A DNA stretch of 58,149 nucleotides from a virus (IMGVR_UViG_3300020470_000561:1-58149); one strand, 5' to 3'; counted from the first letter of the stretch, positions 1 through 58,149 are shown. The notes: a model not told the origin generated them from the sequence alone. Translations and numbers: made by a program.

Positions 1-6
1 TAATAT

Positions 7-138
7 TTAATCCATTAACTTTTCAAAGAATGTTGATATTTCATTTGGTAGATCTTCAATCATACCAGTATCTCTTAGCAGATCATATAGTTTAATTAGT
101 TGATACTGCTCATCAAATGTTATTTCAAATTTATTCAT
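7..138 (-). CDS. small hypothetical protein (43 aa)
   Basis: I do not recognise this acidic ORF. Its ATG overlaps the TGA of the next upstream ORF (135..263) in an ATGA arrangement, which is why I prefer this start over the ATG two codons earlier at 144. It ends with LMD and a TAA at 7..9. It is the last of a chain of tiny overlapping ORFs at the left edge. It could be an accessory early protein; no function can be assigned. Confidence 0.5.
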   Translation of the reverse strand: MNKFEITFDEQYQLIKLYDLLRDTGMIEDLPNEISTFFEKLMD

Positions 139-263
139 TGGCATAACTCCTCAAATCTTGCTTTAGCAATAGTTTCACATTGCTCTTCACTAAATTGAGG
201 ATATTCTTCACATACTTCTTCAAATAATGTTTCAAGTATGCTCTCGTGATGTAAAACTGACAT
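135..263 (-). CDS. small hypothetical protein (42 aa)
   Basis: Short acidic ORF starting MSVLHHESILETLFEEV and ending FEELCQ, probably one or two helices. Its ATG overlaps the TAA of the upstream ORF (TAATG) and its TGA overlaps the ATG of the downstream ORF. This translational coupling on both sides is the main support. Function unknown. Confidence 0.5.
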   Translation of the reverse strand: MSVLHHESILETLFEEVCEEYPQFSEEQCETIAKARFEELCQ

Positions 264-457
264 TAGTAAGCAGACCTCCATAATTGTTGAATAGTTTCGA
301 TAGTCTCAGGAATATCTTTATTATATTCTGAGTCATCTTGGTCATCTTTAATATTATTTAAAGATGTAATAATTAGATCCCACTGATCTTCTGAGAAGAA
401 TTCCCAGATCTTGTTTACTTCTTTGTGAGAGTAATCCTTACCATTGATTGTAAACAT
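263..457 (-). CDS. small hypothetical protein (64 aa)
   Basis: Acidic protein with a tryptophan-rich middle (KIWEFFSEDQWDLI). No family recognised. It starts two bases after the TAG of the 460..867 gene and overlaps the next ORF by one base (TAATG), so it belongs to the same operon. Confidence 0.55.
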   Translation of the reverse strand: MFTINGKDYSHKEVNKIWEFFSEDQWDLIITSLNNIKDDQDDSEYNKDIPETIETIQQLWRSAY

Positions 458-459
458 GA

Positions 460-867
460 TTAGTTACCTCTATCGATAACTTTGTCCCAGACTGCTGAAA
501 AGTGGTCGTGGGTTGTGTCACCATCCTCAACAAGTCTTGTGTCAATGTCGAGTGATGCTGCACTGCTGAAGACTTGAGCGATTAGATCGAAATCTTCCTT
601 AGTGAGTTGAGATTGAGTCATTTTAAGGTTTAATTTCTTTGACTCTTCTATTATAGTAGAAAATGACCCATATGGTGACCAAGGTGGACACTTTGGAAAC
701 CGTCTCATTATCTCTGCTTCTACTTGAATGAATAAATCCTCTACATCATCATTCCATAAAATACCCTTAGGTACATTGGTATCACCTCTTTCTTCGTAAG
801 GTTTATAACACCTTTTGAGAGATAATACACCTCTTAAGTATTTTAATTGATTAAGATTTAGATTCAT
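460..867 (-). CDS. hypothetical protein (135 aa)
   Basis: Unrecognised soluble protein. The N-terminal half is basic with a PPWSPYG segment; the C-terminal half is acidic and helical. Its ATG overlaps the stop of the upstream membrane microprotein (ATGA), so it is likely coupled to it. It lies downstream of the oxygenase pair in the same operon direction. No catalytic motif is visible. Confidence 0.6.
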   Translation of the reverse strand: MNLNLNQLKYLRGVLSLKRCYKPYEERGDTNVPKGILWNDDVEDLFIQVEAEIMRRFPKCPPWSPYGSFSTIIEESKKLNLKMTQSQLTKEDFDLIAQVFSSAASLDIDTRLVEDGDTTHDHFSAVWDKVIDRGN

Positions 868-971
868 TTATTATCATCGTCATCATAAACTCCCATGCTT
901 GAGAGTAATAAATTCAACCAAATTATACTAATTACTAATACTAATAACTCGAAAATAGGTGTAGGTATCAT
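864..971 (-). CDS. membrane microprotein (35 aa)
   Basis: This ORF reads MIPTPIFELLVLVISIIWLN, then LLLSSMGVYDDDDNK: one hydrophobic helix (residues about 5 to 27) followed by an acidic tail. It fills the gap between two genes exactly. Its ATG overlaps the upstream TAA (TAATG) and its TGA overlaps the downstream ATG (ATGA), and this double coupling argues that it is real. It is probably an inner-membrane peptide; function unknown. Confidence 0.55.
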   Translation of the reverse strand: MIPTPIFELLVLVISIIWLNLLLSSMGVYDDDDNK

Positions 972-1621
972 TATGCTGATGGTACAATATTTGCACTAAG
1001 TGTGATTAACTCGTTTGATGGGTTACTATCATAACCAAATGTAAGATTAGCAGGAAATGTAATAATATCTCCTTCTTTCATACTAAATGTTGCTTCAGTT
1101 AAATTATATGGTGATAACTGATTAGTTTCAACTTGCATTATTGGATAATGATTAGATGATACATTTTTTCTCCATTTAAGTGAACTATGCTTTTCAGGAT
1201 CATAGTTAATTAAATATATTGAATGATAAATGCAGTTACTAACTTCGTGAGGTGCATATATCGCTCCTTCATTTGCAATTTCTAAGTATGATTCATTGAC
1301 TGCTAAGTTACATTTATAGTGCATACTATTTTCATTATGTTGTACAATAGCAGTTTGAAATGCGTCTGCAACTTGTGGTAAATCTAATAATAATTTATTA
1401 CTTTCTCCAACTTGTACCACGTTATGTGTTATTGAAGATCTAACATGTTTCTGTAAAATATCACTAGAATTCATCCACTCAAGTATATCTTTCTTGAGTA
1501 AATCGTGGTTAGGTAATGTAAACTTAGAGATAGGTGTAGGAAATAAACCATATGTTTCATTGGTTATTTTATCTGTTAAACTATCACTTAGTGGATGCTT
1601 AGTTGTTGCTGAATCAGTCAT
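971..1621 (-). CDS. 2OG-Fe(II) oxygenase-like protein, degenerate active site
   Basis: The layout resembles the phage 2OG-Fe(II) oxygenases of the FPTP type seen elsewhere in this window: an FPTPI motif near residue 27 and a C-terminal strand with DIITFPANL. The metal-binding residues are not intact. Where the 7004..7627 protein has HSH I see PHE (H125), the distal His before the last strands is replaced (FPANLTFGY), and the usual Arg partner is missing (NELITLSAN). It is therefore probably a non-catalytic member of the fold, or a distant one. It sits upstream of the membrane microprotein and directly downstream of an intact oxygenase (4-base overlap). Confidence 0.55.
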   Translation of the reverse strand: MTDSATTKHPLSDSLTDKITNETYGLFPTPISKFTLPNHDLLKKDILEWMNSSDILQKHVRSSITHNVVQVGESNKLLLDLPQVADAFQTAIVQHNENSMHYKCNLAVNESYLEIANEGAIYAPHEVSNCIYHSIYLINYDPEKHSSLKWRKNVSSNHYPIMQVETNQLSPYNLTEATFSMKEGDIITFPANLTFGYDSNPSNELITLSANIVPSA

Positions 1622-2199
1622 TTTAATGTGTTTGGTAGTTGATTAGGTGTCATAACTTTGGTCAATTCATGTATAGGTTTTAGAGGATATACTGCACCTA
1701 AAGTTATTCTATATCCCTCAGTTGGTGCTTCTCCACGATGCCAAATACTGCTATTAAATATAACCATTCGACCACGTTTAAAGGATACTCGTTGTATATC
1801 TTCATCCCTACTATTAACTATAACTGTATCACCAGAAGTTCCACTCGCCATGTATATAATAGTTAGGTATTCTTCATAATCACTATCACAATGATTGCAT
1901 CCATTTTGTCCTGGTAATTGACCATTTAACAAAACTCGATGACAATTAGTGAGATTATATTCCTTACAAATATCATTATAAACGCAAAGATTGAAGTAGT
2001 CAAGGAACCACCAAGGTGGAAATCTCTCCATCCAGTTGTTATCAACCATGAGCAAATTACCAAAGAATCTTGCTTTATCAAAATCCATATATGGTGAGTT
2101 AGTATAAGTTACTGGCATATTTACGCAGTCTAAACTAACACGATCTACCATCCAATCTGGAAAATAATTATCAACAATTCGTACCTTATCTGCCAACAT
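1618..2199 (-). CDS. 2OG-Fe(II) oxygenase (prolyl-hydroxylase-like)
   Basis: 193 aa. A complete facial triad is visible: H103-x-D105 (NHCDSDYEEY), distal H154 (SSIWHRGEAPTEGYRITLG) and a 2-oxoglutarate-binding Arg at R164. This is the usual pattern of the double-stranded beta-helix dioxygenases that hydroxylate protein or small-molecule substrates with Fe(II), O2 and 2-oxoglutarate. The substrate is unknown. It is coupled to the degenerate oxygenase downstream (ATGA) and overlaps the 60-aa ORF upstream. Confidence 0.8.
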   Translation of the reverse strand: MLADKVRIVDNYFPDWMVDRVSLDCVNMPVTYTNSPYMDFDKARFFGNLLMVDNNWMERFPPWWFLDYFNLCVYNDICKEYNLTNCHRVLLNGQLPGQNGCNHCDSDYEEYLTIIYMASGTSGDTVIVNSRDEDIQRVSFKRGRMVIFNSSIWHRGEAPTEGYRITLGAVYPLKPIHELTKVMTPNQLPNTLK

Positions 2200-2368
2200 T
2201 GTTCTTTGCTTTTAATAATATTTGCTTTAATTCTTCACTCGCATTGATGCGTTCACTGATTGCGTCCTTTAATTCATCACCATTCAATTCAGTATCGCTC
2301 ATCTTAGCAGTGATCTCCATTAATTTATTTAATGCCTCGGTTGCTCTCTGTCCTTCATTCATTAGCAT
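2186..2368 (-). CDS. small hypothetical protein (60 aa)
   Basis: Helical, charged 60-residue protein (ends KQILLKAKNNVGR). It overlaps the neighbours on both sides by 14 bases. No family recognised; its place between the methyltransferase cassette and the oxygenase suggests it is part of the same transcript. Confidence 0.55.
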   Translation of the reverse strand: MLMNEGQRATEALNKLMEITAKMSDTELNGDELKDAISERINASEELKQILLKAKNNVGR

Positions 2369-2573
2369 CTCCTGTTAGTTCTTTATACTCCCAGTTATCA
2401 TCTTCTGGATAGTCTACCCAAAACCAATATTCAGGATCATCTAGTGCTGAGAAGAACCATCTATCCTTCCTCTTATGCTCTAGTCGTACAATATTCTTTG
2501 AGTTTAAATATTTAACAAACTTTTGTCGAGCATTATCACTCTTTGGTTTTACATATACTTTAGATCTAAGCAT
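2355..2573 (-). CDS. hypothetical protein (72 aa)
   Basis: Basic N-terminus (KVYVKPKSDNARQKF) and an aromatic, acidic C-terminus (EYWFWVDYPEDDNWEY). It overlaps the end of the downstream methyltransferase of the cassette by 8 bases. No family recognised. It may be an accessory component of the cassette. Confidence 0.55.
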   Translation of the reverse strand: MLRSKVYVKPKSDNARQKFVKYLNSKNIVRLEHKRKDRWFFSALDDPEYWFWVDYPEDDNWEYKELTGDANE

Positions 2574-3405
2574 CAGTTAACCTCGTAACTAAATTATCCT
2601 GGTATGGTTTAACTCTTTCAACACACATATTATAATACTCATCATCAATCTCAAAACCAATAAAATTTCTGAGCATTTCTAGGCAAATTTGGGCAGATGT
2701 GCCACTGCCCATAAAGGGATCTAGTATCAGGTCACCCTCGTTGCTCCATGTATGTATGTGTCCTCGTGCTAACTCCTCTGGCATGGTAGCAGGATGTTTG
2801 TACGATGTCTTACTTGACTGTCCAAACCCACCACTATTCTTTATCTTCCAGATGTTAGTCCTTACACCCCACTCCTTAATCTCTTTACTCTTCTTACCAG
2901 GATCATGTATTGATCCATCCTTCTTTCTAGTTTGTGCATTGCCCCATGACTGATGACCTGCCCACTTATTCTTTTTATCACATAATAAATTAACTGTCTT
3001 GGGTTTACCCTTAGATAATATAAAACAATACTCAAACTGTTGAGTATATCTTACTGAGTTAACACCACTAGCAAATGCTGTACCTGTCTTCTCATATATC
3101 ATAGTATCATGTAGTCTTAAACCTAACTCCATGAAATGTAATGCCTGTCGAAATGATGATCCAGACTCACTCCCCTTAATGGTAGCATCATTTACATTCC
3201 ACATGATGACACCACCAGGTTTTAATACTCTATTTAATTGTGCTGCTACACTATAAAATACATTGATATCCCATTTAGTATTATCATTATATGTACGTAA
3301 GTCATCGTATGGTGGTGATGTTACCACCAAATCAATGCACTCATCATCTAACTGCTGCATACCTGCAATGCAATTAACATGATAAGTTTTATTTACCTCT
3401 AGCAT
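2566..3405 (-). CDS. DNA methyltransferase (SPPY type, m4C or m6A)
   Basis: 279 aa. The catalytic motif IV TSPPY lies at residues 29 to 33 and the AdoMet-binding motif DPFMGSGT at 229 to 236, followed by NFIGFEIDDEYY. Motif IV before motif I is the beta-class order of exocyclic amino methyltransferases. SPPY is more typical of N4-cytosine enzymes, but N6-adenine cannot be excluded. The central region (about 80 to 225) would hold the target-recognition part. It overlaps the upstream nuclease-like gene by 7 bases. Likely role: protecting phage DNA, or marking it together with the second methyltransferase. Confidence 0.88.
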   Translation of the reverse strand: MLEVNKTYHVNCIAGMQQLDDECIDLVVTSPPYDDLRTYNDNTKWDINVFYSVAAQLNRVLKPGGVIMWNVNDATIKGSESGSSFRQALHFMELGLRLHDTMIYEKTGTAFASGVNSVRYTQQFEYCFILSKGKPKTVNLLCDKKNKWAGHQSWGNAQTRKKDGSIHDPGKKSKEIKEWGVRTNIWKIKNSGGFGQSSKTSYKHPATMPEELARGHIHTWSNEGDLILDPFMGSGTSAQICLEMLRNFIGFEIDDEYYNMCVERVKPYQDNLVTRLTDA

Positions 3406-4016
3406 ACAGTCTCTTTAACAAACTTCACCCAAGTTTTATTAGGTTTAATACTACCACTATACACCACTATGTCATTATAGTCAATGTCTGTCTTACATTT
3501 GAGAGCACTGAAGTTAGAGGATCCAGACTGATCGTTATACTCTGTCCACTTCCTTGCACTACCATCAATAGTAACTGTCTGCCACTCTGTGATTCTATCC
3601 TTAACAATAGTATATCTGAATACTAATGTTACCTCACATTTACTATCAAGTACTTTCAAGTTACCAATACATGCTGTGCTGCCATCCTTACCACCTGAGC
3701 ATTTAACTTCTAATGGTATAGTTTGACCATTGCCAACATATTTGTAATCCATACCCTTACCAATACCTTCCTTAGTAATTGGTAGATCCTTAATAATATG
3801 TGTGATGCAGTTGTTGATAGCATTCTGAATGATCTTAGTTGCTGCTTGTGTCTGCTGCTTACTGTCATTCTCACTATCTCCTACTAACTGCTCCCATGTA
3901 GTATGCTCACAATATGGTGCAGTAATGAAATGCTTGATGCACTCATTAATCATTGCAGGTAATTCTCTGTCAATTACTTGGATGCACTCTTCAAGTGTTT
4001 TGTCTCTTAGTTTCAT
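3399..4016 (-). CDS. putative PD-(D/E)XK endonuclease (restriction-like)
   Basis: 205 aa. The central segment GMDYKYVGNGQTIPLEVKC gives D90, then E103-V-K105 on a hydrophobic strand, the arrangement of the PD-(D/E)XK nuclease core; a conserved-looking GKDG follows. The N-terminal half is helical. It lies between two SPPY methyltransferases, overlapping the downstream one, which is the context of a type II restriction enzyme. What is seen: the motif and the context. What is inferred: nuclease activity. It could instead be a DNA repair or host-DNA-degrading nuclease. A TATAAT box lies 24 bases upstream. Confidence 0.5.
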   Translation of the reverse strand: MKLRDKTLEECIQVIDRELPAMINECIKHFITAPYCEHTTWEQLVGDSENDSKQQTQAATKIIQNAINNCITHIIKDLPITKEGIGKGMDYKYVGNGQTIPLEVKCSGGKDGSTACIGNLKVLDSKCEVTLVFRYTIVKDRITEWQTVTIDGSARKWTEYNDQSGSSNFSALKCKTDIDYNDIVVYSGSIKPNKTWVKFVKETVC

Positions 4017-4039
4017 TGATCTTGGAATTCTATAGTACC

Positions 4040-4045
4040 ATTATA
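4040..4045 (-). promoter_or_regulatory. possible -10 box of an internal promoter for the nuclease-like gene
   Basis: A perfect TATAAT reads on the minus strand in the 31-base gap between the methyltransferase stop and the nuclease-like ATG. The -35 at 17-base spacing is only GATACA, so this is a weak candidate. AT-rich boxes occur often in this genome. Confidence 0.3.
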
Positions 4046-4047
4046 AC

Positions 4048-4995
4048 TCAATCTGAGTCATCTGTATCAGCGACTCCACCAGTTCCTAAACTGGCATATA
4101 ATCCTAGTCTCTTATCTATTAAATTAGAATAGTCCTCATGCAATTCACATCCTATATAATTTCTTCCTAACTCTTTAGCAACCATCGCAGTAGTACCTGA
4201 TCCCATAAAAGGATCTAATACTATATCACCTCTCTGACTACCTGCAAGAATACATGGTACAATTAACTCTCTAGGATATGTAGCAAAGTGTGCACCTTTA
4301 TAAGGTTTCTTGTTTACCGACCAAACAGACCGTTTATTCCTCTTATCGTAGGATTTGGTAAGACCACTATGAGGTGATAGACCAGTGCCAGGATTGTGAT
4401 ACTTACCATTGCTGCGATCTCTTGTTCCCCAATCTTTTGCTGGTTCTTTGATTGCTTCATTGTCATAATAATAGTTTTTATTCTTACTCATTAAAAAGAT
4501 ATACTCATGTGCTTTAGTACATCTATCCTTGACACTTTCAGGCATTGGGTTAGGTTTGTGCCATATAATATCCTGCCTTAAATACCATCCATCTGCTCTC
4601 AATGCAAATGCTAACATCCATGGTATACCTATTAAATCTTTACTCTTTAATCCTTCTAGTTTATTACCTCTAACAGGTGTATTCATAGGTAGATCTTGTC
4701 TAGTCTTTGATACTGTCTGCTGTGGATAATTACCATCAGATCTATAATTATAATATGAGTCACCAATATTCAACCACAATGTACCATCATCAGTTAATAC
4801 ATCTCTAACATATCTAAATGTCTTAACTAACTCTTGTACATATTCTTCTGGTGATTGCTCCTGACCTATTTGACTATCCTCTCCACCATAATCTCTTAGA
4901 CCATAATAAGGTGGAGATGTAACACACATTCTTGCTTTAGATGTGATAGTGGGGAGAGTCTTGCGACAATCCCCAAATAAAATAGTATCCTTCAT
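4048..4995 (-). CDS. DNA methyltransferase (SPPY type, GLRDYG family)
   Basis: 315 aa. TSPPYYGLRDYGG at residues 26 to 38 contains motif IV, and DPFMGSGT at 261 to 268 is the AdoMet-binding motif I, again in beta-class order. WHKPNPMPESVKDR and HFATYPREL are familiar segments of this common phage and bacterial methyltransferase family (m4C or m6A). Its ATG overlaps the TGA of the ParB-like gene (ATGA). It is unlike the 2566..3405 enzyme between the two motifs, so the two probably have different targets. Confidence 0.9.
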   Translation of the reverse strand: MKDTILFGDCRKTLPTITSKARMCVTSPPYYGLRDYGGEDSQIGQEQSPEEYVQELVKTFRYVRDVLTDDGTLWLNIGDSYYNYRSDGNYPQQTVSKTRQDLPMNTPVRGNKLEGLKSKDLIGIPWMLAFALRADGWYLRQDIIWHKPNPMPESVKDRCTKAHEYIFLMSKNKNYYYDNEAIKEPAKDWGTRDRSNGKYHNPGTGLSPHSGLTKSYDKRNKRSVWSVNKKPYKGAHFATYPRELIVPCILAGSQRGDIVLDPFMGSGTTAMVAKELGRNYIGCELHEDYSNLIDKRLGLYASLGTGGVADTDDSD

Positions 4996-6014
4996 TTAGT
5001 AATTCGTGCCCATTGTTCTGCATCTGGATGTGCAAATGCAGGATTTACTTTCTCTGCAATTTGCAGAGTTTGCTTACCTAGTGTAGGTGCACCAGACCCA
5101 TGTAAGTTGGTCATAATGTCATTGTACTTATCAATAACACGATATAATACCCAACGTGGTGAACCATAATTACCATGATTCTTTACAAGTTTTGCCTGTG
5201 AATAATGCTCCCTTAACTTAGTCTGCACAAATGTCTTGAATGACTCTTGCTTACCATTGGTAAGTGCTGTGTCTATAAACTTTTTAATGAATAAGATACA
5301 ACGGAATGCATTAGACTGTACTGACTTATCCTTACCATATATCTCATTATAAAATACATATCCTTCCTTTATCTCCTTAATACCAGCATAATCACAACTA
5401 TAATCACATTGTAATGTCTGGATGAAGTGAGAGAAGTTCTTAACTTCCTTAGCATCCTTCTCAAGAGATCCAAATCTATCTGATACTAGATTTAACTCAA
5501 GCATTACATTCTCTACATGTATTGCAAATGGATCACCAAATACTAATTGAGATCTTAACTCATCTAGTTTAGTTAATGCTTTACGATACTTGTTAAGTGA
5601 ATAGTATAATCTTGCTTCTGCCTCTTCCACCTCTTGTACTGTAGCATCATTATCATGCGTTAGTACTTTTACATTTAATGGAAACTGTTTAGGATCAATA
5701 CCTGAGTTTACATATAATTGTAAATGATGATGACCATCAATAACAGTATATGGTGTACCAGATATAATAGATTCTACGTTACTCCTATCTGATAGTATTA
5801 CATCTAGGCATAATCCTAGATCTAATTGACCCATACCTATTAAATTGTGCTCACTTAACTGTCTCTGAATCTTAACCACTAAACCTAGATCATCTAAGAT
5901 CTTCTGCATATCATCCAACTGTCTGGACTCTAGGGGTTTACCCTTCCATCCTGTTGGATAACTCTTCTTTAGTTCACAGTTCAACTGTCGAACTGTCTTG
6001 ATGCCTGTTGACAT
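4992..6014 (-). CDS. ParB/DGQHR-like domain protein, first gene of the methyltransferase cassette
   Basis: 340 aa. The segment TPYTVIDGHHHLQLYVNSG (about 88 to 106) resembles the DGxHR core of ParB/sulfiredoxin-fold proteins. The rest is helical, charged and unrecognised. Proteins with this core bind or cleave DNA, or use nucleotides, and some travel with phage DNA modification genes. It is the first gene after a strong promoter, and two hairpins occupy its leader. Possible roles, all inferred, are DNA binding or control of the cassette. Start: ATG at 6014, with a GGGTGGA stretch in the second hairpin's 3' arm serving as the only Shine-Dalgarno-like sequence. Confidence 0.55.
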   Translation of the reverse strand: MSTGIKTVRQLNCELKKSYPTGWKGKPLESRQLDDMQKILDDLGLVVKIQRQLSEHNLIGMGQLDLGLCLDVILSDRSNVESIISGTPYTVIDGHHHLQLYVNSGIDPKQFPLNVKVLTHDNDATVQEVEEAEARLYYSLNKYRKALTKLDELRSQLVFGDPFAIHVENVMLELNLVSDRFGSLEKDAKEVKNFSHFIQTLQCDYSCDYAGIKEIKEGYVFYNEIYGKDKSVQSNAFRCILFIKKFIDTALTNGKQESFKTFVQTKLREHYSQAKLVKNHGNYGSPRWVLYRVIDKYNDIMTNLHGSGAPTLGKQTLQIAEKVNPAFAHPDAEQWARITK

Positions 6015-6021
6015 AGTATAT

Positions 6022-6037
6022 CCACCCTAACTGGTGG
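6022..6037 (-). promoter_or_regulatory. leader hairpin 2 with loop AGTTAG
   Basis: On the minus strand CCACC-AGTTAG-GGTGG forms a 5-bp stem with a hexaloop. The 3' arm is 7 bases upstream of the ATG at 6014 and overlaps the likely ribosome-binding region, so folding could block initiation. Confidence 0.5.
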
Positions 6038-6052
6038 TCTGAAAAAATATGA

Positions 6053-6068
6053 GCATCTTAACTGATGC
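6053..6068 (-). promoter_or_regulatory. leader hairpin 1 with loop AGTTAA
   Basis: On the minus strand GCATC-AGTTAA-GATGC forms a 5-bp stem with a hexaloop that matches hairpin 2 in five of six positions. It is followed by TCATATTTTTT, so a weak attenuator is another reading. Confidence 0.5.
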
Positions 6069-6079
6069 CCATGTAAATT

Positions 6080-6108
6080 ACTATACCACTGCTGTCAACC
6101 CCTGTCAA
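6080..6108 (-). promoter_or_regulatory. sigma70-type promoter for the methyltransferase cassette
   Basis: On the minus strand: TTGACA (6108..6103), a 17-base spacer, TATAGT (6085..6080). This is a perfect -35, the optimal spacing and five of six matches at -10. The -35 overlaps the stop of the upstream 90-aa gene. A start near 6073 gives a leader of about 58 bases holding both hairpins. A second TTGACA lies within the spacer. Confidence 0.75.
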
Positions 6109-6377
6109 CCCCCTTTCTTAGGATACGTTATATCATACTCAATCACGATCTTCTTAGACTGTCTACCTACTGAGTTACTGGTACAATACTGTGTCCACTC
6201 ACCCTTCAACAATGCTTCCATCGTATTCTTATCTAATCCACATAAATTTACAGCATTATCAACTGCTGCTCTAACAGACTCCAAACCATCAGGATATACT
6301 CGTTTAGCAAATCCATTAAGGTCAGTCTTCTTGGCATCCTCTAATGCCTTATCAATGTCAATATGAAATTCACTCAT
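6105..6377 (-). CDS. hypothetical protein (90 aa)
   Basis: Soluble protein with DIDKALEDAKKTDLNGFAKRVYPDG near the N-terminus and a beta-rich end (KKIVIEYDITYPKKGG). No family recognised. Its ATG overlaps the stop of the upstream gene by 4 bases, and its 3' end contains the -35 of the cassette promoter. It is probably a conserved cyanophage hypothetical. Confidence 0.6.
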   Translation of the reverse strand: MSEFHIDIDKALEDAKKTDLNGFAKRVYPDGLESVRAAVDNAVNLCGLDKNTMEALLKGEWTQYCTSNSVGRQSKKIVIEYDITYPKKGG

Positions 6378-6553
6378 TGCTTCGTTGTATTGCTACGAGT
6401 ACGGTTAATAATGCTAATAAATTTGTCGCCAGCAAAATGTCCACCAAGACACACATCGATCTCATCCCCATCTTTCCAATTAGTCTCACCATTCATCTTA
6501 GTATGTTGCATTAATACTGCAATCTTATCTATGACCTCTTGTGTTAATCTCAT
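6374..6553 (-). CDS. hypothetical protein (59 aa)
   Basis: I start this gene at the ATG of MRLTQEVIDKIAVLM, which overlaps the TGA of the upstream membrane microprotein in an ATGA. The ORF is open further upstream, but that part is out-of-frame translation of the microprotein. The sequence continues HTKMNGETNWKDGDEIDVCL. Function unknown. Confidence 0.6.
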   Translation of the reverse strand: MRLTQEVIDKIAVLMQHTKMNGETNWKDGDEIDVCLGGHFAGDKFISIINRTRSNTTKQ

Positions 6554-6672
6554 TGTAAATAATCCACTATTTTGAGTATACCATATGCTGTGAATACCTG
6601 TGGTATAATAAATGCCACCATCGCAATCACCCAAAACACATAGTAGTAGTTTTCTTTATTTTGTGTTCTCAT
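6550..6672 (-). CDS. membrane microprotein (40 aa)
   Basis: This ORF begins MRTQNKENYYYVFWVIAMVA, followed by a hydrophobic FIIPQVF segment: one membrane helix from about residue 9 to 30. Its ATG overlaps the TGA of the 112-aa gene and its own TGA overlaps the next ATG, an unbroken coupling chain. Function unknown. Confidence 0.6.
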   Translation of the reverse strand: MRTQNKENYYYVFWVIAMVAFIIPQVFTAYGILKIVDYLQ

Positions 6673-7007
6673 GATGACTTACCTGTGATATCATTTGGTA
6701 GATCTTCATTTCCTGGATGATCGTTTATCTTACCTTTATATGCTTTATGATTATAGAAATGCTCATCCTCTATTTCCATATCATCCCACTCATGTGGATA
6801 TACTAAGACGTTAGTTTCTTTATATCCGTGCATACTGTTAGGATCTTCCCTGCGATTCATACTAACAGTAATATATTGGTCACCAATAAAATTAATATGT
6901 CCTTCTTCACCACTCTTAAGTCTAACCTTCATACCTCTTTCAAGAGATTTAAGAATGTTTCTAACTTCCAATGGAATTGCCTCCGCTAAGAATATAGGAA
7001 TAGTCAT
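6669..7007 (-). CDS. hypothetical protein (112 aa)
   Basis: The core GMKVRLKSGEEGHINFIGDQYITVSM (split here: GMKVRLKSGEEGHINFIG, then DQYITVSM) looks like a small beta-barrel (SH3-like), followed by an acidic tail with several His residues. It is coupled by ATGA to the oxygenase upstream and to the microprotein downstream. The family is probably a conserved cyanophage hypothetical; function unknown. Confidence 0.6.
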   Translation of the reverse strand: MTIPIFLAEAIPLEVRNILKSLERGMKVRLKSGEEGHINFIGDQYITVSMNRREDPNSMHGYKETNVLVYPHEWDDMEIEDEHFYNHKAYKGKINDHPGNEDLPNDITGKSS

Positions 7008-7627
7008 AATGTTAAAGCACTATCATCGTATCCAAATGCTCCTTTCATAAAGTAATTGAATGCCATAGAATAACGCTCTTCATCACTTTCATTAACACTT
7101 ATACTATGTGCTAAGTGTGATGGAAATAATATAATCATACCTTCACATGGTTCAATGCTAACCTCACGCATATTGTATACGTTAGATGTTGCTATGTCAG
7201 GTACAATAGTTTGTGTTACATATGTTGGGAACATTGACCCAACATGAAATCTTAACTCTCCACTATTAGGTGGTACTTTAAAATAGAGACAACCACTAAA
7301 CATACTATTTGTATGTGAGTGACCGTCTCCTTTATCTCCTTTGACATGCTTATTAACCCATGATGATTGATGAATTAATTGATGTCTTTGTCTGCTAATA
7401 CCTAGAATATTATATACATAATGATCCAGATATTCTTCTACTAAATTTCTTATCTCTGGTTGATCTTGCAACCATTGTGTACTACTCTGTCCACCATTAT
7501 TCTGTATTACATCTGCTGCTACATACTCACATTTTGTATTAATGACACTTTGCACCATTGAATCATCAAGGTTCATTGTATCAATATAAACTGGTTGCGA
7601 AAATAGAGGTAGTACTTCTCCGTTCAT
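7004..7627 (-). CDS. putative 2OG-Fe(II) oxygenase
   Basis: 207 aa. GHSHTNSMFSGCLYFKVP (H103, H105) and LFPSHLAHSISVNESDEERY (H174, R185) match the phage 2OG-Fe(II) oxygenase family whose members start with an FPxPV-like segment (here LFSQPVYID). The first metal motif is HxH rather than the textbook HxD, as in other members of this family, so the exact ligands are uncertain. It is coupled by ATGA to genes on both sides in the oxygenase array. Confidence 0.75.
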   Translation of the reverse strand: MNGEVLPLFSQPVYIDTMNLDDSMVQSVINTKCEYVAADVIQNNGGQSSTQWLQDQPEIRNLVEEYLDHYVYNILGISRQRHQLIHQSSWVNKHVKGDKGDGHSHTNSMFSGCLYFKVPPNSGELRFHVGSMFPTYVTQTIVPDIATSNVYNMREVSIEPCEGMIILFPSHLAHSISVNESDEERYSMAFNYFMKGAFGYDDSALTL

Positions 7628-7746
7628 CTTAGATGTAATTTATCATAGATTGATTCAATTTCACTGCGTTGTTCTTTAGTAACACCGCCAAACTTCTTGT
7701 ACAATTGTCCTTGATAAATGAAAAGTGCTTTCCTTAATGTTTTCAT
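7624..7746 (-). CDS. small hypothetical protein (40 aa)
   Basis: This ORF reads MKTLRKALFIYQGQLYKKFG, then GVTKEQRSEIESIYDKLHLR: a basic N-terminus and a helical end. It lies in the gap between two oxygenase genes, and its TGA overlaps the ATG of the downstream oxygenase (ATGA). No function can be assigned. Confidence 0.55.
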   Translation of the reverse strand: MKTLRKALFIYQGQLYKKFGGVTKEQRSEIESIYDKLHLR

Positions 7747-7777
7747 TTCGGACGGAATTAATAACTGCCTAAAGCAC

Positions 7778-8494
7778 CTAGGGTCTGATTCTTGCATTGG
7801 TCATAATTTGTTCTACTGTTGATGGGTTGAAACCTAGTATACCATGGTCGTTAACTGGTGGCAAGTTATTCATCTCGTGATCGTCAAATAACTTCTGCCT
7901 TGTCTTGGGATCCATATATTTGAATGCCATGATGTATCGGTTACTCTTGTACCGTGGGGTTGGTGGTCTACCTGAATGAGGTATGCGACCATCAAAAATT
8001 ACTACACGACCTGGTTTAGGACTCACAATATATTTAGCGTCTAGGTTGTGATCGTAGAATATAGTCTCTCCACCCCAGTTAGGATGCCACTCTGGGTTCA
8101 AATATAATAATACTGTCTGATTATCCTCTACAAAATATGGTGAATCTACATGCACACCAGGCATATCACCATCCTTAAGTACATTAACGTATGCACTATA
8201 TAAATTCTCTCTTTTGGGCATTTTTGGGCAAACTGCTTCCAAATAACCAAGGATATCTAAGTATATTGGATCCTCACTTGCTTGTAGTCCTGGATTCTGA
8301 AAGTAATTAGGATTAGATACTGGACAAAAATTATATAATTGATGTGTCCAATACATACCTGCCATATCTACATCAGGTTTCTTCTCTGTTGGTGGATCAT
8401 CAGTACGAGTAAACTTATAAGGTAGATACATTACCTTATAGAATAACTCCTCATTAGACATGCCAGTATCATATGTTTCAAGAAGCATACTCAT
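7778..8494 (-). CDS. 2OG-Fe(II) oxygenase
   Basis: About 238 aa. The motif GVHVDSPYF gives the H-x-D pair (about H115 and D117). GRIPHSGRPPTPRYKSNRYI gives the distal His and the Arg. GGETIFYD and KPGRVVIFD are typical flanking strands. This is a classical, intact triad of a hydroxylase. I prefer the ATG at 8494 because a GGGGG stretch lies a few bases upstream; an in-frame ATG at 8509 is also possible. It overlaps the next upstream oxygenase. Confidence 0.8.
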   Translation of the reverse strand: MSMLLETYDTGMSNEELFYKVMYLPYKFTRTDDPPTEKKPDVDMAGMYWTHQLYNFCPVSNPNYFQNPGLQASEDPIYLDILGYLEAVCPKMPKRENLYSAYVNVLKDGDMPGVHVDSPYFVEDNQTVLLYLNPEWHPNWGGETIFYDHNLDAKYIVSPKPGRVVIFDGRIPHSGRPPTPRYKSNRYIMAFKYMDPKTRQKLFDDHEMNNLPPVNDHGILGFNPSTVEQIMTNARIRP

Positions 8495-9101
8495 GTACCC
8501 CCACAACATTTAATGACATAATATATCTATCATTCTCTGCCTTATTGACTTCTGTCTTATGTGTCAACCATCCTGGAAAGAATAATACATCATTAGTTTT
8601 AACATCAATATAATCCCACTCATATTGATTAGGATAATAATCATATACTAATGGTTCATTCATTTTATATACTTGTAGTGGATTCTTCACCATAAACCTA
8701 CCACTACCTTCAGGTACATCAAGATAACATGATACTGCTATCTGTACATTCTGGTGATGATGCTCCTCTGTATATCCTCCAGTAGGATGCACATTTAACC
8801 ATGATGAATCTAATTGTCTTCGCATTGGCATCATTCGCCACATTGACCACAACTCATCTATCTTCTTATATAACCAATCTTCTCTAAATGATTTAAACTC
8901 TTCCCAATTATGTGGTGGATCCTCTTTGCATAATACAACAGTAGTTACAGCACCATCTTTCTCATGTGTGTTGATATTTTCCCTTTGTATCTTCTCATCA
9001 GCATGACGTATATAATCTTGTACCTTATTCTTTACTGTCTGAAAATTAAAGTCATAAGATGATTTGTATATGTATGGGTGTGGATTAAGAGGGGAGAGCA
9101 T
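8478..9101 (-). CDS. putative 2OG-Fe(II) oxygenase
   Basis: 207 aa. HPTGGYTEEHHHQNVQIAVS (H114 to H116) followed by CYLDVPEGSG, and later FFPGWLTHKTEVNKAENDRY, match the same phage oxygenase family as 7004..7627 and 10362..11042. In this family the two His clusters and the terminal Arg build the iron and 2-oxoglutarate site. It overlaps both neighbours in the array, so the genes are co-transcribed. Substrate unknown. Confidence 0.75.
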   Translation of the reverse strand: MLSPLNPHPYIYKSSYDFNFQTVKNKVQDYIRHADEKIQRENINTHEKDGAVTTVVLCKEDPPHNWEEFKSFREDWLYKKIDELWSMWRMMPMRRQLDSSWLNVHPTGGYTEEHHHQNVQIAVSCYLDVPEGSGRFMVKNPLQVYKMNEPLVYDYYPNQYEWDYIDVKTNDVLFFPGWLTHKTEVNKAENDRYIMSLNVVGVHEYAS

Positions 9102-9798
9102 AATAATTTCTATCTACTTTATTCAAACTACACAAGTGCTGCATAGGTATACTCAAAGATAATCTCTTTGCTTTGGGTTGTGCACGATGATATGTCCTTG
9201 CTGGTATGTATATTATATCACCTGGTTTCATATTAACATCAATAGCAACCTCTAATTTACTTGGATCAACACCTTGTGATAAATCATTAGCATTAGCACT
9301 ATAATCTAACTGCTCAACTAAATTAGATGCACGATTATTATATACTGTCCAATGTGTTTCACCTTCAACCTGTATGATTAGATTGTTAGCATAATCCTCA
9401 TGTATATTAAATGATCTAGTATCACCTAAACCACAAAATACATGCATTGATGCATGTATATTAAATGTCTCTTCTAAATCTCTTAATATCTCTTTCTTAC
9501 TCTGATTAATATATTCAAACTTCTCTATTATACATGTATGACCCTCAGCAAATATATCCATGAGTTGTCGTACTTCTGGTTGTGCATGTGGATCCCATGC
9601 TCTCTCATGTTTAGGATAATCTATAAACTGATTAACAAACTTATTAATAAACTTTATATCAAACTGATTAGGATTATTCAAACAATATTCTATATCCTTC
9701 CATGTCACCAGACCAGTAGGATCTATTGCACTCTCCCAATAGTGTGGTGCATCATCATAATGCCAATCTTTATTTAAACTCGAAGAGATCTTCATCAC
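9085..9798 (-). CDS. cupin/JmjC-like Fe(II) oxygenase
   Basis: 237 aa. FNIHEDYANNLIIQVEGETH gives an H-x-D-like iron pair followed by the strand WTVYN. GDIIYIPARTYHRAQPKAKR supplies the distal His. This is the pattern of cupin-fold JmjC and ribosomal-oxygenase-like (Cupin_4) enzymes, which hydroxylate protein residues. It is unlike the other oxygenases of the cluster in sequence. It could act on a phage or host protein; this is an inference from the family. Confidence 0.7.
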   Translation of the reverse strand: MMKISSSLNKDWHYDDAPHYWESAIDPTGLVTWKDIEYCLNNPNQFDIKFINKFVNQFIDYPKHERAWDPHAQPEVRQLMDIFAEGHTCIIEKFEYINQSKKEILRDLEETFNIHASMHVFCGLGDTRSFNIHEDYANNLIIQVEGETHWTVYNNRASNLVEQLDYSANANDLSQGVDPSKLEVAIDVNMKPGDIIYIPARTYHRAQPKAKRLSLSIPMQHLCSLNKVDRNYYALPS

Positions 9799-10420
9799 AA
9801 GTAAAGTTGAGGTTTAATACAATACGCCACTTGCTATCACCAGTAGGATTAGATGATGCGTGGAATGTGTGACCATCAAATACAAATAATTTATTTGCCT
9901 GTGGTTTCACTCTCAAATGCTCAGTATATTTTTGTGTCCTTGCTTTATACCATCTCTCTTCTACTGATCCATCTTTAGGATCATCATACTGTTCAAAGAA
10001 TACAGTGTCACCAGTAGAGTCATGCAAATAATATAATGCTGCATAATGATCCTTCTCACTATCTGTGTGTGGTGCATTATGATGTGTCTTACCATTATTT
10101 AATTGTAATGCTAGTCTAACTCGTAGAAACTGTACAGGGCATGGCAGGGCATCTTGCACAGTATATAATAACGGTTCAAACCTAGGTAACCAAGGTGACT
10201 CTACATTATCCTGATCTAATAGCACATGAGTGAATCCAATAGATTTCTCATCCTCTGGCATGTCTAGTAATGGTACATCACCAAACATAACATCACGAGT
10301 ACTGTAACTCACATCTTCTGATAAGAAATACCATGGGAATCCATTCATCCCATTTACCATATCAAATAACTTTGAGTGGTACGTTGGTGTTAGCAGATCG
10401 TTTACTTGGATATACTTCAT
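9770..10420 (-). CDS. 2OG-Fe(II) oxygenase
   Basis: I start at MKYIQVNDLLTP; the ORF is open upstream to a GTG at 10501, but that extension overlaps the previous gene and looks non-native. HHNAPHTDSEKDHYAALYYL gives the H-x-D pair; FVFDGHTFHASSNPTGDSKW then R gives the distal His and the Arg. The triad looks intact. It overlaps the previous and next oxygenase genes. Confidence 0.78.
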   Translation of the reverse strand: MKYIQVNDLLTPTYHSKLFDMVNGMNGFPWYFLSEDVSYSTRDVMFGDVPLLDMPEDEKSIGFTHVLLDQDNVESPWLPRFEPLLYTVQDALPCPVQFLRVRLALQLNNGKTHHNAPHTDSEKDHYAALYYLHDSTGDTVFFEQYDDPKDGSVEERWYKARTQKYTEHLRVKPQANKLFVFDGHTFHASSNPTGDSKWRIVLNLNFTCDEDLFEFK

Positions 10421-11042
10421 TATCTTGATATATTTTAGAAAACACATGTAGATTGAATGATAGAGATATTCTCTCATCCTCACTACTACTTCTATCCACA
10501 CTATGTGGTAACCATGAGGGGAATACTACTAATTGATTCTCTTTAGGAGAATGATAGTGTTCTGTCTCATTTAGATGCTCCCATCTATCAAAGTTAGGAT
10601 CACATCCCCAACCCTCTTTAAGGTTTTGATCTTTAAAATCTCTTAGGAATTTAAGATCACCACTACAACAGGTTGGTACCTTAGCATAAAATACTCCAGA
10701 TAATACACTACCTGCATGTGTATGCACATGATTGTAGTTACCTCTGGTATTTACATTCATCCAGAGATTAGATACCTCAAGTATATAATGCTGGAATCCC
10801 CACTCGTCTGCTGCTTTATAACTTATCTCTAATATCTTTTCATACAACTCAGTGAGTGCGTGATCTTGTTTAATATATGGTGGTATAAAATCTTGCGATT
10901 GCCATCCACCATCATTAGACGCAACCCTACCATTAGGATCTGTCTCCTTAACAATCTTAACCCACTTTTGAATTCTCTCTAAATCTACACCACAATCATC
11001 CTCAACCCATACAGGTGTAGGAAATAACAATTTAGTCTCCAT
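10362..11042 (-). CDS. putative 2OG-Fe(II) oxygenase (FPTP family)
   Basis: 226 aa. It starts METKLLFPTPVWVEDD, the family signature at the N-terminus. NHVHTHAGSVLSGVFYAKVP carries the first His cluster; LVVFPSWLPHSVDRSSSEDE then R carries the distal His and Arg. This is the most complete member of its family in the window. It begins the run of oxygenases in the transcription direction, right after the coiled-coil protein (1-base overlap). Confidence 0.8.
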   Translation of the reverse strand: METKLLFPTPVWVEDDCGVDLERIQKWVKIVKETDPNGRVASNDGGWQSQDFIPPYIKQDHALTELYEKILEISYKAADEWGFQHYILEVSNLWMNVNTRGNYNHVHTHAGSVLSGVFYAKVPTCCSGDLKFLRDFKDQNLKEGWGCDPNFDRWEHLNETEHYHSPKENQLVVFPSWLPHSVDRSSSEDERISLSFNLHVFSKIYQDNEVYPSKRSANTNVPLKVI

Positions 11043-11389
11043 CAGTCATCCGAAAATACAAAATCTCTCTCGGAACAATTTGGATCTACATGCTTCTTAT
11101 AAAGAGCAAGTGCTTCAACTGCTCCAGATAATTTATTAAGAAGGTCTTTCTTATTCTGCAACTCTTCAAGTGATATCTTAGTGATAGTACTTGTATAGTG
11201 CATATTATCTAATGCCTCTTGCAACTTCTGATACTCTTCTTTAGCAGTCTCATGCTGCTGTAAGAAATTCATTACCAATTCATCAAAGGTAATCAGACCC
11301 TCGATCTGCTTTTCCTCTTTCTCACTTGCTGGGGTTACACCTGCTTCATCAGCAAGATCAACCACCGCTACATCTTGTTCGTCTGCCAT
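11042..11389 (-). CDS. hypothetical coiled-coil protein (115 aa)
   Basis: Acidic N-terminus, then a long helical region with heptad-like pattern (residues about 30 to 105; TAKEEYQKLQEALDNM). No family recognised. It sits between the DUF6065-like gene and the oxygenase array without a gap, which suggests it belongs to the same operon, perhaps as a scaffold or binding partner. That role is speculative. Confidence 0.6.
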   Translation of the reverse strand: MADEQDVAVVDLADEAGVTPASEKEEKQIEGLITFDELVMNFLQQHETAKEEYQKLQEALDNMHYTSTITKISLEELQNKKDLLNKLSGAVEALALYKKHVDPNCSERDFVFSDD

Positions 11390-12277
11390 TTAATTAAACC
11401 TCTCATTGTTTTTATTTAGCTTGAGAATCTTCTTTTGATTCTCTATCCTATCTTTTAAGGATGACATTTCCATAAAGTGCATGTACCTGTTATAGTCCAT
11501 CTGCTCATTATTCTTTTTATCATCCTCATTCATTTCCTCAATAACAATATCCCAGTCATTCTCTTTAGCATAGAAGAATGATCTATCAACAGGCATCCAT
11601 TGGCATAATGGGGTACCTGCTTTAATCAAATGCTCTCCTGGTGCTGTGTCATGCCAGAATAATTGTAGATTGATTTCAAATGAATAAGATGGATCCACAA
11701 GTCCTGTTGGTGGTGTGAATCTCTTCTCATCCCAATATGGTATAGGCATTTGAATGAATAACACATCAGGATGTGCCATCACTCTCCATGGTAGTTCTAA
11801 TTTAACAGTGTGTCTAAGTACATCTCTTTGTGGGTTAATTAACTCACGCATGAACTCAGTCTGCTCAGGTATATGTGCTTTAACATATGTCTGACCACCA
11901 CTATCAAATAGTAACTGTGCCATCCATTCAAAGTTATCACCACTACCATCAGTTTGTATAAGGATATCAGCAGGTGCTACCAACACAAAACCATGTTCCA
12001 TTATACCTGTAATAGCAGGGCAAGTGACGGCATGTTGGAACATAGCGTCCTCTGCTTTAACTTCACCCTGTCTCACTGAGTGGTACTTAGTCCACATCCT
12101 TTGTACTTTCTTATAAGGACACTGTGTCTCTTTAGTATAATACTTTTTGAGAGCATTCTTAACCCATGGTCTCTGCAATTTACTCGCAGGTATCCATGGG
12201 TTTAGATCAGCAACACCAGGATGCTGAGAATAGAATCTAATCCACTTCTTATTCTTCTTTTTAAACGGATTCCACAT
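11390..12277 (-). CDS. DUF6065-like protein (295 aa)
   Basis: The segments FYSQHPGVADLNPWIPASKL, TCPAITGIMEHGFVLVAPAD and ELPWRVMAHPDVLFIQMPIP suggest the DUF6065 family, which I recall only loosely, so the family call is tentative. No catalytic motif is evident. It overlaps the halogenase gene by 17 bases and stops one base before the coiled-coil gene, so it is part of the halogenase and oxygenase operon. A substrate-binding or tailoring role is possible. Confidence 0.5.
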   Translation of the reverse strand: MWNPFKKKNKKWIRFYSQHPGVADLNPWIPASKLQRPWVKNALKKYYTKETQCPYKKVQRMWTKYHSVRQGEVKAEDAMFQHAVTCPAITGIMEHGFVLVAPADILIQTDGSGDNFEWMAQLLFDSGGQTYVKAHIPEQTEFMRELINPQRDVLRHTVKLELPWRVMAHPDVLFIQMPIPYWDEKRFTPPTGLVDPSYSFEINLQLFWHDTAPGEHLIKAGTPLCQWMPVDRSFFYAKENDWDIVIEEMNEDDKKNNEQMDYNRYMHFMEMSSLKDRIENQKKILKLNKNNERFN

Positions 12278-13862
12278 AGATATTATCTTTAAGGTATTGG
12301 TAATGCGAAGGTTGATCTTTCACCCATTCTAGCATAAATTTTCTTTCTTGTTGCCAGTTAACATGTACTGATTCAACAACTGATCTCCGATCTTTATCAG
12401 ACCTCTCTTTATATAGTGTATCGGTTAGAGGACGGTTGTCCATACCTGCTGCAATATAAAGTAATCCCTCTAATTTATCAGGTGCATAGAAAGCATTCAT
12501 AACACTATCCATTAGAGCATATGTGTTTGCCAGTGATAACTGTCTAACATTACTATCGAGATCTTCCAATCTAGTAGGTACATCCACATCTTCTGTGCAT
12601 GATCTCCAGTATGGTGTATCGTCACGTTGAGACAACACCCAATGTAATACTATAAAGTTTCTCATCACTTCTGTCAAGTGGTCTACACTATAATTGTATG
12701 ATTGCCTATCGAAATTGTTCATCTTTCGTGACTTTCTTGCCTTAATAGCATCTACCAAGTAAATAAGATTCTCATGTGTGGTCATTAAACCAGTAGATTC
12801 TAATGGTTCAATAAACGCATATGATAATCCGATACCTACTACATTCTTAACCCATGCCTTCTCATGTTTACCATGTTTGATATCAATATGATGTACGTTA
12901 CTTATCTTTGGATACCTACCATATCTCTTCTTAAGATATGCATAAAATTCTTTTAATGCTTCTTCTGAACTAGGTTGGAATTTACTAGAATATACATAAC
13001 CAACACCAACATTAGACCACAGTGGTATATTCCATGCCCACCCATTATCTAATCCTGTGCAGTCAGTAACACATTCCATCTCCTTATCTTTATCACCATA
13101 CTCAATATGACCAGCAATTGCTTTGTCATTATATAATTGATTTTTGAATGATATAAATTCAGATCCACAATGCTGCTCAAGTAGTAATGATTTGAACCCA
13201 GTGCAATCTAAGAATAGATCTGCTCCAACATAATTACCCTCAGTAGTTACGATTGCTTCAATATAACCATCAGGTCTCTTAATAACATTTTTAACTGTAC
13301 CTTCTAGGTGCTTGACACCATTAGGTATAGCAATATTATTTTTTAAATACTCTCCAAACTTACCAGCATTCAAATGATATGCATAATCTTCCCTATGGTC
13401 AAATTTTGATTTAGGTATATCAGTTGCTATTTTATTATGCTCTGCTATCCATGTCTGGTTATTAACAAAACGAGAGAACTCCTCTGGTGGATATAACTCA
13501 TCACCATATTGACACTGCAATTCAAAGAACCGCATAATATTATCCTTATAGTCAATCATATCAAATTGACCAAATGGATACTGGAAGTTTTCTCCTTTAC
13601 CCTCTCTAAATGATGTGAATCCTATTGATGTTTTATAGGTAGCATCACACGATGGCATCCACTCTTTATCCTTATCAAATAGATCTATTCTCTTAAGAAA
13701 TCTATTGAAATGTCCTAAAGTAGACTCACCTACACCTATTGTTTTAATGTCACTAGACTCTATCAAGCATATTTCCATATCAGGAAATGTCTTGGCAAAG
13801 ATAGCAGCAGACATCCATCCACTACTACCACCTCCTACAATACATACCGATTCAATCAGCAT
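12261..13862 (-). CDS. flavin-dependent halogenase-like protein (tryptophan halogenase family), Lys-to-Arg variant
   Basis: 533 aa. The FAD-binding GGGSSGWMSA starts at residue 10; GVGEST is at 43 to 48; the halogenase signature WxWxIP is at W275-W277-I279-P280; FIEPLESTG (E355) matches the segment holding the catalytic Glu of PrnA. Aligning GEATVPSLQK of PrnA with GESTLGHFNR puts Arg54 where PrnA has the catalytic Lys79. It is therefore either not a classical halogenase or it uses another lysine. It overlaps the second halogenase by 11 bases. Confidence 0.82.
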   Translation of the reverse strand: MLIESVCIVGGGSSGWMSAAIFAKTFPDMEICLIESSDIKTIGVGESTLGHFNRFLKRIDLFDKDKEWMPSCDATYKTSIGFTSFREGKGENFQYPFGQFDMIDYKDNIMRFFELQCQYGDELYPPEEFSRFVNNQTWIAEHNKIATDIPKSKFDHREDYAYHLNAGKFGEYLKNNIAIPNGVKHLEGTVKNVIKRPDGYIEAIVTTEGNYVGADLFLDCTGFKSLLLEQHCGSEFISFKNQLYNDKAIAGHIEYGDKDKEMECVTDCTGLDNGWAWNIPLWSNVGVGYVYSSKFQPSSEEALKEFYAYLKKRYGRYPKISNVHHIDIKHGKHEKAWVKNVVGIGLSYAFIEPLESTGLMTTHENLIYLVDAIKARKSRKMNNFDRQSYNYSVDHLTEVMRNFIVLHWVLSQRDDTPYWRSCTEDVDVPTRLEDLDSNVRQLSLANTYALMDSVMNAFYAPDKLEGLLYIAAGMDNRPLTDTLYKERSDKDRRSVVESVHVNWQQERKFMLEWVKDQPSHYQYLKDNIYVESV

Positions 13863-15321
13863 AGATAGTCCTCTTATAATACTCGTAAGGTGTTGGCATA
13901 TTATCTATATCAATATCCCATACTGGTCGCTCTAATGTAGTGAGCATTGGATCAGTTGGTCCAAAGAAATCAATCTCAGATTCTATCACACTATTAAATG
14001 GTGTCCAACCATGTCCTGCCATAATACACCACAATCCTTCATATAATGGATGCCATTGATACTTCTGACCAAAGTTACTTGACTCCTCCAAGAAATTAAT
14101 TTGTGCAGTCTGTATCATATGGTGGTTAGGGTATTTAATACTGCTAACATGCTTCCAATATGGTGAATCATCTCTCTGTGTACCAGCATAATGCATAGCA
14201 ACGAATGATGCAAATGCATCAAAGGTATACTTACAATTCTCATTGAAAGTATCTCTCATAAACTGAGTATGTACTGGTCTATCCTCTAGCACACGTACCA
14301 ACATCAGGAGATAGTTATGAATAGATAGTAATCCATTAGATTCTAATGGTTCAATAAACCCAGCAGATAGTCCAATCGATACTACATTATCCTTCCATAC
14401 TTCTTCCTTACGTCCTGTCTTCCATTTAAGTTGACGGAACAATTTGTCAGTATAACATCCACAATCAGATTGTACATTATTTGTTAAATGTTCCCTGAAT
14501 TCATTTCGGGCATCCTCTGGCGAAATGAACTTATCACAATAAACATATCCTGTACCTATAGTATCAAAGGTGGGTACATTCCATACCCATCCACTACTTA
14601 ATGCTGTGCAATCAGTAACAGGTTTGATTTGCTCATTCTTATCATCATAATGTACACGTGTTACCCATGCACTATTATTTGGTAGATAGTCCTCATAACT
14701 CACCCATGGTGAATCATTAAAGACTGACTTAAATCCTGTGCAATCAAATAATAGATCATGCTTAGGTAGTTTATTCTTATTAACTTTCTTCTTCTTATGC
14801 TTAATACCTTTAGGTAAACAATAGTTATCTCTCAACCATGCAGAGAATTTTACTGCATTAAAATGAAATCCACTATTATGTTTGACATTGAACCAAGGAT
14901 TATCAGTAACAGGTAGTTTATTTCTAGCACCACATTCTGCTGCTAAGTAATAGTCTCTTGCTAAACCATCTGAGGGCCATTTGTCCTTATATTGCTTATA
15001 AAACCACATATCAGGGGTATATGTGTCAGTCCTAGGCAATCCAAATGGATATTGCCATGGGATATCCCCTTTCTTATGGAAGTCGTGGAATTGTACACTA
15101 ATCTTATAGGTAGCATCACACTCCTTCATCCACTCTTCATCTTCTATTCCAACATAATATAACCACTTACGAAAAAACTGTGTAGTAGATTCCCCAACCC
15201 CAGTAGCAGGGGATTGTTCATCTTCGTACACAGTTATGTTTGCTTTTGGATATGCTTTTACCATGGTAGCAGCAGTCATCCAACCTGCGGTGCCACCTCC
15301 CACAACGACAATATCTTTCAT
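13852..15321 (-). CDS. flavin-dependent halogenase (tryptophan halogenase family)
   Basis: 489 aa. The FAD motif GGGTAGWMTA starts at residue 8; GVGEST is at 41 to 46; K52 (GESTTQFFRK) lines up with the catalytic Lys of PrnA; GWVWNVPTF is a W-x-W-x-V-P form of the signature; GFIEPLESNG holds the expected Glu. It is a good candidate for an active halogenase. VirX1 of cyanophage Syn10 is a known viral halogenase of this broad family that prefers iodide. It is the first gene after a sigma70-like promoter and leads the operon of halogenases and oxygenases. Confidence 0.85.
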   Translation of the reverse strand: MKDIVVVGGGTAGWMTAATMVKAYPKANITVYEDEQSPATGVGESTTQFFRKWLYYVGIEDEEWMKECDATYKISVQFHDFHKKGDIPWQYPFGLPRTDTYTPDMWFYKQYKDKWPSDGLARDYYLAAECGARNKLPVTDNPWFNVKHNSGFHFNAVKFSAWLRDNYCLPKGIKHKKKKVNKNKLPKHDLLFDCTGFKSVFNDSPWVSYEDYLPNNSAWVTRVHYDDKNEQIKPVTDCTALSSGWVWNVPTFDTIGTGYVYCDKFISPEDARNEFREHLTNNVQSDCGCYTDKLFRQLKWKTGRKEEVWKDNVVSIGLSAGFIEPLESNGLLSIHNYLLMLVRVLEDRPVHTQFMRDTFNENCKYTFDAFASFVAMHYAGTQRDDSPYWKHVSSIKYPNHHMIQTAQINFLEESSNFGQKYQWHPLYEGLWCIMAGHGWTPFNSVIESEIDFFGPTDPMLTTLERPVWDIDIDNMPTPYEYYKRTIYAD

Positions 15322-15341
15322 AACGAAGAGTTGCTCTGATT

Positions 15342-15371
15342 ATTATGCCACAGGCGGTACCCAGTTGTCAA
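15342..15371 (-). promoter_or_regulatory. sigma70-type promoter for the halogenase/oxygenase operon
   Basis: On the minus strand: TTGACA (15371..15366), an 18-base spacer, CATAAT (15347..15342). The -35 lies in the last codons of the upstream gene. The predicted start leaves a leader of about 14 bases before the ATG at 15321. It separates late fibre genes from the accessory operon. Confidence 0.65.
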
Positions 15372-15774
15372 CCCATGGTTCCCATGCCTTACGTCCAACT
15401 AACTGGACTTTCTTAGGGTCTTCTACAAATGGTGGAATACTATCTGGTTTAGTGGTCGTTGCCTTTACATTAGCAACATGGTCTTTCCACTCAGTAGTAC
15501 CATTGACTGCATCTCGGTATTGCATGTCCATCTGCTCACCGAAATCACCATATGCCAAAATCCTATCAACAGTGGCATTAACTCTTAAATCTTCTGTTGT
15601 TGTTCTGTGAATTACTTCACCATTGCACATAAAATGTTCGTAGGTTGTGTCATCTGGTACATCTACCCACTTAAGTGTTGCATCTGGTCCCTCATAAATT
15701 GCAAACTTATCTGCTTCATCGCAGATGTCTGTGAGTTGACCTGATTCAGCGTTACAAATTGCTACTTTAGACAT
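15343..15774 (-). CDS. hypothetical protein downstream of fibres (143 aa)
   Basis: The middle segment RVNATVDRILAYGDFGEQMD followed by YRDAVNG resembles the short helical domain found in many cyanophage proteins next to tail fibres (tail assembly or fibre-associated). The end is proline- and tryptophan-rich (AWEPWVDNWVPPVA). A late promoter lies upstream (15797..15804), so it is expressed with the fibres. It may be a fibre chaperone or a minor virion protein; not proven. Confidence 0.6.
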   Translation of the reverse strand: MSKVAICNAESGQLTDICDEADKFAIYEGPDATLKWVDVPDDTTYEHFMCNGEVIHRTTTEDLRVNATVDRILAYGDFGEQMDMQYRDAVNGTTEWKDHVANVKATTTKPDSIPPFVEDPKKVQLVGRKAWEPWVDNWVPPVA

Positions 15775-15796
15775 TGTTTTAATTAACTCCGTAATT

Positions 15797-15804
15797 TATT
15801 TATT
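15797..15804 (-). promoter_or_regulatory. T4-type late promoter
   Basis: AATAAATA on the minus strand, 23 to 30 bases upstream of the ATG at 15774. Confidence 0.55.
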
Positions 15805-16624
15805 AACCGTAGTATTCATAAACTACGACTACACCTTCACGACCTCTCGCTCCTCTGTTACCAAACATGGATCCATTACCACCAGCACCCCACGCTGCAT
15901 GGGACTGATGTCTATGGGCATAGTTTGCTTGGTTGTGACTCGAAGGTTGAGATCCACCCATATATGATACTCCACAGTTGTGGTTACCATATCTACCCCA
16001 TGATCCATATCCGTTTCCACCTCCACCATAGATGTTGAGGTTTCCACCTGATCCATTACCACCGATACCTCCTGCATGTTGTGTCCTACAGTTGGCACCA
16101 TATCCACCTGATGCAGAGCAGTATCCTCCGAAGGAAGAACTGTTACCATTACCACCGCAACCTGAGTAGTTTGTACCACCACCTGGGTTACCAATACTTA
16201 CTGATACTGATGATACGTTGGTAACATCAATAACTCTTTGTGAGCATCCACCAGCACCTGCTGACTCACAATAACCAGATCCCCCGCCACCAGCACCGAC
16301 GACAACTACCTTGATGGACTTACAGTTACTTGGTTTATTCCAAGTACCATTAGATGTCCAGACCTGCATAGATCTGAAACCTGCTCCACCTCCACCACCT
16401 TCAAAATCTGTAGACCAAATCAAATTGGTACCATCAGTGCTTAGGAACCTACCTGATTGACCTGAAAGAGATGGGATATTGTAGTTTGATGACCCTGTTA
16501 TATCACCGTTGATATTAATATCTTGGACTCGTAGTGTTCCATTGGCAGTGATAGAACCTGAATTGAAGGAAAATCCTCCCAATCCAGCAAGGTCTGATAC
16601 TCCTGATACTTTAAGAACACTCAT
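15803..16624 (-). CDS. glycine-rich tail fibre / receptor-binding protein, copy 1
   Basis: 273 aa. An N-terminal stalk-like region (residues 1 to about 80) is followed by the Gly-rich domain starting FRSMQVWTSNGTWNKP, then VVGAGGGGSG, repeated GGYCSASGGYG-like and GGIGGNGSGG blocks, an NYAHRHQSHAAWG motif and the C-terminus RGREGVVVVYEYYG. Such Gly-rich domains form tips of phage adhesins. It is one of three tandem paralogues here. It is coupled to copy 2 by a 4-base overlap, so both come from one transcript. Confidence 0.78.
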   Translation of the reverse strand: MSVLKVSGVSDLAGLGGFSFNSGSITANGTLRVQDININGDITGSSNYNIPSLSGQSGRFLSTDGTNLIWSTDFEGGGGGAGFRSMQVWTSNGTWNKPSNCKSIKVVVVGAGGGGSGYCESAGAGGCSQRVIDVTNVSSVSVSIGNPGGGTNYSGCGGNGNSSSFGGYCSASGGYGANCRTQHAGGIGGNGSGGNLNIYGGGGNGYGSWGRYGNHNCGVSYMGGSQPSSHNQANYAHRHQSHAAWGAGGNGSMFGNRGARGREGVVVVYEYYG

Positions 16625-17430
16625 CCGAAGAACTCCTGAACGATAACGACACCTTCACGACCTCTGGCACCACGGTTACCGTGACCAGATCCATTACCAC
16701 CTGCACCCCAAGCACAGTGTGATTGATGCCTATGAGCATAATTCATTTGGTTATGGGATGATGGTTGCGAACCTCCCATTGAAGAAGCACCTGCTTGGTG
16801 TGATCCAAATGACCAATATGATCCATGACCGTTACCACCTCCACCGTAAATATTCAGAGTACCACCTGATCCGTTTCCTCCAATACCTCCTGCGTGTTGC
16901 TGTCTACAGTTTGCACCATACCCTCCTGAAGCAGAGCAATAACCACCAAAACTTGATGAGTTACCACTTCCTCCACATCCAGCGTAGTTTGTACCTCCGC
17001 CAGGATTACCTATTGATACTGATACTGAAGATACGTTGGTAACATCAATAACTCTCTCAGATGTACCACCAGCACCAGCAGATTCGCAGAATCCACTGCC
17101 ACCTCCACCAGCACCTACTACAGTAACAATAATACTCGTGACACCAGTTGGTTTAGTCCATGTACCATTAGATGTCCAAACTTGCATAGAGCGAATACCA
17201 GATGCTGCTGATACTTCTGCCCATTCAAATCCACTACCAGTAGATCTTAATGCCTTACCAGCATTACCACCCTGATCAGGCACGTTATAAGTAGATCCTC
17301 CACTTATAGTACCGTTGATGACCAAATTTGAAACAGTTAGAGTGGTCGTCGCAGTTATACCACCCCCTGAGAGCATAAACCCTTGGGATCCTGTTAAATC
17401 TTTTAGTGCTGCAACTTTTAGCTTAGACAT
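16621..17430 (-). CDS. glycine-rich tail fibre / receptor-binding protein, copy 2
   Basis: 269 aa. It is closely similar to copies 1 and 3 over the whole length, including the SMQVWTSNGTWTKP entry, DVTNVSSVSVSIGNPGGG, and the NYAHRHQSHCAWG motif. Differences concentrate in the stretch after GGGGNGHGS and around HNQMNY, the likely exposed loops. A late promoter is upstream at 17451..17458. Its stop overlaps the ATG of copy 1. Confidence 0.78.
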   Translation of the reverse strand: MSKLKVAALKDLTGSQGFMLSGGGITATTTLTVSNLVINGTISGGSTYNVPDQGGNAGKALRSTGSGFEWAEVSAASGIRSMQVWTSNGTWTKPTGVTSIIVTVVGAGGGGSGFCESAGAGGTSERVIDVTNVSSVSVSIGNPGGGTNYAGCGGSGNSSSFGGYCSASGGYGANCRQQHAGGIGGNGSGGTLNIYGGGGNGHGSYWSFGSHQAGASSMGGSQPSSHNQMNYAHRHQSHCAWGAGGNGSGHGNRGARGREGVVIVQEFFG

Positions 17431-17450
17431 AAGTTAAATCTGTCCTGTGT

Positions 17451-17458
17451 TATTTATC
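17451..17458 (-). promoter_or_regulatory. T4-type late promoter
   Basis: GATAAATA on the minus strand, 21 to 28 bases before the ATG at 17430; it overlaps the end of fibre copy 3. Confidence 0.5.
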
Positions 17459-18263
17459 CGTAGAACTCATGCACTACGACGACTCCTTCACGTCCTCTAG
17501 CACCTCGACCACCATGCTGTGCTCCGTTACCACCTGATCCCCATGCACAATGACTTTGGTGTTGGTGTGCATAGTTTCTTTGTCCATGAGATGATGCTTG
17601 TGTACCACCCCAATAACTTGATCCAGCAGTATGGTTTCCATAACTGTGGTGAGAACCGTGACCGTTTCCTCCACCACCATAAACATTTAGAGACCCTCCA
17701 GATCCGTTACCTCCAATACCACCTGCATGTTGAGTTCTGCAGTTGGCTCCGTAACCTCCAGAGGCACTACAATACCCACCAAAACTTGATGAGTTACCAG
17801 ACCCACCGCAACCTGAGTAATTAGATCCTCCACCTGGATTACCTACTGTGACCGAAACTGACGAAACATTAGTAACATCAACCTGTCTCTGAGCAGTACC
17901 TCCAGCACCACCAGATTCAGTATATCCAGATCCACCACCCCCAGCACCAGTGACAGTAACCATAATGGTTTTAACACCATTCGGTCTACTCCATGTACCA
18001 TTAGATGTCCAGACCTGCATCGATCTCACACCTGAAGTTGTTGATAATGTACCCCACGTTAGGTTGGATCCATTATTGGTAACATACTTATCGGTTTGTC
18101 CTGATGGACTTGGGAGAATATATGCAGAAGATCCAGCAATATTGCCGTTGATAACCAGATCGTTAACAGTTAAGGTGCCGTTCGCTGTAATGCCACCAGA
18201 ACTGAAGGTGAAACCTCCGATCCCTGCCGTATCTTTAATAGCTCCCAGGTTTAACTGTGCCAT
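17454..18263 (-). CDS. glycine-rich tail fibre / receptor-binding protein, copy 3
   Basis: 269 aa. Same architecture as copies 1 and 2: stalk with ITANGTLTVNDLVINGNI, then SMQVWTSNGTWSRP, Gly-rich core, NYAHQHQSHCAWG, and RGREGVVVVHEFYG. It is the first of the three in transcription order and has its own late promoter. The His cluster (HxHxxH) could bind a metal, as HxH motifs do in the T4 gp37 tip; this is an analogy only. Confidence 0.78.
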   Translation of the reverse strand: MAQLNLGAIKDTAGIGGFTFSSGGITANGTLTVNDLVINGNIAGSSAYILPSPSGQTDKYVTNNGSNLTWGTLSTTSGVRSMQVWTSNGTWSRPNGVKTIMVTVTGAGGGGSGYTESGGAGGTAQRQVDVTNVSSVSVTVGNPGGGSNYSGCGGSGNSSSFGGYCSASGGYGANCRTQHAGGIGGNGSGGSLNVYGGGGNGHGSHHSYGNHTAGSSYWGGTQASSHGQRNYAHQHQSHCAWGSGGNGAQHGGRGARGREGVVVVHEFYG

Positions 18264-18289
18264 GTGATTACTATCTTCCTATATGTATT

Positions 18290-18297
18290 TATTTATG
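18290..18297 (-). promoter_or_regulatory. T4-type late promoter
   Basis: CATAAATA on the minus strand, 27 to 34 bases before the ATG at 18263; it overlaps the stop of the 18293..19123 gene. Confidence 0.5.
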
Positions 18298-19123
18298 CGG
18301 TTCCTCTAAACACAAAGAAACTATAACTTGTTGATGAATACTGACCACCCCAGTAAAAATACTGTGAGGGACCAGATGAGTCACCAGCATGATAGTTTTC
18401 GCATCCATAACTATAACCTGAGTTGTTACTCAATCGAGGACCAGGTGAGTCACCGTTGACATCACCTATCATGTTACAACCCCAGACACCATCATCAGCA
18501 GAGAACCTGTTGTCCTGATAATATCCATTACTACCCTGCTGTCCATTATCTGAATAGTACGTCCTTGCACTACTACTACCTTCATCTCTTTCACTACCAT
18601 TAGCATTTATAGCAAATGTGTAGAGATTCCTCCATTGTACTGGATAGAATAGATTCTTCATTGAAGCGGTACTATAGTCACGATAAAAGTTAACTTGAAT
18701 ACCATAATAGGTATTATCTCGATAACCTACCATACCTAAGAAAGGTATACCATTATATGTTGGATTAGGAAAACCAGCAGAGTTTTCAATCTGGTTACCA
18801 CTTGCAAATTCTTGTCGATAGAAATAACCACCACCACTAATCGGGTTTTGTTGACCCATGGATTCTGCCATAGCACCGTATCTTGGTGTAGCAACTACCA
18901 TGAATTGATATTCCTGTATCCTATTAATGATACTACCGTAGTTATTATATGACCAACCTTGTCCTGCTAGTGATGAATTTAATAGAAGCATACGTCCATA
19001 TGCTCCCTGTGGACCACTTGGTCCTCCTCCACCACCAGTCGATCCATCACCACCCATACCACCAGTATGGGCCATACCCCTACCAGTTGGGACAAATATT
19101 GATTTAAAACCGAATGCCGACAT
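18293..19123 (-). CDS. putative virion / receptor-binding protein (276 aa)
   Basis: A Gly-rich collagen-like start (TGGMGGDGSTGGGGGPSGPQ) is followed by an aromatic, Asn/Ser-rich beta domain (for example WGCNMIGDVNGDSPGPRL and YFYWGGQYSSTSYSFFVFRG). The C-terminal part looks faintly like fibrinogen- or lectin-type domains, but I cannot assign one. It lies in the fibre gene cluster directly behind the 287-aa fibre protein (2 bases apart), so a role in host binding is likely. Confidence 0.6.
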   Translation of the reverse strand: MSAFGFKSIFVPTGRGMAHTGGMGGDGSTGGGGGPSGPQGAYGRMLLLNSSLAGQGWSYNNYGSIINRIQEYQFMVVATPRYGAMAESMGQQNPISGGGYFYRQEFASGNQIENSAGFPNPTYNGIPFLGMVGYRDNTYYGIQVNFYRDYSTASMKNLFYPVQWRNLYTFAINANGSERDEGSSSARTYYSDNGQQGSNGYYQDNRFSADDGVWGCNMIGDVNGDSPGPRLSNNSGYSYGCENYHAGDSSGPSQYFYWGGQYSSTSYSFFVFRGTA

Positions 19124-19125
19124 GG

Positions 19126-19989
19126 TTAACCTGCGTAGTTAACACCTGATGCAAATACAGTGTATGACTCACCAGTATCAGCATTTTCAGGTGGTTTATC
19201 AACTATACCGAAGGATACTACAATCAAAGTCTCATTATGTCCTGGTGGTGATCCTCCAGCCCAGTGTATACTATGTGATACACCGTTGATATTAAGTGCA
19301 CTTGGTATACCTGATCCACCAGCATTCTCTACTATAACTGTTATACCATATCCACAACCATTTGCTGGTACATCTGTCAGAGATAATGTCCAGTCTCCGT
19401 CAGATGATTTAACTACCCAAATAGTATTATTGTTATCAAAATCGTGGGAAACATTACCACTAGCATTATAATATGTGATACTCTCTTTCGTCTCTGAGAA
19501 ATGAAGTATACCTGTTGAGTTTATATCTACTGCTGTTACTGACGCTGCTTCAAAGTTAACATCACCATCACCTCCAATGATGTTCCATGATGCACCGTTT
19601 TCAATAGTTACTGTAAATCCGTTCGCAATCGTAATAGGACCTGCACTGAAACCGTTGGTAAATTCTACACCACCGTTAGCAACTGGACCTATTGTTAAAT
19701 TCTCTGATATTGTGGTACCATTAGTTCTGATTATACTATTCTCACCAACTGAAGGACCACCTCCACCTACGTCTGTCCAACCTGGCACACCTTGAGCAGC
19801 ATCTTGTTTATAAATCTGTGCCATGTCCTCCGTAGAGTTGTACACAATAGTACCATAGGCAGGTGCACCGAGTGCTGTTACTGCTGCTTGGTTAAGGGCT
19901 GGAAGATTCAGTTGCTCTGTTAACTGCAACGCCTCCATAATTGCTCTAGTTGTGGCATCAATCTGATTACCAATTATTTTGGTGGACAT
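19126..19989 (-). CDS. putative tail fibre protein (287 aa)
   Basis: The N-terminal segment (PALNQAAVTALGAPAYGTIV, then YNSTEDMAQIYKQDAA) is typical of phage fibre proteins that attach to the virion. A beta-rich stalk follows with SIIRTNGTTISENLTIGPVA. The C-terminal part is a small beta domain (GCGYGITVIVENAGGSGIPS). A late promoter of the CTAAATA form lies upstream. It is followed by the 276-aa putative adhesin, possibly its distal partner. Confidence 0.65.
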   Translation of the reverse strand: MSTKIIGNQIDATTRAIMEALQLTEQLNLPALNQAAVTALGAPAYGTIVYNSTEDMAQIYKQDAAQGVPGWTDVGGGGPSVGENSIIRTNGTTISENLTIGPVANGGVEFTNGFSAGPITIANGFTVTIENGASWNIIGGDGDVNFEAASVTAVDINSTGILHFSETKESITYYNASGNVSHDFDNNNTIWVVKSSDGDWTLSLTDVPANGCGYGITVIVENAGGSGIPSALNINGVSHSIHWAGGSPPGHNETLIVVSFGIVDKPPENADTGESYTVFASGVNYAG

Positions 19990-20010
19990 TAATCACCCTC
20001 CTTATAGTAC

Positions 20011-20017
20011 TATTTAG
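20011..20017 (-). promoter_or_regulatory. late promoter variant CTAAATA
   Basis: CTAAATA on the minus strand, 22 to 28 bases before the ATG at 19989, the same spacing as the NATAAATA sites of this window. Confidence 0.45.
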
Positions 20018-23000
20018 ATGACCAATTCACGAATTTGAATGTTGTCTCCTGTCTGAGGTGTGGTACCAACTGAGAAGTCACATGCGTTAGATGAGACTGT
20101 ATAGTCAATTCCTGGTCTCTGACAGACACCATTTAAAAATACCATTAATGAATATGCTGTGTGTCCTGGAGATATAGCGAAGGAAGTTGTAATACCATCT
20201 CCTGCATACATCACCCCGTTATTTCCTAAGTTTACACCCGTAGCGAGTGAATACTTATCTGCACAACCATACTTACCAGTTACGTCAATATCACCAGTAA
20301 CTTTAACATTACCTGTAATCTTCATTCTATTGAGTGCATCTGGTGGTTCGCCAATACCATAATGTGTTACACCACTAAACCTACTAGAGGTTATTGGTGC
20401 AGTATCACTAAGACCAAACTTATACCAAACACCTGCATCATATATCCATCCCATAAACGTGCCTGGTGTCCAGTCTACGTTATATGCTATATCACCACTA
20501 TTATATGCTGCCCCTACCTCTGTTACTGGGTTACCAGTACCATCATCTTCAGCAAGGAAAGTATTTCTCAAAACAGTACCATCATCGTTAGATAAGGTAA
20601 AGTTTAGAGTCTGGAATATATCCTGAACCGTTACTTTCTTCTGGAATGTAACAGGACCAGAGAATACAGATTCCAACTGGTTAGATGCACCACCAATAAC
20701 AGTCAATTTATCGGTAAGCACAATCTCTGAGAAGGTTTCAATAGTGGTACCTTCCTCACCCAACACGTTAAGTTGAGCAATATCTTCGTTAGTGATCTGA
20801 CCTGTAACTGGGTTGATAACCTGGTTACCAACAAACAACTCACCATCACTGTTAACACCAGAGTAGTATGCAACACCTGCTGCTTCTTTCAGTGACTGTG
20901 ATAGTCTGACTGCTGCTGGCGTTAGTACTTCTACCTGTGTAGATGGGAATGCAGTTGAGTAGTTACCTGGACCAAATCCTAGGTATTCAAACGTGTGACC
21001 TGATGCTCTGAGGATTGAGTATCTTCGCAATTCACAGAGTATAGGTTGTACTGAGTTATCAGCATTCAACTTCAGTGCGATCTTACGATCTTCTGCATCA
21101 CCTAGTCGTGCTGTAACTGAGATACCATTCAATACGTTTGAAGTAGTATTATATCCTAAGTTGTTCTCTGTCTCTAGTAATAGGAACTGAGATGTTTCCT
21201 TAGTGATAGATCTTTGTGTGTCCTCATTAGGTGTAGGAGATGCACCGTCAGTAGTAGTAACAACTCCAAGAGTTTCGTTACTTGCTATGGATACTGAAGC
21301 GGTTGGGTCTGCTACTGGATTGTCTCTGTCAAATGCAGGGTAGAGGTCAACCGTTGCCTGTGAGAATGCAAACTCATTGAAGTTAGATGTTGATGGTGAC
21401 ACTGACGCATTAAGAATAGTCAGATAATAGATACCATCCGTCACACCTCTTTCAAATACTTGATGTGTTTCTACAGAATATATGTAATAGGTTTTACTAT
21501 ATGCTGGAGAGTTGGTTTCACTACTTCGTGGCTGAAGAACGAAACCAGTAATGGGCTGTCTTGGAACAGGGAATGCATCCTTGTCCAATACATAGCGATA
21601 CCTGTATAACCTATCAACCAAGTTTCTAGCATCGGGAATCCTTCTAATGAATGTGGTAGGTGTAAATCCTAGGTTCTGGTATAGTGACTGTGCCTGTAAT
21701 GTAGTATAGATGGTATTCTGTGCTCCATCTACTTGTATATACCACTGACTATTTGTAGCATCCCATTTAATTGGTGAATCATCATCACCTGCTCTAGTAC
21801 CTGTAACTGTGGTACCACTTGGGTTAATCTCAGCATAGTGTGTAGTAGGTTCAGACGCACCAGAGGCAATCAAGAGCACATATAGTCTATCAGGGGTATT
21901 AACATCATCCCTTCTAGCACCTACAGTATATCCTTGAATCTTACTTGGTGGTCGGCCTGTCTCTACCGTATAACCGTAGAGAAATAGTTTTGTTGGGTCT
22001 GCAACACTTCTTGTCTTTGTGATATCAATGGTCACCCAGTTGATAGATATCTCCTCGACATCATCTAATGATTTTGGTGGTATAACGTGAGTTAATTGTC
22101 CAGCTTTATCCTTCGTGAATGCTGCTGCTTTAAAGCCTTTAGATCGGAGAGAAGTGTTACCAAAGTTTGAGTTCGAGTTGGTAATCGAGAGGTCTCCTCC
22201 TGAGTCAGAGAAGAAATGATCCCCGAATCCAACTGCGAAGACCGAGACGACCTGAATGAATGCGTCGTTGGACGCTTTAATGTGTCTGTGTCTCCATCCT
22301 TTTCGGTATTTGGCGAGTCCATTAATGTGAGCACCAGATCCCGAAGCCTGGGGTTCATACGCCCCAGTAGTTTGGTTGTAAAGTACGAACGCTCTGTCAT
22401 CTTTCTGAAGCGATATACCCGTAAACTGGGCAACAACCATAGATTTGAATCCAGTTGCCTTTGCTCCATCTGCATGCATACCATTTATACCCCATACAGA
22501 TCGTAAGGAGTTGTTGAAGACGTATGGTGATGCAGAGTCAACTGTATCAATCTCGACCTTAACTAGGACGTTGTTACCTAGTGCGTTACCAGATGGCTCA
22601 GCAGACATCTGGTACGTAAATTGGTTTCCTTGTGCACTGGTTACCAAGAATGATCCATTATAGAGGAGAGCATCTTGGTCAGTAGGACCAGTAACACCAG
22701 ATATATTAACAGCGACACCCACGGAGAATCCATGATTCTTCGGGTTGCCAAGCTCATCGACTGTAAATGCTGTTGCAGTTTGTCCATTTCTTATGATCTG
22801 TGATACAGCAAATTCATCAGAAATTGGACCAACGATTCTGTTTTCTTCAACCCTTGGTTGCATCTGGTCTTGTGAGATGATACCAGAGGTGTCAGGGATA
22901 ACTGCGTATCCTTTTGAAATCTTTTGATAGTATAACTCTAAGTCTGGTACATCAGCAAACTCAAAGCAAGTCAGTTTATGATGTGAGAAGTTTGGTGCTA

Positions 23001-23586
23001 TCTGTGATAGGTCATCACGATAGTATACACCAGTGTTATCTCCATCAAAGAATGACATCTGCCAGAAATAACAACCACCAGTGAGTTTGAATATAGCAGA
23101 CTCAACTGGTTCGTTAGCAGCAGTGATACCTAGGGATCCTTGTACTGTTGGATACGGTACATACTTAGGTACAATCTTAGTTCTTCTGAGGTCGGATCCC
23201 ACGACTGAACAACCTCTGGGTACGACAACGCCACCAGAAGTTGAATTGAACTTATGAAGCTCGTTACTAGGGGATGTGAGGTCAAAGTTAGTATTCTCAT
23301 TAAATGGTTGAATCTGATTATAATCAGCTAAACCAGGTCTATTATCTATCACATACTCGGATGGATAGAGGTAGATAGAGAAAGCATCAAACTCGTCGTT
23401 TGATAGACCCACTCTATATGAAAATCTTGCTACTTCTAGGAATGCACGTTGTAACGTCTTAAACGGACGCAAAGCAGAGTTACCTCGGTTATCATATGCA
23501 TCCGATGCATCAAAATCGTCGGGGTTGACGTATATAATACGTCCAGTCCTCGACGTAATGATATTTTTAAGACGAGTTAGTGCCAT
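20014..23586 (-). CDS. large virion structural protein, tail fibre-like (1190 aa)
   Basis: The N-terminus has the pattern GRIIYVNPDDFDASDAYDNR, then GNSALRPFKTLQRAFLEVAR, which I recognise from large cyanophage structural proteins with a beta-helix (pectate-lyase-like) body. Downstream, segments such as LRSVWGINGMHADGAKATGF repeat the beta-solenoid style. The C-terminal 150 residues look like a fibre tip. Probably a baseplate-attached fibre or tailspike base. No catalytic residues could be pinpointed. A late promoter is upstream. Confidence 0.7.
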   Translation of the reverse strand: MALTRLKNIITSRTGRIIYVNPDDFDASDAYDNRGNSALRPFKTLQRAFLEVARFSYRVGLSNDEFDAFSIYLYPSEYVIDNRPGLADYNQIQPFNENTNFDLTSPSNELHKFNSTSGGVVVPRGCSVVGSDLRRTKIVPKYVPYPTVQGSLGITAANEPVESAIFKLTGGCYFWQMSFFDGDNTGVYYRDDLSQIAPNFSHHKLTCFEFADVPDLELYYQKISKGYAVIPDTSGIISQDQMQPRVEENRIVGPISDEFAVSQIIRNGQTATAFTVDELGNPKNHGFSVGVAVNISGVTGPTDQDALLYNGSFLVTSAQGNQFTYQMSAEPSGNALGNNVLVKVEIDTVDSASPYVFNNSLRSVWGINGMHADGAKATGFKSMVVAQFTGISLQKDDRAFVLYNQTTGAYEPQASGSGAHINGLAKYRKGWRHRHIKASNDAFIQVVSVFAVGFGDHFFSDSGGDLSITNSNSNFGNTSLRSKGFKAAAFTKDKAGQLTHVIPPKSLDDVEEISINWVTIDITKTRSVADPTKLFLYGYTVETGRPPSKIQGYTVGARRDDVNTPDRLYVLLIASGASEPTTHYAEINPSGTTVTGTRAGDDDSPIKWDATNSQWYIQVDGAQNTIYTTLQAQSLYQNLGFTPTTFIRRIPDARNLVDRLYRYRYVLDKDAFPVPRQPITGFVLQPRSSETNSPAYSKTYYIYSVETHQVFERGVTDGIYYLTILNASVSPSTSNFNEFAFSQATVDLYPAFDRDNPVADPTASVSIASNETLGVVTTTDGASPTPNEDTQRSITKETSQFLLLETENNLGYNTTSNVLNGISVTARLGDAEDRKIALKLNADNSVQPILCELRRYSILRASGHTFEYLGFGPGNYSTAFPSTQVEVLTPAAVRLSQSLKEAAGVAYYSGVNSDGELFVGNQVINPVTGQITNEDIAQLNVLGEEGTTIETFSEIVLTDKLTVIGGASNQLESVFSGPVTFQKKVTVQDIFQTLNFTLSNDDGTVLRNTFLAEDDGTGNPVTEVGAAYNSGDIAYNVDWTPGTFMGWIYDAGVWYKFGLSDTAPITSSRFSGVTHYGIGEPPDALNRMKITGNVKVTGDIDVTGKYGCADKYSLATGVNLGNNGVMYAGDGITTSFAISPGHTAYSLMVFLNGVCQRPGIDYTVSSNACDFSVGTTPQTGDNIQIRELVI

Positions 23587-23607
23587 TCTTTTAGAATCCT
23601 ATATTGT

Positions 23608-23615
23608 TATTTATT
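23608..23615 (-). promoter_or_regulatory. T4-type late promoter
   Basis: AATAAATA on the minus strand, 22 to 29 bases before the ATG at 23586; it overlaps the stop of the 732-aa gene. Confidence 0.5.
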
Positions 23616-25812
23616 AGGCTGCTCCACCGCCACCTGCACTAGAGCTCACTTTCGTCATGTTAACCACAGGGAAGTCATCGGACTGTGTTTCAAATCCATT
23701 AACTGAATAACTAATGTCTGCTGCACTAGAATATACAAGTAAATTCTGTCCAGGTCCAACTATAATAGATGTATTCTTATCAGTTGTATTTGCAGCAAGT
23801 GCTTTATCGTAGAATAGATAATCTTCTCCATCATATATTCCTGTCTGAGGTGTGGTCACACCTGTGCTAATTGTTGCAACATCAAATGTTAATGCAGCAC
23901 CTCCACCACCACCTAGTTGTGCATCATTAATGGTGAGTGTATCAGATACAGCATGTCCAAATCCACCATCGATGACAGTGATAGTTGCTGCTCCAGATCC
24001 ATCAACTACAACAGTAAACTTAGAAGTCGTTAGATCTCCAGATCCACCTGTTGAGTTGGGTGAAATGCTTGCATAGGTACCAGCACTACGAGAGGCATCA
24101 GCACCACCGATATTATTCAGTGTCAATGCTTTACCAGTCCTAACTGTAGTCATGGTACGTGTGCCATTATTTAATGTAGGTGAATCATAGAATGAATCAT
24201 CTGCTGCAAATGCAGTTGATCCTACACCTAATGATACTTTCAAATGACATTGATCAGCATCATATGACTGGACATATCCAAATGCTCCAGGTGTAACACC
24301 ATTTGCTTGGACAGTCTGAGTGATCTGGTTAATAGTAAAGGTGTCTCCTTGTACTATAGTCTCACCAGATACATCATAGATGTATATCTCTTCATAAGAA
24401 GGAGTGGTATCTGTGTTTGCTTGGAAACCAATACCAGTAGTTGATCCAGCAGGTGTGCCATCTGCATATGCAAATAGTGACGTTGCGGTATTCTCTGTCA
24501 CCTCAATAGATGTATATGCTCCAGCAGTGCCAGCAGTACCTACCTTACTGACTCCAGCAGTATACTCAGTACCTGTTCCGTTAGTACCTTCAGCATCATC
24601 TGCTGAGAATTTTAATGGATAGTTATTACAAGAAGCATCACTTAGATCCCACTTATAAGTCCTGTCTATCTGTATCTGTTGAATGCCATTGTATAGATGG
24701 TCAGTAGCAGATGGTCCAGTTGAAGTAGTAAGATACTTAGTAACGATAGTAGCAGCAGAACTGACACTAAAGTTTAGAGATGCAGATGCATTGGACTGTG
24801 CTCCAGTAATTGTTTCACCTTCTGTGAAATAGTTTAGGAGATATAATCCATTGTCTGTTAATAGAGTTACACCAACACCATTGTTATGGTCAACGTCAGC
24901 AGTACCATAACGTCCTCTCTCTACAGTGAGGTCATTACCTGCGACATCAGTAATTGCTAGTAACTCATTATCAATCTTTATGATACCACCAGTAATGAAT
25001 CCAGTAGAGTCTACAACTGTTAATGTGCCATCACCTGCAACATAAGTACCACCTTCATCAATAGTGGTTGTAGTTGCCGATTCAGACCAAGCATTTACTG
25101 CGGTACCTGCTTTGATAGCAACAGCAGTAGTGCCTAGTGCACCTCTAGTGATTGTTAATTCATTAGTGGAAGTGTTAATACCACCAGCATTGATAGTTGC
25201 AATTTCAGTATCAGCAGATGCAGCAGGACCAATGTTGATATACATCCCGTCAGCAAGACCCGTATTACGAGAGATACTAACTGAAGTGGCGTTTGATGCT
25301 GCGTCGGTATACTGTAACCATGTCTGAGTAGTACCAACGATACCTCTGAATATAGCAGTAAAACTTGAAGTTGATCCTGTTAGTGTCTCACCCCCTGTAA
25401 ATGTACCTGCAAGTGAGTCAGCACCTAAGTCGGTCTGACTAATTTCTTTAACTATGGTATAAAGATTAACGTCTGAAGTAGGTTTGAATACATCAAGTAT
25501 CTTTGCCTTTGCGTTATTAGTTGTAGTAAACTCAGTACCTGGAATCGCTTCCGAATATTGGAATCCTGGTTGTAACTGAATCTTATAAGCGGTAATAGGA
25601 TTACCCTTTGCAAACTTATAAGCGGATTGGTTTAAACCATCCAAGTGAAGGACTTGATCGTAGTCCCTGAGAGCAGCCCTATACGTTACACCTGATCCAG
25701 ATTGATTGCACACATTCAAGACTGTGCTACCACTGAGTGTCGGTGGACACGAATATAAAACTGTATTTGTTGTTGCTCCTGGTTTGTCAGCAGCTAGTCT
25801 TCCTGCGGTCAT
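23614..25812 (-). CDS. virion structural protein (732 aa)
   Basis: Low-complexity, Thr/Ser/Ala-rich beta protein with several repeated small modules (ITRGALGTTAVAIKAGT and VERGRYGTADVDHNNGVGVT are two versions of one unit that covers IDNELL-like strands). It ends in SSSAGGGGAA. This is typical of tail-associated structural proteins of cyanomyoviruses. It lies between two other structural genes with 7 bases to the upstream one. Confidence 0.65.
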   Translation of the reverse strand: MTAGRLAADKPGATTNTVLYSCPPTLSGSTVLNVCNQSGSGVTYRAALRDYDQVLHLDGLNQSAYKFAKGNPITAYKIQLQPGFQYSEAIPGTEFTTTNNAKAKILDVFKPTSDVNLYTIVKEISQTDLGADSLAGTFTGGETLTGSTSSFTAIFRGIVGTTQTWLQYTDAASNATSVSISRNTGLADGMYINIGPAASADTEIATINAGGINTSTNELTITRGALGTTAVAIKAGTAVNAWSESATTTTIDEGGTYVAGDGTLTVVDSTGFITGGIIKIDNELLAITDVAGNDLTVERGRYGTADVDHNNGVGVTLLTDNGLYLLNYFTEGETITGAQSNASASLNFSVSSAATIVTKYLTTSTGPSATDHLYNGIQQIQIDRTYKWDLSDASCNNYPLKFSADDAEGTNGTGTEYTAGVSKVGTAGTAGAYTSIEVTENTATSLFAYADGTPAGSTTGIGFQANTDTTPSYEEIYIYDVSGETIVQGDTFTINQITQTVQANGVTPGAFGYVQSYDADQCHLKVSLGVGSTAFAADDSFYDSPTLNNGTRTMTTVRTGKALTLNNIGGADASRSAGTYASISPNSTGGSGDLTTSKFTVVVDGSGAATITVIDGGFGHAVSDTLTINDAQLGGGGGAALTFDVATISTGVTTPQTGIYDGEDYLFYDKALAANTTDKNTSIIVGPGQNLLVYSSAADISYSVNGFETQSDDFPVVNMTKVSSSAGGGGAA

Positions 25813-25819
25813 TGTTTAC

Positions 25820-27163
25820 TTACCATCCTGACATAAAGTGTTGTTGTAGTCTAATTTGCCCACCTAGGACAGGTGCTGCGAGTGCTCCACCGAAACTAAT
25901 AGCAACATCACTAATGTTATTAGTTGAAAGTAGCGTTGCATCGGCATTTGGGAATTGAATTGATACCCCATCTGTAATATTAGACATGTCAAGGGTCACT
26001 AAACCGTTGACGTTATCTGGGTTATTTATCTTCATCAATTCCATCGTCTTATTGTAGAGGAATTGAGTCTTCCTCTCAGCGACGAGGACGTTTGACGCTG
26101 TACCATTATTTAATGGTGCAGCAGGATCATCATCTGGGAAACTAAACTGATAAGTCTTGTTATCCTCGATATTTGATAGATCAAACTGTATCTTACGACC
26201 TAGACCATCAGCAGGGTCGGTATCGCAGAATACTGCTCCTTTGTAAACCTTATTCTCAATAGTCTGAGACGATGCCTCACCAACAACCTTTATATTAAGG
26301 TCTGGCCATGTAACTTGTCTATCCTGTGTGAGTTCTGATGAATCAAAGATTACGTACTTCGTAGGATTGTTCTCATCATCGGAAGGTGTATTAGAGAATG
26401 TGGGGTTAACCATATTCTTATTGAAGACATTCTGATTAGAAATGTCATCAAGGAGTGTAGATTGTGTTTGTGCTGCTCCGAAGTCTGGTAACTTATATGT
26501 GTGTGCACCAGGTGATTCCCATGCGTCGCACTCAAACTTAGCGATCTTTGCGGTATCTGTGGTACCTGTGATCTGTAACTCAGCATCCTTAATAAGGATA
26601 GTCTTGTTAGTTAGAGTTTGGAATGTGTCGTTAGCAACTAGAGTAGTGCTGGTGTTTGTCCCTACGTTAGGTAAATCAAAACGTCTTGTCCCTGACTGTG
26701 TAGAAATAGTATCTACGTTAAAATGTGCTCTCTTAGCAGGGTTTTGGTCACCCTGTAGATAAAATTGCACGTCAGTCTGGATAATAGGTCCAGCGACTGT
26801 GAAATAACCACTACCTTGAGGGGTCATTTCGATACTTGATGTAGCTGATGCAGTATCAATCGCTCTGATTAACAGAGTAGATGATCCATCAGTGTTTTCC
26901 CTTCTACTATTATAGAACGCAGCAGTACCAAAAGTTAGACCAATTTCATTGATCGCACTTTGATACACTCCAGAATCTCGGTCAAGGTCAAAAGCTAGTC
27001 CTGGTGCAGTCTGACTACCTGCACTAAGTCCACGGAAAAGCTGGTTAATCTTCGCTTTTCTATTAGGTATTAGAGGGTCAGAGATAACAATAGGAAGAAT
27101 AGCTTCGCCAGTTACCAGATCATTAGAGATTGTTTCTAACTGGGATATTCTTTTAGTTGCCAC
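25820..27163 (-). CDS. virion structural protein (447 aa)
   Basis: Begins MATKRISQLETISNDLVTGE and AILPIVISD, a start I associate with cyanophage virion structural or fibre-like proteins. Body: several repeats of short strands with TFQTLTNKTILIKDAELQ and SQTIENKVYKGAVFCDTD, i.e. a repeated fibre unit. First gene of the large structural block, directly behind a perfect TATAAATA. Confidence 0.65.
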   Translation of the reverse strand: MATKRISQLETISNDLVTGEAILPIVISDPLIPNRKAKINQLFRGLSAGSQTAPGLAFDLDRDSGVYQSAINEIGLTFGTAAFYNSRRENTDGSSTLLIRAIDTASATSSIEMTPQGSGYFTVAGPIIQTDVQFYLQGDQNPAKRAHFNVDTISTQSGTRRFDLPNVGTNTSTTLVANDTFQTLTNKTILIKDAELQITGTTDTAKIAKFECDAWESPGAHTYKLPDFGAAQTQSTLLDDISNQNVFNKNMVNPTFSNTPSDDENNPTKYVIFDSSELTQDRQVTWPDLNIKVVGEASSQTIENKVYKGAVFCDTDPADGLGRKIQFDLSNIEDNKTYQFSFPDDDPAAPLNNGTASNVLVAERKTQFLYNKTMELMKINNPDNVNGLVTLDMSNITDGVSIQFPNADATLLSTNNISDVAISFGGALAAPVLGGQIRLQQHFMSGW

Positions 27164-27189
27164 AGAATTTCAACACAATTCTTACAGTT

Positions 27190-27354
27190 TTATTTATAAC
27201 CGTTATCAACCTGTCTATCTTTATTGCGTATTATTATACGATCTTTGGCGTAATCTACTGAGAAATCAAGTTCGTCATCAGGATCCCACATGAGTTCCTC
27301 ATACATTGCGTTCAACTTGTCCATGTCTTCCCATAATTGGTTTGGATTAGGCAT
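27190..27354 (-). CDS. small acidic protein (54 aa)
   Basis: Reads MPNPNQLWEDMDKLNAMYEE, then LMWDPDDELDFSVDYAKDRI and IIRNKDRQVDNGYK. An AGGAG Shine-Dalgarno sequence lies 6 bases upstream of the ATG, which supports the start. I think small proteins of this type recur in cyanophages, but I know no function. Its stop codon overlaps the late promoter of the structural block. Confidence 0.65.
   Translation of the reverse strand: MPNPNQLWEDMDKLNAMYEELMWDPDDELDFSVDYAKDRIIIRNKDRQVDNGYK
27191..27198 (-). promoter_or_regulatory. T4-type late promoter (perfect TATAAATA)
   Basis: TATAAATA on the minus strand, 28 to 35 bases before the ATG at 27163. It overlaps the last codons of the 54-aa gene and probably drives the structural block leftwards. 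Confidence 0.7.
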
Positions 27355-27409
27355 ATTCTCCTAGGCAATAATATTTGTAAATTGTATCAGTGATTACACA
27401 CATAAACCT

Positions 27410-27417
27410 TATAAATA
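27410..27417 (+). promoter_or_regulatory. T4-type late promoter on the plus strand
   Basis: Perfect TATAAATA on the plus strand, 76 bases before the ATG at 27486; it points at the lone plus-strand microgene. Confidence 0.55.
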
Positions 27418-27485
27418 GTGGTAGAATTGGGGAATATAAATGAGTTAAAACTTATTTATTATGTTTTCAAATCTAGGGAGATACC

Positions 27486-27647
27486 ATGATCAATATGCCA
27501 CAAAATCAATTAGCTGAGTGGAAGCACTTTAAGGATGACCGTTGCCTATCAACACCACAAGACGAATTAATCGATGATTACTTCGCTTGCATGCTTCAGA
27601 GTAACGGCAAAGAAGAGGAAAGGATATGTCAAGATCTTCTTTGTTAG
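27486..27647 (+). CDS. small plus-strand protein (53 aa)
   Basis: Reads MINMPQNQLAEWKHFKDDRC, then LSTPQDELIDDYFACMLQSN and GKEEERICQDLLC. Acidic with four Cys. GGGAGA lies 5 bases upstream of the ATG. It has its own late promoter and is followed by a strong intrinsic terminator, so it is a complete one-gene unit pointing opposite to all surrounding genes. No family recognised. Confidence 0.65.
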   Translation: MINMPQNQLAEWKHFKDDRCLSTPQDELIDDYFACMLQSNGKEEERICQDLLC

Positions 27648-27698
27648 ATCCAAAAGTGTTTCAAACTTTTCCACACTAAACGAGTGGCTCTGGTATCT

Positions 27699-27724
27699 TC
27701 CCCCTTTTATAGGGGGATTTTTTT
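27699..27724 (+). terminator. intrinsic terminator
   Basis: CCCCC-TTTTATA-GGGGG hairpin followed by ATTTTTTT on the plus strand, 50 bases after the microgene. The minus strand has no U-run after the stem, so it acts on plus-strand transcripts. Confidence 0.75.
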
Positions 27725-27729
27725 ATGTA

Positions 27730-27921
27730 CTAATAGAATCTAGGTTGGTTGATTTCTACTTCAATAGTATCAAACAATCTATTCAAAGAATTTGCAAACT
27801 GTCTATATCCTGATCCAACGTATAATTGACCAATGAATACTGATACTGTGGCAGCACCCCAGAAGATATAATAAAACCTACTCTTCACTTGTGCTCTTCT
27901 TTTCTCTGTCTTTAGTGTCAT
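27730..27921 (-). CDS. small membrane protein (63 aa)
   Basis: Basic N-terminus (MTLKTEKRRAQVKSRFYYIF), one hydrophobic helix (about residues 17 to 36, FYYIFWGAATVSVFIGQLYV), then a short soluble end. The positive-inside rule places the N-terminus in the cytoplasm. It overlaps the upstream small ORF by 44 bases, and a sigma70-like promoter lies about 20 bases before its ATG. Function unknown. Confidence 0.6.
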   Translation of the reverse strand: MTLKTEKRRAQVKSRFYYIFWGAATVSVFIGQLYVGSGYRQFANSLNRLFDTIEVEINQPRFY

Positions 27922-28015
27922 CTGTTCTCATATTTTGGACTATTCTATCATAGTCTGACGCACTGTCAAGCAGTGCCTTTTTTAGATCTTCGTAACTCCA
28001 TTTAATCTCTTCCAT
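27878..28015 (-). CDS. small hypothetical protein (45 aa)
   Basis: Reads MEEIKWSYEDLKKALLDSAS, then DYDRIVQNMRTDDTKDREKK and STSEE. Charged and helical. It overlaps the cupin gene upstream by 14 bases and the membrane gene downstream by 44. Because a promoter-like sequence lies inside it, part of it may be regulatory DNA rather than coding. Confidence 0.45.
   Translation of the reverse strand: MEEIKWSYEDLKKALLDSASDYDRIVQNMRTDDTKDREKKSTSEE
27942..27969 (-). promoter_or_regulatory. sigma70-type promoter
   Basis: On the minus strand: TTGACA (27969..27964), a 16-base spacer, TAGAAT (27947..27942). It lies inside the 45-aa ORF and points at the 63-aa membrane gene, whose ATG is 21 bases downstream of the -10. 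Confidence 0.5.
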
Positions 28016-28469
28016 AGGTTGAAAAACTTAATGAACATCGAGGTCCATGATTAAAAGGATGATGATAAACATAGGAAGGTATGAAGATAGCATCTCCAGG
28101 TTCCAGTCTATGACACACTCCTGTGTCAAATTTATAGGATGTCTCCCCTATTGCTTGTACAATAAAAACATCCATATCATCATTATGTCGGCCAAATGTA
28201 TCTGATAACTTAGAAAAAGAAATATAGGTATGCATACAAGTCATACCTATATCCTCTCTCACTGCTTCATATATCGGACGTATATTCTCAGGGATATAAC
28301 GTCCAGTGCCAACTATTACTGGTAAAATTTCATCGGGGTACTTATCATTAGAATATCCCCAATCACCATCTAAAACATCTTCATCGAGCTTGTTGATAAC
28401 ATCATCCCATGTCACATCAGGAATGGGATAATATTGTTTAATAAATTCAACTCCCTCTTCAGAAAGCAT
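28002..28469 (-). CDS. cupin-like Fe(II) oxygenase-type protein (155 aa)
   Basis: FGRHNDDMDVFIVQAIGETS gives an H-x-D pair; CHRLEPGDAIFIPSYVYHHP gives the strand and distal His of a cupin/JmjC fold, similar in plan to the 9085..9798 protein but much shorter. It could be a small hydroxylase or a metal-binding cupin. It overlaps talC by 11 bases, so the two are expressed together. Confidence 0.6.
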   Translation of the reverse strand: MLSEEGVEFIKQYYPIPDVTWDDVINKLDEDVLDGDWGYSNDKYPDEILPVIVGTGRYIPENIRPIYEAVREDIGMTCMHTYISFSKLSDTFGRHNDDMDVFIVQAIGETSYKFDTGVCHRLEPGDAIFIPSYVYHHPFNHGPRCSLSFSTYGRD

Positions 28470-29181
28470 CTAGATCTCCACCATGTCTTACTTGTTGTGC
28501 AATAGCAGGTGGTTCAAACACCTGTCTCTGTGCAATTTGTGCTTGCACTTCTGCCCAATCTTCATCAAATTTATCTAATCCAGCATCAGTAAGGACATGC
28601 TTATACATGTTACCTAAGATCTTAGGTGGCATAGTAACAACATGTGCACCATTCCAGAATGCTCTAGTTACTTTATATGCATCACGAATAGATGCAGCAA
28701 GTATCTGTGTAGGTACATTCTGTACTTTATATACTTCTGCTATTGATCTGATAACCTCCAACCCAGCAACGCTATTGTCGTCCAACCTCCCAATAAAAGG
28801 AGAGACGTACGTAGCACCTGCCTTTGAAGATAGGATAGCCTGAGCAGCATTGAATATAAGCGTAACATTAACTTTAATTCCATCCTCCGATAGTAATTTA
28901 CATGCAGCGAGTCCTCCTCGTGTGCATGGTACTTTAATTGTAGCGACATCTCCAAACTTTTGAGCTAAACGACGACCCTCGCTTAACATTTCGTCACCAG
29001 TCCCTACAACCTCCATAGAGATATCTTGTAGACCAATGTCTGCTAACTCAGAATAGACATCCTCTGGATCTCTACCTGATTTCATAATAAGTGTAGGGTT
29101 TGTAGTGACCCCATCAACTAGACCTGTCGCAAAGTACTCTCTAATAACAGATGTCTCGGCAGTATCTAAAAATATTCTCAT
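28459..29181 (-). CDS. talC: transaldolase TalC
   Basis: 240 aa. IFLDTAETSVIREYFATGLV and DGVTTNPTLI are the typical N-terminal strands; VATIKVPCTRGGLAACKLL carries the Schiff-base Lys (K83); NVTLIFNAAQAILSSKAGAT and YVSPFIGRLDD follow. It is the short TalC/FSA-type transaldolase known in cyanophages, where it is thought to push carbon through the pentose phosphate pathway to make NADPH and ribose phosphate for phage DNA. It is coupled by ATGA to the upstream 87-aa gene. Confidence 0.95.
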   Translation of the reverse strand: MRIFLDTAETSVIREYFATGLVDGVTTNPTLIMKSGRDPEDVYSELADIGLQDISMEVVGTGDEMLSEGRRLAQKFGDVATIKVPCTRGGLAACKLLSEDGIKVNVTLIFNAAQAILSSKAGATYVSPFIGRLDDNSVAGLEVIRSIAEVYKVQNVPTQILAASIRDAYKVTRAFWNGAHVVTMPPKILGNMYKHVLTDAGLDKFDEDWAEVQAQIAQRQVFEPPAIAQQVRHGGDLDAF

Positions 29182-29441
29182 ATTGGAAAACCTTGTGCGT
29201 TTGTCATTTCACCCAGTGCTTCCTCCACAAACTGTCGTGTCCCAACAGGATCTGGTTTGAATTCTTCTGGACTTGGTATATCTATATTAGGATCTTCTCT
29301 AGTAACTGACGCAACAGGTGAGACAATACACACAATTCCGTTATTCGTAGTTACTCTTAAGGTATGTCCTTTCTCTACTAATTTAAGTGAGAATGGTACA
29401 CTCTCTTCAAATTCTGTTTGTGATAAATCTATAATATTCAT
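29178..29441 (-). CDS. hypothetical protein (87 aa)
   Basis: Beta-rich N-terminal half (GHTLRVTTNNGIVCIVSPVA) and an acidic proline-containing linker before a helical end. ATGA overlaps link it to the 66-aa gene upstream and to talC downstream. No family recognised. Confidence 0.6.
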   Translation of the reverse strand: MNIIDLSQTEFEESVPFSLKLVEKGHTLRVTTNNGIVCIVSPVASVTREDPNIDIPSPEEFKPDPVGTRQFVEEALGEMTNAQGFPI

Positions 29442-29638
29442 GGTAGATACGTTATCATCTCCTCTGGTATGTATTCTTTAAATGTAGCTAGAGTCTCAGT
29501 GAAACCTTCACACCCCTCCTCATTGAAATTCCATTGTATAACTTCGTCTGCCCCATCGTCTGCCATAATCTTGACAGTCCTCTTAGGGATGTCCACCCAG
29601 ATGTGCTCTAGGTATTGGTTCTCATCGTAGTCATTCAT
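29438..29638 (-). CDS. hypothetical protein (66 aa)
   Basis: Acidic protein (EHIWVDIPKRTVKIMADDGA) that I recall as a cyanophage conserved hypothetical. It lies 32 bases after gp5 and starts the small operon running into talC. Function unknown. Confidence 0.6.
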   Translation of the reverse strand: MNDYDENQYLEHIWVDIPKRTVKIMADDGADEVIQWNFNEEGCEGFTETLATFKEYIPEEMITYLP

Positions 29639-29670
29639 GGTGTAGAGAGTCGCTTCCTACCAAGTATACA

Positions 29671-32397
29671 CTAGTTCAGGAGAACTGGCAAGCCATAGAT
29701 CTGACAAGGACCGAAACCACAACCAGCAGCAAGGTATCCAGTTGCACATGAGTAGGATGCCATCCCAGTGACCACCTGGTTTATCAGGGATCCTGAAGGC
29801 ACAAACTCAGCGATGACCCCAGTGGGTGCAGCTACGAAAGTGGCATGTAATGCGTTTTGTGAACCTGCTAGGATGTCTGCCATACTGGATGGGACTTGAG
29901 TACCAATCGAGATCCTAACCTGTGATGGTGGTGCAGCAGCAGGGAATGGTAGGTCACATGTGATATCCACAATAGCACCCTTAACCATAGTAAACTGACC
30001 AGTTAATGCAGCAAATGGATTGAATAGTGCAATAAACTCAAATCTACCTGCATTTAGGAATGATGTAATAAAGTTTGCTTGGTTAACTATCTCACCATCA
30101 GCAATATTTTCAATGGTATTACCTTCTATCTTAACGTTTTGTGAGTTAATCATTAACGATTCGATAGCAGCAATACTAACCTTAGCACCCTGTATCTTAA
30201 CCTCACCAGTATATGCTATATCATGGTCTCCTTCTTTTCTAGCAGCAGACTTCTGCTCAGTAGTATCATTAAGTTTACCAGTTAATTGTGGACCTGTTGG
30301 TGTCCTACCAAATCTATCAGCATCAGGTGCATATGGTATCTTATCTACTGGATAGAATCCACCTATATTCTGCTCTTTAAGGACTCTATTCCTCTCCATT
30401 GTTACAGCAGACCTATAGTTTAGGAAATTACCACCTGACCCTAGATTGTTTGCATTTGCTTGTTTCTGGGTATCATCAGATATCTGACCTGAAGTTACGT
30501 TAGTATCTGTACTATCAACAGCACCACCTGTACCACTGGTATCTGGACTATCAGACTCACCACCAGACTCAGACTGTGGTCCTTGTGAGTTATGCTCATT
30601 CTTAGCACCAGTTATCTCTTCATGGTAGTTACCCATGACCTTAAGATAGAAATCACCCTCAACTGTTAGACAGTAGTTACCTTTAATAGTCTCACACTTA
30701 TCTCTAGCAATAATCTTAGTCTGGTTGTTTGGTACGTTAATGTGCTCATTACCATGAGAGTCTTGGAAACTCGTTACACCACCTGGACCTGACGTTATCT
30801 GTTTCTCTTTACCTGGCGTAGCATCATTAATAACCTTAGACCCATTAAGAGTTGTCTTAGTCTCCATTAGATATGGGTTAATGTTTTGGAACATCTTATC
30901 GATGTAACTACCACTTTCTTTTCCTCCTCCACCAAACTGTCCTTGAGAAGAGGTGATACTAACATCATATAGATTATCTACATCAGCAAATGGAGTACCT
31001 CTAAGAGCATCATTGATGTTATCGCATGGCGTGGACCCTATCAGTGGGAACCACGCTTTAGACTTCGGCCTCTTTATCTTCCTATTACAACTCTTTTTAA
31101 ATAGAGCACCTAGAATTGCCATTAGGATCTGTAAAAGAGATCCCCAATCCAATGATGTGAAGTCAAACTCCATAATCATCTGGACTGTATCACCTAACGC
31201 CCTTGCTGCCCCTGCCATACCTTTAGCAGTACTAACAGCACTTATGACATCACCCGCAACATCTCTTACACGATTCATTGATGAAGTGATACCAGAAAGG
31301 ATACGGTTGCTTAATCCTTTAACAGCAGAATCGATTGCTGTTCCAATTGCAGACGTAGCTATCTTATTGACAGCTAACGCTGCCATCTGGTTCGCAAAGT
31401 TCACCGTATCCGACAACGCACTCTGCACCAGTCCCAACCACATTGGTTTCTTAGCACAGAATAAATCAAAGATCTGTGATAAGAATGACATCAACATGTT
31501 GATGACAACAATAGGAATGAACTGAGATACAATCTTAACAAGTATCGCTACAATCTCAGCAATTAGTTTTGCTAGTAATTCTTTTAGAGGTGCAAGGATA
31601 CCAGAGATACCACTGGATAGGAAGTTAATAATCTTACCTAGATGCTCCCTTACCTTATCTCCTGCCATCTTATTACCTGTGGCAACAGAAACAAATCCAC
31701 CTGGACCTGATGCCATGGTAGATGCCATCTCACCTAACTCAGTTAACATCCTTGTTAGGTCAGTTTCAAATCCTTTACCTGCTGGACCTGCAACACCATC
31801 ACCAATACCATTAGCATTAACTGGTGGTTTAAATGGGTTAGTTACAGCATTACCTGGTAATACTTGTACCGCAGTGCTGATACCACCTCTTGCTTCTTCA
31901 ATAGCACCCTTTGCATCGCCTGGTGTACTACTCTGAACTTTAGGGAAAGGATTCCCATTCATTTTATCCTTACCATCTAACCCTTTTTGTGAGTTAGTAT
32001 TAGTCTTATTCTTCTCAGCGTTTTTAGCGTCTGCAATAGTGGTCTTCTTATCTTCCTTATCTTGTTGGAAACCTCTGAACGCACCTAAAACGCATGGCAT
32101 CTGTGCTCCCTCACCATCGAGGAAGAAACCTAATACCCATGCACCTGGTTGTAATTCTGTTGTTGAACCTGCACCTTTAGTCTGTGGTTTGTCACAAGGT
32201 AACAGTACAGTAGCCCAAGGAAGAATCTCCGTTGGGACATCTTTAGTATATGCTTCTTTACTCTTACTACCTGTATACCAACCAAGGATACGCACCTTGA
32301 CACGACCCAGCTGTGAGGGGTCATCGATCTCTTCGACCTCACCTACCCACCAGGTGTATCCATCTTTTCCTAAAAAATCGGTACCAGATCTACTCAT
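29671..32397 (-). CDS. gp5: baseplate hub / tail spike protein gp5
   Basis: 908 aa. The N-terminal OB-fold of gp5 is clear (WWVGEVEEIDDPSQLGRVKV, then LPWATVLLP; residues about 15 to 110). The C-terminal half has the gp5C beta-helix style (HINVPNNQTKIIARDKCETI, VEGDFYLKVMGNYHEE; about 520 to 610). The lysozyme domain that T4 gp5 carries between them is not visible. In its place is a long region with hydrophobic helices (about 230 to 430, e.g. LLAKLIAEIVAILVKIVSQF). It is the membrane-puncturing tip of the tail. Confidence 0.82.
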   Translation of the reverse strand: MSRSGTDFLGKDGYTWWVGEVEEIDDPSQLGRVKVRILGWYTGSKSKEAYTKDVPTEILPWATVLLPCDKPQTKGAGSTTELQPGAWVLGFFLDGEGAQMPCVLGAFRGFQQDKEDKKTTIADAKNAEKNKTNTNSQKGLDGKDKMNGNPFPKVQSSTPGDAKGAIEEARGGISTAVQVLPGNAVTNPFKPPVNANGIGDGVAGPAGKGFETDLTRMLTELGEMASTMASGPGGFVSVATGNKMAGDKVREHLGKIINFLSSGISGILAPLKELLAKLIAEIVAILVKIVSQFIPIVVINMLMSFLSQIFDLFCAKKPMWLGLVQSALSDTVNFANQMAALAVNKIATSAIGTAIDSAVKGLSNRILSGITSSMNRVRDVAGDVISAVSTAKGMAGAARALGDTVQMIMEFDFTSLDWGSLLQILMAILGALFKKSCNRKIKRPKSKAWFPLIGSTPCDNINDALRGTPFADVDNLYDVSITSSQGQFGGGGKESGSYIDKMFQNINPYLMETKTTLNGSKVINDATPGKEKQITSGPGGVTSFQDSHGNEHINVPNNQTKIIARDKCETIKGNYCLTVEGDFYLKVMGNYHEEITGAKNEHNSQGPQSESGGESDSPDTSGTGGAVDSTDTNVTSGQISDDTQKQANANNLGSGGNFLNYRSAVTMERNRVLKEQNIGGFYPVDKIPYAPDADRFGRTPTGPQLTGKLNDTTEQKSAARKEGDHDIAYTGEVKIQGAKVSIAAIESLMINSQNVKIEGNTIENIADGEIVNQANFITSFLNAGRFEFIALFNPFAALTGQFTMVKGAIVDITCDLPFPAAAPPSQVRISIGTQVPSSMADILAGSQNALHATFVAAPTGVIAEFVPSGSLINQVVTGMASYSCATGYLAAGCGFGPCQIYGLPVLLN

Positions 32398-32415
32398 TGT
32401 ATATAATGTTTTCTT

Positions 32416-32892
32416 TTATTTAGCAAGCCTTGTAAAAAGAAATTCACCTTCTGTCTCTTCTTTTCCCCAACGAAAGGCACCAGTCTCTAAATCATAACCA
32501 GTATCTATTGCTCTATACTCCTGTCCGTTGAATCTTATCTTTGAGACCATCCTTGTCTTACCCTGTATGCATTCTCCATCAAGATTCCCATGCCACCAGT
32601 TGTCCACATACTGCCATATGAAAGGACAAGAAGGCTTATCAGTAAGAATATTATACGTTTTGGAGTAGATAAGATTTTCATTTACCTCCTCCAAATCGTA
32701 TCTAATGATATTATAAGGGTCTTCCTCACCCTTATATTTGTACCAAGACTTCGCTTCAATCTGCCGTTCCGACAACATCGAAAGACGAATATCGATTTGA
32801 GGCCACCTTGAAGGGTTGCTCATCGCTTGTCTTTGGTTGCGATAATGACCTTCCATCAGGTCTATGAATTTCACAGTAGCAGCAGTCATCAC
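32416..32892 (-). CDS. cpeT: CpeT-like phycobiliprotein bilin lyase
   Basis: 158 aa. KFIDLMEGHYRNQRQAMSNP is the familiar N-terminus of the CpcT/CpeT family; EDPYNIIRYDLEE and the C-terminal TGYDLETGAFRWGKEETEGE also match. These proteins attach bilins to phycobiliproteins, and cyanophages often carry one to keep light harvesting going. The first start is a GTG at 32892 with an ATG at 32889. A late-type CTAAATA lies at 32417..32423, inside the last codons, and points downstream to gp5. Confidence 0.8.
   Translation of the reverse strand: MMTAATVKFIDLMEGHYRNQRQAMSNPSRWPQIDIRLSMLSERQIEAKSWYKYKGEEDPYNIIRYDLEEVNENLIYSKTYNILTDKPSCPFIWQYVDNWWHGNLDGECIQGKTRMVSKIRFNGQEYRAIDTGYDLETGAFRWGKEETEGEFLFTRLAK
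32417..32423 (-). promoter_or_regulatory. late promoter variant CTAAATA for gp5
   Basis: CTAAATA on the minus strand, 20 to 26 bases before the ATG at 32397 and overlapping the stop of cpeT. Confidence 0.45.
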
Positions 32893-33043
32893 AAGAATAT
32901 TGTTCCGTATACTTATCTATCTTCCTAATCAAATTATCATATTCACGTATCTGAAATGATGACCCTGCGTATTGTTGAAATTTAATACAAGCTTCTCTCA
33001 TTTGGTGAAGCTCTTGCTCATTAAACTGCATGCCGAATAACAT
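32756..33043 (-). CDS. hypothetical protein overlapping cpeT (95 aa)
   Basis: The N-terminal part (MQFNEQELHQMREACIKFQQ, then YAGSSFQIREYDNLIRKIDK) is a helical module I associate with cyanophage hypotheticals. The last 45 residues (from about DDCCYCEIHRPDG) are read from the start of cpeT in another frame and look unconserved. GGAG lies upstream of the ATG at 33043. The unusual 137-base overlap is discussed as a finding. Confidence 0.6.
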   Translation of the reverse strand: MLFGMQFNEQELHQMREACIKFQQYAGSSFQIREYDNLIRKIDKYTEQYSCDDCCYCEIHRPDGRSLSQPKTSDEQPFKVASNRYSSFDVVGTAD

Positions 33044-33056
33044 CGTGACTCCAGTC

Positions 33057-33063
33057 TATTTAG
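33057..33063 (-). promoter_or_regulatory. late promoter variant CTAAATA
   Basis: CTAAATA on the minus strand, 14 to 20 bases before the ATG at 33043; it overlaps the stop of CP12. Confidence 0.4.
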
Positions 33064-33287
33064 TCGTCGTAAACTAAGCACTCTGGCTCGTCTGGATGCA
33101 TTTCGCAAAATAGTTCAATAGCATTTGGATCGTGATGGTCACCTGCTGCGATCTCCGCTTTATGGTGCTCTGCATACACTTCGAGTTCATGAAGTTCTTC
33201 CTTGAAGTGACGACGTGCAGCAGGATTCAATTGCGGATCGTCAAGGATTTCGAGATCTCTCTGAATGTGCTGTTCGATTGTTTGCAT
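33060..33287 (-). CDS. cp12: CP12 Calvin-cycle inhibitor
   Basis: 75 aa. The C-terminus ELFCEMHPDEPECLVYDD carries the Cys pair (C61, C70) that forms the redox disulphide and docks on GAPDH. The N-terminal half (IEQHIQRDLEILDDPQLNPA) is the helical phage-type version without the N-terminal Cys pair. CP12 binds GAPDH and PRK in the dark and stops the Calvin cycle; phages use it to divert carbon to the pentose phosphate pathway together with TalC. It has its own perfect late promoter at 33312..33319. Confidence 0.93.
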   Translation of the reverse strand: MQTIEQHIQRDLEILDDPQLNPAARRHFKEELHELEVYAEHHKAEIAAGDHHDPNAIELFCEMHPDEPECLVYDD

Positions 33288-33311
33288 GGTTCCTATCCCA
33301 AGCTGTATAGT

Positions 33312-33319
33312 TATTTATA
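33312..33319 (-). promoter_or_regulatory. T4-type late promoter (perfect TATAAATA) for CP12
   Basis: TATAAATA on the minus strand, 25 to 32 bases before the CP12 ATG at 33287, in the 52-base gap after the hub gene. Confidence 0.7.
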
Positions 33320-33339
33320 CTAATATTATAGCAAATATA

Positions 33340-34737
33340 CTATTCGTTGCCACTACGAGGTAGGGAATCCCTGACTAATTCTAGATCTGTTGTTATACCA
33401 TTTCTCTTGTAAGTATGCTTCAAACCTGCGATTACATACTTTCCACTAAACTTTTTATCTTGTTTTACGTTAGCACCTTTCTGTCTTGATCCTGGAATAA
33501 TAAGTTTAATTAAAGATCCAGCAACTAATCCAACGTTACCAGGAACTGTAATGTTTAACTTAATAGCACTCATTAATGTATAACGTGCAGATGCATACTC
33601 TGCTACTGACATATAATCATCATCAGATCTGGTACCATTATTAGGCATCGAATTGTTAGACTGATTCTTTAGTCCAGGTAATGCACGAAACTTAATCCTA
33701 GTTGGCTCTGATTCTTTTAAAAATTCTGGTGTCTTAAATGGTGGTACCTTCTCAACAGTAGATGCCTTTCCAAATAGTTCTTCATATGTCATCACCATAG
33801 CTTCATTCATAGTGCCACCTGGTTGATCTTCAGTCTTAGCAGACTTTGGTGCACGTGCATCTTTAGGTACTGGTAATGCTACACCTATAGCAGCAGACTT
33901 ATAGACACCCATCCTCATACTCTTCAGATGATTTGCCTTATCTGGATACTGTATATTCTCTATAGTAAATAATTTGTTTCCTGGATCAGTACCTTTCTGG
34001 ACATAATTGTATGTGTATATGTTTTTAGTAGCACCACCCTCACATATAGAATCAACAGATCTAAAATTAAATCCATGTCCATTCTCCCAGAAGAAGAAAC
34101 CAGATTGTTTCTTACTACCCTTGCTCTTATCTAGTCTGGTGATCTTATCACTAAGGAACATTATAGTATCTACTGGTTTCCAGCTAGGGGATATAAAAGT
34201 ATACTTTGAATGATTCTCAAAACCATCCTCCTTAATCTTCTTATCTCCTTTAAGATACTCTTTACAAATAAACTTAGGGATATTATCTACATCCTTAGCA
34301 CCCTTACCTGGTCCAAATGCTCTGAATACTTTAAACTGTTCATTATTATACATCTCTGGTGAGACAGTATGAAGAATATACATCTGTCCTCTCTCAGACT
34401 TAACAATACTACCTATCTTATAGACCTGCATTGTTACATCTAACTTCTCACCCTCCAGTGCACTATCAGTCGTAATATTAATACTAATCTTCTCACCACC
34501 TTGAAGCATTAAATTAAAATCAACTGCGTCTAAGATAGTAAAATCACAACGAAGGAAAGGAGACTCAATGGATTCTAGATACTCAAAATCCATTACCATC
34601 TCTTCTATATTCCACTTCTTATCATCCATGGTAACAAGTTCAATCTTGTTTACCGTCATCCCTCTGGAATTTTGGGATGCCTGACCCTTCAACGCTACTG
34701 TATTAGGGGGTGGGGATGAGAATGCTACAGTACTCAT
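33340..34737 (-). CDS. baseplate hub protein (gp27-like position)
   Basis: 465 aa. Beta-rich with VTMDDKKWNIEEMVMDFEYL and ESIESPFLRCDFTILDAVDF, a start typical of hub proteins that sit on the spike; the C-terminus has KFSGKYVIAGLKHTYKRNGI. Position between the tape-measure-like genes and gp5 fits the gp27-type hub. Sequence similarity to T4 gp27 is not evident by eye, so the gp number is tentative. Confidence 0.6.
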   Translation of the reverse strand: MSTVAFSSPPPNTVALKGQASQNSRGMTVNKIELVTMDDKKWNIEEMVMDFEYLESIESPFLRCDFTILDAVDFNLMLQGGEKISINITTDSALEGEKLDVTMQVYKIGSIVKSERGQMYILHTVSPEMYNNEQFKVFRAFGPGKGAKDVDNIPKFICKEYLKGDKKIKEDGFENHSKYTFISPSWKPVDTIMFLSDKITRLDKSKGSKKQSGFFFWENGHGFNFRSVDSICEGGATKNIYTYNYVQKGTDPGNKLFTIENIQYPDKANHLKSMRMGVYKSAAIGVALPVPKDARAPKSAKTEDQPGGTMNEAMVMTYEELFGKASTVEKVPPFKTPEFLKESEPTRIKFRALPGLKNQSNNSMPNNGTRSDDDYMSVAEYASARYTLMSAIKLNITVPGNVGLVAGSLIKLIIPGSRQKGANVKQDKKFSGKYVIAGLKHTYKRNGITTDLELVRDSLPRSGNE

Positions 34738-34738
34738 A

Positions 34739-37171
34739 TCACATTAACTCCGAAGGATTAACTAAGAACTCATGTATAAGTCCAAACTTAGGTAACATAT
34801 ACTCGTGTGAATCATGCTTATCTTCACCTGGAATTGCTATTGGTACATCTTCTCCACCACCACCTGTCTGTATAGGTGGTGCATTAACTACATTAACACC
34901 TCCACCACCACTTAATGCTGCTGCTTGTAACTCTTTCTTCTTAGTAGTTTCATCTTGCTTTGCACTCTCTAACTTAGCACCTGTTTCCATAAAGGAACTA
35001 TCAAAAGAAGAATGTCCTTTAACCTTTTCTGCTCCTGTTGCAGGATCTTTATATACAAGTTGATGCTTCTCTAAGTATGCCTTATTCCTTTCTCTCATCC
35101 TCTCTTTAGTTGCAGCATGTGCATCACTAGACTCTAGGATCTGAGCAAGTTTCCTCTGATCTATATCAATAGTTTGCTTATTAATAAGCATATCTATTGT
35201 CGTACCTTCTGGTAACTGCTCCAATATCTGATCCTTATGCTCATGTAGATGATTAACATCTATAGCATAGGTATGCTTAATCTTTTCCTTCTCCTTCTGT
35301 GGCTCCTGTCCTGGTATCGTAGTAGTCTTAGTTATAAACTCCTTATAAGATCCAACTAACTGAGGTGGTTCTACTTCACCACCCTCTGACTTCTGTGGTA
35401 AGAAACCACCCATCAATGCCTGACGCATCCTCATGGCTGTCAGACCCTTATTCTTTCTAGTTGCTGGTGTATCAAATGGAACTACAAATGCACCACCACT
35501 AGACTTCTGTGCAACATACTCCCTACCATGTCCTATGAAACTGGTTGACTTACCACCATCAAGACTAACTGGGTAACCTGACATAGGACCATTAATCCAA
35601 CCACCCTTAGCAAGTTCCTGATACCATCCACCAGCTGACAAATGAGGGTTTCTATCTTTGTGAGCATCTCTTATAGTCTCGTGCCCATCAACTAATTTAG
35701 ATCTATCATAACCTTCTTCGCCTGGTTTCTTACCATTAACCGTAGCATATTCACTAACATCCATCACATCTTGGTCTTGACCATCTATATCAATATCACT
35801 AGCGTCAGCACCACCTCCTTTGGGAGTAAAGAATTTCAATACAGTAGTTAATGCCTTCATTCCTAAGAATAAGGGGAAGAACATTGTCTTGACACCTATC
35901 GACATTATCTTGGTTATCATCGGTAGATGAGGTTCCAATGCCGTAAGTATACCACTCATAAAGTCACCCAATACAACAAAGAATTGACTAAGATTCTTCT
36001 GTATAGGCTCCATTACCTTATTAAAGATCTCACCTACCTTTCCAATGAAGTCCTTAATAGGTGCAATAACTGGCTCTAATGCTCCACCTATTGCTTTACC
36101 TGCTTTACCTCCTAAAAATCCTCCAGCAGCACCTGCAATCATACCCATTCCAGGTATACCAGTAGCAGCACCCAACGCAGATCCTATTGCAGCACCTGCA
36201 CCTGCACCAACACCAGCACCTGCTACTTCTGCTCCACTACCACCTTCTGCTGACACTTGCATAGCAGCAGCAGATCCAGCAGCTAGTGACCCTAGCATCA
36301 TGCCACCTTTACCACTCATAAACTTACCCACCTTGGGTAAGAGTGATTTAGCTACACCTTTTATACCACCAGCAGCACCCTTGAACAGTTGAAATCCTTT
36401 CTTTATACCTGTTAGGGCTGCCTTCTTCATTCCTCCAAAGGCACCACCTAGTTTAGATATTACCCATCCTACCGCTTTTACTGTACCTATAGGATTCTTA
36501 AGGAATGCCAATCCTAAGAATAGTGGTGCTGCTGATAAAAGGAACTGTAATGCTCCAAACAATCCTTTCAGACTAATAGGATTCTCTAGGAATTTAGTCA
36601 ACCCATCTAAGGATGACCCTGCTAAGAACCCTACTATCTTAAATACAAACTTACCTATTCGTGCAAGACCTTTGAATAATGCTTCTACCTTATCAGGATT
36701 CTTCTCAATCCATTCAAAGACTTTCCACCCTGCCATGAGAGTGAATAACCAACTAGCAACCTTGACTATTCCACTGAATAGACCACCAAATGCTTTAGTA
36801 CTTCCCTTCTTAAATGCCTCTGCTATCTTCTTGAGTGCTGGTTGTGTCTCTGACTTATTCTCAGCATCATCTCTTGCTGCCTTACCTCTTCTCTTCTTCT
36901 CATCTACTTGCTTTGCTTTATCTCTCTTCTCCTCATTCTGAGCTATCTGCTCTTCTTTCTTAATTAATGCTTTGTTATTAGATATCTGTGTGGCAATGTT
37001 AGTCCTCCATCCCTCAACCATTGCTTGAGAGTTCAAGGAAATACTATTAAGGGTCTGACCCAAAGAGTTCATACCAGAGATGACAGCCTGCATACCAGTA
37101 TTGGTACCCTTATAAGATACCATCTTATACAGTGCTGCCCTCTTTACTTTAATAGTAGGTGCGTCTGCCAT
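34739..37171 (-). CDS. tape-measure-like tail protein A (810 aa)
   Basis: N-terminal coiled coil (about 60 to 110; KKEEQIAQNEEKRDKAKQ), hydrophobic helices (about 120 to 260; WLFTLMAGWKVFEWIEKNPD, then FKIVGFLAGSS), a long Gly/Ala-rich hydrophobic stretch (about 270 to 360) and a soluble C-terminus. GREYVAQKSSGGAFVVPFDT is common in tape-measure tails. It parallels the next gene (37173..39734) in layout and motifs, so the two are paralogues. It has no M23 motif. Role: tail length or hub and DNA passage. Confidence 0.65.
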   Translation of the reverse strand: MADAPTIKVKRAALYKMVSYKGTNTGMQAVISGMNSLGQTLNSISLNSQAMVEGWRTNIATQISNNKALIKKEEQIAQNEEKRDKAKQVDEKKRRGKAARDDAENKSETQPALKKIAEAFKKGSTKAFGGLFSGIVKVASWLFTLMAGWKVFEWIEKNPDKVEALFKGLARIGKFVFKIVGFLAGSSLDGLTKFLENPISLKGLFGALQFLLSAAPLFLGLAFLKNPIGTVKAVGWVISKLGGAFGGMKKAALTGIKKGFQLFKGAAGGIKGVAKSLLPKVGKFMSGKGGMMLGSLAAGSAAAMQVSAEGGSGAEVAGAGVGAGAGAAIGSALGAATGIPGMGMIAGAAGGFLGGKAGKAIGGALEPVIAPIKDFIGKVGEIFNKVMEPIQKNLSQFFVVLGDFMSGILTALEPHLPMITKIMSIGVKTMFFPLFLGMKALTTVLKFFTPKGGGADASDIDIDGQDQDVMDVSEYATVNGKKPGEEGYDRSKLVDGHETIRDAHKDRNPHLSAGGWYQELAKGGWINGPMSGYPVSLDGGKSTSFIGHGREYVAQKSSGGAFVVPFDTPATRKNKGLTAMRMRQALMGGFLPQKSEGGEVEPPQLVGSYKEFITKTTTIPGQEPQKEKEKIKHTYAIDVNHLHEHKDQILEQLPEGTTIDMLINKQTIDIDQRKLAQILESSDAHAATKERMRERNKAYLEKHQLVYKDPATGAEKVKGHSSFDSSFMETGAKLESAKQDETTKKKELQAAALSGGGGVNVVNAPPIQTGGGGEDVPIAIPGEDKHDSHEYMLPKFGLIHEFLVNPSELM

Positions 37172-37172
37172 A

Positions 37173-39734
37173 CTAAGTTAACATTGGTGACGTAGGTGAG
37201 TACACAGGAATAACATTAGTACCACCACTGTTATTTATTACCTGTTCAGTAACAACTGTGGTTTCACCCTTCATGACTAATGGCATCATCTCCTCATCCT
37301 TATCCCTGAATGCTTTCTCTTTTATTTTCTTAGCAATACGCTTCAGATTAGCATGCTTAGGATCGATCTTGAGTTGAGGAATAACCTTCCCATAACTCTT
37401 ATTCCAAAGACCAACAAGACCATCAAGTGCTTTCTTTGCACCATCTTTAATAGGTTCTATTACATGTGGTGGATCAAAAGATAATTCCTTAGCTGGTTGA
37501 GGTTGATCACCACCACCTGATCCAAATGGTGCTTCCTTATCATAGAAATCAAGTGGATTTACCCTTGATAATACATTTGTCTTAGGTCTACCAGTGTCTG
37601 CTGGATTCAATGCCATCTCCCAGTGAAGATGGGGTCCAGATGATCTACCAGTATTACCTGTATATCCTAATATTGTACCTTTAGATGTCTTATCCCCCTT
37701 CTTAAGTGTTGGCATCTTATCAAGATGAGCAAAGAAATGACCATATCCTTTACTATCTACCCAACTAATCCAGAATCCATATCCAGAATCCTTACCTACT
37801 GCATCAACGAATCCATCTGACATTGCGTGTAATGCTTCACCTACCTCTGTAGCAATATCAACTCCCATGTGCATACCAGGAGATAAAGCGAATCCCCTTT
37901 GACCCATCTCTGAAGTTACTATGTGTCCTCCTTCTGCCATTGCTGGTGCAAATAATGCACTACCTGCCAGCATTGCTCCTGCTATACCTGATACTAAACC
38001 GCCCATACTATAAGACTCCTGTGGTGTTGTTACTGGATAAATGTCTTTCATTGTACCATAAACTGGTACGGCACCGCCCTCTGATTTTTCTTGTCCTACT
38101 TGTAGGACTTTACCTCTAGTCCTTATGACCTTCCACGCAAACCCTATAGGGTTCTTAGCGAATGCCACAAGATTCTTCACACCATTGATAACTCTTTCAA
38201 TGATCCATTTAATTGCATCAACAGCAGCACCAAAAACGAAAGCGACAAAATCCCCTAACATTTTAGCACCTTTCATCAATAAGTCACCTATTCCACTAAG
38301 GAATCCCATCAATGCATCAAAGGTCTCTTTAAATGGTGCAAAGACCTCCTTCATAACACCCCATACAACCGTGTAATACATCTTAAATGCCTTACCAATA
38401 GGTCCAAATATAGGTTCTATGATTGGTCCTATCTTCTTTCCTGCCCATTCACCTAAGAAACCACCAATAGCATTACCAACGATAGGTGCAAATGGACCTA
38501 GGAATGGACCTAGTAACGCAGTACCTACTGCACCACCTATCAAACCACCTGCTGCCTGTCCAACACCTGCACCTATAGCAGCAGACTTCTTCTCACCTGA
38601 TGCTATACCTGTTGCTATACGTGTGGCACCACCTAATACCGATAGACCTCCTGCTGCTGCACCTGGTCTTGCCTTTGCAAACTTACCTATCTTACCAAAA
38701 CCTTTCTTGCCGAATTTGAGTCCTTTCTTACCCATTATTCGACCACGTTGCTTCAACTTACTGAGTGGTCCTTTGTTTGCCCCTTTAAATTGTCCTTGGA
38801 ATCTATCTTGTGCTTTTTTCTGATATAGATCAGACTTAAACCCTTTACCTGCACCCTTAGCTCTCTTAGCATCTGCTCTCTTAGCAGACTTCTGGATCTG
38901 ATCGTACTCTTCCTTACTGTATATTACACCTGTCTTCTTATCTCTATATCCTGTACGTCTTGCAGCAGCACTCTGCTTTATCTCTTCTTGTGTTTGAGTA
39001 TTCCTAGCAAATGTCTCTCTAACACCATTAAAATCTTGTATTGCCTTCCATGGCATTATTAAGTATTGTGCTGTCTTAAATGCAGCAATACCACCTAATA
39101 ACTGGAGTACTCCTAATACTCCCCTTAGTCCTCTCTTAACAGGATTCTCATCAAATGCACCAAATATATTGGTGAGTCCATTCATTATGCCATTGATACC
39201 AAATCCCAGTATCGCAAACGCAAACTTACCAATAGCAAATACCAATTTGAATATCTTCTCTGCCGACCCTGGCATCTTATCCATCCAGTCGAAGATACCG
39301 TACAATATAAAACCGCTTATAATGGCATCTAAAAACCCAAAGATCCTTTTCAGGAATCCTTGCAATGGTCCTTTAATCTCCCTAAAGCGTTTCTTTACAG
39401 GTTTATCTGCTTCCTTCTCTGCTTCCTCTAATGTCTTCTCTACCTTATCTCTCTTCTTCTTTCGGAACATCTTCCGAAATGAATCAACACTCTTCTGCCA
39501 TAAATTCTTCTTCTTTTTATCCTTAGTATCTAATGCCTCGGTCTTCTCTGCTATATCCTTGCGGAGCCAGTCACGTTGAAACTCAATGATAGTATTGGTT
39601 TCAAAGAAATTATTAGCAATGCCCTCTGTTACAACACCTGTACGATTGATTCCCTTACGGATCTCATTGAAGTCTGCATCTAACTTGCTAGAAATCTTAA
39701 ATGGTTTAATTGTAACAAACGATTTAATTGCCAT
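37173..39734 (-). CDS. tape-measure-like tail protein B with M23 peptidase domain (853 aa)
   Basis: N-terminal charged coil, hydrophobic segments (FGFLDAIISGFILYGIFDWM, near residue 130), Gly-rich hydrophobic middle. At about 615 to 740 there is a complete M23 (LytM) zinc endopeptidase core: HMGVD (HxxxD), FFAHLDKM and GPHLHWEM (HxH). M23 enzymes cut peptidoglycan crosslinks, so this is a likely tail-associated lysin that opens the cell wall on infection. It is followed directly by the 61-aa frameshift ORF upstream. The C-terminus is helical and basic. Confidence 0.8.
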   Translation of the reverse strand: MAIKSFVTIKPFKISSKLDADFNEIRKGINRTGVVTEGIANNFFETNTIIEFQRDWLRKDIAEKTEALDTKDKKKKNLWQKSVDSFRKMFRKKKRDKVEKTLEEAEKEADKPVKKRFREIKGPLQGFLKRIFGFLDAIISGFILYGIFDWMDKMPGSAEKIFKLVFAIGKFAFAILGFGINGIMNGLTNIFGAFDENPVKRGLRGVLGVLQLLGGIAAFKTAQYLIMPWKAIQDFNGVRETFARNTQTQEEIKQSAAARRTGYRDKKTGVIYSKEEYDQIQKSAKRADAKRAKGAGKGFKSDLYQKKAQDRFQGQFKGANKGPLSKLKQRGRIMGKKGLKFGKKGFGKIGKFAKARPGAAAGGLSVLGGATRIATGIASGEKKSAAIGAGVGQAAGGLIGGAVGTALLGPFLGPFAPIVGNAIGGFLGEWAGKKIGPIIEPIFGPIGKAFKMYYTVVWGVMKEVFAPFKETFDALMGFLSGIGDLLMKGAKMLGDFVAFVFGAAVDAIKWIIERVINGVKNLVAFAKNPIGFAWKVIRTRGKVLQVGQEKSEGGAVPVYGTMKDIYPVTTPQESYSMGGLVSGIAGAMLAGSALFAPAMAEGGHIVTSEMGQRGFALSPGMHMGVDIATEVGEALHAMSDGFVDAVGKDSGYGFWISWVDSKGYGHFFAHLDKMPTLKKGDKTSKGTILGYTGNTGRSSGPHLHWEMALNPADTGRPKTNVLSRVNPLDFYDKEAPFGSGGGDQPQPAKELSFDPPHVIEPIKDGAKKALDGLVGLWNKSYGKVIPQLKIDPKHANLKRIAKKIKEKAFRDKDEEMMPLVMKGETTVVTEQVINNSGGTNVIPVYSPTSPMLT

Positions 39735-39920
39735 TTAAAGGGACATCTTGTTTTCTTCTGATTTTTGTCTTCTTTCTTCCTCTTGTATATGAGCAATAAG
39801 AAGATTCACATAAACATCACGTTCCCAAGGCATCATATTTTCCAACTCTGTTAGAGAATACTTGTGGTGTTGCATTAATGCAAAGTTAGTCTTGTAGTAA
39901 TTCTCAAGACTATCATGCAT
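39735..39920 (-). CDS. tail/hub assembly small protein, also reachable by -1 frameshift from gp26
   Basis: 61 aa; MHDSLENYYKTNFALMQHHK, then MMPWERDVYVNLLIAHIQEE, a helical module that recalls the second (T) part of tail assembly chaperone pairs. It lies in the -1 frame relative to gp26, and no stop codon occurs between the slippery heptamer at 39938..39932 and this ORF. It can thus be made as a fusion as well as from its own ATG. In T4 the counterpart near gp26 is gp51; I do not see clear similarity. Confidence 0.65.
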   Translation of the reverse strand: MHDSLENYYKTNFALMQHHKYSLTELENMMPWERDVYVNLLIAHIQEEERRQKSEENKMSL

Positions 39921-39925
39921 TAGGG

Positions 39926-40630
39926 CTACTCGAAAAAAGATGCTAGACCTTCTAACTGTAGCTCACTGGTGACCTTAGTTTTAGGGTTATAAACTGGAAT
40001 AGTATACGATAACTTAGGCATTGTTTGGAAGAAATCTTGTACCTTCTGGAATTGCTCAGAGTTGAGTCCTTCTAAGAAGTCAAGTGCTTCTGCCTTAGTA
40101 AAGGTATCATATACCTCTTCTTTATCCCATACTTGGTCTATACAACCAGCAGCAAGTTTAAAGATATCATCAATGTCTGGATTTTCAGTAAGATTCTGTT
40201 GAATGAATACATCCAATGATGGATATTTCATTTTAATACCTACACTATCATCTAACTGAATTTTGCTAGTATGACCTTCTGGTACAACTACTCCTACCTT
40301 CTCCAATGGTATACTCACATCGACCTTTGTTTCATCATCATCTGGTGCAGTAATCTTAAATTCACTGACCTCACCAACTGCCTTAGATCTGATCTTAAGG
40401 AAGATATATTCAATCTCGAAAGTTGCGAGATCTTCAACTTTTCCTTTCAAACTGGTGCAGTTTTTAATAATTGTCTTCACTGCTTTAATCATCTCTTTGT
40501 CGTTATTCGACTCCATAGCGAGATAAAGCAATTTCTCCTCTTTCACTAGAAAGGGACGGTATGTTAATTTCTTGCCTGTAATAGGCAGTTCCATTTCATA
40601 CTCAGGTATGGCTAACTTGGGTAAAGGCAT
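39926..40630 (-). CDS. gp26: baseplate hub assembly protein gp26 (T4 baseplate family)
   Basis: 234 aa. LPKLAIPEYEMELPITGKKL, then TYRPFLVKEEKLLYLAMES is the hallmark of T4 gp26-type proteins. This family takes the place of tail assembly chaperones before the tape measure. It ends LASFFE with TCT-TTT-TTC-GAG-TAG, which contains the slippery heptamer. A late promoter CTAAATA is upstream. The tape-measure-like genes follow, as expected for a chaperone. Confidence 0.85.
   Translation of the reverse strand: MPLPKLAIPEYEMELPITGKKLTYRPFLVKEEKLLYLAMESNNDKEMIKAVKTIIKNCTSLKGKVEDLATFEIEYIFLKIRSKAVGEVSEFKITAPDDDETKVDVSIPLEKVGVVVPEGHTSKIQLDDSVGIKMKYPSLDVFIQQNLTENPDIDDIFKLAAGCIDQVWDKEEVYDTFTKAEALDFLEGLNSEQFQKVQDFFQTMPKLSYTIPVYNPKTKVTSELQLEGLASFFE
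39932..39938 (-). promoter_or_regulatory. probable -1 frameshift slippery site T_TTT_TTC
   Basis: On the minus strand, T-TTT-TTC in the gp26 frame fits X_XXY_YYZ with X and Y = T, one sense codon before the gp26 stop. After slipping, the ribosome would read CGA GTA GCC CTA ATG CAT GAT and continue into the 61-aa ORF. No stop intervenes. Confidence 0.6.
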
Positions 40631-40651
40631 AACGATTAATTATATTATCTT

Positions 40652-40658
40652 TATTTAG
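40652..40658 (-). promoter_or_regulatory. late promoter variant CTAAATA
   Basis: CTAAATA on the minus strand, 22 to 28 bases before the gp26 ATG at 40630, overlapping the end of the gp54-like gene. Confidence 0.5.
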
Positions 40659-41383
40659 ACACCATATCGAGCAACATCTTTTTGCTCAACATCATATCCC
40701 ATTATATTGGCACTTTCATTGAAGAAGTTGATATGACGATCACCTGAATCAAATCTAGTACCTTCACCACCAATAGTGTCAAATCTATATCTCTCGTAGT
40801 AGAAAGATACATCTAACTTTAACATATCAGTTTGTCCATTATTAAAACTAAGTGCTGACATATCATATGGGAATGCCCCAAACATCTGCCAAACACCTGT
40901 TGCTCTATTTAATCTCTGTTGATAAGGTTTCCCTAATTGTGTACGTCCATTCCATACTATATTAGATCCTAACTCCCACTTACATATTAATATATTAGTT
41001 ACATATTCGTCGTATATTGTTACTCTATTCTCTGCATCACTAGCAGTATATTGCATCCACTTCTCAAATAATTCTCTATGTATTAAATCTTTTGTAACGA
41101 TAAATGACACGTTAAGATCTGTAGCAGCAGTATCAGTAGCAAAATTACGTTGCTGTCCTACATCTCTTATCTGACCAGTAGTAATTCTTTTTCCTGGTAC
41201 TGTTACATCATCAGCGAAGTAATTAATAGACTCAAATACATCCCTGCCTCTTGATCTCAATACCCTATCGTTCAGCATAAGTGCTTGGGGTAAATCCATC
41301 CTCACTGAGTATAGATTACTCCTTGCTGGCTCTTTAGCTCCACTCGCTACTAACTCACGGAACTTGGTAAAACTATTTGCCAT
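40655..41383 (-). CDS. gp54: baseplate tail-tube initiator (gp54-like)
   Basis: 242 aa. The fold resembles tail-tube proteins: NYFADDVTVPGKRITTGQIR, then FIVTKDLIHRELFEKWMQYT and ALSFNNGQTDMLKLDVSFYY are the tube-type strands. In T4 gp54 starts the tube on the baseplate cap gp48. It abuts the 159-aa gene upstream (1-base overlap) and lies close to gp48. It is shorter than T4 gp54 (320 aa). Confidence 0.7.
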   Translation of the reverse strand: MANSFTKFRELVASGAKEPARSNLYSVRMDLPQALMLNDRVLRSRGRDVFESINYFADDVTVPGKRITTGQIRDVGQQRNFATDTAATDLNVSFIVTKDLIHRELFEKWMQYTASDAENRVTIYDEYVTNILICKWELGSNIVWNGRTQLGKPYQQRLNRATGVWQMFGAFPYDMSALSFNNGQTDMLKLDVSFYYERYRFDTIGGEGTRFDSGDRHINFFNESANIMGYDVEQKDVARYGV

Positions 41384-41862
41384 TACTTAAGTCTACTCCA
41401 TATAATCCGACTAGGTACCTCCAATGTTTTCCCTAATCCAGGCGGTTGTATAACAAACTGTTCAACAGGTAGTGGAGTCATCTCCTCCAACTCATTTTGA
41501 GGGACATTGTACACACTTGTACATGAATTCATAAAGTATTTATGATGGCAACGCATAGGATATGAAATACTACCAGCAGCCCATGTATTTGCCATACTTT
41601 TCCTACTACTAGGTCTTAAATAATGTAAATTACCACCTGAAAATTGCATCTTATCGTAGTCTACATCAGTAATCCTGACCATAGGGAATGTATCCCAAAA
41701 TGGTAAGTTAGGTGTCTGTGCTGAATAATTGAAAAATATAATATCACCCACAGTAAAGAAACCAGTATATGATTCCAATCCATACTGCAACTGCTCTCGG
41801 TACCATGACTTACTCTGCACGGCACCTCCTGCTAAATCTTTAATGTCTGTGAAAATACTCAT
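41383..41862 (-). CDS. baseplate/tail protein (159 aa), possibly gp28-like
   Basis: QSKSWYREQLQYGLESYTGF, then FWDTFPMVRITDVDYDKMQF and LHYLRPSSRKSMAN. I recall proteins of this type in many T4-like phages between gp4 and gp54. A hub (gp28-type) role is possible but not proven. It overlaps gp4 by 4 bases. Confidence 0.5.
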   Translation of the reverse strand: MSIFTDIKDLAGGAVQSKSWYREQLQYGLESYTGFFTVGDIIFFNYSAQTPNLPFWDTFPMVRITDVDYDKMQFSGGNLHYLRPSSRKSMANTWAAGSISYPMRCHHKYFMNSCTSVYNVPQNELEEMTPLPVEQFVIQPPGLGKTLEVPSRIIWSRLK

Positions 41863-42293
41863 ACTCCTAGATGATGCTCCGTCAGTACCAAGAATGTCAT
41901 TCTACGGTCTGCACAATATGCCCTCGCTGCTCTCCATTTTGCCTGATTCACAGTATATGTCTTTACCTCAGTTAAAAAGGTCTTAGACTTCTGTTTTTTA
42001 CGTTTCGGTGGGAGAGTTTGTTTATAAGGTTTAATTTCGATAATGCTCTTTGCGAGTCTTCCGTCCTTTGTCCTCGCTTTAACATAGAAATCGGGATAAT
42101 ACCTATGAGGACGATTATCCACAGGACTACGGTAAGGGATGATAATTTCTTCACTGCCCCACTCCAATACGTTTACATTCTTATCACACCAGTGCATGAA
42201 TTTTTTTTCCCACAAACTCCTATAAATAATCCTAGTGGGATCACCTTTATACTTATGTCTATTTTGAGGTCTGTAGATTCCTTTATAAGCCAT
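41859..42293 (-). CDS. gp4: head completion protein gp4
   Basis: 144 aa from the ATG at 42293 (MAYKGIYRPQNRHKYKGD); the ORF opens further upstream only through a TTG. PTRIIYRSLWEKKFMHWCDK, YYPDFYVK and SIIEIKPYKQT match T4 gp4, a nuclease-like head completion protein (PD...ExK pattern). The start shares bases with the start of gp48 on the other strand. Role: finishing the packaged head before tail joining. Confidence 0.82.
   Translation of the reverse strand: MAYKGIYRPQNRHKYKGDPTRIIYRSLWEKKFMHWCDKNVNVLEWGSEEIIIPYRSPVDNRPHRYYPDFYVKARTKDGRLAKSIIEIKPYKQTLPPKRKKQKSKTFLTEVKTYTVNQAKWRAARAYCADRRMTFLVLTEHHLGV
42221..42228 (+). promoter_or_regulatory. T4-type late promoter for gp48-gp53
   Basis: Perfect TATAAATA on the plus strand, 64 bases before the gp48 ATG; it lies inside gp4 on the opposite strand. 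Confidence 0.65.
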
Positions 42294-43413
42294 GACGTTA
42301 GTATTCCCAACAGCCAAACCGTTAGGAGCCAATAATCGTAATAGCAGAGAAGCTATTAAAGATGAAGCAGCTTTCCCGACGAGAGTGGTTGACTACCTTA
42401 AAATAGATATTTATGGTCACGAGCACGATGAAATGCTTGATACCATATATTTGTATCTTCCCAACAAGTTAAGTGAAAAATATACAGCAGAATATGCAAA
42501 TGTCCAATTAGGTCCAGCAGGTGCAGCAGCAGTTGGTGCAGCACAGAAAATAGTCCAATCTGGTGGTGATTTTGAAGGTACATCATTTAAAGGTGAATTG
42601 AAACAATTCGCAAAAGCAGCAAAACCATCATTAGCATTTGGTGCTGGAGCAAAAGCAATTAGTGCAACAGTTGGTGTAACAGGACAAGGAATGCAAGGGA
42701 TGGATGCAAATGCTCTATCCGCACTTACACAGGGTAAGATCTTTAACCCTTATGAGGAAGCAATATTCAAAGGAACAAGTTTCAGGAATCACTCGTTCTC
42801 CTTCAAGATGCAACCAAGGAGTACTACTGATGTCCAGACCATATACCAAATAATCGACACATTCAGGAAAGCAATGCTTCCTGGAAAGGATGGTAATAAC
42901 TGGTTGACACTACCCGAGTACTTTAGAATCGCTGTGGTACGATATACCGATAATGGTAGAGATGAGACCATAGCAAACCCAGGATATGGTTCAGGTGGGG
43001 GTATGTTAAGTGCATTAATGCAATTCCCAACCAAAATGGTACTAAAAGGTGTAGATGTAGATCTATCACCTGATGGAAATTACTCATCACTACAATCTTG
43101 GACTCCAGGCAATAATTTAACCGATTTTGGTCCTGCGTCATATAATATGACCCTGAATTTCCAAGAGACATCCTTCCTTACAAAGGAATCTTTTGATAGT
43201 GTCACATCAAGGAATAGTGGTTATTTCAACATTGGAACTAACTCATTCCCATATCCAACAAATACCCCTCCTGGAACTCCTGCCCCAGCAAGGGAAAATC
43301 CCAATAATCCCAGATCTAGGTCAAATCCTAATTATTGGGCAAATCGTAGAGCATGGAGAAGGGGTGGCAGACGCAGAGTCGCTCCAGGAGCAACATCGAG
43401 GAGTGATACCTAA
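42292..43413 (+). CDS. gp48: baseplate tail-tube cap gp48
   Basis: 373 aa. LKIDIYGHEHDEMLDTIYLY, then PYEEAIFKGTSFRNHSFSFK and RSTTDVQTIYQIIDTFRKAM are strong gp48 segments. gp48 caps the baseplate and starts the tail tube with gp54. The C-terminus (from about 325) is Pro/Arg-rich. It overlaps gp53 by 1 base. It is one of three plus-strand genes. The Shine-Dalgarno sequence is weak, so the start is not certain. Confidence 0.83.
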   Translation: MTLVFPTAKPLGANNRNSREAIKDEAAFPTRVVDYLKIDIYGHEHDEMLDTIYLYLPNKLSEKYTAEYANVQLGPAGAAAVGAAQKIVQSGGDFEGTSFKGELKQFAKAAKPSLAFGAGAKAISATVGVTGQGMQGMDANALSALTQGKIFNPYEEAIFKGTSFRNHSFSFKMQPRSTTDVQTIYQIIDTFRKAMLPGKDGNNWLTLPEYFRIAVVRYTDNGRDETIANPGYGSGGGMLSALMQFPTKMVLKGVDVDLSPDGNYSSLQSWTPGNNLTDFGPASYNMTLNFQETSFLTKESFDSVTSRNSGYFNIGTNSFPYPTNTPPGTPAPARENPNNPRSRSNPNYWANRRAWRRGGRRRVAPGATSRSDT

Positions 43414-44288
43414 TGTCAAATTACTTCAAATTTCTACCTGATGTCTATGTAAGGACATCCAGTTATAGACAGAATAATGTAGATCCTTATACTTTAGGTA
43501 AGAATCTCTTTAGAAGAATTAAAATCAAAGATAACCTAGAAGACTCTATTTTAGGTTTTACGCAATATACGATTCCAAACGGTTTAAGACCAGATCAGGT
43601 TGCATTGGAATTCTATGGTGATATGTCAATGGACTGGGTGGTACTACTGACCAATAATATCATCAATGTGTATGAAGATTGGCCCATGGAAGAAAATGAG
43701 TTATATGAGTATCTTGTAAGTACCTATGGAAGTGAGGATGCAGCAAATGATATACATCACTGGGAAACTCAAAGAATTAAGGATCCTAGAGGAAGAGTGG
43801 TTTTAAAAGATGGTATTCAAGTACCAGAAAACTTCACATATCGCTTTGCTGACGGTACTCTCTATGATAAGGAAGCAACCGTTAGACCTGTTTCTAACTA
43901 TGAATACCATGCTGAGATAAATGAGCAAAAACGCAATATTTACCTTTTAAAGCGAGAATACCTAGGAGCGTTTGTAGAGGAATTTGAGACATTAGTCCAA
44001 TATCTTCCAAATCAAGAAACTGAAGAATTCGAGCAAATCAAGCTTTCTAGAGATACTGTCCAAGAGCAGTTTATCAACGTTAAACCAACATATAGCACAA
44101 ATATCGGTCAGACCAGTTCTATCGAATTTGCTGCTCAAGAGGATTACTCATCTAGGATATTTGACACTAATGGTGATACTATCCAAGAAGGTGACGTATT
44201 AGCAGATGGAAGCACAGTGGCAGTAACCACAGCAGGTCAAGTGGACAATACTACCAGTCAGAATGCATTTGGGTCTAGTGGGTATTAA
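43413..44288 (+). CDS. gp53: baseplate wedge protein gp53
   Basis: 291 aa. SNYFKFLPDVYVRTSSYRQN, then LEFYGDMSMDWVVLLTNNII and VYEDWPMEENEL are hallmarks of gp53. It joins the wedge proteins around the hub. The N-terminal half is well preserved; the C-terminal part is acidic and variable. It ends 30 bases before a bidirectional terminator. Confidence 0.85.
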   Translation: MSNYFKFLPDVYVRTSSYRQNNVDPYTLGKNLFRRIKIKDNLEDSILGFTQYTIPNGLRPDQVALEFYGDMSMDWVVLLTNNIINVYEDWPMEENELYEYLVSTYGSEDAANDIHHWETQRIKDPRGRVVLKDGIQVPENFTYRFADGTLYDKEATVRPVSNYEYHAEINEQKRNIYLLKREYLGAFVEEFETLVQYLPNQETEEFEQIKLSRDTVQEQFINVKPTYSTNIGQTSSIEFAAQEDYSSRIFDTNGDTIQEGDVLADGSTVAVTTAGQVDNTTSQNAFGSSGY

Positions 44289-44317
44289 TACTTAGCGACC
44301 CCTACAGACAAAAAAAT

Positions 44318-44341
44318 ACCCCCGATTTTTTCGGGGGTTTT
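44318..44341. terminator. bidirectional terminator between gp53 and the His-rich gene
   Basis: CCCCCGA-TTTTT-TCGGGGG stem with TTTT on the plus side and TATTTTTTT on the minus side. It lies between the convergent ends of gp53 (plus) and 44368..44706 (minus). Confidence 0.8.
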
Positions 44342-44367
44342 GCTTGTTCAAAAAGTCGAATAATATA

Positions 44368-44706
44368 TCAACATCTGTACCAACGAATCTCAGACCACGA
44401 CTTCATGTACCCATCCTGATAATACTCATCACCATTGGATAGCCTGCCCCAATGACCAGGCACCCACTTCTCATAATCTACTACTCTTTCACACTTCCTG
44501 TATCTTGGTCTGTGACGATGACGATGACCATCATGCCAGTGCCCACCTCCATTCCAATCATAGAATTGTCCATGATGGTGTCCATGAGCATGTCCATGGT
44601 GGTATGATTCCGCAAATGGCTCCCAAAACTCTTTCCAGGTCAATGCCTCTGCTCTGGCAGGTGCTGCTAGGGGGAATAATAGGAGCAAAAATGCGAATCG
44701 TTTCAT
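44368..44706 (-). CDS. secreted histidine-rich protein (112 aa)
   Basis: Signal peptide MKRFAFLLLLFPLAAPARAE with a cleavage site after ARA. A His-rich mature part follows (SYHHGHAHGHHHGQFYDWNG, then HWHDGHRHRHRP), then a C-terminal module KWVPGHWGRLSNGDEYYQDG with a Cys pair. It is probably exported to the periplasm and may bind metal ions. It overlaps gp32 (TGATG) and is followed by the terminator. Function unknown. Confidence 0.65.
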   Translation of the reverse strand: MKRFAFLLLLFPLAAPARAEALTWKEFWEPFAESYHHGHAHGHHHGQFYDWNGGGHWHDGHRHRHRPRYRKCERVVDYEKWVPGHWGRLSNGDEYYQDGYMKSWSEIRWYRC

Positions 44707-45623
44707 CAGTCTTCGTTGGCTAGGGATGCGAAGTAAGAAAGGTCGGGAGAATCCTCTGCCCCTTCTAACTCTTCTACTTTAGCACCAAACCCTGTGGTTT
44801 TGGTGGGAGTAGGGTCCGCTTTAACAACTGGACTAGCAAGAGGTACTAAATCCTCTTCTTCCTCGTTGGTTTGTACTACAGGTCTTGTTGACTTGTTAAG
44901 CACAATATTCAGACGTGCTGATAACTCCTCATAACTCTTGAAGTTCTTAAGGTCAGTAAACTCTTTAAGAGAATACTGTGACTTCCAGACCTTCTCAAGT
45001 GCATCATCTTCTAGTCCACCTAGGACTGATGGTGCATCAAATTCACTCTTATCATAGTTCCAGTATCCACCAATGGTCTGGATTTTAATCTTAAAGTTAG
45101 CACCCTTCCATAGATCGAAAGGATTTATTGGAGTTTCATCTTCAAACTGTGGTTGCATTGCTGATGCAATCTTGTCATGAATTTTCTTACCATACTTATA
45201 TAAGAATACTTTACCTTCATTCTCAGGATGAAGTTGATCCTTAACAACATAGATGTTACTATAATAAGAAAGCTTACGCTTTTGCTTACGTGCAGTATCT
45301 TTATCTGCATCTAGTCCACTATTCCATAGTGTCCTATTCAATTCACCTACAGGATCCTTTTGGTTAAGTGTGGTGAGAGAATTCTCAATGTACCAACCAC
45401 CTGGTCCTTGAAATGCATGACTCCATACCTGTGCCCAAGGGAGATCTTCTCCATCTGGCTCTGGTAGGAAACGAATAACGGCATAACCGTTACCACTCTT
45501 ATCTACCTCTGGTTTCCAGAGTCTTTCATCTGGACCACGCCCCTGAGGCTTGGACATGTTTTCAATCTGTTGTGTAAGCTTAGCAAACTTACCAGACTTG
45601 CTCTTTAAAGATGCGAATGACAT
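44706..45623 (-). CDS. gp32: single-stranded DNA-binding protein gp32
   Basis: 305 aa. YAVIRFLPEPDGEDLPWAQV, then RKLSYYSNIYVVKDQLHPEN and VFLYKYGKKIHDKI are typical of gp32. The C-terminus is acidic, as in T4, for partner binding. It contains no Cys at all, so the T4 zinc site (His and three Cys) is missing. It binds ssDNA in replication, recombination and repair. A sigma70-like promoter with a late motif in its spacer precedes it. Confidence 0.92.
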   Translation of the reverse strand: MSFASLKSKSGKFAKLTQQIENMSKPQGRGPDERLWKPEVDKSGNGYAVIRFLPEPDGEDLPWAQVWSHAFQGPGGWYIENSLTTLNQKDPVGELNRTLWNSGLDADKDTARKQKRKLSYYSNIYVVKDQLHPENEGKVFLYKYGKKIHDKIASAMQPQFEDETPINPFDLWKGANFKIKIQTIGGYWNYDKSEFDAPSVLGGLEDDALEKVWKSQYSLKEFTDLKNFKSYEELSARLNIVLNKSTRPVVQTNEEEEDLVPLASPVVKADPTPTKTTGFGAKVEELEGAEDSPDLSYFASLANED

Positions 45624-45667
45624 TAGTATTTGTCTCCGAAGTTGTATTGTGATATTGCCACTGGATT

Positions 45668-45696
45668 ATAGTAGCATACTATTTAGGCTGTGTCAA
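45668..45696 (-). promoter_or_regulatory. early promoter with embedded late motif for gp32
   Basis: On the minus strand: TTGACA (45696..45691), a 17-base spacer, TACTAT (45673..45668). TATAAT also occurs at 45670..45665. CTAAATA (45686..45680), the late-promoter variant, lies within the spacer. The -35 overlaps the end of the DUF1825-like gene. Confidence 0.6.
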
Positions 45697-46045
45697 CACC
45701 CTGTTCTCTGAGATCCTTTCTCCATCCTCTTAGCTTCTCTTCCATGTGATCCAGTATCATAGTGAGGTTCATACCACCACTGAATTGACCTGACATCACT
45801 TCGATCCTTTCTTTGATTGCCTTTGCTGAGTCATCATCTTGTAACTCATTTGCTGCTAGTTGTAGTCTAGCATAGAATACTTTTTGTTTAGCAACCAACT
45901 CTAGTGTCTTCTCAATGTGATCTAGTCTCTCTTTAGGTGAGAAATCTGCTAGTCCTGAAGACATCTTCAGTAGTTCAGTATAACACTCTTGGATTTGCTC
46001 CAACTCTTTTTGTACTACATGTGATTTGAAAAAGTCGTCAGTCAT
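45683..46045 (-). CDS. DUF1825-like protein (120 aa)
   Basis: DDFFKSHVVQKELEQIQECY, then FSPKERLDHIEKTLELVAKQ and KVFYARLQLA match the small cyanobacterial DUF1825 family. The rest is helical. Its role is unknown; it is shared by cyanobacteria and their phages. It is coupled to gp33 by a 4-base overlap. Confidence 0.7.
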   Translation of the reverse strand: MTDDFFKSHVVQKELEQIQECYTELLKMSSGLADFSPKERLDHIEKTLELVAKQKVFYARLQLAANELQDDDSAKAIKERIEVMSGQFSGGMNLTMILDHMEEKLRGWRKDLREQGVDTA

Positions 46046-46287
46046 AGGTTTAATACCCCTCTACTTGTTCGTTTTATATAATTTAATTGTTGTGCATCCC
46101 ATTTAATTTTATCCTTGAGTGGTTTAGATATCAGTTTACCTACTGTCTCCACCTCAATCTCAAACTCTTCACAAACAGATGCTACTGCTTCTATGTAGTT
46201 GATCAATCCATTACTGGCTTTAACTCTATCTTCAACAAGGGAAGTAAACTTTCCTTGGGTCATAAATTTTTCTTCAATTTCCTTCAT
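46042..46287 (-). CDS. gp33: late transcription coactivator gp33
   Basis: 81 aa from the ATG of MKEIEEKFMTQGKF, chosen because AGGAGA lies just upstream; the ORF opens four codons earlier. FTSLVEDRVKASNGLINYIE, then EFEIEVETVGKLISKPLKDK and WDAQQLNYIKR resemble gp33. In T4, gp33 links RNA polymerase with the sliding clamp at late promoters, which fits the NATAAATA sites here. It overlaps the exonuclease gene. Confidence 0.75.
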   Translation of the reverse strand: MKEIEEKFMTQGKFTSLVEDRVKASNGLINYIEAVASVCEEFEIEVETVGKLISKPLKDKIKWDAQQLNYIKRTSRGVLNL

Positions 46288-46945
46288 TGATCTCCTCATG
46301 ATATATGTTTATCCAATCGACAAGGGTATCCATGTAAGGATTCTTATCATATCTCTGCTCTACTTGCATAGTACCATCTTCAGCAACAGATAGAGTGACA
46401 AGTTTGTCTACTTCTATACCTGTTAACTCATAATACATGTAAGCATACGCTGCTTCTTGCACAAAGAATTTCTCTAAGTGCTCCACCTTCTTGAGATTCT
46501 TGGTGGTTTTGAAGTCTATAATAGCAAGTTCGTTATCAAACTCAGCAATACAATCAACACGCCCAGCAATCCGTAGAGTGCGAGAGTAAAGAGGGGCTTC
46601 AATAGCATGAATATTGTCAATCCGATCAAGAGTCTCACGAGCAGACCTAAAAAGGTACGTGGGAAGACCCTCGCTCTTTTCAACTTCTTCCAATTCATTT
46701 TTGAGATAATGCTCCACTAAATTATGGTATTGAGTGCCTCGCCATGCAGCAGCACGTCGTACCTTTTCTGCTTCAGCAAAACCTACACGGTTCTGCCACT
46801 CTAGTATACCATGTTTTGACTGGTGGCCAACCACCGTTGTAACACTAGGCATCCAAAGGTCATCGATCTTATAGAAGCGACCATGATCCAACGTCCTACT
46901 CGTCACCTCCTTAAGAGGTTTAGCAGGACCAACATAATTAAACAT
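46274..46945 (-). CDS. PD-(D/E)XK exonuclease (RecB/Cas4-like)
   Basis: 223 aa. GTQYHNLVEHYL (H74) is the RecB-type His motif, GRVDCIAEF has D131, and AIIDFKTTK has D144-F-K146. This is the Cas4/RecB nuclease core common in cyanophages. It likely trims DNA during recombination or host DNA breakdown. It joins phoH by a 1-base overlap and gp33 by a 14-base overlap. Confidence 0.82.
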   Translation of the reverse strand: MFNYVGPAKPLKEVTSRTLDHGRFYKIDDLWMPSVTTVVGHQSKHGILEWQNRVGFAEAEKVRRAAAWRGTQYHNLVEHYLKNELEEVEKSEGLPTYLFRSARETLDRIDNIHAIEAPLYSRTLRIAGRVDCIAEFDNELAIIDFKTTKNLKKVEHLEKFFVQEAAYAYMYYELTGIEVDKLVTLSVAEDGTMQVEQRYDKNPYMDTLVDWINIYHEEINEGN

Positions 46946-47706
46946 TAATCAAATCCCATTTCAATTTTAGTGATGAGGTATTCTCTTATGAAACCAGACC
47001 TCACGATGTCACTGATACCAAACTCTACACATTCAAACGATGGCATAGCTTGTACAATCTTCATAAAGTCTAGCACACCAGACCTCTCATTTGATTTAGT
47101 GAGATCTGATTGTGAATAATCACCTGAGAATATAATCCTGCTATCCTCTCCAACACGAGTGACAATACTGTCTAACTCATGGAAGTTTAGATTGGAGAAC
47201 TCATCTACTATTATAATGGACTTGTCAAGGGTTACACCACGCAAGAATGATGTGGACCAGAAATCTATTGTCTCTTGTCCTCTTAGGTTATCATATAATA
47301 CTTTAAATGATGCTTCATCAGGCATATGGAACATGTATTGTACCATATTTCTGTATGGTATTTGATACAAGTCACTCTTATCCTCATGATCTCCTGGTAG
47401 GAATCCAATCTCCCTTGTAGGGACTAGAGACCTTACCATGTATACCTTTTCATAAGGTGTCTCTGGATTCAATACTGATTGGAGTGCGAGATACAAACTA
47501 ATGAATGTCTTACCAGTACCAGCAGCACCATGCAACACCAAATGTTTACCCTGTTTGTAGGCATCAAATGCTGTTGTTTGGTTATCTGTTAATGGATCTA
47601 TAGTCTTGAGGTGATCAAGATTTATAGGTGGTTTCCTCTTCATTCGTCTGTTGGTCCCGTTACCGTTACCATTTCCGTTGCCGTTCTTTTTCTTACGTGC
47701 TGGCAT
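46945..47706 (-). CDS. phoH: PhoH-family ATPase
   Basis: 253 aa. HGAAGTGKTFIS (Walker A, about 59 to 70), a Walker B strand IIIVDEFSN, and FSGDYSQSDL are typical. The N-terminus is basic and has an (NG)n run. PhoH is one of the most common marine phage genes; its function is not settled and its link to phosphate is an inference from host regulation. It abuts the 77-aa gene upstream. Confidence 0.92.
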   Translation of the reverse strand: MPARKKKNGNGNGNGNGTNRRMKRKPPINLDHLKTIDPLTDNQTTAFDAYKQGKHLVLHGAAGTGKTFISLYLALQSVLNPETPYEKVYMVRSLVPTREIGFLPGDHEDKSDLYQIPYRNMVQYMFHMPDEASFKVLYDNLRGQETIDFWSTSFLRGVTLDKSIIIVDEFSNLNFHELDSIVTRVGEDSRIIFSGDYSQSDLTKSNERSGVLDFMKIVQAMPSFECVEFGISDIVRSGFIREYLITKIEMGFD

Positions 47707-47709
47707 GAT

Positions 47710-47940
47710 TTAAGTATACCTCGATAGGTTCGCACCTGGGTGCTTCTCTTGGACTTTGGACATCACTTCTTTGAAACCGTCTGATTGCTTAGGCATTCCG
47801 TAGGTTATACCTCCAGTACCTGCTGACCAGTCCTTGTCCCAATCGGGATTGTCCTTTCTCCATTCATCATATTTTAGCATACTCATGGAGAGTTCTTTCT
47901 TCTCTCCTGTATTCTTATTTATTACTGGATATGTTGGCAT
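47710..47940 (-). CDS. hypothetical protein (76 aa)
   Basis: Start chosen at MPTYPVINKNTGEKKELSMS, which overlaps the thyX stop (TAATG); the ORF opens six codons further upstream only through a TTG. It resembles cyanophage MPTYPV proteins that look like a FmdB-type N-terminus but without zinc-binding Cys. It ends in a helical, basic part. Function unknown. Confidence 0.65.
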   Translation of the reverse strand: MPTYPVINKNTGEKKELSMSMLKYDEWRKDNPDWDKDWSAGTGGITYGMPKQSDGFKEVMSKVQEKHPGANLSRYT

Positions 47941-48647
47941 TAGTCTATTCGTAAACAAGGTTGAGTGTCACCCCAATCATTATCATAACGACAATCACAG
48001 TCGTCTACATCAGGACACCATCCTAATGCTTTAGATGTGATGGGGAAGTTACAGATGAAGTGGTCACGACATAGGTTTGCTATGTCCATGTGCTCCTTCT
48101 GTGTACCATTGGCAGTGCGTAGTTGTATATAGTGCATCCAACTCCTTACAGAACCAGACATATAGATACGAGTACTAGTAGCCAAGGGGAGCACAAATCT
48201 CGCACACTCTTTTGCAATCCCGCTAGAAAGTAAGTCATTGTAGAGGGCTTGTCCTTCATCAAAGTATTGTTTAATTCGGCCTTGTAAAAAGGCTCGCTCG
48301 GTTTCTGGGATGTCATCTATACTATTCTGTCTATTTTTACTGTCTTGTCTCCTTAACTCAGGTATAACTGGTGGGTCAAGAAGATTAGTGTCTGCATATC
48401 TCTGACTAAACTCTTGGAATGTGAAGCTACGATGCCTTAGTATCTGTGCTGCAATACCACGAGTAGTTTCTATCTGCAAGGTCATGTGTGCTTGCTCAAA
48501 GATAGACCAGTGTCCATGCTTAATACAATACTTTAACAACCCCTCTACTTTAGGGTTGTCTTGATTGTTAGGGTTGGATACTCTTGCTATGTATCCTATA
48601 GTTTTTTCAGCGTCAGGTGTTACCGTGACGAGACATACTTTAGTCAT
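47940..48647 (-). CDS. thyX: flavin-dependent thymidylate synthase ThyX
   Basis: 235 aa. The signature RHRSFTFQEFSQRYAD (71 to 86) matches RHRxxSxxxxSxR. WSIFEQAHMTLQIETTRGIA also fits. ThyX makes dTMP from dUMP with FAD, NADPH and methylene-THF, supplying thymidine for AT-rich phage DNA. It ends in the TAATG overlap with the next gene. Confidence 0.95.
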   Translation of the reverse strand: MTKVCLVTVTPDAEKTIGYIARVSNPNNQDNPKVEGLLKYCIKHGHWSIFEQAHMTLQIETTRGIAAQILRHRSFTFQEFSQRYADTNLLDPPVIPELRRQDSKNRQNSIDDIPETERAFLQGRIKQYFDEGQALYNDLLSSGIAKECARFVLPLATSTRIYMSGSVRSWMHYIQLRTANGTQKEHMDIANLCRDHFICNFPITSKALGWCPDVDDCDCRYDNDWGDTQPCLRID

Positions 48648-48659
48648 TCCAGTGTCTGA

Positions 48660-48779
48660 TTACTCCGCTAATAATAAAACAATTAGTAATGAGATAAGAA
48701 AGGAATATAAGAGTGCGTACGATAACAACGTTGTTGTCATAACGTTTGGTTCTTTCATCAGAGAAACTACCCAACGCAT
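48660..48779 (-). CDS. membrane microprotein (39 aa)
   Basis: Reads MRWVVSLMKEPNVMTTTLLS, then YALLYSFLISLLIVLLLAE: one strongly hydrophobic helix in the last 22 residues. GGAAG is 5 bases before the ATG. It fits the gap before thyX (12 bases). The ATG of MKEPNV, seven codons later, is another possible start. Function unknown. Confidence 0.5.
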   Translation of the reverse strand: MRWVVSLMKEPNVMTTTLLSYALLYSFLISLLIVLLLAE

Positions 48780-48799
48780 ACTTCCATATTCTCCATAAT

Positions 48800-49045
48800 C
48801 TAGTCATTCTTCTTCAATAAGATCCTTGAAATTATATACAGTCCCATTGCCGACCAATATCCTAGAGTACCTACTCCAAATAGTCCAGGCATCACTGCAT
48901 TCCAAACTAAGAATAGTATAACAGGAGATATGAATAAGTTTGCTACTGCTGTCACGATTTGCTTACCTAACTCATAATTTTTTTCTTCCTCAGTCATCTC
49001 AGAAGGATCCTTCTTTGGTTTCCTTGGATCAAAGTATACTGTCAT
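48800..49045 (-). CDS. small membrane protein (81 aa)
   Basis: Soluble charged N-terminus (DPRKPKKDPSEMTEEEKNYE) then two hydrophobic segments (VANLFISPVILFLVWNAVMP and LGYWSAMGLYIISRILL). I recall it as a conserved cyanophage hypothetical. Its ATG overlaps the pyrE stop. Confidence 0.65.
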   Translation of the reverse strand: MTVYFDPRKPKKDPSEMTEEEKNYELGKQIVTAVANLFISPVILFLVWNAVMPGLFGVGTLGYWSAMGLYIISRILLKKND

Positions 49046-49587
49046 TCTATAATGTCCTCCAACTTAAAGAGCGATACAAACTCAATCTTATTATGATCCC
49101 AGATCTCATGGTCTTCCATACGATCTACGATAGCAACCACTCTATTAACTGTGAAACCTGCACCACGTAAGACATTAACTGCCTTCATAGCACTGCCACC
49201 TGTAGTAGTTACATCCTCTAGCACTGTAACAACAGCACCCTTCTCAGGTTTATGTCCTTCGATAACTTCCTTTGTACCATATCCTTTAGGATTCTTTCTG
49301 ACAATAAGAGCATCGATGTGACCACCCTTATAGTATGCTCGTTGTGCAACACCACAGACTAATGGGTCACCACCTAGGGTAAGACCACCAACTGCTACTG
49401 ACTTAGGATCTAATTGTTTAAACATCAGTGCTGATAACAATGCGTTACCCTCACATGAAAGAGTTACAGGTTTACAGTTGACATAATGCTCTGACTCCTT
49501 GCCAGATGATAATGTATATTGTCCTCTCTTATATGCTCTCTCCTTTAACAGTTTGAGCAGTGTCGCTCTATGCATACTATCTGTCAT
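49042..49587 (-). CDS. pyrE: orotate phosphoribosyltransferase PyrE
   Basis: 181 aa. The PRPP-binding motif AVVTVLEDVTTTGGSAMKAV is complete (about 116 to 135); SGKESEHYVNCKPVTL is the N-terminal substrate segment. PyrE makes OMP from orotate and PRPP in pyrimidine synthesis. It is coupled by ATGA to the 100-aa gene and to the membrane gene. Confidence 0.92.
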   Translation of the reverse strand: MTDSMHRATLLKLLKERAYKRGQYTLSSGKESEHYVNCKPVTLSCEGNALLSALMFKQLDPKSVAVGGLTLGGDPLVCGVAQRAYYKGGHIDALIVRKNPKGYGTKEVIEGHKPEKGAVVTVLEDVTTTGGSAMKAVNVLRGAGFTVNRVVAIVDRMEDHEIWDHNKIEFVSLFKLEDIIE

Positions 49588-49886
49588 TTTTTCTTCTTCT
49601 TTGGAGGTTTGGGTTGAAGATTAAAAAGTGTAGGGTTTACTTGTCCCTTAGTGTATGACATCTTCTTCATACAATCACCGAATACATCATAATAATTGTC
49701 AAAGATAGATACTGATCCACCCATGACAATATCAAACCAAGTATCTCCATCCTTCTCTAATGTGAGAAGCCATGAGTTAGTTGGCAATGATTTATCCTCA
49801 GCAGCATCAGGTGTAACACATGTCTTAATGACAGTGCATCCTTTACCTGAGCTAAGCTGTTCCAGTTGCTCTGGAGTATGTTTCAT
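49584..49886 (-). CDS. hypothetical protein (100 aa)
   Basis: Beta-rich core (SWLLTLEKDGDTWFDIVMGG) and a very basic tail (PKPPKKKKK). Cyanophage hypothetical; the lysine tail suggests nucleic acid or acidic partner binding. Coupled by ATGA on both sides. Confidence 0.6.
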   Translation of the reverse strand: MKHTPEQLEQLSSGKGCTVIKTCVTPDAAEDKSLPTNSWLLTLEKDGDTWFDIVMGGSVSIFDNYYDVFGDCMKKMSYTKGQVNPTLFNLQPKPPKKKKK

Positions 49887-50323
49887 CTACCTCTGTCACC
49901 CCATTGGATGCTAGGGAATGCTTCTTTAACTACAGCATGTGTAATACGATACTTCTTATGAAGTGTCTTATTAACTGCCTTAATTACAACCTCTGCCTCA
50001 TCAGCATGAAGTCCTTCAAGCATTTGAATAAACATATTCTCTACCTTCATGTTAGGTAGTGTATCATCACCACCCTTAAAGAATCGATAGAGTTTTACTG
50101 CTTCCTTTTCTAATAGTGTATGCTCTGTGCCCTTTGGTGCCTCATTCTTACGGTAAGGTACATCCTCACCGAGAGGTACACGTGGTGTCAGACTATCATC
50201 AAAGTTACAGACAAACAAAGACCTCAACGCAGGAGTATTGTTATCCTGTAGGATTTCAATCTTCTTCGCTTTGGTCTTAGCATTATGTGCCTTCTGAAGC
50301 ACTTCAGAAATCATTAATTTCAT
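49883..50323 (-). CDS. DUF6433-like protein (146 aa)
   Basis: MKLMISEVLQKAHNAKTKAK, then FVCNFDDSLTPRVPLGEDVP, PKGTEHTLLEKEAVKLYRFF and MFIQMLEGLHADEAEVV match a family common in T4-like marine phages, labelled DUF6433 as far as I recall. Function unknown. It lies in the nucleotide-metabolism block and overlaps the 100-aa gene by 4 bases. Confidence 0.65.
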   Translation of the reverse strand: MKLMISEVLQKAHNAKTKAKKIEILQDNNTPALRSLFVCNFDDSLTPRVPLGEDVPYRKNEAPKGTEHTLLEKEAVKLYRFFKGGDDTLPNMKVENMFIQMLEGLHADEAEVVIKAVNKTLHKKYRITHAVVKEAFPSIQWGDRGR

Positions 50324-50326
50324 AAC

Positions 50327-50566
50327 TTACTCGTCTTCATCATCTACTATATCATCTTCGTCGTGAATACGCAAGTATATTAACTCACCAGGATCAACAG
50401 GACCGTCTTCGTCATACATTTCTGGGTGCATAACCATCGCAGCATACTCTGCTCTCTCCTTCCACTGATCAAAGACATCTTTTATGTTCCATGCTACCAC
50501 AAAACCTAAAAGAAAACTACCTATTGTAAGGAAGAAAGAGATGTAATAAAATTCTACATCGGACAT
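50327..50566 (-). CDS. small membrane protein (79 aa)
   Basis: Start at MSDVEFYYISFFLTIGSFLL, chosen for its better spacing to the GGGGGA stretch; another ATG lies two codons earlier. One N-terminal helix (about 7 to 26), then a soluble acidic tail (HDEDDIVDDEDE). Function unknown. Confidence 0.6.
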   Translation of the reverse strand: MSDVEFYYISFFLTIGSFLLGFVVAWNIKDVFDQWKERAEYAAMVMHPEMYDEDGPVDPGELIYLRIHDEDDIVDDEDE

Positions 50567-50590
50567 AAGCATTCCCCCTTACTATTTTTT

Positions 50591-50944
50591 TTATTTAGCA
50601 GACTTTCTGGGTCTCCCAGGTCTACGGTTATCATAATATTCTTGGGCATCATTTATAAGTGTCTCATAATACTTCCTAATCTTACGTGCCTGTGGTTTAG
50701 GCACGTTACTATAGGCTTCAGACATATACTTATCCCTTGCAATGTATTGAGATAACTCATCCACTGCTTGATTTAACTCTCCCATTGAACTTGATTCAAG
50801 TAATTCACCTGTTTGTTTTCGTGTCCACTTGTTACCAGTGAGATACGATTTCATATTAAGAAGGAATCTACCATTAAACATCGCTTCATCGATAGCTCTG
50901 TCAATAATAGTATAAAGTTCCTCTGGGTTAGCGTCACTCATCAT
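50591..50944 (-). CDS. hypothetical protein with AT-hook-like tail (117 aa)
   Basis: Helical protein ending NRRPGRPRKSAK, which contains an AT-hook-like GRPRK core. It may bind AT-rich DNA. Its ATG overlaps the stop of glutaredoxin (ATGA). No family recognised. Confidence 0.6.
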   Translation of the reverse strand: MMSDANPEELYTIIDRAIDEAMFNGRFLLNMKSYLTGNKWTRKQTGELLESSSMGELNQAVDELSQYIARDKYMSEAYSNVPKPQARKIRKYYETLINDAQEYYDNRRPGRPRKSAK

Positions 50945-51195
50945 ACGAATTGATTTTCTCGAAGGTATTTAACAGTTTCGGTACACCCACCCTTTTTTTG
51001 TCCGTTAATGATAACTTGAGGGAAGGTAGCTTGTTGTCCAAACTCACCTTTGAACTGCTCTCTTGTAAAGTTAACATCTAATTTGTATTCTGCATAGCCC
51101 CACCCCTTAGATCTGTAAACTTCTTTAATCTTTGTGCAGTAGGGACACCCTTCTCTAGTATAGATGGCGGTGTTACCAGGAGACTTTTCGGCCAT
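50941..51195 (-). CDS. grx: glutaredoxin
   Basis: 84 aa. The CPYC active site (C17 to C20) lies in YTREGCPYCTKIKEVYRSKG; TFPQVIINGQKKGGCTE has the cis-Pro and the Gly motif. It probably supports ribonucleotide reduction by giving electrons to the reductase. It is the first gene after a terminator, so it starts a new operon. Confidence 0.92.
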   Translation of the reverse strand: MAEKSPGNTAIYTREGCPYCTKIKEVYRSKGWGYAEYKLDVNFTREQFKGEFGQQATFPQVIINGQKKGGCTETVKYLRENQFV

Positions 51196-51217
51196 AGTTT
51201 TAATAGTGGAAAGAAAA

Positions 51218-51241
51218 AAGGGTCACCTTAAGTGACCCTTT
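51218..51241. terminator. intrinsic terminator, near-palindromic
   Basis: On the minus strand AAGGGTCAC-TTAAG-GTGACCCTT is followed by TTTT; the plus side has fewer T. It ends the transcript of the outer-membrane-like gene before grx. Confidence 0.8.
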
Positions 51242-51267
51242 ATATAGTGTGATATTAACCTTCTGTT

Positions 51268-51654
51268 TTAGAATGTGAATTTAACACCAGCCTTAGCACC
51301 CCAGTTAACTAGAGAGTCACCATTGGTGTCCTCATCAGTAGCACCAGAAAGCTCACCGTAAAGAGAAGTTGCGTCAGCAATAGCATAAGATGCACCAACC
51401 TTACCAGAGAAGTCAAGATCTGTATCATCAGCTGCTTCGCTGTGATTAAGAGCAGGACCACCTTGTACGTAGTATGCAAGCTTGCCACCGTTAGTTCCTT
51501 CATAACCTACATGAACGTCTGTAGATGCTGAAGAATACTCTCCATCAGGATAGGAAAGGTTAGTTTCTACATTCACATATGGACCAGCAAAAGCTGCACC
51601 AGCGAGAAGGAATGGAGATGCTGCTACCGCAGCGATTGTTGATTTGATAGACAT
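51268..51654 (-). CDS. outer-membrane beta-barrel-like protein (128 aa)
   Basis: I use the ATG of MSIKSTIAAVAASPFLLAGA with a signal peptide cut after AFA; the ORF extends 29 codons upstream but without signs of coding. The mature part has alternating strands (KLAYYVQGGPALNHSEAADD, SGKVGASYAIADATSLYGEL, WGAKAGVKFTF) and ends in Phe, as small outer-membrane barrels do. It might change the surface of the infected cell. It has an early/late promoter and a long structured leader. Confidence 0.6.
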   Translation of the reverse strand: MSIKSTIAAVAASPFLLAGAAFAGPYVNVETNLSYPDGEYSSASTDVHVGYEGTNGGKLAYYVQGGPALNHSEAADDTDLDFSGKVGASYAIADATSLYGELSGATDEDTNGDSLVNWGAKAGVKFTF

Positions 51655-51690
51655 GTTTTTGTTTAAAGTGTCTCGCAAGGATACAAAAAG

Positions 51691-51747
51691 ACCCTGCGGA
51701 TGATAGAAACCCCCGACATGGGGTTCTGTTTTTTCCAACACAGGGTT
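51691..51747 (-). promoter_or_regulatory. structured 5' leader of the outer-membrane-like gene
   Basis: A GAACCCC/GGGGTTTC hairpin (51726..51706) sits inside a longer-range ACCCTG/CAGGGT pairing (51746..51741 with 51696..51691). The leader runs about 120 bases to the ATG at 51654. It could act as an RNA switch, or as a terminator of the upstream operon. Confidence 0.4.
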
Positions 51748-51776
51748 ACGATTGTTTCGAGTCCTTTGTTAAGAAG

Positions 51777-51811
51777 TATTTATAATATCAGGACTTGCGG
51801 TTATCCGTCAA
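51777..51811 (-). promoter_or_regulatory. nested early and late promoter
   Basis: On the minus strand: TTGACG (51811..51806), an 18-base spacer and TATTAT (51787..51782) form a sigma70-like promoter. A perfect late motif TATAAATA (51784..51777) overlaps its -10. Both point to the outer-membrane-like gene. Confidence 0.6.
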
Positions 51812-52030
51812 CCCCCCTTGTGCCAGTTCTCGAAGTGCATGCATCTTCACAAACTGATCGTTGAGATTGTAGTAGAGTTTATAGTTTACAGTAGTTACAT
51901 AATACCCTGTAATGTCATTGCCATCACAGCAGTATCCATATCCCTGTAGTGGTTCCTCTACACCGTCTATGCGAAAGGTCTTAGTCTTACTACCAAGGTA
52001 GTCATGAAATTTTTCATCGAGATTAATCAT
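51788..52030 (-). CDS. hypothetical protein (80 aa)
   Basis: Start at MINLDEKFHDYLGSKTKTFR; the ORF runs ten codons further upstream to a GTG. GYGYCCDGNDITGYYVTTVN is an aromatic beta region. It overlaps the 122-aa gene by 8 bases, and its 3' end holds the -35 of the next promoter. Function unknown. Confidence 0.6.
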   Translation of the reverse strand: MINLDEKFHDYLGSKTKTFRIDGVEEPLQGYGYCCDGNDITGYYVTTVNYKLYYNLNDQFVKMHALRELAQGGLTDNRKS

Positions 52031-52391
52031 CCTTGTCCTGAGTTTTTGAAAGTTTATCACGTAATTCTGCTTCTTGGTCAGCCGTTAGTGACAATTCTTG
52101 ATCTGGATCGCCCTCTTCCTTTCGTGGATCAATATATTCGGCCATTTTGCCCAGATCTGACTGCAAATCTTCAGGTAGTACGTAGTCATCACCCTTCGGT
52201 TTGTAATCGAGACCTTTGATCTCAGCGATTGGACTCTTCCAGTACCTCTTCATCTTCTTGAGCATCTTTTTCTTACCCTTGGGGTCGTCTTTGTACTGCT
52301 CAATAACTTTCCGAAGCATCTTCAATTGCTTTGAAGACTTCTCAAGAGATCGCTCTGCGTTTGCTTCCCTCGTGTTGAATCCTTGTGACAT
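52023..52391 (-). CDS. hypothetical charged protein (122 aa)
   Basis: Strongly charged, helical, Lys-rich in the first half (LKMLRKVIEQYKDDPKGKKK) and acidic in the second. AGGAAA is upstream of the ATG. It follows the 1251-aa virion gene by 22 bases. No family recognised. Confidence 0.6.
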   Translation of the reverse strand: MSQGFNTREANAERSLEKSSKQLKMLRKVIEQYKDDPKGKKKMLKKMKRYWKSPIAEIKGLDYKPKGDDYVLPEDLQSDLGKMAEYIDPRKEEGDPDQELSLTADQEAELRDKLSKTQDKDD

Positions 52392-52413
52392 AATTATGTA
52401 TGCGTTTCCTGAC

Positions 52414-55400
52414 TTAAGTAGTTACGGATGTGATTATGATCTTAAATTTCACCCTGAATTTGTTTCTATCAGTGGTGAAGTACCATACTGGTGAGGATTT
52501 GTTGTGTGATTCTTGATAGAATGCTTCCTTCGCTGTCCTCTTAACTAGATCATCATCCTCAAACCATGCAACCAGAGGTCGTCCAGGTATCTTAAAGTTT
52601 GATTCGTAGTCAGGATAGTATGGTGTTGTGAGTTGATCCTCTGTCACTGGGTCTCTTATTGGAGGCCATGTGCAGACAAACTCCATCGCTTCAGTGTATC
52701 CTTTACCAGGAGATATAATCTCTAAGATATGTATAGCTGCTTGCCAGTAGTGTACATTTCTAGAGTTAGCACTGAAACTTGCTACGACTGGGTAGAATGT
52801 TATTCCTACTCGTATCTTAGCAGCGTTAGCAAAGTTACTAGCACCTGTGCCAGCAAAATTATCCAGTGTGTAGTCATGTATAAAGGTTACTGGGTTGAAG
52901 TATGTGTCTCTCCATGTTGGAGTGACCTTCCATCCATCCCAGAGATTATCTACAACTGACTGATAACCTGGAGTGCCTTGCTCACCAAGAGTATACCATG
53001 GGACAGCACCCTTTGCAAACGTGGTGGGTGCTGCTTGTAACAATACATCTTTATTAGCAGCAGAGAACTCTCCCACTAGGGTCTCAAACCTAGTGACCAA
53101 GTGGTTCTCTAGAAGGTGATTGTATACACCTGTAAGTTGTCTGTAATTATATGTTGGTAAGATACTATCACTAAAGTATTCATTCTCATCTAGGACATAA
53201 CCTGTATCAATGTATCCGCCAGGTAAGTTAGGCATCAGTGGGTTATTAATATACCTAGACTCGCCTGGTATCTCAGCAGGTATCTGATTGGTACCATGCA
53301 TTGCTACCTTAGTATTACCCACCCATACATTAGTCATTGGATCACCAGGATCTGGTGGTGATAGATCTATCCAACTGTGTGTTGCCTTTGCTCCAGGCTC
53401 CCACTCAAACTCACCCTTATTAGTAGGACGGAATTGCATTGCCAACCCAGTGATCTCTCCAACGTTTGAAGTATTATCTTGGAGATCATTACCTACTGGT
53501 GCACCTTGAGTAGATCCTTGGACATCATCATGTGGAGTGGTACCTAACTGTAACTTAAATACACTGTCAAAGTTAGTGGTCTTCATATCATACAGTCCTA
53601 CCTGTAATGCTATGTCACCTGTAACAGGTCCAACATCTATACTTACTACCTCAAAGGTAAGGTTGTCACCTGACGTTAATACTATGTCAGAAGCATACAA
53701 ATCCTGTCCTATCTTAGGCCAATACGCTGCTTCAAATTGTTTTGTCCAGAGATCTACTCCATTCTTCTTTACCTTCAAGGTAAACTTCATACACTCACCA
53801 AACAATCCACCAGCAATACCACCCATGGATACAAACCTAAAGGTGCCACCAACCTGTGCAGGTATAGTCTGCTCCTTGTTTATCTTAATAGTATATCCCC
53901 CAGTACATTGTGCACACTCATAGTCCACATCATTTGAGTTGATGGTTGGCATCTTCTCACCACAGTCTGTCCTCCTTAGAGTGATATCCCTGAAAGAATA
54001 CTTAAGTATCCTAGAGTCACAAGGACTTTCATTCTGTATCTTCCTCATGATCTTAGGTGGTGCTGCCTTACCATACACATAACATTGGATACCTTCATAG
54101 AAGTAACCACCAAACGACCATGTTAAGTTATGCCATAGTCTTAGGTCATCATAGTCATCGTCACCATTGATAAGGTCTTCCCACATCTGTGAGTTTTTCC
54201 CATGCCACTTAGTCTGATCTTTATCAGTAGGATTCCATCTCTTATCAGAGAAGAGACAGTAATTACTTTGTGCTGTGCTGATACCTACAGCACTATACCC
54301 ATCATTCAATGGAGAGAAGGTCATCTCTTGTGCCACTGACAATGAGTTCTGTCCTCCACCATCAGGTATGAGATAGAAACCCATCGTGCCACCAGCATAT
54401 GGTTCTAGTGTTGCCTTGGGAACGATTGCTCTATAAAGATTGGTACCATTCCTAGCACTTGTTACTACAACTCTACCTACCTTTGGACCTGTATCATCTG
54501 CTAAGTATATTCCTAAAGCGTTATCATATCCTGCTGATCCTTTCTCTACATCCATCTCAATGGTTAGATCAGCAGTAGGATTAGTTGGTACACGATAAGC
54601 AAAGTAATCTGGTATCTTGACAGGGAATCCAGATTCCTCAAAGTTATCGATACTATACATGTGATCGAATGGATTGCTGCAATGATACCTATGTAATGCT
54701 TCTGCTTGCTCATCAGGAGCAAGATAACTTCTCATAACAGTAGCATTAGGGAAGACATGTCCTAATATCTCCCTGAATACCATACCTGAAGCATTCATAG
54801 TTGCTCTCTCACCTGCACCATCAGTGTCAGGCATACCAGGGTTGGTAGTGAGGAATGTATCAGTCTTAGAAGTTGAGTAGTACTTAAAGAGTGGTACCGT
54901 TACACTTGGTATCTCATTCTTTAGTATATAAAATGCATGTCCGTCTGATGTATTGGTATAACCTGCACCAGGCACAGCTGATTGATCGTATGCATGGTCA
55001 CCAGCAGAGATCGCTGCTTCTATTTTAAAGTTACCATTACAATCATTACCATCATAGTCCTTCACACATAGTCTAGTAGCACTATCTTCTACTGTGAAAC
55101 CACCAGTCAATCCATTGTAAGTAACAGATGTGGTACCTGGCACACTGATAGTAATAGTCTCTGTCTGTGACCCACTTCTACCTGACTGGGTAAAAGTGGT
55201 ACCATTAACTACGATAGTAGATAGAGCAGTGCCAGCAGTGCTTGGTCTATCATTCCACCAATACCTCAGCACTACAGTAGCAGTACCTGCAGTACCTGTA
55301 GCAACTAGGTTACCTCCTGAATCAAAGGTTACATTAGCAGGTTGTGCTGCATCTAACTTGGATTCATAGATAGGTATCCTATCTGGATAACAATTCTCTA

Positions 55401-56169
55401 CACATACCTCAGTCCTGTTACCACTCCACCCATTCATTGAGTGGGTACTACAGTCTGCCTTCGGTGGTGTCCATGCAGCACCAAAGTAAGGTCTAAACAA
55501 ACACTCAAGTGAATTTCTTACACACCTTTCCCAATCTATATTCTTCTCGCCATCATCAGGACACCAATACTTCTCACCTGTCTGTATATGTTCCCAGTAT
55601 CCGTTGTTTAAATTCTTAAGTAAATTCTTTACTCTTAACCTGACAACCTCAGCACACTGATCATCGCTACCACCCCATGTAATCTTCTCGTCGGGGTCGT
55701 TAGGATCAGGTAATTTAATAGTTATCTTACCATTCTTTAGAGGGTTAGGATCTATTAGAGGATCAATAAACTCTATGATAGGAGTAAAGTCCCAGATAAG
55801 ACCACTCGTATCTACCTCTGGGATATCTGGTGGTGGTTGTATCTTTGGTAGACCTGGATAACAACGACCAACTAGATTCTGTATCACCTCAGCAGGTGAT
55901 GGGTCTGGCTCTACTACAGCAGGTACAAAAGGTACCGTTGGAAACTGTGAGTCTAATGCGTTGGGAGAGTTAGGTACAGGTCCACCATAACATCTACCAA
56001 CTAAGTTTTGAATGATCTCAGCAGGACTAGGTGCTGGTACTGGACCAGATGTTGTTGCTTGGTTTGGATTCGCTGGATACACACCATCTAATGCGTTGGG
56101 TTGTAATACATTACCCATCACATTACCGTAACAACGGTCAACTAAATCTCTAATCTCCTGAGATGCCAT
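52414..56169 (-). CDS. very large virion structural protein (1251 aa)
   Basis: Residues 1 to 110 carry three copies of a short unit with I-x-x-LV-x-RCYG (5 to 14, 51 to 61, 94 to 104), two of them followed by PNALD. The middle has two modules like FKYYSTSKTDTFLTT and LHRYHCSNPFDHMYSIDNFE, reminiscent of the DUF5648-type fold. The rest is beta-rich. Likely a head- or tail-attached fibre or adhesin. Late motifs are seen upstream (CTAAATA at 56198..56192). Confidence 0.65.
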   Translation of the reverse strand: MASQEIRDLVDRCYGNVMGNVLQPNALDGVYPANPNQATTSGPVPAPSPAEIIQNLVGRCYGGPVPNSPNALDSQFPTVPFVPAVVEPDPSPAEVIQNLVGRCYPGLPKIQPPPDIPEVDTSGLIWDFTPIIEFIDPLIDPNPLKNGKITIKLPDPNDPDEKITWGGSDDQCAEVVRLRVKNLLKNLNNGYWEHIQTGEKYWCPDDGEKNIDWERCVRNSLECLFRPYFGAAWTPPKADCSTHSMNGWSGNRTEVCVENCYPDRIPIYESKLDAAQPANVTFDSGGNLVATGTAGTATVVLRYWWNDRPSTAGTALSTIVVNGTTFTQSGRSGSQTETITISVPGTTSVTYNGLTGGFTVEDSATRLCVKDYDGNDCNGNFKIEAAISAGDHAYDQSAVPGAGYTNTSDGHAFYILKNEIPSVTVPLFKYYSTSKTDTFLTTNPGMPDTDGAGERATMNASGMVFREILGHVFPNATVMRSYLAPDEQAEALHRYHCSNPFDHMYSIDNFEESGFPVKIPDYFAYRVPTNPTADLTIEMDVEKGSAGYDNALGIYLADDTGPKVGRVVVTSARNGTNLYRAIVPKATLEPYAGGTMGFYLIPDGGGQNSLSVAQEMTFSPLNDGYSAVGISTAQSNYCLFSDKRWNPTDKDQTKWHGKNSQMWEDLINGDDDYDDLRLWHNLTWSFGGYFYEGIQCYVYGKAAPPKIMRKIQNESPCDSRILKYSFRDITLRRTDCGEKMPTINSNDVDYECAQCTGGYTIKINKEQTIPAQVGGTFRFVSMGGIAGGLFGECMKFTLKVKKNGVDLWTKQFEAAYWPKIGQDLYASDIVLTSGDNLTFEVVSIDVGPVTGDIALQVGLYDMKTTNFDSVFKLQLGTTPHDDVQGSTQGAPVGNDLQDNTSNVGEITGLAMQFRPTNKGEFEWEPGAKATHSWIDLSPPDPGDPMTNVWVGNTKVAMHGTNQIPAEIPGESRYINNPLMPNLPGGYIDTGYVLDENEYFSDSILPTYNYRQLTGVYNHLLENHLVTRFETLVGEFSAANKDVLLQAAPTTFAKGAVPWYTLGEQGTPGYQSVVDNLWDGWKVTPTWRDTYFNPVTFIHDYTLDNFAGTGASNFANAAKIRVGITFYPVVASFSANSRNVHYWQAAIHILEIISPGKGYTEAMEFVCTWPPIRDPVTEDQLTTPYYPDYESNFKIPGRPLVAWFEDDDLVKRTAKEAFYQESHNKSSPVWYFTTDRNKFRVKFKIIITSVTT

Positions 56170-56191
56170 TCATTTATAATATCCTACTCAA

Positions 56192-56198
56192 TATTTAG
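56192..56198 (-). promoter_or_regulatory. late promoter variant CTAAATA
   Basis: CTAAATA on the minus strand, 23 to 29 bases before the ATG at 56169. A TATAAATG lies closer to the start. Confidence 0.45.
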
Positions 56199-56275
56199 GG
56201 GTTAAAGTTAGGGTCATAATAGCAAAGCATTGCTGTAGTAGTGACAAGTGCACCAAGTATAAGAAGAATAGGCAT
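56195..56275 (-). CDS. membrane microprotein (26 aa)
   Basis: Reads MPILLILGALVTTTAMLCYY, then DPNFNP: a single short hydrophobic helix with one Cys. A perfect GGAGG lies 6 bases before the ATG, the best Shine-Dalgarno in this part of the window. It follows the halogenase-like gene closely. Function unknown; a lipoprotein is unlikely because the lipobox is imperfect. Confidence 0.5.
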   Translation of the reverse strand: MPILLILGALVTTTAMLCYYDPNFNP

Positions 56276-56276
56276 G

Positions 56277-57395
56277 TTACCTCCAATTAGTTTTTAATAA
56301 TGTCTCATAGTCATTACCTACCAGATTATGATGGGCAGACATCAGAGAGATGAAAGAGTAATAAGAGTATCCTTCTGACTGATTCCACTTACAATACTCA
56401 CCCTCATCAATCTTATTATACAACTCAGGGTCATCTACTGTCAAGGTTTCAACATATTTCCAGAAGGTACTTTTATATTTAGACCCATGGAGGTAATGAT
56501 AGAGAAGAAAGTTTGCATTCTCCTTAATCTTTCGTAAATTATTCTCAATAATATATTCTCTCGACCTAGCACCCCAGATATACTGCAAGGTATACTCCAA
56601 CCATACAAGGTAGCCAGTAATACTACTTGCTTCCATTGGTTCAATAAAGAAATACTTGTTGCCATTAAGAAAGACTCTACCCTCCTTATCAACAGGTGTC
56701 TTTGCACAATAGTTTGCAAAAGATCTATGACCTGTAAACTCGGCCACTTTAAATTGGTCTCGGAAGTTTTCTTCAGCTGTCTCTGTTTTGGTACATGTAC
56801 TGTTATAAAGGTACCCCAAGGTAGTACAACTACGAAGTGGTATCACAAAGCACCATCCATCTGGTGTTGCAACAGTCCGTGTCACTGTTGAGTTAGTCGG
56901 TGGTAACTCTGCAAGTATGACACTGTTGAGTGGGTTAGGTAGGATGAAGTAATCATCGTAGTTAGTAGGTGACCCACCACAATCATACACATAAGTGGCA
57001 TCAACATCATAAGGTGTTACCCTCCCCTCTATCATGTTGAAGATACCACTGCTACAAATATCGTCCTGAAATTTCTTAGGGTTGAAGTGCATTGCAAAAC
57101 TATTGATTGCAAACTCATGGAACCATCTGTGATTCTTACCCCACCCTTCATATAATATACCTGTCTTAGGTGTGGAGTCCCACCCCATACTATCCCATGT
57201 CCTCCATAGGGTAGGGTGTTGGTCAGCAACATCACCTAATAATTGTAGTAAGTTAGGCCACGATCCAGATCCTACAGGTTCAGTAGGTTGTGAGGAATCG
57301 TAATACATATCTACTTCTGCGTCTGGAAAATACTTCTTCCATACCAGACCAGTTAAGACACCTGCTAACCCCTTACCTATAATACCAACTCGCAT
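56277..57395 (-). CDS. flavin-dependent halogenase-like oxidoreductase, divergent
   Basis: 372 aa. GIIGKGLAGVLTG is an FAD-binding motif; VGSGSWPNLLQLL stands where halogenases have GVGEST...K; DGWCFVIPLR gives W-x-F-x-I-P in place of WxWxIP; FFIEPMEASSITG holds the Glu region (E255). The catalytic Lys is not conserved (position of Q51). It is shorter than normal halogenases (about 500 aa). It belongs to the same superfamily, but its reaction is unclear (halogenation, oxidation or a non-catalytic role). Confidence 0.65.
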   Translation of the reverse strand: MRVGIIGKGLAGVLTGLVWKKYFPDAEVDMYYDSSQPTEPVGSGSWPNLLQLLGDVADQHPTLWRTWDSMGWDSTPKTGILYEGWGKNHRWFHEFAINSFAMHFNPKKFQDDICSSGIFNMIEGRVTPYDVDATYVYDCGGSPTNYDDYFILPNPLNSVILAELPPTNSTVTRTVATPDGWCFVIPLRSCTTLGYLYNSTCTKTETAEENFRDQFKVAEFTGHRSFANYCAKTPVDKEGRVFLNGNKYFFIEPMEASSITGYLVWLEYTLQYIWGARSREYIIENNLRKIKENANFLLYHYLHGSKYKSTFWKYVETLTVDDPELYNKIDEGEYCKWNQSEGYSYYSFISLMSAHHNLVGNDYETLLKTNWR

Positions 57396-57424
57396 AAAGA
57401 ATAATCAATCCATAATAGTTATAA

Positions 57425-57497
57425 TAGGAGTGGTGGGATTCGAACCCACACTGTAGAGATTTTAAGTCTCCTGTCTCTGCCGTTGGACTACACTCCC
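57425..57497 (-). tRNA. tRNA with anticodon UAA (reads UUA, Leu)
   Basis: The cloverleaf reads GGGAGTG / D-arm GTCC..GAC / anticodon stem GGAGA-CTTAAAA-TCTCT / variable ACAGT / T-arm GTGGG-TTCGAAT-CCCAC / CACTCCT. The anticodon in the 7-base loop is TAA. The variable region is only 5 bases, so it is a class I shape although Leu tRNAs normally have a long variable arm. No CCA is encoded. It begins right after the CCA of the Arg tRNA. Confidence 0.8.
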
Positions 57498-57574
57498 TGG
57501 CGACTCAGGTAGGATTCGAACCTACGACCAACGCTTTAGAAGAGCGATGCTCTTGTCCACTGAGCTACTGAGTC
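57498..57574 (-). tRNA. tRNA-Arg (UCU)
   Basis: GACTCAG acceptor, anticodon loop CTTCTAA with anticodon TCT, T-arm GTAGG-TTCGAAT-CCTAC, then CTGAGTC-G. CCA is encoded at 57500..57498. The top pair of the anticodon stem is T-T. It reads AGA and AGG. Confidence 0.9.
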
Positions 57575-57579
57575 AAAGG

Positions 57580-57651
57580 TAGGACTGTCGGGAATTGAAC
57601 CCGATTCACACCGTTATAAGCAGTGGGCCTTAACCAATAGGCGACAGTCCC
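57580..57651 (-). tRNA. tRNA-Ile (UAU)
   Basis: GGGACTG acceptor, D-arm GCCT..AGGC, anticodon stem CACTG-CTTATAA-CGGTG with anticodon TAT, T-arm TCGGG-TTCAATT-CCCGA, then CAGTCCT. It reads AUA codons. No CCA is encoded. Confidence 0.88.
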
Positions 57652-57666
57652 TTCACCGACTTCCAT

Positions 57667-57675
57667 AATATAGCA
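57667..57675 (-). promoter_or_regulatory. possible extended -10 promoter of the tRNA genes
   Basis: TGCTATATT on the minus strand (TGN plus a -10-like TATATT), 16 bases before tRNA-Ile and after the psbA terminator. No clear -35. Confidence 0.35.
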
Positions 57676-57683
57676 CAAAAAAA

Positions 57684-57704
57684 GAGACCCCCGAAGGAGT
57701 CTCT
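57684..57704 (-). terminator. intrinsic terminator of psbA
   Basis: AGAGACTCC-TTC-GGGGGTCTCT with a tight loop followed by TTTTTT on the minus strand, 22 bases after the psbA stop. Confidence 0.88.
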
Positions 57705-57726
57705 GATTAGGATGTCTTATTAAAGA

Positions 57727-58149
57727 TTATCCGATAGAAGGAGCAAGTAATGCAACCTCACTGGTCTCAGCAGCAGCCAAGTCAAGTGGGAAGTTGTGAG
57801 CATTACGCTCGTGCATTACTTCCATACCTAAGTTTGCACGGTTAAGCACGTCACCCCATGTAGGAACAACCTTACCATTAGCGTCCACTACAGACTGGTT
57901 GAAGTTGAAACCGTTAAGGTTGAATGCCATTGTGCAGATACCCATAGAGGTTAACCATACACATACAACAGGGAATGTTGCTAGGAAGAAGTGAAGACTT
58001 CTTGAGTTGTTGAATGATGCATACTGGAAGATAAGTCTACCGAAGTACCCATGGGCAGCAACGATATTGTATGTCTCTTCCTCTTGTCCAAACTTATATC
58101 CGTAGTTTTGTGACTCATTTTCTGTAGTCTCACGGATAAGTGAAGATGT
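57727..58149 (-). CDS. psbA: photosystem II D1 protein PsbA (3' part, cut at window edge)
   Basis: The frame is open to the window edge, so the N-terminal part (about 60 percent) is missing. Visible: [20 protein letters not shown] with Ser264 of the QB pocket, and [19 protein letters not shown] with the manganese ligands (H332, E333, H337, D342, A344 in D1 numbering). The C-terminal tail [14 protein letters not shown] would be cut by CtpA. Phage D1 replaces the host protein that is lost by photodamage during infection. A strong terminator follows. Confidence 0.97.

Follow-up and report, generated by a model that had tools for sequence, protein, structure and literature searches.

A predicted PD-(D/E)XK nuclease paired with a DNA methyltransferase in T4-like cyanophages: a candidate phage-borne restriction-modification pair

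Do T4-like cyanophages carry restriction-modification systems of their own, and which genes would make one up? The question is raised by a locus in a 58-kb virus fragment from IMG/VR (the window; 58,149 nucleotides), for which T4-like cyanophages are the top matches. The original prediction, made from the sequence alone, described a restriction-modification-like cassette with two methyltransferases around a single PD-(D/E)XK-like protein, led by a ParB/DGQHR-like gene.

Four genes on the minus strand

All four predicted open reading frames (ORFs) were present where they had been placed, on the minus strand. In order of transcription, they encode a ParB/DGQHR-like protein (4992-6014; 340 aa, with the motif VIDGHHHL; phrog_2558, 2.8e-48), the beta-class DNA methyltransferase MT1 (4048-4995; 315 aa; Pfam PF01555, 8e-60), the predicted PD-(D/E)XK nuclease R (3399-4016; 205 aa, with D90 and E103-V-K105), and MT2, a beta-class DNA N6-adenine/N4-cytosine methyltransferase (2566-3405; 279 aa; PF01555, 6e-42). 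The assignment of both methyltransferases to the beta class held. Each has an N6_N4_Mtase domain, with motif IV (SPPY) N-terminal and the FxGxG region C-terminal, so that TSPPY comes before DPFMGSGT. In MT2, these motifs are at residues 29-33 and near residue 230, respectively. The nearest solved relatives of MT2 include the cytosine-N4 methyltransferase 8s9m and MboIIA.

The genes had been described as a single overlapping operon. The ParB-like gene overlaps MT1 by 4 bp and R overlaps MT2 by 7 bp, but there is a 31-bp gap between MT1 and R. Therefore, the operon is compact but not overlapping throughout. The proposed near-consensus promoter exists as sequence at 6108-6080 on the minus strand. 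It is sigma-70-like (TTGACA-17-TATAGT with an extended -10 TG) and matches 11/12 consensus positions. This was the top-scoring of 31 sites across 5.2 kb (2000-7200), for which shuffled sequence yields 23.8. A scan for terminator-like sites found 7 in the region versus 1.3 expected. One of these is a minus-strand hairpin of 9 pairs with a T-rich tail (6049-6072), which lies between the promoter and the first gene, where the operon transcript is expected to begin. We read it as a leader structure or attenuator.

Some features of the surroundings were also apparent. ORFs for 2OG-Fe(II) oxygenases or lookalikes flank the locus (971-1621, 1618-2199, 7004-7627, 7778-8509, and 8478-9101; two were tested), and clusters of this type recur near the same region in other cyanophages. 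Three adjacent tRNA genes (Leu-taa, Arg-tct, and Ile-tat; 57425-57651) are close to the end of the window.

The conserved unit is R with MT2

We surveyed 80 MT2 loci in IMG/VR (loci are numbered with an L below). An R homologue was directly upstream of MT2 in 60 of the 61 loci where MT2 was at least 70% identical, and the two genes usually overlapped by several bases. MT2 also adjoined the R-family gene in 19/19 IMG/VR loci retrieved with the P-TIM40 family member (P0001). In cultured phages, a hypothetical protein of ~200 aa precedes every MT2 relative, and phrog_11812 was immediately upstream in all 17 records with MT2 at 60 to 80% identity. R and PHROG 11812 are one family, joined by a single-linkage blastp chain. 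The pair is present, unannotated, in Syn9 (gp61-gp62), S-MbCM6, S-H35, P-TIM40, and others. This is the arrangement of type II restriction-modification, in which a nuclease gene adjoins a methyltransferase gene and the two are kept as a pair.

MT1 behaved differently. Its relatives adjoin helicases, phosphoribosyl transferases, and other unrelated genes, and they stand alone in P-SSM2, S-SSM4, P-RSM4, and P-HM2. The order MT1-R-MT2 also occurs in L003, L004, L005, L036, L108, and L204. However, the genes upstream of R-MT2 vary (MT1, ParB-like, helicase, and small ORFs), and the pair is distributed patchily over cyanophage genera. Because R is directly upstream of MT2 almost without exception where MT2 is at least 70% identical, while MT1 neighbours vary, the conserved unit is R with MT2. 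MT1 is a facultative neighbour and mostly a solitary methyltransferase, not a conserved partner of R. We rejected the reading in which both MT1 and MT2 are partners of R, because MT1 neighbours vary. The original claim of one nuclease shared by two methyltransferases was therefore replaced by the R-MT2 pair. Nor does the layout stand out as unusual, as had been thought, because R and MT2 occur together in Syn9 and several more cultured cyanophages, and two methyltransferases with one nuclease are known from type IIS and DpnII-like systems.

MT2 also persists alone. A marine locus (L072) has an MT2 relative without R, as do most of the loci L099 to L106, where a short signal-peptide-like ORF is usually upstream. 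Two further loci (L112:651-1379 and L113:1045-1830) instead have an ORF of another kind, with a GGD..YEIK motif, upstream of an MT2 relative at 59% identity. This arrangement suggests an exchange of the nuclease partner. A pattern-limited scan for relatives of R in cellular genomes yielded a single contig, L204 (PAZU01000043.1), in a metagenome-assembled genome labelled Euryarchaeota. It carries MT1-R-MT2 at 73 to 93% identity and is most likely wrongly binned phage DNA.

The ParB/DGQHR-like gene had been proposed to lead the cassette. Three close R relatives in IMG/VR, all in the order MT1-R-MT2 (L003 to L005), have no ParB-like gene beside R, which had led us to regard it as unrelated to R-MT2. 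We dropped that view because in six distinct loci (L053, L054, L055, L071, L084, and L087) a relative of it is directly upstream of R-MT2. Other relatives are beside different methyltransferases in S-CAM22, S-RIM2, S-IOM18, and QB2, and L105 has one downstream of a solitary MT2. Only in DSL-LC02 is there no methyltransferase close by. Therefore, the gene recurs as a neighbour of methyltransferase and nuclease modules, but it is not required. It is best seen as a recurrent optional third component, a regulator or accessory.

Profile searches with this protein were clear for phrog_2558 only. The window copy did not match ParB_N or DGQHR in Pfam, and as a query it found no relative in IMG/VR. It has DGHHH where its relatives have DGQH(R/K/T), the motif of DndB/DGQHR and ParB-like proteins, and the relatives match those families only below cut-off (L053 versus TIGR03187, 6.7e-4; the DSL-LC02 copy versus ParB_N, 7e-4). 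There are no phosphorothioation genes alongside the window gene. In BFVD, a 390-aa entry with the name ParB/Sulfiredoxin is similar to the R model across ~200 columns (TM 0.56 by query), and it may be a fusion.

R as a predicted nuclease

R had no significant match in Pfam, PHROGs, PADLOC, NCBIfam, PDB sequences, or a phage collection. Members of alignment A3 likewise matched no known restriction-endonuclease family in Pfam, PADLOC, NCBIfam, or PDB sequences. Restriction enzymes frequently show no recognisable similarity, so a lack of library matches is compatible with a restriction function for R. Support for the proposed family came instead from conservation and the predicted fold.

The residues on which the original prediction relied, D90 and E103-V-K105, are present (minus strand; 3749-3747 for D90, 3710-3708 for E103, and 3704-3702 for K105). 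However, 88.5% of the copies obtained by shuffling R had a D-x(6-25)-(D/E)-x-K pattern, so the motif by itself is no evidence. The signal beyond chance is its complete conservation. In an alignment of 52 distinct R homologues, with a median pairwise identity of 27% and a lowest of 15%, only 11 columns are invariant (T56, K61, G88, D90, E103, K105, G118, N119, K126, W157, and G188). They include all three catalytic candidates, which are also kept throughout alignment A3.

The predicted fold points the same way. An AlphaFold2 model of R had a pLDDT of 88.9 and a pTM of 0.87. This needed a 42-sequence alignment, because with four close homologues the pLDDT was 36. The model has a helix at 55-77, strands at 91-95, 98-107, and 116-119, a helix at 120-125, and strands at 129-137 and 142-151. 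The D90..E103-x-K105 motif is carried on strands 91-95 and 98-107. R keeps the catalytic D...(D/E)xK of the PD-(D/E)XK superfamily, and its predicted fold has the alpha/beta core of that superfamily, with neighbouring strands bearing the motif. Structure prediction had been proposed as the check on this claim, and it recovered a PD-(D/E)XK-like core. The leading Foldseek matches in the PDB were RecU/PrfA, DpnI, 3ndh (a restriction endonuclease-DNA complex), EcoRV, and PvuII, and nearly all leading matches belong to this superfamily. The scores were modest (best E, 5e-3; probability, ~0.9; TM, ~0.3 to 0.37). From the invariant residues and the modelled fold, R is very probably a PD-(D/E)XK nuclease.

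R is under purifying selection, with dN/dS of 0.13 to 0.37 against close relatives. It diverges much faster than MT2, for which median identity across the same set was 74%, with 90 invariant columns. Even so, the distance matrices of the two proteins are correlated (Mantel r, 0.60; none of 5,000 permutations was as high), which indicates joint inheritance of both genes.

A restriction-modification reading, its rivals, and its relatives

Our preferred reading, with a probability of about 0.7, is that R and MT2 form a type II-like restriction-modification pair carried by the phage. The grounds are computed: the genes are linked, the R family conserves its active-site residues and is predicted to have a PD-(D/E)XK-like fold, purifying selection acts on R, and the two proteins diverge in step. 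During replication of the phage genome, MT2 would methylate a short sequence in it and so protect it, and R would cut unmethylated copies of that sequence. The phage is lytic and would have marked its own DNA, which leaves two candidate targets, singly or together. One is the chromosome of the host, whose cutting would supply nucleotides for recycling and shut down host transcription. The other is the DNA of rival phages that share the cell. MT1 would add an independent methylation, and the ParB/DGQHR-like protein might act as an optional regulator or accessory.

Among the alternatives, the one that survives best is that R and MT2 do work as a restriction-modification pair but mainly as a selfish mobile module (homing-like or addiction), with damage to host DNA as a side effect. 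The many different upstream genes and the patchy spread over cyanophage genera fit this. The correlated distances argue for joint inheritance, although selfish modules would fit that too. We consider this rather unlikely. It overlaps with our preferred explanation, and the sole difference is what selection maintains. Far less probable is that R is a structure-selective nuclease, such as a Holliday-junction resolvase or RecU-type repair enzyme, co-transcribed with MT2 by chance. The single best PDB fold match is the PrfA/RecU resolvase 2fco (E, 5e-3), and jumbo phages are reported to use resolvases with a restriction endonuclease (REase) fold (PMC7824862). However, R occurs with MT2 and not as a core gene, T4-like phages usually fill this role with endonuclease VII, which is annotated in S-CREM2, and very fast divergence around an invariant site is typical of restriction enzymes. 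It is just as improbable that MT2 is a solitary enzyme (acting in regulation, in marking DNA for replication or packaging, or in escape from host restriction), with R as an accessory that has no restriction function. Orphan methyltransferases are common in phages, and MT1 is itself solitary, as are some relatives of MT2, but the three catalytic residues of R are invariant in 52 sequences and R is under purifying selection.

If R and MT2 are a restriction-modification pair, then a role in destroying host DNA is one possibility. Cyanomyoviruses do not have T4 denA, ndd, and denB, and they perhaps degrade host DNA by an undescribed method (PMC2984593). Syn9 degrades host DNA within hours, and P-HM2 likewise degrades it (PMC7852597). 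This makes gp61-gp62 of Syn9 a concrete candidate. However, we saw no recognisable nuclease partner beside the MT1 relative of P-HM2. P-HM2 thus degrades host DNA with no recognised pair of this kind, and R cannot explain host-DNA loss in general. Host chromosome degradation, rival-phage exclusion, and selfish maintenance are all possible. Restriction-modification is reported to be absent from most hosts of these phages (PMC9602691), and pairing with R is a possible reason why phages of such hosts have methyltransferases.

Other nucleases were found beside cyanophage methyltransferases. Two cyanophage records encode an MvaI/BcnI-family enzyme immediately upstream of an MT1 relative (L183:2318-3004 and L206:2501-3187; Pfam, 2.5e-42). 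The second copy is 55% identical and comes from a single-cell virus record. A P-SSM7 protein matched PADLOC REase_II (2e-7). S-CREM2 gp11 (L205:3495-4064) was annotated by its depositors as restriction endonuclease EcoRI and is a homologue of S-RIM2 protein P0010 (L194:3160-3699), which we take to be EcoRI-like. A phmmer search of the PDB with P0010 found no match. The EcoRI-like protein occurs in 65 records of Synechococcus phages, most of them S-RIM2, and its gene is close to one for a D12-class adenine methylase. Among the records listed, only S-CREM2 has the EcoRI annotation, and its gene adjoins one annotated as a Cas9-like virion protein. S-IOM18 P0008 (L195:4908-5507) is a possible MutH-like nuclease, with a weak match far below cut-off (1.9e-5). 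Its neighbours are a D12-class adenine methylase and a ParB-like gene with a DGQH motif. P-TIM68 P0005 had a weak PvuII match (0.002). A helicase gene is near the locus in several of these genomes. We tentatively suggest, as a less than even prospect, that T4-like cyanophages carry exchangeable restriction-modification cassettes (R with MT2, EcoRI-like, MvaI/BcnI-like, and possibly MutH- or PvuII-like, often with a DGQHR/ParB-like third gene) that might substitute for denA, denB, and ndd and serve as an inter-phage weapon.

Virus-borne restriction-modification is already known, but the R family appears, from its sequences and modelled fold, to be a previously unrecognised nuclease family. In open-licence papers, we found no description of this family, its pairing with MT2 across cyanophages including Syn9, or the range of nucleases beside their methyltransferases. 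PHROG 11812, listed as of unknown function, thereby gains a putative one, and the family may be a new source of sequence-specific nucleases.

Chloroviruses provide the experimental precedent. They are lytic viruses with adjacent methyltransferase and restriction endonuclease genes, as here (e.g., CviJI), and breakdown of the host chromosome is attributed to the endonuclease (PMC7019647). However, their hosts are eukaryotic algae and the endonuclease is packaged, whereas phages with the putative R-MT2 pair have cyanobacterial hosts. We detected no sequence relation between the two. The Mom-REase fusions of jumbo phages are also similar, in that a predicted modification enzyme and a REase-fold nuclease would act against host or superinfecting phage DNA (PMC7824862), but these are fused proteins that use momylation, whereas R-MT2 would use methylation by a separate gene. 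Bacterial type II systems, which include the fold neighbours EcoRV, PvuII, and DpnI, share a small PD-(D/E)XK-type nuclease adjoining a beta-class methyltransferase, overlapping genes, and a nuclease that diverges faster than the methyltransferase. R-MT2 differs in being carried by a lytic phage, and R matches no tested restriction-enzyme family. We also saw no usual C-protein-type controller gene with R-MT2. PHROG 11812 (Syn9 gp61 and relatives) is the same family as R. Its members are ~25% identical to the window protein, and they have the same invariant columns and the same position upstream of MT2.
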